A DNA stretch of 33,016 bases from Candidatus Omnitrophota bacterium. Lineage in GTDB: Bacteria > Omnitrophota > Gorgyraeia > Gygaellales > Profunditerraquicolaceae. Within the stretch, counting starts at the first letter, position 1, and each line of letters starts with the position of its first letter. The position numbers and the translations under genes are program-made. The stretch covers positions 1 through 33,016 of the forward strand of contig JAQTQJ010000018.1 of the NCBI GenBank assembly GCA_028712255.1, given 5' to 3'. The notes beneath the pieces were generated by a model that saw only the letters and a program-made list of their open reading frames with translations, was not told the DNA's origin and did not search any database. Below, one piece after another: positions 1 through 33,016 of the stretch.

Positions 1-339
1 GCATTATTTCTGGCTTTTATTTTTTAGACAAATCGGGCTGCGGCATTATTGGGTAGCTTGTTTACCAACACCTGGCTTAGTTTTTTAACTTTTGTCTTGG
101 CAATAAAAGTTGGTTCTGTTATACTTAAAATGAATTGGTATCAGGTTCAACAAAAAACTCAAGTTTTGATCAAAAATTTTAGCTGGGTTAAATTTTTTAA
201 ACTTTCATTTTTAGAGGTACTTTTACCTGTTATTGTCGGCTACCTAGTTATAGGTTTAATCTTAGGCGTAATTAGTTACTTAGTAACTTTGCTAATAATC
301 AGGAGGAATTTCCATGGAAATAAAACAACTCACGCATAA
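1..339 (+). pseudogene. DUF2062 membrane protein, C-terminal part, interrupted by an in-frame TAG
   Basis: Frame 1 is open from the window edge except for a TAG at 25-27. The residues on both sides of it (ALFLAFIF, then TNRAAALLGSLFTNTW) read as one continuous match to the DUF2062 core pattern (hydrophobic helix, x-N-[KR]-x-A-x-L-L-G-x-x-x-N), so the stop appears to sit inside the conserved domain. The rest has two hydrophobic segments (about 65-110 and 225-300), as expected for this integral membrane family of unknown function. A TTG at 49 could restart translation, but no good ribosome site precedes it. The end overlaps the next gene by 26 bp, which suggests the two were translationally coupled. 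The 5' part lies outside the window. Either a real nonsense mutation or a consensus error explains the stop. Confidence 0.6.
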
Positions 340-862
340 TATAAAGAGCGATTTTAACCGCGTTCTAAGCCTTGTCGGAGTTATTCCTTTGCTTGTATTT
401 ATCTATCTGTTGGTGGGAAAAATTGCTAATTTTAATGCTTTAGCAGGAGATATTGGTTATATTGTGGTGGCCACCATCGGTGTTTTTATTACAGGAATTA
501 TAGTAGGAAGAAGAATGCTTATGTCGGTAACCTTTAAATTAATCGATGATAATCAGAAAATACTGGCTATGCAACAGGAGTTAATCGAGAAAAACCGTTT
601 GGCGACAATTACCGAGACCGTGTTTGCTTTGGGTGACCAGATCAATAATCCACTTTTATCTATCTCCGGAAACCTTGAGTTATTGGAGTTTGAATTAAGG
701 CACTTGGAATTGAGCGAGAAGACTCGTAATAGAATACAGACCATGCGTAACAATTTTTATAAGATTCGTGAAGTTACGGATAAGATGTCGAAATTGACCA
801 AGCCGGAAACGGTAGAGATTCATAGCGGTACTAGAATGATTGATTTAGAAAAGTCGGTATAA
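314..862 (+). CDS. Membrane-anchored histidine-kinase-like dimerisation (DHp) protein lacking the phospho-acceptor His
   Basis: 182 aa, started at ATG 314 after a clear AGGAGG at 300-305. Two membrane segments lie at about residues 18-36 and 47-66, then a coiled segment, then a HisKA-like helix pair at about 95-165. The conserved HisKA box normally reads H-E-[IL]-N-N-P-L; here it reads GDQINNPLLSI, so the phospho-accepting His is Asp and the following Glu is Gln. No HATPase domain follows; the protein ends about 20 residues after the second helix. The sequence therefore shows a dimerisation module that cannot autophosphorylate in the usual way. It may act as a scaffold or as a partner that heterodimerises with a full kinase (inference). 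It overlaps the DUF2062 remnant and is followed directly by a hairpin repeat that begins inside its stop codon. Confidence 0.72.
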   Translation: MEIKQLTHNIKSDFNRVLSLVGVIPLLVFIYLLVGKIANFNALAGDIGYIVVATIGVFITGIIVGRRMLMSVTFKLIDDNQKILAMQQELIEKNRLATITETVFALGDQINNPLLSISGNLELLEFELRHLELSEKTRNRIQTMRNNFYKIREVTDKMSKLTKPETVEIHSGTRMIDLEKSV

Positions 863-922
863 ATAAAGGGGACGGTTCTATTTTTCTATTTTTAATAAAA
901 AATAGAACCGTCCCCTTTATTT
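861..922. repeat. REP-like inverted repeat, GGGGACGGTTCTATTTTT family
   Basis: Two perfect 25-bp arms (861-885 and 898-922) separated by 12 nt. The left arm begins within the TAA stop of the upstream gene. The long stem with T-rich ends could also end transcription. Related copies occur at 5720, 8515, 13002, 23595, 27814 and 32121. Confidence 0.9.
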
Positions 923-938
923 GGTATAGGAGGATTTG

Positions 939-1685
939 ATGAAAAAGATAGTTTTATTAAGGCATGGAGAGAGTACTTGGAATAAGGAGAATCGTTTTAC
1001 CGGCTGGACAGATGTTGATTTATCAGAGAAAGGGTTGCAAGAAGCAAAAAAAGCAGGGGAAGTGTTAAAAAAAGAGGGTTTTATTTTTGATACAGCTTTT
1101 ACTTCTGTCTTAAAACGGGCAATCCGCACGCTTTGGATTGCCCTGGATGAAATGGATTTGATGTGGATACCGGTATATAATTCCTGGCGGCTTAATGAAA
1201 GGCACTATGGAGCCTTGCAAGGCTTAAACAAATCCGAAACTGCTGCAAAATATGGAGAGGGACAGGTTTTAATCTGGAGAAGAAGTTATGATATCGCTCC
1301 GATGCCTCTAGACAAAGGCGATTCGCGTTATCCCGGTAATGATCCGCGCTACCTTGGCCTTAAACCCAAAGAATTGCCATTGACTGAATGTTTGAAAGAT
1401 ACCGTTGCCAGATTCCTGCCTTATTGGCATAAAACAATTGCACCTGCCGTAAGGAGTAATAAAAGAATAATTATTGCAGCACATGGGAATTCACTTCGCG
1501 CGCTGGTTAAGTATCTTGATAATATCTCTGAAGAAAAAATTGTCGGATTGAATATTCCTACGGCTATGCCTTTAGTTTACGAGCTTGAAGATAATTTAAA
1601 GCCGATTAGGAGTTATTATTTGGGTGATCCGGAGGAGGTAAAGAAGGCTATGGAGACAGTTGCAAATCAGGGCAAAGCCAGATAA
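939..1685 (+). CDS. gpmA: 2,3-bisphosphoglycerate-dependent phosphoglycerate mutase
   Basis: Interconverts 3-phosphoglycerate and 2-phosphoglycerate in glycolysis and gluconeogenesis in the cytoplasm. 248 aa from ATG 939; the SD TAGGAGG at 926-932 supports this start over the TTG three bases earlier. The catalytic motif LRHGEST is at residues 7-13 with the phospho-accepting His9. The [15 protein letters not shown] motif, typical of the dPGM branch, lies at about 84-98, and the second catalytic His is in [15 protein letters not shown] near 182. Length matches bacterial GpmA (about 230-250 aa). It stands alone after a hairpin repeat and is followed 27 bp later by a small ferritin-like gene. Identification is firm from motifs. 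Confidence 0.95.
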
Positions 1686-1712
1686 ATAAGGAAGTTCCAA
1701 GGGGAGGGTTAA

Positions 1713-1889
1713 ATGATCGATATTGATGTGCTTAAAATTGCTTTATCAAAAGAAGAAAATGCGATAGAGACCTACCAAGAAATGTTAATCGGTCATCCCA
1801 ATTTAATGGAGCTGCTTTCTCTTTTAATAACAGAAGAGCAAAAACATAAAATACTAATTGAACAGAAGATTAGGGAATTGACGCTATAG
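1713..1889 (+). CDS. 58-aa ferritin-like / rubrerythrin-like microprotein
   Basis: Starts at ATG 1713 with GGGGAGGG at 1701-1708 as ribosome site, 58 aa, stop TAG. The sequence predicts two amphipathic helices joined by a short G-H-P-N turn. The first helix carries ALSKEENAIETYQEML (Glu14, Glu15, Glu19) and the second carries LLSLLITEEQKHKIL with an E-E-x-K-H pattern (Glu42, His45). This E...E..H arrangement is what one half of a ferritin-like di-iron bundle looks like (rubrerythrin superfamily). A 58-residue chain cannot form the four-helix bundle alone, so a homodimer would be needed, as known for the larger encapsulated ferritins. Iron binding is inference; the two-helix pattern and strong ribosome site are visible. 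Confidence 0.6.
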   Translation: MIDIDVLKIALSKEENAIETYQEMLIGHPNLMELLSLLITEEQKHKILIEQKIRELTL

Positions 1890-1943
1890 TAAATTAATTT
1901 AAAAAATAGCGTATAATTGTAACAGTTTAGCGTTTGAAGCCCC

Positions 1944-2035
1944 TGTGGCACTGCGAGAAGTCCGCCATTGGTTCAGTGGTGGACGACGAAGCAGTCTTTT
2001 AAAAGATTGCTTCGTAAAAAGCGCTCGCAATGACA
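1944..2035. repeat. Degenerate TGTCATTGCGAG-family inverted repeat
   Basis: Contains the family core GACGAAGCAGTCTTTT / AAAAGATTGCTTCG and the outer end CTCGCAATGACA. The left outer arm is diverged (TGTGGCACTGCGAG). With the sequence to 2072 it fills the 280-bp gap between the ferritin-like gene and the PEBP gene. Confidence 0.8.
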
Positions 2036-2072
2036 CTTCCTTTGGGATACTTCCGGGAGCCAAACTATTACG

Positions 2073-2078
2073 TATAAT
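2073..2078 (+). promoter_or_regulatory. Possible -10 box upstream of the PEBP gene
   Basis: A perfect TATAAT stands at 2073-2078; only a weak -35 match (TTCCGG, 2051-2056, 16-nt spacing) precedes it. The expected transcription start is near 2085, where the open frame reads ATC AGA AAA TAT and continues into a signal-peptide-like stretch. Confidence 0.4.
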
Positions 2079-2168
2079 TTAGAAATCAGAAAATATTATA
2101 TTATATTTTTGGTAGGATTGATATCGTTAGCCTTAATTATTACGGCTGGCGCACAGGAGGCTGCTAAT

Positions 2169-2600
2169 ATGCGATTATTAAGTTCGGAATTTGAGCATAA
2201 TAGTTCTATCCCGGTAAAATTTACCTGCCAGGGGAAAAATATAAATCCCCCTCTGTCTATTGAAGAGGTGCCTAAAGCGGCTAAAAGTTTAGTTTTAATC
2301 GTAGATGACCCTGATGCTCCGGGAGGTGATTTTGTGCATTGGGTAGTTTATGATATTGCGATTATAAGCCATATAGAAGAAGATAGTATCTTTGGAAAAC
2401 AAGGTGTTAATTCTTTAGGTAGGCAAGGCTATGTAAGTCCTTGTCCGCCTACAGGAGTTCACCGTTATTTTTTTAAAATTTATGCTTTGGATAAAATTTT
2501 AAATTTAAAGGAAGGTATAACTAAAGTGGACTTGGAAGCTGCTATGGTTGGCCATATTTTGGAGAAGGCACAATTAATTGGTTTATATCAGAAAAAATAA
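2169..2600 (+). CDS. YbhB/YbcL family (PEBP-like) protein
   Basis: Belongs to the phosphatidylethanolamine-binding protein family, small ligand-binding proteins whose bacterial role is poorly defined. Visible family motifs are VDDPDAPGGDFVHWVVYDI near residues 45-63 and a GRQGYVSPCPPTGVHRY segment near 82-98. ATG 2169 has a good SD (CAGGAGG, 2154-2160) and gives 143 aa, close to the family norm. The same frame is open further upstream and encodes a convincing signal peptide (RKYYIIFLVGLISLALIITA, then GAQEA) from about 2088, but that version has no ATG; TTG 2109 or an ATC at 2085 would be required. The gene may therefore make a secreted form, or may have lost its original start. Followed 14 bp later by the EF-hand gene. 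Confidence 0.85.
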   Translation: MRLLSSEFEHNSSIPVKFTCQGKNINPPLSIEEVPKAAKSLVLIVDDPDAPGGDFVHWVVYDIAIISHIEEDSIFGKQGVNSLGRQGYVSPCPPTGVHRYFFKIYALDKILNLKEGITKVDLEAAMVGHILEKAQLIGLYQKK

Positions 2601-2614
2601 AAAAGGAGAGATTG

Positions 2615-3019
2615 ATGGCTAAAGCGTTTAAGTTTGGTACTTTATTTTTTTGTATAGTTTTATTTGGCTGTATTAATGGTTTTGCTGCTCAAACCGATAT
2701 GCCAGTAATCAAGCCGGAGTTTAAGGATATGGATGTAAATAAAGATGGTTTTGTTAGCTCTGATGAGATGCAGAGCTATCAGTCGCAAAAATTTCAAGAA
2801 CTGGATAAAGATAAGAATAGCGTTATTGACTCAAATGAATTAAAAACTGATAACACAAAAATATTTGAGCCTGCTGATAAAGATAAAGATAGCAAAATTA
2901 CTAAAGAAGAATCTACTTCGCAATTTAGCGAATATTTTAAGCAGATGGATAAAAACGAGGATAATAAAATTTCCGAATCCGAATATACAGATTATTGGAA
3001 GGGTATATATTATTTTTAA
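2615..3019 (+). CDS. Secreted EF-hand calcium-binding protein
   Basis: 134 aa from ATG 2615, SD AAAGGAGAG at 2602-2610. The N-terminus (residues 1-25) is a signal peptide with a possible AxA-type cleavage near GFAAQ; a Cys at residue 19 sits in LFGC, a poor lipobox. Four EF-hand loops follow, each about 12 residues with the D-x-[ND]-x-D-G/N pattern: DVNKDGFVSSDE, DKDKNSVIDSNE, DKDKDSKITKEE and DKNEDNKISESE. The protein is therefore likely a periplasmic or surface calcium binder. It shares a strand and close spacing with the PEBP gene, so the two may be co-expressed. Confidence 0.85.
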   Translation: MAKAFKFGTLFFCIVLFGCINGFAAQTDMPVIKPEFKDMDVNKDGFVSSDEMQSYQSQKFQELDKDKNSVIDSNELKTDNTKIFEPADKDKDSKITKEESTSQFSEYFKQMDKNEDNKISESEYTDYWKGIYYF

Positions 3020-3036
3020 GACAGCTTTTAATTCCG

Positions 3037-3124
3037 TGTCATTGCGAGGAACCCCGCCTTGGCGGGGTGACGAAGCAATCTATGCTTTAGATTGCTTCGC
3101 TTGTTTCACTCGCTCGCAATGACA
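3037..3124. repeat. TGTCATTGCGAG-family inverted repeat
   Basis: Outer arms TGTCATTGCGAG (3037-3048) and CTCGCAATGACA, with inner arms GACGAAGCAATC / GATTGCTTCG and an extra CCCCGCC-TTGGCGGGG hairpin in the left half. It occupies the whole gap between the EF-hand gene and the ABC-F gene. Confidence 0.92.
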
Positions 3125-3138
3125 TTTATTTGTAAACT

Positions 3139-4770
3139 ATGATTTCCGTAAACAATGTATCGCTACAATTTGGTTTCCGTAAGCTTTTTACCAATGTAAA
3201 TATCGTTTTTGCTCCCGGAAATTGTTATGGTTTAATCGGGGCAAATGGATCGGGTAAATCCACTTTTCTAAAAATTATTTCAGGCCAGATCGATTCAACC
3301 GCAGGGGATGTTGATATATCCGCAGGTAAACGTATTTCAGTTTTAAAGCAGGATCAATTTGCTTTTGACCAATATCAGGTGCTAGCTACAGTTATTATGG
3401 GTCATAAGCGGCTCTATGAAATTATAACCGAGAAGGAAGCGATTTATTCTAAGTCTCCTTTTACGGATGAGGACGGCATGCATGCTTCAAGGTTAGAAGA
3501 GGAGTTTAATGAACTTGGAGGCTGGAATGCTGAATCCGACGCCGCTAAGCTCTTAAGTGACCTTGGTATTGAAGAATCGTTGCATTGCGCGCAGATGAGC
3601 CAATTGGAAGCAGGCCAAAAATTTCGAGTATTATTGGCTCAGGCATTATTTGGGAATCCTGATATTTTGCTGCTTGATGAGCCGACTAACCATTTAGATA
3701 TAGATTCAAGCATGTGGCTAGAGGAATTTCTCTGTGATTTCCAGAATATTGCTATTGTTGTTTCACACGACAGGCATTTTTTAGATAAGGTTTGTACGCA
3801 TATTGCTGATATTGATTTTGGTAAGATCCGGCTTTATGCGGGTAACTATACTTTTTGGTCAGAAGCCAGCCAGTTAGCTGCACGCCAGCGCAGCGAAGTT
3901 AATAAGAAGATAGAAGAAAAGCGTAAAGATTTAAAGGATTTTATTATGCGTTTTGCCAATAACGCCTCTAAATCGCGCCAGGCAACCAGCCGTAAGAAAA
4001 TTCTGGAGAAGCTTGATATTGAAAATATTGAGCCCTCTTCGCGTAAATACCCTTATATTAATTTTGAGCAGGAACGTGTTGCAGGCAATGACCTTCTAAG
4101 CATAAATAATCTTTCTAAGCAGGTGGATGGAGAAGTAATGTTTGAGCGGCTTAATATTACGATTCAGAAGGGTGATAAGGTTGCTTTTGTCGGGCCAAAC
4201 GATCTTTCTAAGACCATACTTTTTGAAATTCTAATGGATAAAACCAAGGTAGATAGCGGTACTTTTAAATGGGGCGTCTCAACCAAGCGGGCATATTATC
4301 CTAAAGATAATTCTGCATTTTTTGATTCACAATTAAATATCCCTGATTGGCTTAGAAATTATTCGCCAAATACTGAGGAAGAGTATATCCGTTCTTTTTT
4401 GGGGCGTATGCTTTTTTCGGGGGAAGAAGCGCTTAAGCCAGTGAATATCTTATCAGGAGGGGAGAGGGCCCGTTGTATGTTTACGCGCATGATGGTTATT
4501 CAACCCAATGTTCTTATTTTAGATGAACCGACTAATCACCTTGATTTGGAATCAATCACTTCTTTAAACCGGGGTTTAGCCAAATTTCAGGGAACAATTC
4601 TATTTTCTTCGCATGATCATGAATTGATTCAAACCGTAGCAAACCGCATTATTGAGATTACGCCTTCTGGCTACATTGATCGTATCAGCACTACCTTTGA
4701 TGAGTACCTTGAGAATGAGCAAATTAAAGAGCAACGCAGCCAGTTATACAAGATGAATAGGGAGGATTGA
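3139..4770 (+). CDS. ABC-F family ATPase, YbiT/YkpA-like
   Basis: Cytoplasmic, soluble tandem-ABC protein of the ABC-F class, which act on ribosomes rather than in transport. 543 aa. NBD1 has Walker A GANGSGKST at residues 34-42, a degenerate signature (SQLEAGQ) and Walker B ILLLDEPTNHLD. A linker rich in Lys and Arg follows (about 255-295, with SKSRQATSRKK), typical of the P-site tRNA interaction motif. NBD2 has GPNDLSKT at 352-359 in place of a Walker A, a good LSGGE signature and ILDEPTNHLD. The second Walker A has lost two glycines but kept Lys358; I recall similar degeneration in the YkpA-like subgroup. No clear SD precedes ATG 3139. The stop overlaps the next start by one base. Confidence 0.9.
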   Translation: MISVNNVSLQFGFRKLFTNVNIVFAPGNCYGLIGANGSGKSTFLKIISGQIDSTAGDVDISAGKRISVLKQDQFAFDQYQVLATVIMGHKRLYEIITEKEAIYSKSPFTDEDGMHASRLEEEFNELGGWNAESDAAKLLSDLGIEESLHCAQMSQLEAGQKFRVLLAQALFGNPDILLLDEPTNHLDIDSSMWLEEFLCDFQNIAIVVSHDRHFLDKVCTHIADIDFGKIRLYAGNYTFWSEASQLAARQRSEVNKKIEEKRKDLKDFIMRFANNASKSRQATSRKKILEKLDIENIEPSSRKYPYINFEQERVAGNDLLSINNLSKQVDGEVMFERLNITIQKGDKVAFVGPNDLSKTILFEILMDKTKVDSGTFKWGVSTKRAYYPKDNSAFFDSQLNIPDWLRNYSPNTEEEYIRSFLGRMLFSGEEALKPVNILSGGERARCMFTRMMVIQPNVLILDEPTNHLDLESITSLNRGLAKFQGTILFSSHDHELIQTVANRIIEITPSGYIDRISTTFDEYLENEQIKEQRSQLYKMNRED

Positions 4771-5720
4771 TGTTTAGAGAAAAGATTAAAGTTTTGGATT
4801 GTACTATTAGAGATGGCGGTTTGATGAATAATCATGATTTCGACTTGCGTTTTGTACGCGAGGTTTATAAGGCCCTTTCTGAAGCAGGCATAGATTATAT
4901 GGAAATTGGTTATAAGAATTCTAGGCGGCTTTTTAACCCGAAAGAATTCGGAAAATGGAAATTCTGTGATGACCAGGATATAAAGAAAGTAATTGAGGGA
5001 ATACAGTCTAGAACAAAAATTTCAGTTATGGTAGACGTGGATAGGGTAGATATTGATGATGTTTTGCCCAAGAAGGATAGTCCGGTAGATATGGTCAGGG
5101 TTGCCACTTATGTAAAGGATGTGGACAAAGCGATATTTTTGGCAAATCACTTTACGGATAAAGGCTATGAGACTGCGGTAAATATTATGGCAATATCCCG
5201 GGCTTTGGATAATGAGCTTACAGAAAGCCTGCAACAGTTAGAGAAGGAGTGCAAGGCAAAGATAATTAATATTGTAGATAGTTTTGGCTCGCTTTATCAG
5301 GAGACAACGGAGTTTCTTATTAAGAAGGCAAAGAGTATTTTAAAAACTAAAGAGATTGGCATGCATGCGCATAATAATCAGCAGCTTGCTTTTGCCAATA
5401 CTATTGAGGCAATTATCCATGATGCTAATTATGTGGACACGACAATTTTTGGCTTGGGAAGGGCAGCAGGTAATTGCCCTACAGAACTGATCCTTGGATT
5501 TTTGAAGAATCCAAAATATGACATTCGTCCAATATTGGATGTAATTTCCAAGGAGCTTATTCCTTTACAGAAAAAGATAGAATGGGGATATTTTATACCT
5601 TATGCAATTACCGGTATTCTTGATGAGCATCCACGTAGTGCGATTGCTCTGAGGGAGAGCGATAAAAAAGAAAATTACCGTGAATTTTACGAAAAACTAG
5701 TTGGAGAAGTTGAGGAATGA
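4770..5720 (+). CDS. HMGL-like (DRE-TIM metallolyase) aldolase domain protein
   Basis: 316 aa from ATG 4770, which shares its A with the TGA of the ABC-F gene (ATGA-type coupling) and has SD GGGAGG at 4760-4765. The N-terminal strand carries VLDCTIRDGG, the catalytic Arg-Asp of the DRE-TIM family, and the metal site HAHNN lies near residue 200 with downstream FGLGRAAGNCPTE. These are shared by 4-hydroxy-2-oxovalerate aldolase, HMG-CoA lyase and isopropylmalate synthase. The chain is short and lacks the C-terminal domains of isopropylmalate or citramalate synthase, so it is best called an aldolase-domain protein of unknown substrate. A REP hairpin starts on its last base. Confidence 0.85.
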   Translation: MFREKIKVLDCTIRDGGLMNNHDFDLRFVREVYKALSEAGIDYMEIGYKNSRRLFNPKEFGKWKFCDDQDIKKVIEGIQSRTKISVMVDVDRVDIDDVLPKKDSPVDMVRVATYVKDVDKAIFLANHFTDKGYETAVNIMAISRALDNELTESLQQLEKECKAKIINIVDSFGSLYQETTEFLIKKAKSILKTKEIGMHAHNNQQLAFANTIEAIIHDANYVDTTIFGLGRAAGNCPTELILGFLKNPKYDIRPILDVISKELIPLQKKIEWGYFIPYAITGILDEHPRSAIALRESDKKENYREFYEKLVGEVEE

Positions 5721-5783
5721 AAAATGGGACCGTTTCTATTTTTATTTTCCTAGCTCATGAAAAATAGAAACGGTCCCATTTTT
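5720..5783. repeat. REP-like inverted repeat, GGGACCGTTTCTATTTTT family
   Basis: Perfect 24-bp arms at 5720-5743 and 5760-5783 with a 16-nt loop. The left arm begins at the last base of the upstream stop codon. Core variant with CCGTTT rather than CGGTT. Confidence 0.92.
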
Positions 5784-5801
5784 CCTGGGAGGAGCAAAGT
5801 T

Positions 5802-6839
5802 ATGGATAGGATATCGAAGGAATATGAGGTTGGTAATAAAGCTATAGATAGCTTAATAGATGAACTTGTTAGGAATTGCGCTTCTTCTGAAAGTGAGCAT
5901 CTATTAAAAGAAATAATTACCACTGCGGTTAAGCTGGGCAGAGAGTCTAATGATAAGGGTGATCTTAAGCTTGTAAATAATACGCTTAAAGAATTACGTT
6001 ATTCTTTTAGGATTTTTTCTCCTTATAGAAATACAAAGAAGGTAATAATCTTTGGTTCTGCAAGATCGAAAAAAACTTCAGCTGAATATAAGATGGCTGA
6101 AGAATTTTCAAGAAAACTTTCCACAAAGGGCTATATGATTGTAACCGGAGGCGGCCCCGGGGTTATGGAAGCCGGCAATAAAGGAGCTGTTGCAGGAAAA
6201 GATTTTGCTTTAAACATCCGCTTGCCTTTTGAGCAGAAGCCTAATCCATATATAGATGAAAGGGAAAGGCTGATTAATTTTAAATATTTTTTTACTAGGA
6301 AGCTAATTTTTGTAAAAGAGACGGATGCAACCGCGCTTTTTCCCGGAGGTTTTGGAACAAATGATGAAGGATTTGAGGTGCTTACGCTTATTCAGACCGG
6401 AAAATCTAAGCCCCGGCCGATAGTTTTAATGGAACCTCCGGGTTCTGCCTATTGGGCTGATTGGAAGCGTTTTGTAAGCAATCACCTGTTTAAAAAAGGG
6501 TTTATCAATAAAGAGGATTTCAGCCTTTTTTGCATTGTAAAAAGTACGGACCAGGCAATTAAATATATTGAAGACTTTTATAAAGTCTATCATTCATTAC
6601 GGTATGTTGCAGGGTTAACTGTTATGAGGTTAAATAAAAAGCTTACGGATAAAACCCTGAATATTTTAAACCAAAAATTTAAGGATATTTTGGTATGCGG
6701 AGAAATCTGCCTGGCGTCTGCAACCCAAGAAGAGATCGAGAAAGGGGAATATCCCCAGCTTCCCAGGCTTATAATGAATTTTAATATGCGTGATTACGGC
6801 AGGCTTTGTGAGATGATCAGTGTTATTAATCAGGATTAA
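5802..6839 (+). CDS. LOG family (TIGR00730-type) Rossmann protein
   Basis: 345 aa. ATG 5802 is chosen because GGGAGGAG stands at 5787-5794 and an in-frame ATG at 5757 lies inside the repeat. Residues about 80-265 form the LOG/lysine-decarboxylase-like Rossmann fold: VIIFGSARSKK, then VTGGGPGVMEAGNKGA, and PGGFGTNDEGFEVL, the family signature with its catalytic Glu. Family members cleave the N-glycosidic bond of nucleoside 5'-monophosphates (cytokinin-type or purine). The protein is longer than plain LOG enzymes (about 190-200 aa): about 75 helical residues precede the fold and about 80 follow it. Substrate is unknown. It stands between two repeat elements. Confidence 0.88.
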   Translation: MDRISKEYEVGNKAIDSLIDELVRNCASSESEHLLKEIITTAVKLGRESNDKGDLKLVNNTLKELRYSFRIFSPYRNTKKVIIFGSARSKKTSAEYKMAEEFSRKLSTKGYMIVTGGGPGVMEAGNKGAVAGKDFALNIRLPFEQKPNPYIDERERLINFKYFFTRKLIFVKETDATALFPGGFGTNDEGFEVLTLIQTGKSKPRPIVLMEPPGSAYWADWKRFVSNHLFKKGFINKEDFSLFCIVKSTDQAIKYIEDFYKVYHSLRYVAGLTVMRLNKKLTDKTLNILNQKFKDILVCGEICLASATQEEIEKGEYPQLPRLIMNFNMRDYGRLCEMISVINQD

Positions 6840-6851
6840 GAAAATGGAAGG

Positions 6852-6933
6852 TGTCATTGCGAGCGAGCGGCAGCGAGCGAAGCAATCTAAAACTAAGATT
6901 GCTTCGTCGGGCTTCGCCCTTCTCGCAATGACA
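6852..6933. repeat. TGTCATTGCGAG-family inverted repeat
   Basis: Outer arms TGTCATTGCGAG and CTCGCAATGACA, inner arms CGAAGCAATCT / AGATTGCTTCG. Placed 12 bp after the LOG gene stop. Confidence 0.92.
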
Positions 6934-6948
6934 CTTTACGAAAATTTC

Positions 6949-6977
6949 TTGATTTTTTTTATAATCTTTAGTAAAAT
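6949..6977 (+). promoter_or_regulatory. Promoter of the microprotein operon, predicted leaderless
   Basis: TTGATT at 6949-6954, 17-nt spacer, TAAAAT at 6972-6977. The ATG of the next gene begins 7 nt after the -10 box, where transcription would start, and no SD can fit, so the mRNA should be leaderless. Confidence 0.6.
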
Positions 6978-6983
6978 GTGCTC

Positions 6984-7082
6984 ATGAAAAGAGTTTTTAG
7001 ACTTTTAGGTTGGGGATGGTGGTTGGTGCATCTTGTGGGTATAACTGTAGTGTATACCTTGGGCAATATTTTGTGGAGATAA
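6984..7082 (+). CDS. 32-aa single-pass membrane microprotein, GWW type (copy 1)
   Basis: Very short gene from ATG 6984 to TAA 7082. The peptide has a basic start (MKRVFR), then LGWGWWLVHLVGITVVYTLGNILW as one membrane-length segment. It shares the pattern G-W-W-x-x-H-x-x-x-[IV]-x-x-V-x-Y-x-L-G with the next gene, which begins 1 bp after its stop, so the two are tandem paralogues. The shared Trp-Trp and His at fixed positions argue that these are real peptides, not chance frames. I do not recognise the family. A promoter with leaderless geometry stands directly upstream. Confidence 0.7.
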   Translation: MKRVFRLLGWGWWLVHLVGITVVYTLGNILWR

Positions 7083-7083
7083 T

Positions 7084-7182
7084 ATGTTGAAATATATTAT
7101 GTGGCCAAAGCCGGGGTGGTGGGTGTTCCATATTATTATAATTAGTTTGGTATTTTATTTAGGCCATTTGGCGAAATTTTAA
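7084..7182 (+). CDS. 32-aa single-pass membrane microprotein, GWW type (copy 2)
   Basis: ATG 7084 to TAA 7182, exactly the same length as copy 1. MLKYIMWPKPGWWVFHIIIISLVFYLGHLAKF-like layout: a P-G-W-W-x-x-H entry, a hydrophobic run, then FYLGH. It lies one base after copy 1 and 4 bp before a 121-aa membrane protein, which makes a tight three-gene operon. No strong SD is seen; translation probably couples to the upstream gene. Function unknown; a small subunit or regulator of a membrane complex is one possibility. Confidence 0.7.
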   Translation: MLKYIMWPKPGWWVFHIIIISLVFYLGHLAKF

Positions 7183-7186
7183 AAGA

Positions 7187-7552
7187 ATGAACAGAAGAAT
7201 ATTGATTATTGCGATGTTTTTTTTAGCTTTAGGAGGGTTCCTGCTTCATTATCGGATTCATCCTTTTGTTGGAATATATAGGCTTGCCAGAATCGTAAGT
7301 TTATTAGATGTGTTTTTGGTTACTGCTTTCCTTTGTGCGCGTTCAACGGCGATTTATGGCCTACTATTAAAGGGTATGTTTACGATCCTTGCTGTAGTTC
7401 TTATGGGGAATTTTTCTGTTTCGGGTTTTATAGGCAAGAATCCTACTCTTTCAGATTGGATATTTAAATCCACATTGGCAGATATCTTGATTGCTTTGAG
7501 CGGTTTTTTAATAGCTAAAGTTGTTTACGATTCGTATTATAAGAAGGAGTAG
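7187..7552 (+). CDS. Four-helix integral membrane protein of unknown function
   Basis: 121 aa from ATG 7187, 4 bp after the second microprotein. Hydrophobic segments lie at about residues 4-21, 36-52, 58-78 and 90-110, with short polar ends (YKKE at the C-terminus). No enzymatic motif or Cys/His cluster stands out, and I do not recognise the family. Its place as the last gene of the operon with two GWW microproteins suggests that all three act together in the inner membrane. A rho-independent terminator-like hairpin follows about 55 bp later. Confidence 0.75.
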   Translation: MNRRILIIAMFFLALGGFLLHYRIHPFVGIYRLARIVSLLDVFLVTAFLCARSTAIYGLLLKGMFTILAVVLMGNFSVSGFIGKNPTLSDWIFKSTLADILIALSGFLIAKVVYDSYYKKE

Positions 7553-7606
7553 GTATATTGGGGGATTTTCCCAGCCCAGATAATAAATTTGAGCATTATT
7601 AGGGCC

Positions 7607-7640
7607 AAGAGCAATTCTTTTAAAAAATTGCTCTTTTTTA
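7607..7640 (+). terminator. Rho-independent terminator of the microprotein operon
   Basis: Stem AAGAGCAATT (7607-7616) pairs with AATTGCTCTT (7626-7635), followed by a T-rich run TTTTATTTT. It ends the 6984-7552 operon. Confidence 0.75.
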
Positions 7641-7686
7641 TTTTGTGGGTTTTATTTAGAGAGAGTGTAGTAAAATGTTGCTTTTT

Positions 7687-7767
7687 GTCATCCCGAGCGA
7701 AGCGAAGGATCCATTCTCTTTTGAGATTCTTCGCCCGCCACTAAATCGATGGCGGGCTCAGAATGAC
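7687..7767. repeat. TCATCCCGAGCGAAG-family repeat
   Basis: GTCATCCCGAGCGAAGCGAA at the left and GATTCTTCG...CTCAGAATGAC at the right, with a CCCGCCA / TGGCGGG inner hairpin. A relative lies at 14744-14811. Confidence 0.82.
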
Positions 7768-7840
7768 GCCAAATTGTGCATTTTGCAACAGTTTCTTTCA
7801 TTTAGTATTTAGGTAGGCTAAAAAAATAATTTCTACTATT

Positions 7841-8512
7841 ATGAAGATAAGAAAGCGCCTCCTTAAAATTGCTAATGCCAGGAAGAAGGAGAAAGAAAAA
7901 AACAAAAATAAAGGTAAAAACCTGAGTATTTATAACTATAAGTTTGGCCATAAAAATATAAAGTTAACCGTAGAGAGGTTAGAGGTACTTAAAAAATCGA
8001 ATTCAGTAGATTCGATTTTTTATTACAGCTGTGTGTTTTGTAATAAGGATTTTGATCCTAATGTGCAAATCTGTCCTGATTGTGGCCGTGATTTAACAAA
8101 AATTAACCTTAAAAAATGTCAGCATTGCGGAGCAAAAAATAATCCTTCTAAAGGAACCTGTTGGGTATGCAATGCTCCTTTTCCGAAGCTAGATGAGAAA
8201 GTGGATAAAGAAGTCCACCTCTTATTGACTTTAAATATAAATAATAATCTTTATAGGAACACGGATAAAATATTAGGGTTAGGAATGAAGAAACTTTTTG
8301 AAGATTTAATTACTGCTGGTTTTAGTAAGGAGCCTTTAGAGGCCTGGGTTAAAATACATGAATGGGAAATTGAGCATATAAAAGAATCCGTGATGGTAGA
8401 ATGTAAAAATTTGGCGAGGGAGTATAAACGTAAAAATCTTTTGTATATAATTACGTTTATTTTACCGATTCTTATCTGTTTAATGATAGCTTTTGTTTTT
8501 TGGGTTAAGTAA
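7841..8512 (+). CDS. Double zinc-ribbon protein with C-terminal membrane anchor
   Basis: 223 aa. The first 30 residues are almost all Lys/Arg/Asn. Two CxxC...CxxC ribbons follow: Cys64, 67, 78, 81 and Cys93, 96, 107, 110, both of the rubredoxin-knuckle type with Gly after the second pair. A helical middle part ends in a hydrophobic segment at about residues 199-221 and a final Lys, so the protein is probably tail-anchored with its ribbons in the cytoplasm. Zinc binding follows from the motif; the partner (nucleic acid or protein) cannot be read from sequence. No strong SD precedes ATG 7841. A REP hairpin follows 3 bp after the stop. Confidence 0.8.
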   Translation: MKIRKRLLKIANARKKEKEKNKNKGKNLSIYNYKFGHKNIKLTVERLEVLKKSNSVDSIFYYSCVFCNKDFDPNVQICPDCGRDLTKINLKKCQHCGAKNNPSKGTCWVCNAPFPKLDEKVDKEVHLLLTLNINNNLYRNTDKILGLGMKKLFEDLITAGFSKEPLEAWVKIHEWEIEHIKESVMVECKNLAREYKRKNLLYIITFILPILICLMIAFVFWVK

Positions 8513-8514
8513 AC

Positions 8515-8560
8515 AATAGGGGACGTTTCTCTTCAAAGCTAGAGGGAAACGTCCCCTATT
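8515..8560. repeat. REP-like inverted repeat, short variant
   Basis: AATAGGGGACGTTTCTCT (8515-8532) pairs with the arm at 8543-8560 with one mismatch. Related to the GGGGACGG family but shorter and with ACGTTT core. Confidence 0.85.
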
Positions 8561-8624
8561 AAAAAAATGCTTGAGATTATTTTAGAAAGCTTTATAATTA
8601 TTGAAAGAACTAAAAGGAGGTAAC

Positions 8625-8789
8625 ATGGCGTATCAACAGGGTGGTGGATTTGGGGGGCCTAGGGAAATGCACAAGGCGGTTTGCGCAGAGTGCAAAAAAG
8701 AATGTGAAGTTCCTTTTAAACCTAGAGAGGGCGGCAAGCCAATATTATGCAGGGAATGTTATCAAAAGAGTAAGGGGCAGAGCCGTTAA
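8625..8789 (+). CDS. CxxC-x(n)-CxxC zinc-ribbon microprotein
   Basis: 54 aa from ATG 8625 with a near-perfect SD (AAAGGAGGT at 8613-8621); the in-frame ATG at 8601 upstream lacks one. Gly-rich start (GGGFGGP), then MHKAVCAECKKECEVPF, KPREGGKPILCRECY. This matches the small CxxC-x17-CxxC zinc-ribbon family (TIGR04272-like) that is widespread in candidate phyla; here 18 residues separate the pairs. Members are thought to bind one zinc; function is not established. It stands alone between two hairpin elements. Confidence 0.85.
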   Translation: MAYQQGGGFGGPREMHKAVCAECKKECEVPFKPREGGKPILCRECYQKSKGQSR

Positions 8790-8807
8790 ATTAAAGTTTT
8801 TTGTTGG

Positions 8808-8844
8808 GAGGCGCCTCTATTCTTAATAAAAATAGAGGCGCCTC
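8808..8844. repeat. Inverted repeat, likely bidirectional terminator
   Basis: GAGGCGCCTCTATT (8808-8821) pairs perfectly with AATAGAGGCGCCTC (8831-8844), followed by TTTAAT. The CTATT ends recall the REP family but the core is different. Confidence 0.75.
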
Positions 8845-8920
8845 TTTAATCTTCCCTCAAACAATAAAAAGAGGAAGGCTTATTTTTAATAGCATCTTTT
8901 AATTAATAAATATAATTATA

Positions 8921-8949
8921 TTGACAAATAGCCATATTTATGTTATATT
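8921..8949 (+). promoter_or_regulatory. Promoter of the toxin-antitoxin operon, predicted leaderless
   Basis: Perfect TTGACA at 8921-8926, 17-nt spacer, TATATT at 8944-8949. The GTG start of the toxin lies 7 nt after the -10 box, at the expected transcription start. Confidence 0.7.
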
Positions 8950-8955
8950 TTTATT

Positions 8956-9243
8956 GTGGATAGAATCATCGGCGTTTTTATTTGGGATCACCGTAAAGAA
9001 CTAATCAACATAAAGAAGCATGGCGTTGATTTTGTTGTCGCTACCAGCGCCTTTAAGGATATAAAAAGAAAGATTTATACTGATTCTAAGCATAGCGAGG
9101 ATGAAGAAAGATTCTTCTGTGTGGGTAAGGTGGATGGTAAAATCCTAACCGTTAGGTTTATTTACCGTCATGATAAAATCAGGATATTTGGAGCAGGGTA
9201 TTGGAGAAAGGGAAAGGTTTATTATGAAAAAGAAAACGATTAA
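8956..9243 (+). CDS. brnT: BrnT family toxin
   Basis: Toxin of a BrnT/BrnA type II system; BrnT proteins have a RelE-like fold and inhibit translation as ribonucleases. 95 aa from GTG 8956. Family features are visible in order: FIWDHRKELINIKKHGVDF (WD..K...N..KHGV.F) at 8-26, SKHSEDEERFFCVGKVDG near 45-62, and TVRFIYRHDKIRIFGAGYWRKGK near 65-87. Length equals the family norm. The promoter stands so close that the mRNA likely begins at the GTG itself. The end overlaps the next gene by 20 bp. Autoregulation by the antitoxin is expected from the family, and the AT-rich promoter area would be the place. Confidence 0.85.
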   Translation: MDRIIGVFIWDHRKELINIKKHGVDFVVATSAFKDIKRKIYTDSKHSEDEERFFCVGKVDGKILTVRFIYRHDKIRIFGAGYWRKGKVYYEKEND

Positions 9244-9460
9244 TTCGGATATGCCTATTGGTAAGTTAACCAAAATCAGGGATTTTCTTCCTCCTCCGGC
9301 CCAGCTTGTTGTGCCCGAAGAGACTACGAAAATCACTATCTCGCTGAAAAAATCAAGCGTAGAGTTCTTTAGGCATGAGGCGGAACGCTATCACAGTAAA
9401 TATCAACGGATGATACGCGAGCTGTTGGACAAATACGCCATGCAGTATGCGAGAAATTAA
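9224..9460 (+). CDS. CopG/BrnA-like ribbon-helix-helix antitoxin
   Basis: 78 aa from ATG 9224 with GGAAAGG at 9211-9217 as ribosome site. It overlaps the toxin gene by 20 bp, as antitoxins of this class do. The C-terminal half TTKITISLKKSSVEFFRHEAERYHSKYQ... has the beta-strand (KITISL) plus two helices of a ribbon-helix-helix DNA binder, ending in MIRELLDKYA. The N-terminal half, with DMPIGKLTKIRDFLPPPAQLV, is extended and Pro-rich, fitting a toxin-wrapping segment. It should neutralise the BrnT toxin and repress the shared promoter. Confidence 0.8.
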   Translation: MKKKTINSDMPIGKLTKIRDFLPPPAQLVVPEETTKITISLKKSSVEFFRHEAERYHSKYQRMIRELLDKYAMQYARN

Positions 9461-9526
9461 TTAGGTATATAGAAACATAAATTAGAGATCGGAGTGCAAG
9501 TTTTTAGTAAAAACTGGAGGTAAGTT

Positions 9527-11160
9527 ATGAAAGAAAAAGTTTACTCTCTCTCTCTCTCTCTGCAATTCTGCTTCTTGTATTCTGCGCTCTAAGCCCTGCC
9601 TACGCTAGTAATATAATACTCAGTAATACCCAAATTCTCAACATGTCGGAAGGTTCCACAACTGCAGATATCCAATTTGATATTTCCTGGGATAATTCCT
9701 GGCGATATGGAGTTTTTTATGACGCGGCTTGGGTGTTTGCTAAGGTTTCAGTGAATGATGGGGCCTGGATTCACGCCACAATTTCCGGAGTTACTTCTAT
9801 CGGCGCAAGCGGCACCAGCCTTACAATAGATGTTCCAACAGACAGTAAAGGGGTTTTTCTTTATCGTTCAGCCGACGCTACTGGGACACTTAGCACAACT
9901 GCGGTTAAACTGCAATGGTTTAGGCAGGGCGATGGTGTTGCCTATAATGCTGCTAAGGTAAAAATTCAAGTTTTTGCCATTGAGATGGTGCATATACCAC
10001 AGGGTTCTTTTTATTTGGGTGATGGGACAGCCAGAAGCGGCACTACAAACAGCCATTTCTTCGATGCCGCAAGCGCAGCCGGAGCAGCGGTAAAAATTAC
10101 CTCTACTCAACCCTATATCTCTAGCGCCAGTGATGGCTCAGGCACAGCCGGAGACATTGCCTGGGTAAATGAATCTACTTATGCTGGAGCCCTGCCTACC
10201 TCTAGGACCCAATTAAATTCAAGTTTCCCTACCGGTTACAATAGTTTCTACATAATGAAATACGGAGTTACCCAGGGTCAGTACCGGGATTTTCTCAATA
10301 CTTTGACTCGTGCCCAACAAGTAACCCGGGTAGCCACAACGATTACTTCCGGCACCACTGCTGTAACTAATGTTTATGTAATGTCTAACACCAGCACCGT
10401 CAGCTATCGTAACGGTATAGCTTGTGCTACCACAGTACCTTCTACTACTCCGGTTACTTTCTACTGTAACTTAAATGCTAATGCGACAGCTAATGAATCA
10501 GCTGACGGCGAATGGATTGCCTGTAATTATTTAAGCTGGATGGATTTATGCGCCTACGCTGACTGGGCAGGTTTACGCCCAATGACCGAGCTTGAATTTG
10601 AAAAAGCCTGCCGCGGTTCACGCTCCGTCTTAGCCGGCGAATACGCCTGGGGCTCAACCAGTATTACTCAGGTAACCGGCATAACTAACAGCGGCCAGTT
10701 AAGTGAAACTGCCACTAACAGCGGTAATTGTGCTTATGGGAATCATGCTAGTGTCCAGGGCCCAATGCGCTCAGGTTTTGCCTCTACCGCAACTTCGACA
10801 ACTCGTGAAGGCGCCGGAGCCTCTTACTATGGAATAATGGATCTTTCAGGAAACCTCTGGGAGAGGCCGGTAACTGTTATGGGTTCACAATCCGGCACTA
10901 CCTTATCTATATTCACCGGGCTTAATGGTGATGGTAGTTTAGCTTCAAACGGCAATGCCAATGTTGATTACTGGCCGGGCAATGCCGGAACTAATGGAGT
11001 TAATGGCGAGGTTACCGGCGCTTCCGGCTCTGGCTTCCGTGGCGGCACTTGGAACAACGATGCCTCCTACGCCCGTGTTTCTGACCGTTACTACGCTGCC
11101 TACACTGTCTCGAATCGCGACTACCATTTCGGCGGCCGTTTCGCCAGAACCTCTCCGTAA
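9527..11160 (+). CDS. Secreted FGE-sulfatase/C-type-lectin-fold protein, frame disrupted at a (CT)9 tract; DGR variable-protein candidate
   Basis: SD ACTGGAGG at 9512-9519 leads to ATG 9527. Translation from it runs MKEKVYSLSLSL then hits TAA after 22 codons, because the (CT)9 tract at 9544-9561 leaves the frame off by two. Removing one CT (or adding two) joins it to the long frame and gives a perfect signal peptide (MKEKVYSLSLS-AILLLVFCALSPAYA-SN) and a 543-aa protein. After it comes a beta-rich N-domain (W-D-x-S-W-R, DAAWVFAKV) to about 150, then the FGE/SUMF1 fold: EMVHIPQGSF, KYGVTQGQY, GLRPMTELEFEKACRG, GIMDLSGNLWE, and GFRGGTWNN near the end. The catalytic Cys motif of true formylglycine enzymes is absent. 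GC content is visibly higher than in its neighbours. The last 45 codons look like a retroelement variable region. Confidence 0.75.
9544..9561 (+). repeat. (CT)9 simple sequence repeat in the signal peptide
   Basis: Eighteen bases of uninterrupted CT following TTA, within codons 6-12 of the reading frame begun at ATG 9527. Eight or eleven units would restore the frame to the 505-codon downstream ORF; the nine seen here give an OFF state. Confidence 0.9.
11041..11142 (+). other. Putative DGR variable region (VR)
   Basis: C-terminal codons RGGTWNNDASYARVSDRYY.. to GGRFART carry a run of NNC/NNT codons (ACT, AAC, GAT, TCC, TAC, GAC, CAT, TTC) at spaced positions between invariant ones (GCC, CGT, GCT, CGC, GGC). 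This is the pattern left by adenine mutagenesis of AAC codons. The GC-rich GGCGGCCGTTTCGCC at 11131-11145 fits an initiation of mutagenic homing site. No template repeat or reverse transcriptase is present here. Confidence 0.5.
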
Positions 11161-11191
11161 TGTTTTGTAGTTCTTTGGAATCTTGAGGTGG

Positions 11192-11267
11192 TGTCATTGC
11201 GAGGAGCGCAGCGACGAAGCAATCCAAACCGGGATTGCTTCGGGCACTTCGTGCCCTCGCAATGACA
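11192..11267. repeat. TGTCATTGCGAG-family inverted repeat
   Basis: Outer arms TGTCATTGCGAG and CTCGCAATGACA; inner arms CGAAGCAATCC / GGATTGCTTCG; extra GGGCACTTCGTGCCC hairpin. It sits 32 bp after the variable protein gene. Confidence 0.93.
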
Positions 11268-11668
11268 CGAAAGTAAAGGGTGTCATCAATGATAAAAATA
11301 CAATAAATGAAAACATTGTCTCCCGTAGTCGAAAAACATTACCAGTTGATTCTTTGGATGCTGCCAAAAATCGCCAATTTTCCGCGATTCCGTGCGTTGT
11401 TGGGTGGCGCATAGCAGTTATGCCAACACAAATGGTTTACGGTTGAATATGTTTAATGATTTGATGGAAAAAGATGAACGTTTGGGCGGCTTGCTTAAAG
11501 ATGTGCTCTTGCCCTTGGACAAAGGGCGCAACAGCCGAAAGTACCGGGGGGGGGGCGTAATCACAAATCTTTTCTGGGATCGCGATACTTGCCTTTGGTG
11601 GGCCAGCAGCGATGTGGGAAGGAGAAATTAGTGGATAGGGATGATGAGGAAAACAGGAGGGATGTAAT
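11268..11668. other. Gene-free stretch with a G10 homopolymer
   Basis: No recognisable gene. Short open frames exist but match nothing and are broken by the repeat debris. CCCTTGGACAAAGGG near 11509-11525 is a small hairpin, and ten consecutive G occur at 11546-11555, rare in this AT-rich sequence. It may be remains of an accessory gene. Confidence 0.5.
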
Positions 11669-11875
11669 ATGTTGAAGAAAAATAGAGCAACGATAATAAC
11701 GCAGGTAGTTTTGGCCGTGGTATTACTTTTTATAGCCATTGGCCTTTTTCTTATCCGCAGCAAAAATAACCCGCCTCCGGCCGTTACTTCTGCCAGTTCA
11801 CAACCAGTAGCGCTTTATACCGGAGGCCGTAGTAGTGGAAGCGGCATGGGAGAGGCTACTTACTATTCCAAATAA
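11669..11875 (+). CDS. 68-aa single-pass membrane protein
   Basis: Begins at ATG 11669 after SD CAGGAGGG (11655-11662). A short basic start (MLKKNRAT) is followed by IITQVVLAVVLLFIAIGLFLI as one membrane helix (about 9-29), then a polar, Pro/Ser/Gly-rich tail with NNPPPAVTSASSQP and a Gly-Ser segment GGRSSGSGMGEATYYSK. The layout is an N-in, C-out anchored small protein. I do not recognise it. It lies between the variable surface protein and a truncated gene in an area of debris; a solitary half REP (AAAGGGGACGTACTCT) begins at its stop codon. Confidence 0.6.
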   Translation: MLKKNRATIITQVVLAVVLLFIAIGLFLIRSKNNPPPAVTSASSQPVALYTGGRSSGSGMGEATYYSK

Positions 11876-11935
11876 AGGGGACGTACTCTAAGGGGATACC
11901 TCAGTTATGTTGATTTTATGAGAGTTACCCAAAAG

Positions 11936-12017
11936 TGTCATTGCGAACGAGCGCAAGCGAGTGAAGCAATCTTTTTAAGAGATTGCTTTGTCAGGTTACG
12001 CCCTCCTCGCAATGACA
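11936..12017. repeat. TGTCATTGCGAA-family inverted repeat
   Basis: TGTCATTGCGAACGAGCG at left, CTCGCAATGACA at right, inner arms GAAGCAATCTTTTT / AAGAGATTGCTTTG. Fifth copy of this family in the window. Confidence 0.92.
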
Positions 12018-12054
12018 CTGTAGTAATTTTGGGAAAACTCCATGTACATTTTTC

Positions 12055-12084
12055 TTGACAAAACACACAAATGTGTGGTATTGT
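12055..12084 (+). promoter_or_regulatory. Promoter with operator-like palindrome in the spacer
   Basis: TTGACA at 12055-12060, 18-nt spacer, TATTGT at 12079-12084. The spacer contains CACACAAATGTGTG (12064-12077), a 6-bp-arm palindrome suited to a dimeric repressor. It drives the truncated rhuM gene. Confidence 0.6.
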
Positions 12085-12102
12085 GTTTTTGGAGGTGTTA
12101 AT

Positions 12103-12357
12103 ATGCAGAGACCGGTTGAAATAGAAACGCCATTCAAAGGCGAAGTGGTTATTTATCAAGCCAAAGATAAGAATATCCGGCTTGAAGTTAAATTTGAAAA
12201 TGAAACAGTCTGGCTTACTCAAAAGCAGATAGCTCAACTGTTTGGTACTCAGAGTCCAGCCATAACAAAGCATTTAAATAATATCTTTGGTGATAAAGAA
12301 TTGCAAAAGAATTCAGTATGTTCCATTTTGGAACATACTGTTCAAGAAGGTGGTTAA
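12103..12357 (+). pseudogene. RhuM family protein, truncated after the N-terminal domain
   Basis: 84 aa from ATG 12103 (SD GGAGGT at 12091-12096). It matches the N-terminus of RhuM/virulence family proteins: VVIYQAKDKNIRLEVKFENETVWLTQKQIAQLFGTQSPAITKH LNNIF-type layout, with the winged-helix DNA-binding part and E-L-x-K-N-S-V-C. Full-length members are over 300 aa and continue after this point with a Y-N-L-D-x-I-x-x-V-G-Y-R segment; here the frame stops (TAA 12355) directly before that. The promoter and ribosome site remain intact, so a short DNA-binding peptide might still be made. The remaining part is lost; lexA begins 30 bp later. Confidence 0.75.
12314..12340. promoter_or_regulatory. 27-bp perfect palindrome upstream of lexA
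   Basis: CAGTATGTTCCA (12314-12325), TTT, TGGAACATACTG (12329-12340). It lies 47 bp before the lexA start, inside the end of the truncated rhuM frame. A LexA operator is one reading (inference); the GTTCC...GGAAC core is not the Gram-positive GAAC-N4-GTTC box. Confidence 0.5.
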
Positions 12358-12387
12358 TCTGATTAATAGAAATAATTAGGATAAAAT

Positions 12388-12993
12388 ATGGAAGAGAAGC
12401 CATTTTTAACGCCAAAGCAGGAAAAGGTGCTTAATTTTATTCGAAAACGGGTAGGGGAGAGGCTCCCTCCTACAATTCGGGAGATAGGGGAGGAGCTGGG
12501 GTTTAAATCTACCGGAACAGTAAGGGATTATCTAAAGGCTTTAATGCAGAAAGGGTTGGTCAGGCGTATGAATAATAAATCTCGGGCGATTGAATTGACT
12601 GAACGCGCTAGTTTTAACAAAATTCCCATAATTGGTACCATTATGGCCGGTAAGCCCAATTTAGCTTATGAAGAAATTCAGGGTTATGTGGATAGTGATG
12701 ATTTATTCCTTGGGCGCTTAGGTTTTGATGATGTTTTTGCTCTAAGGGTTAAAGGCGACAGCATGATTGATGCCGGAATTTTAGATAGCGATATTGCTAT
12801 TATTAAAAAGCGCCCCAGTGCCGATAATAATGATATCGTTGCCGCATTATTGGATAATAACGAGGTTACTTTAAAAAGATTGCGTAGCCGCGCCGGTAAG
12901 TTCCATTTGGAAGCTGCTAACGTAAATTACGCGCCAATCTTTGAAGAGTTTAAGGTTATTGGTAAGCTTATCACGGTAATTAGAAAGTATTAA
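12388..12993 (+). CDS. lexA: LexA repressor
   Basis: SOS transcriptional repressor that cleaves itself when RecA filaments form. 201 aa. The N-terminal winged helix (residues 1-70) carries LTPKQEKVLNFIRKRV, PPTIREIGEELGFKSTGTVRDYL. The autocleavage site is Ala87-Gly88 in TIMAGKP; the catalytic Ser125 is in VKGDSM and Lys163 in VTLKRL, so the protease half is complete. SD is weak (AGGA at 12378-12381). It leads a same-strand cluster with a small protein and dinB, as expected of an SOS-controlled mutagenesis cassette. The nearby palindrome may be its own operator. Confidence 0.95.
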   Translation: MEEKPFLTPKQEKVLNFIRKRVGERLPPTIREIGEELGFKSTGTVRDYLKALMQKGLVRRMNNKSRAIELTERASFNKIPIIGTIMAGKPNLAYEEIQGYVDSDDLFLGRLGFDDVFALRVKGDSMIDAGILDSDIAIIKKRPSADNNDIVAALLDNNEVTLKRLRSRAGKFHLEAANVNYAPIFEEFKVIGKLITVIRKY

Positions 12994-13001
12994 ACCTAAT
13001 A

Positions 13002-13037
13002 AGGGGACGGTTCTCTAATATAAGAGAACCGTCCCCT
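13002..13037. repeat. REP-like inverted repeat between lexA and the next gene
   Basis: AGGGGACGGTTCTCT (13002-13016) pairs perfectly with 13023-13037 over 15 bp with a 6-nt loop. Same GGGGACGG core as the family, shorter AT part. Confidence 0.9.
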
Positions 13038-13046
13038 AGATTTTAT

Positions 13047-13355
13047 ATGAATCAGAATAGTTTTAGCCCTAAGGCCCGCTGGGATAGGTTTGAGCCGGAC
13101 GAGCGCGGTTTTAATCCTGATGCTTTAAATGAGCGTATTGAAGTTTTGGCACATTTTAAGCATGCTAAAATTTTACCTAAAAGCTTCATTTGGAATAATA
13201 AAGAATATAAAATCGAAAATATAACTTATAACTGGCAGGAACGTATTGGCCAAGCTTTGATCAGTTATTTTTCTGTACTTTGTGTAGGTCAGATGTATCA
13301 GCTTTCATTTGATAATACCACCTTCCGCTGGCAGATTGATAAACTGATTCAATAA
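13047..13355 (+). CDS. Small protein in lexA-dinB cassette, DUF6504-like
   Basis: 102 aa from ATG 13047 with no visible SD. The N-terminal 40 residues are polar (KARWDRFEPDERGFN). The C-terminal part has FIWNNKEYKIENITYNWQER, then YFSVLCVGQMYQLSFDNTTFRWQIDKLI: a beta-rich pattern (W-x-x-x-x-Y-x-[IV], F-x-V, Y-x-L-x-[FY]-[DN], W-x-[IL]). It resembles the small DUF6504-type proteins encoded next to Y-family polymerases in other phyla; similarity is by pattern only. Position between lexA and dinB suggests a role in translesion synthesis, perhaps as a polymerase partner. It ends 33 bp before dinB. Confidence 0.6.
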   Translation: MNQNSFSPKARWDRFEPDERGFNPDALNERIEVLAHFKHAKILPKSFIWNNKEYKIENITYNWQERIGQALISYFSVLCVGQMYQLSFDNTTFRWQIDKLIQ

Positions 13356-13388
13356 AATCCCGGTAAGTTTAAGTAGAAAGAAACTAAC

Positions 13389-14492
13389 ATGATTTTACAT
13401 GTTGATATGGATGCTTTTTTTGCCTCAATCGAACAGGCAATTAATCCACGCCTAAAAGGCAAACCTTTAATCGTTGGTTCGCGCGGTAGCAAAATGCATA
13501 CAGTAGTTTGCGCTGCAAGTTATGCCGCTAAAGCCTTAGGAATTCATTCCGGTATGCCATCGCGTGAGGCTTTTGACAGATGCCCGAATTTAGAGTTTGT
13601 AGCAGCAGATCAGGCTAAGTATATCTGGACTTCAGAACAGATTTTTGAGTTACTGAAAGGTTATGATTTACCGCTAAATTATACCTCAATCGATGAGTTT
13701 CAAATGGATGTGTCGGGTTGCCAAAACCCGCTAACGTTGGGTAAGGAAGTTAAAGAGCAGATATATGCAAACTTTAACATTACTGCCTCAGTTGGCATAG
13801 CTAAAAACTGGCTTTTAGCCAAGCTGGCTTCTAAAATAAATAAACCGGATGGACTAACTTTAATTAATGATGAAAACTTTGAAAGCATTTTACGCCAAAC
13901 TTCACTTAATAAACTTTGTGGTATGGGTGGTAAAACCGGTGTTATTTTTATGAATCAGGGCCTAAAAACCTGTTGGGATTTATACCTAAACTTACCGGCT
14001 TTTTTTGATGAAAATTCCGGTAAGTTTGAGGAAAATTGCGGTAAGTCTAGCCAAAAGCCTAAATCAGTAAGCCATTCATACACTCTACCTAAGGCTCAAA
14101 TAAACCCCCAGGTTATCCAGGCTTGGATCAGATTGCTTTCTGAAATGGTTGCTATAAGGCTAAGACAAGAAAATTTAGTTAGTCAAACTGTGCACCTTTA
14201 TTTATGCGGCCCGGAAATCGGTAATTTTGGGGCTCAGAAAACCTATCAAGTTCAAACTAATGATGGTTATGAAATTTATCAAAGAGCCTTTAAAATAATG
14301 GGTAAATCAACCCTTATAAATCCTCGAATTCGGGCAATTGGGGTCACTTGCAGCAGCCTTTCTTGGGACACTAATCAGCCTTTACTTAGCGAAGAAATCC
14401 GTAGGAAGGGGCTAATTTGCGCCCTAGACCGCATAAATAATCGCTTTGGAGAGGGGTCAATTTATCCTGCAGTTACTGTTTTAACTCGTTAG
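13389..14492 (+). CDS. dinB: DNA polymerase IV (Y-family)
   Basis: Error-prone translesion polymerase, 367 aa. Catalytic acids Asp6 and Asp8 are in ILHVDMDAFFASIE, and Asp102/Glu103 in TSIDEFQMD. The fingers segment PLIVGSRGSKMHTVVCAASYAAKALGI is complete, and the helix-hairpin-helix thumb region has SVGIAKNWLLAKLASKINKPDG. Between thumb and little finger is a Ser/Lys/Glu-rich linker (about residues 205-230) with an internal near-repeat (EN-SGKFEENCGKS). The little finger ends in RLVTVLTR-like ALDRINNRFGEGSIYPAVTVLTR. It probably belongs to the LexA regulon. Length is slightly above the usual 350. Confidence 0.92.
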   Translation: MILHVDMDAFFASIEQAINPRLKGKPLIVGSRGSKMHTVVCAASYAAKALGIHSGMPSREAFDRCPNLEFVAADQAKYIWTSEQIFELLKGYDLPLNYTSIDEFQMDVSGCQNPLTLGKEVKEQIYANFNITASVGIAKNWLLAKLASKINKPDGLTLINDENFESILRQTSLNKLCGMGGKTGVIFMNQGLKTCWDLYLNLPAFFDENSGKFEENCGKSSQKPKSVSHSYTLPKAQINPQVIQAWIRLLSEMVAIRLRQENLVSQTVHLYLCGPEIGNFGAQKTYQVQTNDGYEIYQRAFKIMGKSTLINPRIRAIGVTCSSLSWDTNQPLLSEEIRRKGLICALDRINNRFGEGSIYPAVTVLTR

Positions 14493-14743
14493 TGAAGATT
14501 TAAAACTCACGCTAAATTATTCCAATAAAACTAAAAAATCCAGGGAAGTTGCCGCATAAATTTCGCTTGGATTGTTATGAATAAAATAAAGCGGTAAGTT
14601 TAAGTAAACAAGATTTGCCTTTTCCACAGCCCAAAAGCAATCCTTAATAACCTATTGTCTTCTATAGTGTTAAGAAGACTTAGCTAAGATAGACAAGTTA
14701 ACATAAGATATATTATAGGAAGTACAGCATACAGGGAAAACCG
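14493..14743. other. Convergent intergenic region
   Basis: No gene seen. A weak hairpin (GTCTTCT 14657-14663 / AGAAGAC 14673-14679) and a copy of CGGTAAGTTTAAGTA at 14591-14605 are present. It separates the + strand dinB from - strand genes. Confidence 0.4.
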
Positions 14744-14811
14744 CCATTCTGAGGCCCATAAGGCCGAAGGATCTTATTAGCTCAAGATTCTTCGCTTCGC
14801 TCAGGATGACG
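14744..14811. repeat. TCATTCTGAG-family repeat
   Basis: CCATTCTGAGGCC...GAAGGATC and GATTCTTCGCTTCGCTCAGGATGAC. It relates to 7687-7767 and runs into the last codons of the DUF134 gene. Confidence 0.8.
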
Positions 14812-15139
14812 AATGGATATTTTTGGGTTGGTCAATGCGGGAACTGATTACGTATTGGCCGCCTTGTATTCTTATGGCGGATCCGGTGATTATTCCTTTA
14901 GCGATTAAATTACGCGCTCTTTTTAATATTCTACTAAAGGTTTGTTGGGATATATGCATGGATTTTGCTGCTTCCTTTTGGTTTAAGCCTTGGTAATCTG
15001 CTAACCTTAAAGCTTCAAATTCATCTATTTTTAGCTCAACCTCATCAGGCCTTCCTGGTTTGCCTCTGGGGCTAAATTGGTTGATTTTAGGGTCAACTTT
15101 AACTATTCTGTATTTTCGGGGTCTTCCTCGTGGACGCAT
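14801..15139 (-). CDS. DUF134 family DNA-binding protein
   Basis: 112 aa; TTGGAG upstream of ATG 15139 is the ribosome site. The N-terminus MRPRGRPRKYRIV and the segment SPRGKPGRPDEVELKIDEFEALRLADYQGLNQKEAAKSM are the hallmarks of DUF134, a small family with a sigma-70 region-4-like helix-turn-helix. The HTH is at about residues 50-80 (NQKEAAKSMHISQQTFSRILKRARNLIAK). Members often accompany NifX/dinitrogenase-cofactor-like genes; none lies next to it here. The last residues (KNIHSSS) are encoded by the adjoining repeat, so its C-terminus may have been changed by repeat insertion. Confidence 0.85.
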   Translation of the reverse strand: MRPRGRPRKYRIVKVDPKINQFSPRGKPGRPDEVELKIDEFEALRLADYQGLNQKEAAKSMHISQQTFSRILKRARNLIAKGIITGSAIRIQGGQYVISSRIDQPKNIHSSS

Positions 15140-15225
15140 CTGGCTCCAAGGATTTATTTACCTATTTTTACTTACTTTTAACGCCGTATTTATTATGAGT
15201 ACCTACTTATAAATAGATATTTTTT

Positions 15226-15252
15226 AGGGCCTGTTTTATGGTGACAGGCCCT
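15226..15252. other. Hairpin between DUF134 and the lysine-rich gene
   Basis: AGGGCCTGT (15226-15234) and ACAGGCCCT (15244-15252) form a 9-bp stem with a 9-nt loop. No U-run follows the stem in the orientation of the upstream - strand gene, so it is not a standard terminator. Confidence 0.5.
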
Positions 15253-15259
15253 TCTGAAT

Positions 15260-15688
15260 TTATAGTTTATAAACTTTGTCTTCTTGTCTTACTCTGGAAA
15301 TTACCTGTAGGCCAATTTCATCGCCTCTTTTAGCGTTTTGGATAGTTACTCTATCAATCTGTATTGAGGTTACAGGCTGGGTAAAATCCGTAGTATGCCC
15401 TTTGATTTTTACCATATTCCCTATTGCTAAGGGCCCCTTTAATTTGATCACTGCGGCTTGAACATGGGGAAAATAATGTGTTATTAAACCTATAAGGTTA
15501 CCTTCTTTTTTGGGAGGTTTTTTTATTGCTAACTTCTTTTTTGGAGTAGTTTTTTTCTTTAAGGCGGGTTTTCTTTTAATGATTTTTTTCTTAATTGGCT
15601 GCTTTTTGGTTGTTTTTTTTACCGTTTTTTTTCCGCCGAAGGCGGATCCGCCTACGGCGGAGACCCTCTTTTTCTTTTTTAAAGCCAT
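15260..15688 (-). CDS. Lysine-rich tail plus translation-factor-like beta-barrel protein
   Basis: 142 aa from ATG 15688, chosen because GGAGGG lies 8 bp before it. Residues 1-62 are a histone H1-like basic tail (KKKTTPKKK, KKPPKK). Residues 63-142 match the small EF-Tu domain-2-like barrel: IGLITHYFPHVQAAVIKL, GPLAIGNMVKIKGHTTDFTQPVTSIQID, AKRGDEIGLQV, and VYKL at the end. Stand-alone copies of this barrel are common in bacteria with unknown role. The segment SAVGGSAFGG in the tail is encoded by a palindromic element (15632-15661). It is the last gene of the operon that contains the ParA-CBM48 protein. Confidence 0.75.
   Translation of the reverse strand: MALKKKKRVSAVGGSAFGGKKTVKKTTKKQPIKKKIIKRKPALKKKTTPKKKLAIKKPPKKEGNLIGLITHYFPHVQAAVIKLKGPLAIGNMVKIKGHTTDFTQPVTSIQIDRVTIQNAKRGDEIGLQVISRVRQEDKVYKL
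15632..15661. repeat. Palindromic element inside the lysine-rich gene
   Basis: TCCGCCGAAGGCGGATCC and GCCTACGGCGGA form a nested palindrome of 30 bp, encoding S-A-V-G-G-S-A-F-G-G in frame. Ten codons exactly, so the reading frame is kept. Confidence 0.8.
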
Positions 15689-15701
15689 TGGCGAGCCCTC
15701 C

Positions 15702-16028
15702 TTATATGACAACTTCTTCAGATATTTTAGTTACAACTGGTATACGGCAGTAAAAGCCTAAAGCAGATTGCATAATTGCCCATATTGAAATAAGCAGGAA
15801 TAACGCATACCCAAAGACCCCGATTAGCCATCCAAGTAAAGGTATAATTGAAAGTATAAAAGCTGCAACTTCCATTACAAAAAGTACCAATCCTTGTTTA
15901 GCATGGTAAAGAGCGAACTTATTATTTTTTTTTAAAACCAGGGTAATTATACAAAGAAAAGAAACATATGAGATTATAGCAAAGAATCTGCCATCACGAA
16001 TTACTTCTTCGTCTTGCGGGGAAGTCAT
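15702..16028 (-). CDS. DUF4870-like small membrane protein
   Basis: 108 aa from ATG 16028 with SD AGGAGA. Three membrane segments: about 17-32, 44-64 and 67-88, with a conserved-looking FALYHAKQGLVLFV between the first two, which is the typical H-x-[KR]-Q-[GA] loop of the DUF4870/Tic20-like small membrane proteins. Function unknown. It sits 15 bp after the ParA-CBM48 gene and 13 bp before the lysine-rich gene, so it is part of that operon and could act at the membrane with those proteins. Confidence 0.75.
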   Translation of the reverse strand: MTSPQDEEVIRDGRFFAIISYVSFLCIITLVLKKNNKFALYHAKQGLVLFVMEVAAFILSIIPLLGWLIGVFGYALFLLISIWAIMQSALGFYCRIPVVTKISEEVVI

Positions 16029-16043
16029 TTATATTCTCCTAAG

Positions 16044-17141
16044 CTACTTGTTTACTTCTAATAAGGAATCTAATGATCCGTAAGTATTTAATTGGGTTAA
16101 TGGATTATTGGGATCTTCGACCCAATTACCATCAATTACAAAACGGTAACGGTACTTACCGTTGTTTAAGTTTAAGCGTTTAATCCAGCATCCATTGTTT
16201 TTCTCCATCCGGCTGAATTCATCTAGTTTCCAATTATTGAATTCTCCGGCAAGATAAACTTCTTTTGCCTCAGGAGCTTTGATTGTGAGTACAACTTCAT
16301 TTAATTTAGGCAGGTTTTCTTTTATTATCTCTTTTAGGCGTTTCTCAAAGGTTTTCTCTAGAGCCAGGCTAGGTGTTATAGGAAGGGCTTCTTGCGTGAT
16401 GATTTCACGGGAAAGTGAAAAATAATCCTTTGCTCCGCGGCAGTATTTATCATAAACATGTATATGTAATCCTTCGTTTTGCGCTTCCTTTAATTTTACG
16501 TTCACATGGATAATGTTGGAAAACATCCTGTTTTTATAATCAGTTTTGATTTTTTCAAGCATCTTAAATGAATGCTGCAATCTAGAATCAAAGTTAGTTA
16601 CCAGTATCTGGAAATTTACGCTGTGGTTTAGCCTCTCTTTAACCAGATTAATAATACTGGTTAACTGGTTCACGCCTTCAAGAGAAAATCTACTAGCCTC
16701 AACCGGGATGATTATTTCATTTGCCGCCCTTAAGGCGTTAATGGTTAGAATTCCTAAGTTTGGCGGGCAATCAATTAAGATATAATCGTAGTTACTCTGA
16801 AAACCTCTTAAAGTATCCCATAGCCGGGATTCGCGGCCAATCTCACCGCTTAGTTCTTGTTCTAACGTGCTTAGGATTAACGAGGAAGGCGCAATATCAA
16901 AATTCTCTCCGATATTTTGGATTATTTCACCAATTTTTGCTTTTTTATGGGTAATTTTAGAAAGGACATTGTAAATGCTTAATTCAGCTTTAATATTTAA
17001 ACCGCTTGTTGCATGCGCCTGAGGATCAAGGTCGATAAGCAGGACTTTGCGTTTATTAGACGCAAGTGAAGCAGCCAGGTTTATGGAAGTAGTTGTTTTT
17101 CCGCATCCACCTTTCTGATTAGCAATTGAAATTATGCGCAT
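16044..17141 (-). CDS. ParA-family ATPase fused to a C-terminal CBM48/AMPK-type glycogen-binding module
   Basis: 365 aa from ATG 17141 with a strong SD. Residues 1-255 are a ParA/Soj ATPase: KGGCGKTTTS at 10-19 (deviant Walker A with its signature Lys10 and Lys15), IDLDPQAHATSG at 36-47, and YILIDCPPNLGILTINAL as Walker B. A helical linker of about 30 residues follows, then residues about 283-362 form a CBM48-like beta-sandwich: VYLAGEFNNWK, GKYRYRFVIDGNWVEDPNNP. Trp304 and Trp340 align with the glucan-stacking Trp residues of AMPK-beta. The reading is direct and the fusion shows no frame break. ParA-type ATPases position plasmids, chromosomes or protein bodies on the nucleoid; a glycogen-binding end suggests that a polyglucan is the cargo (inference). 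Gap to the upstream gene is 13 bp. Confidence 0.85.
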   Translation of the reverse strand: MRIISIANQKGGCGKTTTSINLAASLASNKRKVLLIDLDPQAHATSGLNIKAELSIYNVLSKITHKKAKIGEIIQNIGENFDIAPSSLILSTLEQELSGEIGRESRLWDTLRGFQSNYDYILIDCPPNLGILTINALRAANEIIIPVEASRFSLEGVNQLTSIINLVKERLNHSVNFQILVTNFDSRLQHSFKMLEKIKTDYKNRMFSNIIHVNVKLKEAQNEGLHIHVYDKYCRGAKDYFSLSREIITQEALPITPSLALEKTFEKRLKEIIKENLPKLNEVVLTIKAPEAKEVYLAGEFNNWKLDEFSRMEKNNGCWIKRLNLNNGKYRYRFVIDGNWVEDPNNPLTQLNTYGSLDSLLEVNK

Positions 17142-17154
17142 TTGCCCCCCCTCC

Positions 17155-17727
17155 CTATTTTATTACTCTTATATTATCAAGATAGACTATGCCTGATTTT
17201 TCACGAGCATTCCATTCCTCAACGCTAAAATCAAGCGATTTCATTTGAGTCCAATCGCCAACTTTTGCGAAACGGCTAAAATCTAATTGTTGTTCTGTCC
17301 ATTTACTTGAAATATCTTTTACGTAAATTTCAGATTTTTCATTGAAGCGATTAGTAAATTCGACTCTCAATGAAATTATATCTTTAGGATTGATTTTTCT
17401 TACTGTAAAAGCCAAGGCTTTATATTTAGATAAATTCAGCTGCTTAAGGTTAAGTGAAAAAACTTCTTTTTTTGCAGGATCAAAATTAAAATTTATTTTT
17501 CCCACATTTTGATATAGAAATAGGGCGATTTGGGCACTTTTGTTGTGATTAATAATGTAAGGATAGGTAGCAACACTTCCTAACCCCAAAATAGACACTA
17601 ATACTAAAAGGATTAATCCTAGTACTATTTTAGGGTAATGTTCTAATCTATGTTTTTTCTTCGAGGACTTAGATGAGGCATCTAGATAAATATTGGCCAG
17701 ATGCTCATAGATTTCTTTCTTATTCAC
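17155..17727 (-). CDS. Membrane-anchored protein with periplasmic carbohydrate-binding-like beta domain
   Basis: 190 aa from GTG 17727. About 30 cytoplasmic residues (helical start, then SSKSSKKKHR) precede a membrane helix at about 33-57 (IVLGLILLVLVSILGLGSV). The outer part has a beta-sandwich pattern: LSKYKALAFTVRKI, ISLRVEFTNRFNEKSEIYV, SKWTEQQLDFSRF, DWTQMKSLDFSVEEW, and GIVYLDNIRVIK. That last motif (G-x-[IV]-Y-[ILV]-D-[ND]-[IV]) is typical of galactose-binding/CBM-like domains. Carbohydrate binding is inference. First gene of the operon; the ParA-CBM48 gene follows directly. Confidence 0.65.
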   Translation of the reverse strand: MNKKEIYEHLANIYLDASSKSSKKKHRLEHYPKIVLGLILLVLVSILGLGSVATYPYIINHNKSAQIALFLYQNVGKINFNFDPAKKEVFSLNLKQLNLSKYKALAFTVRKINPKDIISLRVEFTNRFNEKSEIYVKDISSKWTEQQLDFSRFAKVGDWTQMKSLDFSVEEWNAREKSGIVYLDNIRVIK

Positions 17728-17822
17728 CCAACACCTTTTTTATTTTTATACTTTCCCCTTAACGCCTCTTTTTTAAAGCTAACATTTGATATTAAGAAAG
17801 CGATGGCATCATTTGAGAATAC

Positions 17823-17851
17823 TTTATAACATAAAACCCTATTTATGTCAA
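17823..17851 (-). promoter_or_regulatory. Promoter of the ParA-CBM48 operon
   Basis: On the - strand: TTGACA (17851-17846), 17-nt spacer, TATAAA (17828-17823). The -35 box overlaps the TGA stop of the GH57 gene. The leader to the GTG at 17727 would be about 90 nt. Confidence 0.7.
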
Positions 17852-19407
17852 GGGGTTAAGGGGTCTTTTAAGTATGCCGGAAACTTTTTGTCTATTAATT
17901 TATAAAAGTTAGTTAAGTGTAGCCTGAACAACCGGTCAAATGATCCATCAGGGTCTTCACCAGCCCACCAAAACCAGTCACTGCCTTCTAGGATATGTAT
18001 TTGTTTCCAAGCTAAATCACTTGGGTCTGGAATTTCTTTTATTGCTTTGCGCGCATCTGTCAGCCATTCCCATGCTTTTACTTTATAAGGATTACCGATC
18101 CATTTTCCAAACTCTCCATAGATCCAGCTTCCGGGGGCCAGATGTTTTATTTCAGATTTTGAAGGATTATCTTTTAAGTACTGGCTGATTGTAGTAGTTT
18201 TTACAAATGATGCCTCGGATATATGCCCATAAAATAATTCCAAAAAGTCATGCCCATCATTACGAAAATATTCCCAAGCGTTTTCTCCATCCATAGCAAC
18301 TGTTACCAGAATATTTTTTTCTTTTTGGCCTTTGCCGGAAAATACTTTATTGATATTTTCTAGATGTTTCATAAAATTATTTACGGCGTCGATTTCTGTC
18401 ATTCCTTGATAAGAAAATCCGATTAGATCTGAAAGGTTACGGTCACGAAAAACAATATTAAGTTGGCCTTCTTTTATTTTTAATAAGTGGGGCTTGTAAA
18501 GAAGATTAGTATCACGCTTTTTTGTTCTTAAAGATTTAAATAAAATTGCCTCGTCAGTAACAATCCATTTTATGCCTGATTTAATAATAAACGGTAGGAT
18601 TTCTTCGCTTACCCCTTCTTCCGAAGGCCACATTCCCGAGGGTGCGCAACCAAACCTCTCGTTATAATATTTAACTGCACTATCAATTTGATATTTAGCA
18701 TCCTGCGGGTAGCTAAATTCTTCTTTAGGTAGGTGTGTTTTATTGTTTGCTTCTTTGGCGATATTGGTTGAGTAAAGTAATGGCAAGATTGGATGATAAT
18801 ACGGAGTTACACTAATTTCGATTTGGTTATTTTGTTTATAAAGACAGTATGTAGGAATAATTTCTTTTAGTATGCATAGTTGTTTATCTAAAACAATCGT
18901 TTTGTCCTGCTCGTTGAAAAACCTTTCTTTTAATACTATTTTTTTTAATTCAGGGGTATTCTGCCTAAAAGATGGATCAATCCATGCTAGATTAAATAGT
19001 AACTGTAAATCCAGGTAATCTTGAGTAGAGAATTTCAGGTTGTTATGTTTTTTAGAATAAAGTTGATAAAAACGCGGGAAAGTTGATATTACCTTATCCT
19101 TATTTATAGAGAAAAAATTTTGCAGAATAAATTCTTTGTCATGTTTAGACAATTCTACTGCTGGTTTTTTGCTTAATTCAAGGTATCTATCTCTTACGTT
19201 TGCGTTATTGTAATCTTCAATCTGTTCAAATAAAGATGGAACAACATTAAAAGTTTGTTTTATTTTAGGGAATTTTCCCAGGATTTGCACCATGTCTAGG
19301 TAATCTTTGGCGCCGTGTAGCCTGACCCAAGGCAAATCGCTCTCTTGCGTCAGGAGATTCTTATAATATGGTTGGTGCATATGAAAAATAAAAGCAAGAT
19401 TTACCAT
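17848..19407 (-). CDS. Glycoside hydrolase family 57 protein
   Basis: 519 aa, cytoplasmic (no signal peptide). GH57 enzymes act on alpha-glucans with retention. The conserved regions are visible in order: FIFHMHQPYY at 7-15, EISVTPYYHPILPLL at 197-211, PSGMWPSEEGVSEEIL at 256-271 containing the predicted nucleophile Glu, and VTVAMDGENAWEYF at 369-382 containing the acid/base Asp373. The C-terminal part, with HLAPGSWIYGEFGKWIGNP and EDPDGSFDRLFRLHLTNFY, is typical of the amylopullulanase/alpha-amylase branch. It sits upstream of a CBM48-containing operon, consistent with polyglucan turnover. A terminator hairpin lies 13 bp before its ATG and no SD is seen. Confidence 0.88.
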   Translation of the reverse strand: MVNLAFIFHMHQPYYKNLLTQESDLPWVRLHGAKDYLDMVQILGKFPKIKQTFNVVPSLFEQIEDYNNANVRDRYLELSKKPAVELSKHDKEFILQNFFSINKDKVISTFPRFYQLYSKKHNNLKFSTQDYLDLQLLFNLAWIDPSFRQNTPELKKIVLKERFFNEQDKTIVLDKQLCILKEIIPTYCLYKQNNQIEISVTPYYHPILPLLYSTNIAKEANNKTHLPKEEFSYPQDAKYQIDSAVKYYNERFGCAPSGMWPSEEGVSEEILPFIIKSGIKWIVTDEAILFKSLRTKKRDTNLLYKPHLLKIKEGQLNIVFRDRNLSDLIGFSYQGMTEIDAVNNFMKHLENINKVFSGKGQKEKNILVTVAMDGENAWEYFRNDGHDFLELFYGHISEASFVKTTTISQYLKDNPSKSEIKHLAPGSWIYGEFGKWIGNPYKVKAWEWLTDARKAIKEIPDPSDLAWKQIHILEGSDWFWWAGEDPDGSFDRLFRLHLTNFYKLIDKKFPAYLKDPLTP

Positions 19408-19420
19408 AATTTTAGGTATT

Positions 19421-19454
19421 AAAAAACCCTCGGAGGATTACCCCCCGAGGGTTT
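19421..19454 (-). terminator. Strong rho-independent terminator after the porin gene
   Basis: On the - strand AAACCCTCGG pairs with CCGAGGGTTT around an 11-nt loop, followed by a T6 run (plus-strand AAAAAA at 19421-19426). It lies 22 bp beyond the porin stop and only 13 bp before the GH57 start. Confidence 0.88.
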
Positions 19455-19476
19455 AATGTTTTCTACATAAACTGTA

Positions 19477-20811
19477 TTAGAATACTACTTTCATTGAGCC
19501 AATTACTTGCTGTGCTGATTTTCCATTAGCTGCAAGCGCAGGGCCTGGTCTGAAGACTCCACCAGTTATACCAAATTGCACATCTTCGGTATAATCATAA
19601 GTTGCAGTAATATCAAGGGCTTCACCAAGGTGTGTTTTTCCGGTATACGCAGTAGTTGTTAGATATGCAGTTGCATTATCATAGGAATGTGGAGCAGTAA
19701 ACGCTGCAGCATTCTTTTGAGCTACTCCATAGTATCCGAAAATCGCAGATATAGTTACATCTTCAACAGGTTTCATACTACCTTTTAAATTGAAAGCATT
19801 CATATTTGAGAAAGGTAATAGTGTGTAAACTATATTGTTGAGTTTTTGATCATAAAACAGAGAATCCCAACCAGAATTTCTAGTGCCACCAGTTTGGTCT
19901 CCAGAAAGATAGGTATAAGAAGCACCAATCTTAGGAGTAGTTTTTACTTTGGCAAAAGTATAGTCTGTCATTGCCTGTAATGCCCAGGCATCATGTTTTT
20001 TTGCACCAGTAGCCGAAGCAGCGTTTCTTCCAAGTTGATAAGCAGCTTCTAAAGAAGCAGTTAGATTTTCAATTGGAGAACTAGAAATTAAAGCGCCAAA
20101 TGTTGAAAGTTGATCTGTTCTGGTCCCGGTAGCAACAGGAGCAGTATTATTATCTCTTTTTAGCCAGTAATAAACAGAAACATCAGTCTTTTTGTTTAAT
20201 GCATATGTGGCATTAATACCAGTTAGGCTGATAGTATTTCTATCAGTTGTCATGGCTTGTTTTACTTGAGCATAAACTAAATCCACTACCAATGGATCAT
20301 AGTTTAAAGTTGCGCGAATTGCATCAAAGGCTTTTCTTTCCGTTAAATCAGTAGGAATGGTTGATGAGGTGCCGGCAATTTTTGCATTGCCAATAACAAA
20401 ACCATTACCGAATTTAATTTCTTGACGGCCTATAGTTAAAGTTAAAGGTGAATACAAAAATTCTTTTAGAGTAACATAAGCAAGGTCTAAATCAATATTT
20501 CCATTATTGCTATTAGCGGCTCCAGTATCCATCTGTCCGTTCCAGATTCTCTCATTGATAAGTCTTACGGTTGCCATGACATTATCAGTAAGATCAGCAT
20601 CAACGCGTAATCTGATCTGGCTCATTAAGAAGTTTTGTTTCAAGACGCTCTTGTCAGCACCAGTTGATGCCAAATTGAAATGATGTCTTGATACTCCACT
20701 TGCTAAAATGTCTCCGGAAACTTTTACATTCTGCACTTCTGCATAGGCGGCGCTAAATGTCAGCCCGACTATCAAAGCAAGCGCTAATACTACTATTAAG
20801 CGTTTACCCAT
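19477..20811 (-). CDS. Outer-membrane beta-barrel protein, alginate-export/porin-like
   Basis: 444 aa from ATG 20811 with a strong SD (AAGGAGGAG). Signal peptide at 1-24 (KRLIVVLALALIVGLTFSAAYA). Thereafter the chain alternates polar and aromatic residues in short beta strands, with QIRLRVDADLTDNVMATVRLINE and LTIGRQEIKFGNGFVIG, a pattern of the alginate-export family (R-x-E-x-x-[FY]-G). It ends in GSMKVVF, and the final Phe is the sorting signal for the barrel assembly machinery, so the organism is diderm. It may import or export oligosaccharides; substrate unknown. It has its own promoter and terminator and is probably highly expressed. Confidence 0.85.
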   Translation of the reverse strand: MGKRLIVVLALALIVGLTFSAAYAEVQNVKVSGDILASGVSRHHFNLASTGADKSVLKQNFLMSQIRLRVDADLTDNVMATVRLINERIWNGQMDTGAANSNNGNIDLDLAYVTLKEFLYSPLTLTIGRQEIKFGNGFVIGNAKIAGTSSTIPTDLTERKAFDAIRATLNYDPLVVDLVYAQVKQAMTTDRNTISLTGINATYALNKKTDVSVYYWLKRDNNTAPVATGTRTDQLSTFGALISSSPIENLTASLEAAYQLGRNAASATGAKKHDAWALQAMTDYTFAKVKTTPKIGASYTYLSGDQTGGTRNSGWDSLFYDQKLNNIVYTLLPFSNMNAFNLKGSMKPVEDVTISAIFGYYGVAQKNAAAFTAPHSYDNATAYLTTTAYTGKTHLGEALDITATYDYTEDVQFGITGGVFRPGPALAANGKSAQQVIGSMKVVF

Positions 20812-20856
20812 TTTTTTCTCCTCCTTTTTATTAACTGTTATGTTATATATAGTTAA

Positions 20857-20882
20857 CTAGGCTTTATAACGTTATTGCCTAG
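20857..20882. promoter_or_regulatory. Palindrome in the porin leader
   Basis: CTAGGC (20857-20862) and GCCTAG (20877-20882) flank a second palindrome ATAACGTTAT. The nested symmetry lies in the predicted 5' leader and may be an operator or a stabilising hairpin. Confidence 0.4.
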
Positions 20883-20908
20883 GATAATTTTCCTAACTAA
20901 TTATAGAT

Positions 20909-20936
20909 ATTTTACATATAACTCTATATTTGTCAA
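20909..20936 (-). promoter_or_regulatory. Promoter of the porin gene
   Basis: On the - strand: TTGACA (20936-20931), 16-nt spacer, TAAAAT (20914-20909), just downstream of the lipoprotein gene stop. Confidence 0.65.
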
Positions 20937-20943
20937 GAGTTTT

Positions 20944-21408
20944 TTATTTTACTGGCGATTTAGACCTTTTAGCCACGGCTTGAGATTTTGGCCCTAGGGA
21001 AATAGTGAGTATTACATTGTTTCCTTTGGGTTCCAGGGTGACAATACAGCTTTCATTTTCGCGTTCAAAGTTCATCAGCCTATGGCCGTATTCTACGATG
21101 TTTACCAGGTTCCAGTTGTACATAGCCATCTGTTCTTTATAAAAATTAATTATCTGGTCTGGGCTAGCTTTACCTTGGTATTTTAAGACTCCAACGCGTA
21201 CTCCTGAGCTTTCGAAGGAATATGATGCCTGAGGCAATGGTTTTAGGCCCACAGGAATTGGTACATCATTAAATTTTAAAATTGCCTGAGGTTCAAGCAT
21301 TCCTGAGTTGGTGGATTTCGAATTGTCCGAAAAAGTGGAGCAGCCAACGAAAGAGCTGCTTGTGATTAGGCATGTAAAAATAAAGAAAAACAGTTTAAAA
21401 AGCCTCAT
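20944..21408 (-). CDS. Lipoprotein of unknown function
   Basis: 154 aa from ATG 21408, SD AAGGAGGT. A signal peptide with lipobox SFVGC puts the acylated Cys at residue 23. The mature part contains VPIPVGLKPLPQASYSFESSGVRVGVLKYQGKASPDQIINFYKEQMAMYNWNLVN; the pattern I-P-x-G, then Y-x-G, then F-Y-x-x-x-M-x-x-x-x-W recurs in small lipoproteins of diderms whose role is unknown. A Lys/Arg-rich end (AKRSKSPVK) follows a beta-strand segment. It precedes the porin gene with its own stop and a separate promoter for that gene, so the pairing could be only positional. Confidence 0.75.
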   Translation of the reverse strand: MRLFKLFFFIFTCLITSSSFVGCSTFSDNSKSTNSGMLEPQAILKFNDVPIPVGLKPLPQASYSFESSGVRVGVLKYQGKASPDQIINFYKEQMAMYNWNLVNIVEYGHRLMNFERENESCIVTLEPKGNNVILTISLGPKSQAVAKRSKSPVK

Positions 21409-21450
21409 TTTACCTCCTTACCCCACTGGGGTAGACCCTCCTTTGCCTTT

Positions 21451-22104
21451 CTAAGGAAGGACCTTCTTGGTTAAAAACTTTTTTACATTCTGATAGATTG
21501 TATCAATTTCAGTTTGGGTTAATCCATAATCAAGCCCCGTTTTTATCAGTTGTTCACAGGTTAAAATATCCTCCGGAGCATGGCTGTCATTATTCAAAAT
21601 CAATTTTGCGCCGAATTTTCTAGCTTGATTTATTACATGGAAATTTGTTTCTCTATGGCCTGAGCGGCTGGTAATCTCCAGAAAAATTCCGCGTTCTTTG
21701 GCAATCTTGGTGTCTTCATCTGAAATCAATCCAGGGTGGGCGAGGATATCGATGTCTGCTAAAAGGGCTAAATGGTTAGTATTTTTTGTTACAGGCTCAA
21801 CCGGAGTTTCTCCATGGGCAATAATAATTTTAATTCCTTCTTTTCTTGCCAAAGAGGCTAGTGGTTTAAACTGCTCTGGAGGTAAATGTGTTAATTCGAT
21901 TCCAGGCAAAACTTTAATTCCGGAATTCTTCGGCCAGCGTTTGCAGAATTCCACAATTGCTTTTGCGATTTGTTTTATGTTACTGTAATCGGCGTGATCG
22001 GTAATCGCAATTATTTTATAGCCCTTGTCCTGATAGCGTACTACTACTTCTGAAGGAAGCAGATCTCCGTCGCTTAAAAATGTATGTGCATGTAAATTGT
22101 ACAT
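21451..22104 (-). CDS. PHP-domain phosphoesterase
   Basis: 217 aa from ATG 22104; a TTG at 22122 would add six residues and neither has a good SD. PHP motif I is YNLHAHTFLSDGD, motif II IIAITDHADY, motif III has PGIEL and IIIAHGE, then DILAHPG and LNNDSHAPED. These His and Asp residues bind the trinuclear metal site of PHP phosphoesterases such as histidinol phosphatase and nucleotide hydrolases. The precise substrate cannot be read; the short single-domain form is common in uncharacterised PHP proteins. It follows the tRNA gene after a GC-rich hairpin. Confidence 0.88.
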   Translation of the reverse strand: MYNLHAHTFLSDGDLLPSEVVVRYQDKGYKIIAITDHADYSNIKQIAKAIVEFCKRWPKNSGIKVLPGIELTHLPPEQFKPLASLARKEGIKIIIAHGETPVEPVTKNTNHLALLADIDILAHPGLISDEDTKIAKERGIFLEITSRSGHRETNFHVINQARKFGAKLILNNDSHAPEDILTCEQLIKTGLDYGLTQTEIDTIYQNVKKFLTKKVLP

Positions 22105-22117
22105 TGTGTACGGACAC

Positions 22118-22150
22118 AACACCGGCGCAATTCCGATTAGCGCCGGGTGT
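22118..22150. other. GC-rich hairpin between the tRNA and PHP genes
   Basis: CACCGGCGC and GCGCCGGGTG pair around an AATTCCGATTA loop with one bulge. No U-run follows on the - strand, so it may protect or process the tRNA 3' end rather than stop transcription. Confidence 0.5.
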
Positions 22151-22163
22151 CTTCCTATAATTA

Positions 22164-22237
22164 TGCCCCTGGCAGGAATCGAACCTGCCGCACGCAGTTT
22201 AGGAAACTGCTGCTCTATCCTTATGAGCTACAGGGGC
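22164..22237 (-). tRNA. tRNA-Arg (anticodon CCT)
   Basis: The complement folds as GCCCCTG / CAGGGGC acceptor, GCTC-GAGC D stem, anticodon stem GCAGT / ACTGC with loop TTCCTAA, and T arm GCAGG-TTCGAAT-CCTGC. The anticodon is CCT (reads AGG). 74 nt with discriminator A and no encoded CCA. It begins 4 bp after the apt stop codon on the same strand. Confidence 0.95.
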
Positions 22238-22241
22238 AGAT

Positions 22242-22772
22242 TTATTCTCCGTGAAATTTAATTAAAGAATACAGTGGATACTCTTTTAATTTATCTTTTC
22301 CGTGTAAATCAACTAGCTCGATGACAAAGCCAACTCCTAAGATTTTTCCCCCTAGTTGTTTGACCAACTCAGTAGCTGCTTTGACCGTTCCGCCGGTAGC
22401 TAAAAGGTCATCGATAATTAAAACTTTTTCACCGGGGGTAATTGCATCTTTGTGGATTTCTAGGGTATCGGTTCCGTATTCTAGCTCGTAAGTTATAGAA
22501 ATCGTTTTATAGGGTAGCTTGCCTTTTTTGCGTACCGGAACAAAGCCGGAGCCGATTTTATTTGCAACAGCCGCCCCAAATATAAATCCACGTGCTTCAA
22601 TCCCTACTACTTTATCAAATCCTTTACCTTTATATTTTTTAGACAACAAATCAACAGCTTTTTTAAAAGCAGCTCTGTTTTGTATCAAAGTAGTGATATC
22701 TCGAAAAAGGATCCCCGGTTTAGGAAAGTCGGAGATATTTCTTATGGATTTTTCTAGCAAAGAGTTATTCAT
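22242..22772 (-). CDS. apt: Adenine phosphoribosyltransferase
   Basis: Converts adenine and PRPP to AMP in purine salvage. 176 aa, family length. Motifs: DFPKPGILFRDITTLI at the N-terminus, VGIEARGFIFGAAVA near 57-71, and the PRPP-binding VLIIDDLLATGGT near 118-130. The ATG overlaps the TGA of the sigma factor gene (ATGA, 22772-22769), so the two are translationally coupled. The tRNA-Arg gene follows 4 bp later, so all three may be on one transcript. Confidence 0.95.
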   Translation of the reverse strand: MNNSLLEKSIRNISDFPKPGILFRDITTLIQNRAAFKKAVDLLSKKYKGKGFDKVVGIEARGFIFGAAVANKIGSGFVPVRKKGKLPYKTISITYELEYGTDTLEIHKDAITPGEKVLIIDDLLATGGTVKAATELVKQLGGKILGVGFVIELVDLHGKDKLKEYPLYSLIKFHGE

Positions 22773-23584
22773 TGGAGTTCCTTTTGTTGGCTTGCGGCAA
22801 ATTTTCTCAATTTCTTTAAAGCCGTCGCTTCGATCTGGCGTATTCTTTCACGCGAAACACCTAACTTTTTGGCAACTTCTGCTAAAGTTTGTTTAGTATT
22901 AGTTAACCCAAAACGCAAGTCAAGAATTTCTCTTTCCCGCTCAGCCATGGTTTCCAGGAGATTATCTACTCTTTCCCGGTCGAGTATCCTTTCGATCCCT
23001 GCATCCGGAGGGACAGCATTTTTATCTTCAACTAAATCTGATACTTGATTCTCATCGCCTTCACCGATTGGCGCTTCTAAGGATGAAGTGGTGCTGGACA
23101 TCCAAAAATTAATTTGTTTCATTTTTTCAGGTGAAAGCTTCAATTTTTTAGCGATCTCTTCATTTGTAGGGATACGTTTTAATTTTTGGCTTAGGCGTTC
23201 CTTATTCTTTTTCCATTTAGTGATTAGGTCATTCATATACACTGGAACGCGGATCATTTTTCCTTGTTCGCTGATTGATCGGGTGATCCCCTGCCTAATC
23301 CACCAGGCAGCATAGGTTGAAAAACGAAAACCTTTACGATGATCGAATTTCTCAACCGCTTTTATTAATCCCAGGTTTCCTTCTTCGATTAAATCCAAAA
23401 ATGGTGTTCCCATGCGCATATAACGTTTTGCGATATTAATGACCAAGCGAAGATTTGCGCGGATCATCTCCTTACGCGCAATTTCATCACCTTTACGAAT
23501 TCTTTTGTTTAATTCTATTTCTTGTTTGGCTGTTAAAAGAGGAATCAGCCGAACTTCTTTAAGATATGTTTTTAGGGCTTCCAT
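22769..23584 (-). CDS. RNA polymerase sigma-70 family factor (RpoD/RpoS-like, no region 1.1)
   Basis: 271 aa. Region 1.2 (LKTYLKEVRLIPLLTAKQEIELNKRI) begins at once, so region 1.1 of primary sigma factors is absent. Region 2 carries NLRLVINIAKRYMRMG, DLIEEGNLGLIKAVEKFDHRKGFRFSTYAAWWIRQGI, the core-binding and -10 recognition helices. Region 3 is at about 125-180, and region 4.2 reads LAEVAKKLGVSRERIRQIEATALKKLRKF. This matches a small primary-like or group 2 factor. No SD is visible and the ATG follows a REP element by about 10 bp. Confidence 0.92.
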   Translation of the reverse strand: MEALKTYLKEVRLIPLLTAKQEIELNKRIRKGDEIARKEMIRANLRLVINIAKRYMRMGTPFLDLIEEGNLGLIKAVEKFDHRKGFRFSTYAAWWIRQGITRSISEQGKMIRVPVYMNDLITKWKKNKERLSQKLKRIPTNEEIAKKLKLSPEKMKQINFWMSSTTSSLEAPIGEGDENQVSDLVEDKNAVPPDAGIERILDRERVDNLLETMAEREREILDLRFGLTNTKQTLAEVAKKLGVSRERIRQIEATALKKLRKFAASQQKELQ

Positions 23585-23594
23585 AGGTTTAATT

Positions 23595-23636
23595 GGGACC
23601 GTTTCTATTTTTTAGGTAAAAAATAGAAACGGTCCC
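23595..23636. repeat. REP-like inverted repeat, GGGACCGTTTCTATTTTTT
   Basis: 19-bp perfect arms (23595-23613, 23618-23636) with a 4-nt loop. It fills the gap between ppdK and the sigma gene. Confidence 0.92.
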
Positions 23637-23641
23637 TTGAT

Positions 23642-26374
23642 TTACTTTTTATTCTTCAATACAGCCTGTGCTGCAGCTAACCTTGCAATTGGTACCCTGA
23701 AAGGTGAACAGCTGACATAATCCATGCCTACGTTATGGCAGAACTCTACGGATTTTGGTTCGCCGCCATGCTCTCCACAGATACCTACTTCTAGTTTTTT
23801 ATTGGTTGAGCGCCCGCGTTTGATACCCATTTTAATTAGTTCTCCAATTCCCTCTTGATCGATGCTTTGGAATGGGTCTTCTGGCAGGATTCCCTTTTGA
23901 ATATAATCTGGGAGGAATCCTCCAATGTCGTCTCTTGAGAAACCAAAACCCATCTGGGTTAGATCATTGGTTCCGAATGAGAAAAACTTGGCGAGCGTTG
24001 CTAATTTATCCGCAACAATTGCCGCGCGCGGTATTTCGATCATCGTTCCCAGAAGGTATTTTAATTTCTTCAGTCCATATTTAGCCAGCACTTCCTTATA
24101 TATTTGTTCAGCAATGGTAAATTGATTCTTTAATTCTTTTACATCGCAGACAACCGGGATCATAATCTCCGGGTAAGGATCTTTGCCCTCTTTGGCTAAT
24201 TCAGCGGCTGCTTCTAAAATCGCCCGTATCTGCATTGCGCTAATTTCAGGATAAGTTACTCCCAGGCGTACGCCGCGGTGCCCCATCATTGGATTGGATT
24301 CATGCAGGCCCTCTGCCCTCTTAGCTAATTCTTGCATATCGATTTTTAAATCATTTGCAAGCTGCTGGAGTTTTGCTTGTTCGCGCGGCACAAATTCATG
24401 CAACGGCGGATCAAGCAGGCGGATGACTACTGGGAAGCCGTCCATAGCTGCGATGGTTCCTTTGATATCCTTTTTTACAAAAGGGAATAATTCATCCAAT
24501 GCTTTTTGTCTTTCCTGAACAGTTTTAGAGATAATCATTTTGCGCAGCAAAAACAGCGGTTGATTAGAGCCTTTTCCGTAAAACATATGTTCGGTGCGGA
24601 AAAGCCCAATACCTTCTGCTCCGAATTGTAGCGCCTTTTGAGCATCTTCCGGGGTGTCAGCATTAGTGCGAATACCCAATTTCTTTATCCCATCGCACAT
24701 TTTTAAAAATTCTGAAAGGATCATGTTTTCTTCAGTAGCATCCATCATCGGAAGCTGGCCTTCGTAAACATTACCCTTAGTCCCATTTAAGGTAATCCAA
24801 TCGCCTTCTTTTAAAGTTTTATTGTCAGCATGCAAAGTTTTGTTTTCAATATCAACATGTATAGAGCTGCATCCGACAATACAACATTTTCCCCAACCCC
24901 GGGCGACTAATGCCGCGTGGCTAGTCATACCGCCGCGGGCTGTAAGAATTGCCTGGGCAACACGCATGCCTTCGACATCTTCAGGATTAGTTTCTTCGCG
25001 CACAAGGATTACTTTTTTACCGGTTTTTGCCCAAGCTACTGCATCGGCTGATGAGAAAACGATCTGGCCGTTTGCTCCTCCCGGGCCTGCAGGTAAACCT
25101 TTGGCAAAAGGTTTAACAGTAATTTCAGTTTTAGGATCGATAATCGGATGCAGTAATTCATCAAGCTGCGCTGGAGTTACGCGCATTACCGCCTGCTCTT
25201 TTTTAATCATCTTTTCTTTAACCATATCTACTGCCATACGTACTGCTGCCGGGCCATTGCGCTTGCCTATGCGGCATTGCAGCATAAAAAGCCTGCCCTT
25301 TTCGATAGTAAACTCAATATCTTGCATGTCATGATAATGTTTTTCAAGACGGTTTTGTATTGAATAAAGTTCTTTATAGATTTTAGGCATTGCTTTTTCT
25401 AAAGTGAGCAGGTTTTTATTGTGGCTTGAGGTTGAGTATTCATTGATCGGGGCCGGAGTACGGATACCGGCAACTACATCTTCACCTTGGGCATTAATCA
25501 GATATTCACCGTAAAAATTATTTTCTCCGTTTCCCGGGTTACGCGTAAAGGCAACTCCGGTTGCAGAATCATCGCCCATATTTCCGAAAACCATGGTTTG
25601 TACGGTTACGGCTGTGCCCCACTCATCCGGAATACTTTCGATTCTGCGGTAGCTGATTGCGCGTTTTCCGTTCCAGGAAGAAAATACTGCGCCAATTCCT
25701 CCCCATAGTTGTTCCATGGGGTCATCAGGGAATTCTTTACCCAGTACTTCTTTGATTTTAATCTTAAATTGGCTACAGAGTTTTTTCAAATCATCAACAT
25801 TTAAATCTGTATCACTGGCATAGTTTTTGGATTTCTTAAATGCGGCCATGATTACTTCTAACTGTTTACGGATTCCTTCTTCGCCTTTAGGTTCGATTCC
25901 GGCAGCCTTCTCCATCACGACATCAGAATACATCATGATTAATCGTCGGTAAGCATCGTAAACAAAACGGCTGTTTTGGCCACTCTGTTTGATCAGGCCG
26001 GGGATAGTTAATTCATTCAGGCCGACATTTAAAACCGTTTCCATCATTCCAGGCATGGATTTTCTTGCTCCAGAGCGCACAGAGAATAAAAGCGGATTAT
26101 TCATATCTCCGAATTTTCTTCCCATTAATTTTTCTACTTTTTCCAGAGCCAGTAAAACCTGTCCTTTTAATTCTTTGGGGTATTTCTTTTTATTCTGGTA
26201 ATAATATGTGCAGACCTCTGTTGTGCAGGTAAACCCCGCGGGTACTGGGAGCATTAGGTCTTTATTACCGGCCATCTCTGCAAGGTTGGCGCCTTTGCCA
26301 CCTAAGAGGTTCTTCATGCTTTCGTTACCATCTGCTTTGCCTCCACCGAAGGAGTAAACGTATTTCTTTGCCAT
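23642..26374 (-). CDS. ppdK: Pyruvate, phosphate dikinase
   Basis: Interconverts pyruvate + ATP + Pi and PEP + AMP + PPi, in glycolysis or gluconeogenesis depending on flux. 910 aa, typical of bacterial PPDK. The N-terminal ATP-grasp part starts with KYVYSFGGGKADGNESMKNLLGGKGANLAEM. The phosphohistidine domain has ARGGMTSHAALVARGWGKCCIVG with the swivelling His486. The C-terminal PEP-binding TIM barrel contains FRTEHMFY, PLHEF, MGHRGVRLG, SFGTNDLTQM, and VGICGEHGG. SD GGAAGGG precedes ATG 26374. It follows the glyS gene on the same strand after an AAGCTGTAAG repeat and precedes the sigma gene. Confidence 0.96.
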   Translation of the reverse strand: MAKKYVYSFGGGKADGNESMKNLLGGKGANLAEMAGNKDLMLPVPAGFTCTTEVCTYYYQNKKKYPKELKGQVLLALEKVEKLMGRKFGDMNNPLLFSVRSGARKSMPGMMETVLNVGLNELTIPGLIKQSGQNSRFVYDAYRRLIMMYSDVVMEKAAGIEPKGEEGIRKQLEVIMAAFKKSKNYASDTDLNVDDLKKLCSQFKIKIKEVLGKEFPDDPMEQLWGGIGAVFSSWNGKRAISYRRIESIPDEWGTAVTVQTMVFGNMGDDSATGVAFTRNPGNGENNFYGEYLINAQGEDVVAGIRTPAPINEYSTSSHNKNLLTLEKAMPKIYKELYSIQNRLEKHYHDMQDIEFTIEKGRLFMLQCRIGKRNGPAAVRMAVDMVKEKMIKKEQAVMRVTPAQLDELLHPIIDPKTEITVKPFAKGLPAGPGGANGQIVFSSADAVAWAKTGKKVILVREETNPEDVEGMRVAQAILTARGGMTSHAALVARGWGKCCIVGCSSIHVDIENKTLHADNKTLKEGDWITLNGTKGNVYEGQLPMMDATEENMILSEFLKMCDGIKKLGIRTNADTPEDAQKALQFGAEGIGLFRTEHMFYGKGSNQPLFLLRKMIISKTVQERQKALDELFPFVKKDIKGTIAAMDGFPVVIRLLDPPLHEFVPREQAKLQQLANDLKIDMQELAKRAEGLHESNPMMGHRGVRLGVTYPEISAMQIRAILEAAAELAKEGKDPYPEIMIPVVCDVKELKNQFTIAEQIYKEVLAKYGLKKLKYLLGTMIEIPRAAIVADKLATLAKFFSFGTNDLTQMGFGFSRDDIGGFLPDYIQKGILPEDPFQSIDQEGIGELIKMGIKRGRSTNKKLEVGICGEHGGEPKSVEFCHNVGMDYVSCSPFRVPIARLAAAQAVLKNKK

Positions 26375-26401
26375 TACTTTTTAAACCCTTCCTTTCTGTT
26401 G

Positions 26402-26461
26402 AAATCCTAAATAAGCTGTAAGTTTTAAGCTGTAAGCTTATAGCTTATCGCTTACGGCTTG
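26402..26461. repeat. AAGCTGTAAGTTTTAAGC-type repeat (copy 1)
   Basis: AAATCCTAAATAAGCTGTAAG begins a 40-bp stretch also present at 32310-32349, followed here by a partial inverted half (CTTATCGCTTACGGCTTG). Confidence 0.7.
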
Positions 26462-26469
26462 TTTAGTTC

Positions 26470-27774
26470 CTAAGTTAATTTCTCAACGAAGTAATCTTTT
26501 AACCTAGTAATATTAATTCTTTCCTGTAACATCGTATCTCTGCTACGCACTGTGGCCTGCCTATCTTCTAAGCTTTGAACATCTACGGTTACGCAAAATA
26601 GTGTCCCTACTTCATCTTGCCTGCGGTAGAGCTTACCGATTGCTCCAGTATCATCATAAACCGTGATAAAAGATTTTTTTAAATCTTTAGCGATATTTTT
26701 AGTCAATTCTACAATTTCCGGGCGATTCCGTAAAAGAGGCAGTACAGCAATTTTAGTGGGAGCCAATTCTTTGTTTAATTTTAAGACTACGCGAATATCT
26801 TCTTTTACTTTTTCTTCATGGTAGGCGTCGACTAATATTGCCAGGATGCTTCTATCTACTCCTCCAGACGGCTCAATGATATAAGGATAAAATCTTTCTT
26901 TCTTTTGATCATCAAAATACTGTAGTTCTTTACCGCTAAATTTAGAATGTTGTTTTAGGTCAAAATCCGTGCGGTTGGCGATTCCCTCAAGTTCACTCCA
27001 GCCAAATGGAAAACTATACTCAATGTCAGTACAGGCTTTGGCATAGTGAGCAAGTTCTTTATTGTCATGCTGGCGTTTACGTAAGTTCTCCTTTTTTATG
27101 CCAAGGTTTAAATACCAATTAAATCTTTCTTCAACCCAGGCCTCATAAGCCATGTCTGCATCAAGCGGCCTGCAAAAATATTCGATCTCCATTTGTTCAA
27201 ATTCACGCGTGCGGAAAATAAAGTTTCCTGGGGTAATTTCATTACGGAATGATTTACCAATCTGTGCTAAGCCAAAAGGAAGTTTTGGATGTTTTGAATC
27301 AAGGATGTTCAGGAAGTTTACAAACATTCCTTGGGCGGTTTCAGGACGCAGATGGATTTGGTTTGAGGCGTCTTCTACTGGGCCCTGATGAGTTTTAAAC
27401 ATTAAATTGAACGGCCGAGATTCAGTAAGTTCGCCTTTACATTCCGGGCATTTTGTTTTATCTTTAAGGTCCGCGGTTTTAAAACGCTTTTTACAAACTT
27501 TGCAATCGCTTTTTAAATCAAAGAAGTTTTCTACGTGGCCGCTGGCTTCCCAGACGCGAGGGTGCATAAGAATAGCTGCGTCCATCCCTAAGACATCATT
27601 TCTTTCGTAGACAGACGCCTTCCACCATGCGCGCTTAAGGTTATTTTTTAATTCCACGCCATATGGGCCGTAATCCCAGGTATTGCTTAAGCCGCCATAA
27701 ATTTCGCTTCCCTGAAAAATAAAACCTCTGCGTTTACATAGAGAAGCGATCTTATCCATTAAATTTTCTTCCAT
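26470..27774 (-). CDS. glyS: Glycyl-tRNA synthetase, homodimeric type
   Basis: Charges tRNA-Gly in the cytoplasm; single-chain alpha2 (eukaryote/Gram-positive type) rather than alpha2beta2. 434 aa. Class II motifs: FIFQGSEIYGGLSNTWDYGPYGVELKNNLKRAWW at the start, a Cys4 zinc site (CKVCKKRFK...CPECKGELTE) near 91-116, motif 2 IGKSFRNEITPGNFIFRTREFEQMEIEYF, and motif 3 YIIEPSGGVDRSILAI. The C-terminal anticodon-binding domain is present. No SD; a TTGACT-17-TAAAAA promoter ends 9 bp before the ATG, so the mRNA may have almost no leader. Confidence 0.95.
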   Translation of the reverse strand: MEENLMDKIASLCKRRGFIFQGSEIYGGLSNTWDYGPYGVELKNNLKRAWWKASVYERNDVLGMDAAILMHPRVWEASGHVENFFDLKSDCKVCKKRFKTADLKDKTKCPECKGELTESRPFNLMFKTHQGPVEDASNQIHLRPETAQGMFVNFLNILDSKHPKLPFGLAQIGKSFRNEITPGNFIFRTREFEQMEIEYFCRPLDADMAYEAWVEERFNWYLNLGIKKENLRKRQHDNKELAHYAKACTDIEYSFPFGWSELEGIANRTDFDLKQHSKFSGKELQYFDDQKKERFYPYIIEPSGGVDRSILAILVDAYHEEKVKEDIRVVLKLNKELAPTKIAVLPLLRNRPEIVELTKNIAKDLKKSFITVYDDTGAIGKLYRRQDEVGTLFCVTVDVQSLEDRQATVRSRDTMLQERINITRLKDYFVEKLT

Positions 27775-27783
27775 AATCTTTTA

Positions 27784-27812
27784 TTTTTAGCTCAATTTTA
27801 GTTAAAAGTCAA
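27784..27812 (-). promoter_or_regulatory. Promoter of glyS, near-leaderless
   Basis: On the - strand: TTGACT (27812-27807), 17-nt spacer, TAAAAA (27789-27784). Transcription would start about two bases before the ATG at 27774. Confidence 0.5.
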
Positions 27813-27813
27813 G

Positions 27814-27879
27814 GAATAATGGGACCGTTTCTATTTTTATTGGTTCTTGAGTTGAAAAATAGAAACGGTCCCATTATTC
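27814..27879. repeat. REP-like inverted repeat, GGGACCGTTTCTATTTTT
   Basis: 25-bp perfect arms (27814-27838, 27855-27879) with a 16-nt loop. Its outer edge meets the stop codon of the P-type ATPase gene, so it likely ends that transcript. Confidence 0.93.
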
Positions 27880-30464
27880 TATTCATAACCGTATTTTCTG
27901 ATAAACCATTTTTTGACGGCTTGGACAAAGAATAAATAAGTAACGACCATAATAAATAATACTAGAAAATACATTGGTGGCGGTTTTACAAATCCAAAAG
28001 GCTTAGCCAGCGCGGTAAATGGTATGGCAATGCCTATAGATACTATGGCAACTGACATGAATATTAAGAACCTGCTTGGCCGGCTCTCAATAAAAGGAAT
28101 TTTCCCGGTACGAATTATATGTATAACTAGAGTTTGAGTGCATAATGATTCAATAAACCATCCCGTATGGAAGAGTTCAGCTTGCGCGTGGAAAATAAAT
28201 AACATAACCCCATAGGTAAGAAAGTCGTATACTGAACTAATCGGCCCAATAATTACCATAAAATTTCTGATGTATTTTATATTCCAGGGCCTTGGCTTTA
28301 TAACATATTCTTTATCAACTTTATCCGTTGGTATTGCTATTTGTGATACATCATAAAGGAAATTATTTAGTAGTATTTGAATAGGGAGCATAGGTAGAAA
28401 AGGTAAAAATAGGCTGCCTCCGGTCATGCTGAGCATATTACCAAAGTTGGAGCTTGAACCCATTTTGATGTATTTGACAATGTTTCCGAATGTCCTCCTG
28501 CCTTCGATTACTCCATCTTCTAGAACCATAAGGCTCTTTTTTAGTAAAATAATATCTGCAGATTCTTTGGCAATGTCTACAGCGTTATTTACTGAAATTC
28601 CGACATCTGAAGTTTTTAAAGCAGGAGCGTCGTTTATACCGTCTCCCAGGTACCCTACAATGTGGCCGTTTGCATGAAGCGCCCCGATTACCCTCTCTTT
28701 TTGCAGGGGTGATAGTCTAGCAAAAATATTAGTTGTTTTTACTAATTCCCTCAATTGAAAATTGTCTAATTTTTCTACGGTTTCACCAGTTACTAACCCT
28801 TCTACATTCAAACCCACTTCGCTGCAAATTTTTTTTGTAACTAGTTCGTTGTCTCCGGTTAAAACTTTAAAATCTACTCCTAGTTTTTTAAGCGCTTGGA
28901 TTGCTCTTTTTGAGCTAGGTTTTGGGGGGTCGAGAAAAGCAATATAACCTTTTAGTATTAATTCTTTCTCATCGTCTTTTGAATAAGCCTCTTTTTTATT
29001 CTCAAAATTTTTATATGCAATAGCTAAGACTCTAAAGCCGTCAGCGCTTAAAGAATCAAATTCTTCTTTTAAATCCGAAATGATCAACGGATCTATGTCA
29101 AAGATTTCCCCGTCTAACTCATATTGAAGGCATCTTTTGAATATTTCCTCCGGAGCGCCTTTTGAAATAATTTTATGTTTATCTTCTGAGGCTACAACAA
29201 CGGACATGATTTTTCTGGAGAAATCAAAAGGTATCTCATCGATTTTTGTGTATTCTTTTACTAGTAGTTTTTCATGTTTAAGAATTGCTCGATCTAAAAG
29301 ATTTTTAAGCCCAGTTTGATAAAAACTATTTATGTAGGCGTAGCGTAAGGTATCCTCATCTTCTTTTCTAACTACATCGCAGTGTTTTTCTAAGACGATT
29401 TTGTCCATAGTGAGAGTACCGGTTTTATCGGTACACAGGACATCCATAGCGCCGAAATTCTGTATGGAATTCAAGCGTTTTACGATGACATCTTTCTTTG
29501 ACATAGAGATGGCGCCTTTAGAAAGATTCAGGGTTACTATCATTGGCAGCATTTCTGGTGCTAGCCCTACCGCAACTCCTAAGGAGAATAGTAGCGCTTC
29601 AATTAGATTACCGTGGCGAAAAGCTATGATAGCAAAAATAAACATAACCATACAAATCATCGCTTTGACCATGAGCATGGTAAATTTATTTACACCTTTA
29701 TCAAAACTGGTTTCTATGCGCATAGTTGATAGCCGACGGGAAAGTTCTCCGAATTGGGTAGCGATACCTGTTTTGATGACTATGCCCAGCGCTGTGCCGC
29801 TCACTACGCTGGAACCCATAAAAGCGATGTTGGTTAATTCAGATATAGAATTATTTTTTGGAGTGATTGGAGTGGATATTTTTTCAATAGGAAAAGATTC
29901 TCCTGTTAAAGAGGCCTGATTAATGAATAGGTCTTTACAGGATATAATCCTTAAGTCAGCAGGAATCATGTCTCCTGCGAAAAGGTCGACTATGTCCCCG
30001 GGGACAATTTCCCGGATACTTATTTCTTTGGATTTACCATTGCGCAGTACTGTGGCGGTAGTGCGTACCATTTCGCTGAGCTTTTCAGCTGCTTTACTTG
30101 CACGGTGCTCCTGTACAAAAGCAAGCATGACGCTCATAACCGCCATAAGAAAAACTATTAAGGCGCTGATTTTTTCTCCAAAAAATAATGAAAAAGAGCC
30201 GATGACTAGCAGGACTATGACCAGAGGATTTAGAAATTTGGAAAAAATCTCCTTGAGTATATTACGTTTTTTTTTCTTGGCAGGCTCATTAAGGCCGTAT
30301 TCTAGCAGCCGTTTTTTGGCCTCTTGTTCCGTAATACCTTTTTGAGAAGTAGATAATTTTTCAAAAATAACTTCTTTAGTGCATCTAGGATAGTCAAAAT
30401 CCAAAACTTGAGCCTTCTGGCTGCCATTCGTTCCGTTAATATTTTTTTGTTTAAAAAAGTCCAT
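27879..30464 (-). CDS. mgtA: Magnesium-translocating P-type ATPase (MgtA/MgtB-like)
   Basis: Inner-membrane P3B-type ATPase that imports Mg2+ at the cost of ATP. 861 aa. The N-terminus has a cation-ATPase domain (KRLLEYGLNEPAKKKKR). TGES actuator motif in LTGESFPIEK; the phosphorylation site is Asp346 in DKTGTLTMDK; nucleotide-binding ISKGAPEEIFKRC; hinge GDGINDAPALKTSDVGI. Ten membrane segments are expected, four of them at the C-terminus with PFTALAKPFGFVKPPP, a motif I associate with Mg2+ ATPases. No SD at the ATG; the previous gene ends 16 bp earlier. No Mg-sensing riboswitch leader is visible between the two. Confidence 0.9.
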   Translation of the reverse strand: MDFFKQKNINGTNGSQKAQVLDFDYPRCTKEVIFEKLSTSQKGITEQEAKKRLLEYGLNEPAKKKKRNILKEIFSKFLNPLVIVLLVIGSFSLFFGEKISALIVFLMAVMSVMLAFVQEHRASKAAEKLSEMVRTTATVLRNGKSKEISIREIVPGDIVDLFAGDMIPADLRIISCKDLFINQASLTGESFPIEKISTPITPKNNSISELTNIAFMGSSVVSGTALGIVIKTGIATQFGELSRRLSTMRIETSFDKGVNKFTMLMVKAMICMVMFIFAIIAFRHGNLIEALLFSLGVAVGLAPEMLPMIVTLNLSKGAISMSKKDVIVKRLNSIQNFGAMDVLCTDKTGTLTMDKIVLEKHCDVVRKEDEDTLRYAYINSFYQTGLKNLLDRAILKHEKLLVKEYTKIDEIPFDFSRKIMSVVVASEDKHKIISKGAPEEIFKRCLQYELDGEIFDIDPLIISDLKEEFDSLSADGFRVLAIAYKNFENKKEAYSKDDEKELILKGYIAFLDPPKPSSKRAIQALKKLGVDFKVLTGDNELVTKKICSEVGLNVEGLVTGETVEKLDNFQLRELVKTTNIFARLSPLQKERVIGALHANGHIVGYLGDGINDAPALKTSDVGISVNNAVDIAKESADIILLKKSLMVLEDGVIEGRRTFGNIVKYIKMGSSSNFGNMLSMTGGSLFLPFLPMLPIQILLNNFLYDVSQIAIPTDKVDKEYVIKPRPWNIKYIRNFMVIIGPISSVYDFLTYGVMLFIFHAQAELFHTGWFIESLCTQTLVIHIIRTGKIPFIESRPSRFLIFMSVAIVSIGIAIPFTALAKPFGFVKPPPMYFLVLFIMVVTYLFFVQAVKKWFIRKYGYE

Positions 30465-30480
30465 TAGTATTAATCTTTAA

Positions 30481-31209
30481 TTATTCTATCGGTTTTATAC
30501 TCGAGATAATCATAAATACTTTGTTTAAGTCTAGCTTATTCCCAATATCTTTAATGTATACTTTATAAAAATTATCCCTGGTGTCTATAATATTGCAATC
30601 GTAATAACTGTCCGTGCAACAGAGATTGTAATTAATAAAGCCTCGGAATTGGTGTGTTTGGAATTTAATCATCTTGACGATTCTTTGGTTTTTTAGGTCA
30701 GGGGTAAATACGCTTTTCATAATAACAAAAAAAGCGTCAGTTATATTTTTAACTTTACTTAGATTTGCGTAGTTTAATCTTTCCATAAACTCGTAATTAT
30801 TGTTTACCCTTTGTTTTTTTACATCCGGGTAAAGTTTTAGAAATTCTCCCGGCTCTTGATACAGGAGATAGATTATTCTTCCGTTATCCAGCCACCTATT
30901 CTTTTTATAGTACGGTCTTTTGATTAATTCCTGCACTATAGTAAAACCCTTGGGGCAGAGAATGGACATATGCGGAAACTTTTGAGGTACTAATTCTTGA
31001 AGGTAATTTTCTGAAGGCTCTTGAGGCTGGAAGACTTTTGCTTCCGGTTCCATGCAAAGAATAGGGATTGTTTTGCAATCGCCAATGCCGTAAGAGATAT
31101 ATTGTATTAATAAATTTTGCCCGGCAAATTTAATCACAAAGGTGAAGCCGGATAAAAGTATTAATGTGATGAGAATATATTTTATAACATTGCTGCGTAG
31201 ATTAGCCAT
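30481..31209 (-). CDS. Membrane-anchored protein of unknown function
   Basis: 242 aa from ATG 31209, no SD. One N-terminal membrane helix at about 11-29 (YILITLILLSGFTFVIKFAG), then an extracytoplasmic part with Cys residues (GDCKTIPILC, ILCPKGFTIV, NLCCTDSYYDC) that could form disulfides. Other segments are charged and Tyr-rich with no known motif. I do not recognise the family. It precedes the P-type ATPase gene by 16 bp, so they are probably cotranscribed. The repeat at 31214-31289 lies just ahead of its start. Confidence 0.6.
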   Translation of the reverse strand: MANLRSNVIKYILITLILLSGFTFVIKFAGQNLLIQYISYGIGDCKTIPILCMEPEAKVFQPQEPSENYLQELVPQKFPHMSILCPKGFTIVQELIKRPYYKKNRWLDNGRIIYLLYQEPGEFLKLYPDVKKQRVNNNYEFMERLNYANLSKVKNITDAFFVIMKSVFTPDLKNQRIVKMIKFQTHQFRGFINYNLCCTDSYYDCNIIDTRDNFYKVYIKDIGNKLDLNKVFMIISSIKPIE

Positions 31210-31213
31210 TAGG

Positions 31214-31289
31214 CGTCATTCCCGAATGTTTTGGTTGGGAACCCATGATGATAGCCATTTTTATAGATTCCCGCTTTCGCGGGAATGAC
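31214..31289. repeat. ATTCCCG...CGGGAATGAC composite repeat
   Basis: Outer arms GTCATTCCCG (31214-31223) and CGGGAATGAC (31280-31289). The right part holds ATTCCCGCTTTCGCGGGAAT, a hairpin widely seen in bacterial genomes. It overlaps the last nine codons of panB. Confidence 0.85.
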
Positions 31290-32106
31290 TGTCAATTTTC
31301 TTAAGTTCTTCCTCTTTAATAGTAAAAGAATGATTTAATGTAGGAAATTGTTCCTGAATAACTTCATTTTTAAAATCTTCAACTGCCTTTAAAATAACTG
31401 AAGTTAGGTCTGTGTATTTCTTTACGAACTTTGGAGTATAACGTTGAAAGAGGCCTAACATATCGTTGATTACCAGAACTTGGCCGTCACAATGAATGCC
31501 TGCGCCTATGCCAATAGTTGGTATATGAAGTTTTTTAGTGATTAATTCAGATATTTTATCAGGTATACATTCGAGAAGTATGGCAAAACATCCTAATTTT
31601 TCTAAAATTAAAGCCTGATCAATAAGTTGCTGAGCAGTTTGGGCATTTTTGCCCTGGACTTTGAACCCTCCGATTTTATCCGCAGTCTGGGGGGTTAGGC
31701 CTATATGGCCCATTACTGCGATACCTGCCTTTATAATTTGTTCAGCTACCTTCGGTGCTTGCGAAAACCATTCTAATTTTACTGCGCCAGCTCCGGCTTC
31801 TTCAATGAATCGTGCGGCATTTTTTACTGAATCCCCTGGATTAAGCTGATATGAACTAAAAGGCATGTCAGCAATAAGTAAAGAGTTTTTAACAGCGCGC
31901 CTGACGGCTTTGGTGTGGTGTAGCATCTCCGGCATACCGACCTGGGTAGTTGATTCAAGGCCAAGTACCACATTAGCCAATGAGTCTCCTACAAGAATCA
32001 TGTCTATGCCCGCTTTATCAACTAAATTTGCAATAGGATAGTCATATGCGGTTAGCATCGTAATTTTACGGCTATTTTTTAATTCCATGATCTCTTTAAT
32101 ATTCAT
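31261..32106 (-). CDS. panB: 3-methyl-2-oxobutanoate hydroxymethyltransferase
   Basis: First committed step of pantothenate synthesis: adds a hydroxymethyl group from methylene-THF to alpha-ketoisovalerate. 281 aa, close to the family length (about 265-285). Motifs: KITMLTAYDYPIANLVDKAGIDMILVGDSLANVVLG, AVKLEW, MGHIGLTPQ, IGIGAGIHCDGQVLVINDMLGLF. The C-terminus after KKID reads SHSRESGNL, which is the translation of the ATTCCCG repeat, so the original stop seems to have been replaced by insertion of that element. PanE lies on the same strand upstream, with a REP hairpin and a 31-aa gene between them. Confidence 0.95.
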   Translation of the reverse strand: MNIKEIMELKNSRKITMLTAYDYPIANLVDKAGIDMILVGDSLANVVLGLESTTQVGMPEMLHHTKAVRRAVKNSLLIADMPFSSYQLNPGDSVKNAARFIEEAGAGAVKLEWFSQAPKVAEQIIKAGIAVMGHIGLTPQTADKIGGFKVQGKNAQTAQQLIDQALILEKLGCFAILLECIPDKISELITKKLHIPTIGIGAGIHCDGQVLVINDMLGLFQRYTPKFVKKYTDLTSVILKAVEDFKNEVIQEQFPTLNHSFTIKEEELKKIDSHSRESGNL

Positions 32107-32120
32107 ATTCTTGGAAATCT

Positions 32121-32176
32121 AGGGGACGGTTCTATTTTTTAATCAAATCAGGAAATAAAAAATCGAACCGTCCCCT
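32121..32176. repeat. REP-like inverted repeat, GGGGACGGTTCTATTTTTT
   Basis: 20-bp arms (32121-32140, 32157-32176) with one mismatch (C/A). Between panB and the 31-aa gene. Confidence 0.9.
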
Positions 32177-32180
32177 TAGT

Positions 32181-32276
32181 TTATTTATTCTTTAAAAAAA
32201 AATAAACCAAGCTGAATCCCCAGCCAATTATTAGGAAAGCAACTAAGTATTTACGGATTTTTGAAGTAAAAGCCAT
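32181..32276 (-). CDS. 31-aa single-pass membrane microprotein
   Basis: ATG at 32276 after AAGGAT, TAA at 32181, 31 codons. MAFTSKIRKY is basic, then LVAFLIIGWGFSLVYFFL is one membrane helix with a GWG kink, ending NK. It stands between panE and panB on the same strand. The ordered layout (positive start, single helix, Lys end) and the ribosome site make it a plausible gene, but no relative is recognised. Confidence 0.5.
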   Translation of the reverse strand: MAFTSKIRKYLVAFLIIGWGFSLVYFFLKNK

Positions 32277-32309
32277 CTGTGTTATCCTTAACTCGAAATA
32301 CTAAACTCT

Positions 32310-32368
32310 AAATCCTAAAATAAGCTGTAAGTTTTAAGCTGTAAGCTTACGGCTTACCGCTTATACCT
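32310..32368. repeat. AAGCTGTAAGTTTTAAGC-type repeat (copy 2)
   Basis: Begins AAATCCTAAAATAAGCTG and continues nearly identically to 26402-26440 for 40 bp, followed by CGGCTTACCGCTTATACC. Confidence 0.7.
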
Positions 32369-32399
32369 TATATTGGAGTTTCGGGTTTATTATTATTTT

Positions 32400-33016
32400 C
32401 TATATTTTTACCGAATACTCGTAACTTAATTCGATAGTTTTTATTAAGTCAAGCAGGAATTTATTAGTTGGAACGCTGATTCCCAGCTCTTGCCCTAAAC
32501 GTACAATTACTCCGTTGATAAAGTCAACCTCGGTACGTTTCTTCCTTAATACATCCTGAAGCATTGAGGAAAGATTGGCAGATGTGCTTTCACAAACCGC
32601 TTCTACTTTTGCCAGCGGATCATCAAAGATTAATTTTATGCGCTTTCTTTTAGCGATACGAGTTGCTTCGGTAACTGCATCTCTTAAGATTCTTTTTGTA
32701 CCTTCATGTTCTATAAGTTTTCCATTTGGCAAGCGGGTAATAGCGGCTAAAGCGTTAATTCCCACGTTAATAATTAGTTTTGACCAGATTAGGCTTTTTA
32801 TGTCGCGCGACATTTTAGTTTCGAAGCCTATTTTATTAAATATTTCACGAATTGAGCGTATTTCAACCGGTGTTTTTCCGTTAATTGTACCGATTATAGT
32901 TTCTCCGCGGCCGCAATGGCGAATTTTACCGATATCAATTAGAGTTGCACCTTCACTAGTGATTCCTGCGATTACCCTTTCCTCTCCGACTATTTCGGAA
33001 ATAATTTCGATATTCC
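32400..33016 (-). CDS. panE: 2-dehydropantoate 2-reductase, partial (N-terminus beyond window)
   Basis: Reduces ketopantoate to pantoate, the step after PanB. The frame stays open from the window edge: residues read NIEIISEIVGEERVIAGITSEG, ATLIDIGKIRHCGRGETIIG, then the C-terminal helical domain KSLIWSKLIINVGINALAAITRLPNGKL, with the conserved Lys and Asn of the substrate pocket, and DVLRKKRTEVDFINGVIVRLG at the end. The N-terminal Rossmann NADPH site is outside the window. An internal ATG at 32813 is not a start. Same strand as panB, so both belong to the pantothenate pathway. Confidence 0.9.
   Translation of the reverse strand, partial: NIEIISEIVGEERVIAGITSEGATLIDIGKIRHCGRGETIIGTINGKTPVEIRSIREIFNKIGFETKMSRDIKSLIWSKLIINVGINALAAITRLPNGKLIEHEGTKRILRDAVTEATRIAKRKRIKLIFDDPLAKVEAVCESTSANLSSMLQDVLRKKRTEVDFINGVIVRLGQELGISVPTNKFLLDLIKTIELSYEYSVKI

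Follow-up and report, generated by a model that had tools for sequence, protein, structure and literature searches.

Why should a ParA-type ATPase carry a glycogen-binding module, and what might such a protein hold or move? The question is raised by a gene of 365 codons' worth of protein (16044-17141, minus strand) in a 33,016-nucleotide stretch, here called the window, from an Omnitrophota genome of 1.7 Mb. The 365-aa product consists of a ParA domain (aa 1-255), a linker (257-276) and an AMPK-type carbohydrate-binding module (CBM; aa 281-364). In Pfam profile searches, residues 1-176 match PF13614 at 2.4e-56, and residues 291-364 match AMPK1_CBM (PF16561) at 4.8e-14 (52.8 bits, gathering cut-off 26.8), with a further C-terminal match to CBM_48 at 6.8e-5. 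Among solved structures searched by sequence, the N-terminus is closest to Soj/ParA (best 8ray, 2e-55) and the C-terminus matches AMPK β CBM structures at 3e-11. McdA structures lie much further away (6e-14) than Soj, and the BcsQ Pfam match (2.6e-8) is weak beside the ParA match. The AlphaFold2 model has an overall pLDDT of 92 with a helical linker, and its top Foldseek matches are Soj/ParA. The sequence-only reading had taken this gene for an intact ParA joined to a CBM48/AMPK-type domain and had proposed profile searches of both ends; both ends matched, which confirms by sequence that the Soj/ParA ATPase is intact and that an AMPK-type CBM48 is joined to it. A T9SS plug family also weakly matches the same C-terminal region.

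We then investigated residue conservation in two alignments of 46 members each, one a class set and the other multi-phylum. K10, K15, D37, D39 and D124 of the ParA domain are invariant, and the protein thus has the deviant Walker A motif KGGxGKT with its signature lysine, the DxD and the Walker B by which the ParA/MinD superfamily is recognised. The P-loop cysteine (KGGCGKT) is a signature of the fusion family, present in 45 of the 46 members of the class set, which was collected without using that pattern; Soj has V at this position. In Myxococcus xanthus ParA, R238 binds DNA and L150, G151, L152 and L192 belong to the ParB pocket (PMC12462528). When these positions are transferred to the fusion by alignment through 8ray, K216 corresponds to R238 (K or R in 42/46 class members), and L129, G130, I131 and L171, which are largely kept, to the pocket. 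In the CBM, W304 and W340 align with the glucan-stacking W100 and W133 of AMPK and are invariant in 46/46 members of both alignments. F301, Y332, D337 and D343 are likewise invariant (46/46 in both). The fusions have R, K or Q where AMPK has K126, and N or D where it has N150, which makes the affinity for α-glucan uncertain.

CBM48-like folds also serve non-binding roles. The domain might accordingly be an Ig-like protein-interaction domain that has lost sugar binding, leaving the fusion as an ordinary orphan ParA, and the weak T9SS plug match is in keeping with this. However, both ligand-stacking tryptophans have stayed invariant over deep divergence, and links to α-glucan genes recur (see below), so that we regard such a loss as improbable.

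The fusion is a member of a widespread family, carried by many uncultured bacteria, and not a local oddity. It is recognisable in about 80 of the 108 genomes of its own GTDB family (about 70 of these near full length in one alignment), and members at 50% identity or more are spread through its Omnitrophota class, in many of the families. When named genomes were scanned by pattern, fusions of full length with 36-47% identity turned up in at least seven other groups; among the matches listed, Rokubacteria, Myxococcota, Desulfobacterota, Planctomycetota, Eisenbacteria, Latescibacterota and Auribacterota carry them. The co-occurrence survey proposed at the outset therefore finds the fusion both across related genomes and in other phyla. 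Its full-length presence across phyla at 36-87% identity, together with the two invariant CBM tryptophans, indicates that the fusion is not a chance product.

In a tree with 20 Soj proteins from Omnitrophota genomes as the comparison set, the ParA domains of 46 fusions form a single clade (100/98) apart from Soj. All 40 genomes picked as carriers contain a full-length fusion, and nearly all of them also have a separate Soj-type match; in the source genome, a separate Soj gene adjoins a ParB gene. The distinct clade and the Soj retained by carriers mark the fusion as a dedicated second ParA. Its Soj-like sequence and fold would also suit a second ParA for chromosome or plasmid partition, but the separate Soj-ParB pair, the separate clade and the lack of any ParB-domain partner among those seen make this extremely unlikely. 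We also considered membership of two known systems. ParABS was rejected on gene content: the neighbours are a transmembrane CBM11-like protein and small proteins, no ParB with CTPase/HTH domains at a parS was found there, and Soj-ParB lies elsewhere in the genome. McdAB was rejected because Soj (8ray, 2e-55) matches well before McdA (6e-14), and no carboxysome genes are among the listed neighbours.

In the window, the fusion belongs to a minus-strand unit with the order GH57 glycoside hydrolase (17848-19407), membrane protein (17155-17727), ParA-CBM fusion, small membrane protein (15702-16028) and Lys-rich barrel protein (15260-15712). The gaps among the last four genes are 13, 15 and -11 nt. 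These neighbours are as the sequence-only reading had described them. The GH57 enzyme (PF03065, 2.5e-57; closest solved structures 8zyi/9jlq) is not of the branching type with a BE_C domain, and its place beside the fusion, as seen in the window, is not universal, being found mainly in its own order plus families f21 and f38. The small membrane protein is DUF4870-like below the Pfam cut-off, and the protein of 15260-15712, with a Lys/Arg-rich tail and a small β-barrel-like domain, has no Pfam match. A terminator-like hairpin (19432-19445, minus strand) stands between the GH57-led unit and an upstream porin gene (19477-20811; Alginate_exp, 3.2e-35). A porin gene was found upstream at many fusion loci.

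The Omnitrophia fusions have, as the next gene upstream, one for a 190-residue membrane protein. The conservation of neighbours that had been proposed as a check holds, for this gene across the class. In the window, it has a conserved, predicted cytoplasmic N-terminal peptide, KKEIYEHLANIYLDASSK, with a Lys stretch, a transmembrane helix (33-60) and a periplasmic CBM11-like jelly roll. The AlphaFold2 model (pLDDT 86.6) consists of a motif helix, the transmembrane helix and a nine-strand jelly roll, for which Foldseek returned CBM11, CBM30, CBM28 and CBM16 (best 1.6e-7). A sequence search of the PDB gave nothing meaningful for this protein, whereas the fold search did match, and CBM_11 was matched weakly by 4 of 32 members. 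With a loose expression, 82/83 sequences have IY[DE]HLAxxYL in the N-terminus, with a Lys/Arg stretch behind it. Searched for with a tight DNA pattern in 62 genomes, this motif gave a single match in 41 and two in one; the matches adjoin the fusion, bar one extra match, and the reversed control gave zero. We used tight genome-wide DNA patterns with reversed controls (0-1 matches across these scans), as the looser expression was too noisy without local context. As a rule, ParA/MinD ATPases have partners whose action depends on a short basic N-terminus, grafted onto unrelated bodies (PMC7993993, PMC10241942). From its adjacency, motif and fold, the gene adjoining the fusion is probably that of an ATPase-activating partner, and the peptide MNKKEIYEHLANIYLDASSK, which includes L10, A11 and Y14, is a candidate activating peptide for the ATPase of the window. 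This probable partner had been missed in the first reading. Systems that rely on a nucleoid gradient do not usually have a partner anchored in the membrane.

Other phyla, and f35 among the Omnitrophota families, often have a ParB-like motif, LGRGLEDISHLFLS, at the start of the protein encoded directly downstream of the fusion. Examples are KLGKGLEDISYLFLS, which belongs to the f35 system, and PLGRGLEDVSHLFLS, and both are much like the N-terminal motif of the ParB of the source genome, ALGKGLGALIPEK. The bodies of these proteins vary: some are degenerate MinD/FlhG-like proteins, some are uncharacterised, and one (L153) combines an HTH, a transmembrane stretch and a RodZ_C domain. Outside Omnitrophia, the motif expression failed to fit roughly half of the genes downstream of the fusion; neighbours at GC-rich loci were called with homology support. 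In a PSSM comparison, the Omnitrophia motif resembles the ParB-like one weakly (Mann-Whitney p=0.014; 3/36 above the 95% level of the control), and we therefore treat the two as analogous, not as proven identical.

These partners bear on whether the system might serve the envelope, with the ATPase placing a membrane or periplasmic glycan complex through its membrane partner and the CBM binding nascent or exported polysaccharide, or only docking. The Omnitrophia partner with its modelled transmembrane helix and CBM11-like periplasmic fold, the transmembrane stretch and RodZ_C of the L153 partner, and the porin gene upstream at many loci would all suit such a role. However, partners in other lineages look soluble, the terminator-like site parts the porin gene from the unit in the window, and the enzymes encoded nearby are those of cytoplasmic storage metabolism; we consider an envelope role quite unlikely.

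We then investigated the α-glucan genes around the fusion. Seven f35 genomes share the order pseudopilin, ParA-CBM, FlhG-like protein with the motif, unknown protein, YfiH-like protein, DUF4912 protein and GH57 branching enzyme with BE_C; L201, one of the seven, has two additional genes between those for DUF4912 and that enzyme. The f35 DUF4912 protein itself has the same ParB-like motif in its Lys-rich N-terminus in 5/7 genomes, and the motif is absent from the DUF4912 proteins of the source genome and of L116. Elsewhere, GlgP comes after the fusion operon (L044), GlgB adjoins the fusion (L144) or lies two genes off (L153). With one fixed set of α-glucan enzyme queries used for fusion and Soj alike, an α-glucan enzyme lies within 8 kb of 23/64 Omnitrophota fusion loci versus 0/20 Soj loci (Fisher p=6e-4), and of the fusion in 11/26 families versus Soj in 0/12 (p=0.006); as relatedness makes these genomes dependent samples, the p-values weigh less than the three separate arrangements of enzymes. 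Within the same 20 genomes, such an enzyme is near the fusion in eight and near Soj in none. For most fusion loci of groups other than Omnitrophota, no glucan enzyme is encoded within 10 kb. The source genome encodes GlgA, a phosphorylase and, beside DUF4912, a GH57 branching enzyme with BE_C; no GH13 was found in it. Glycogen synthase is present in 38/40 Omnitrophota genomes with a close fusion and in 38/40 presumed to be without one (five of these 40 turned out to carry a divergent fusion); being near-universal in Omnitrophota, the enzyme does not discriminate between them. Of the original proposal that storage polyglucan is the cargo, the link to polyglucan has gained independent genomic support, through three kinds of enzyme, the DUF4912 motif and the zero count at Soj; that granules are moved or positioned, as opposed to glucan being sensed or tethered, is something that we still only infer.

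Such operonic links suit regulation equally well. The main rival to a positioning system is accordingly a glucan sensor or regulator, in which the CBM would read the polyglucan state and ATP-dependent partner binding would relay it to enzymes, envelope or transcription, as with BcsQ or FlhG, without any granule being moved. Partners in several phyla are FlhG/MinD-like or have a helix-turn-helix, and MerR-like and sigma-factor genes lie beside Myxococcota fusion loci, as a sensor would predict. However, the closest relatives of the fusion are Soj/ParA, not BcsQ or FlhG, and the positions for DNA binding and the ParB pocket appear to be retained; a purely sensory function is therefore possible but, in our view, unlikely.

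We are instead inclined, with a little more than even confidence, to see a dedicated ParA/MinD-type system in which polyglucan is held by the ATPase and thereby tethered to the nucleoid or positioned on it. The fusion ATPase would bind ATP, dimerise and probably sit on the nucleoid as Soj does, and its C-terminal CBM would grip polyglucan directly, so that the motor itself carries the cargo grip. The partner encoded next to it would present its short N-terminal ParB-like peptide, which should fit the conserved ParB pocket and may trigger ATP hydrolysis and release. In Omnitrophia this partner would be anchored in the inner membrane with the CBM11-like domain outside, and in other lineages it would be a soluble MinD/FlhG-like or other protein; in f35, the same peptide may also be displayed on the DUF4912 protein, whose gene precedes that of the branching enzyme. 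Polyglucan particles would in this way be evenly distributed, inherited or exchanged close to the membrane.

Parts of this scheme have known counterparts. The fusion shares with ParABS Soj the fold, the Walker residues, the DNA-binding position, the ParB-pocket residues and a partner with a short N-terminal motif, but it has a C-terminal glucan-binding module, lacks ParB/parS, and forms a separate clade as a second ParA besides Soj. McdA/McdB similarly combines a ParA-family ATPase, believed to position a metabolic cargo, with a basic N-terminal partner peptide; here, however, the cargo would be a polysaccharide, the ATPase holds the cargo-binding domain, and the fusion is closer to Soj. The CBM is of the same domain family as that of AMPK β, with both glucan-stacking tryptophans, but sits on a ParA ATPase instead of a kinase scaffold. 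BcsQ of cellulose synthesis is also a ParA/MinD-type ATPase tied to a polysaccharide, although it lacks a CBM and acts for a polymer that is exported. In PomXYZ of Myxococcus, a modular activating peptide is likewise grafted onto unrelated partner proteins, whereas the cargo is the division site and there is no carbohydrate module.

The ParA/MinD cargos named in the literature consulted are DNA or protein assemblies. Searches of an open-access library gave no prior description of a glucan-binding ParA, in line with the first reading, to which no such system was known. Spatial systems of the ParA/MinD type are known; an ATPase that itself holds a polysaccharide cargo is, as far as could be checked, new. 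It is possible, though we put this tentatively and at somewhat below even, that cells actively distribute or inherit glycogen through a widespread class of ParA with a polysaccharide cargo, its own glycogen-binding module and swappable partners (a membrane CBM11-like protein, an FlhG-like one, or DUF4912 next to the branching enzyme) that share an activating peptide. In E. coli, glycogen was recently shown to form condensates; these accumulate at the old pole and bias both division and the position of the nucleoid (PMC12706056). This passive outcome raises the question of whether some bacteria actively partition their storage polymer. The fusion family, which spans several phyla and has a predicted glucan site, a candidate activating peptide and a candidate partner, is a concrete candidate for this, and the combination of fusion, partner and frequent glycogen enzymes suggests that cells actively position or tether the stored sugar polymer. 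The f35 arrangement also points to a possible role for the uncharacterised domain DUF4912, whose gene neighbours that of the branching enzyme.

A ParB-like motif, KLGKGLEDISxLFLS, was found in the Lys-rich N-terminus of DUF4912 proteins at five of the compared loci (L070, L072, L073, L198 and L200), where the genes of these proteins precede a GH57 branching enzyme gene, as exemplified by L070:2895-4430 (-). This motif points to a possible role for DUF4912, an uncharacterised domain. The candidate ATPase-activating partner of a Desulfobacterota ParA-CBM fusion (L153:1614-2966) has a RodZ C-terminal domain in addition to a ParB-like motif, a helix-turn-helix, a coiled coil and a TM stretch.

An additional small gene or domain (clusters c3/c42) is repeatedly found next to the fusion in several phyla, lying after either the fusion or its partner (L118, L121, L128, L120 and the loci of Omnitrophota family f35). 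A Pfam scan of a single c3/c42 member, the L118 partner, gave no match.

Fusion variants of 400-450 aa (L058-L065; class families f25, f27 and f30) have a longer ParA-CBM linker. At L144, a record titled Methanomassiliicoccales archaeon, the fusion is of bacterial type with an adjoining GlgB; the archaeal MAG label looks doubtful.

The window's own genome also encodes, away from the fusion, a stand-alone AMPK-type CBM protein of 91 aa (L003:1495-1770, (-)), the gene of which adjoins envelope biosynthesis genes. Within the window, consecutive genes for a LexA-like repressor, a small protein and a DinB-type polymerase (12388-14492, (+)), whose sequences were read by eye, look like an SOS mutagenesis cassette.
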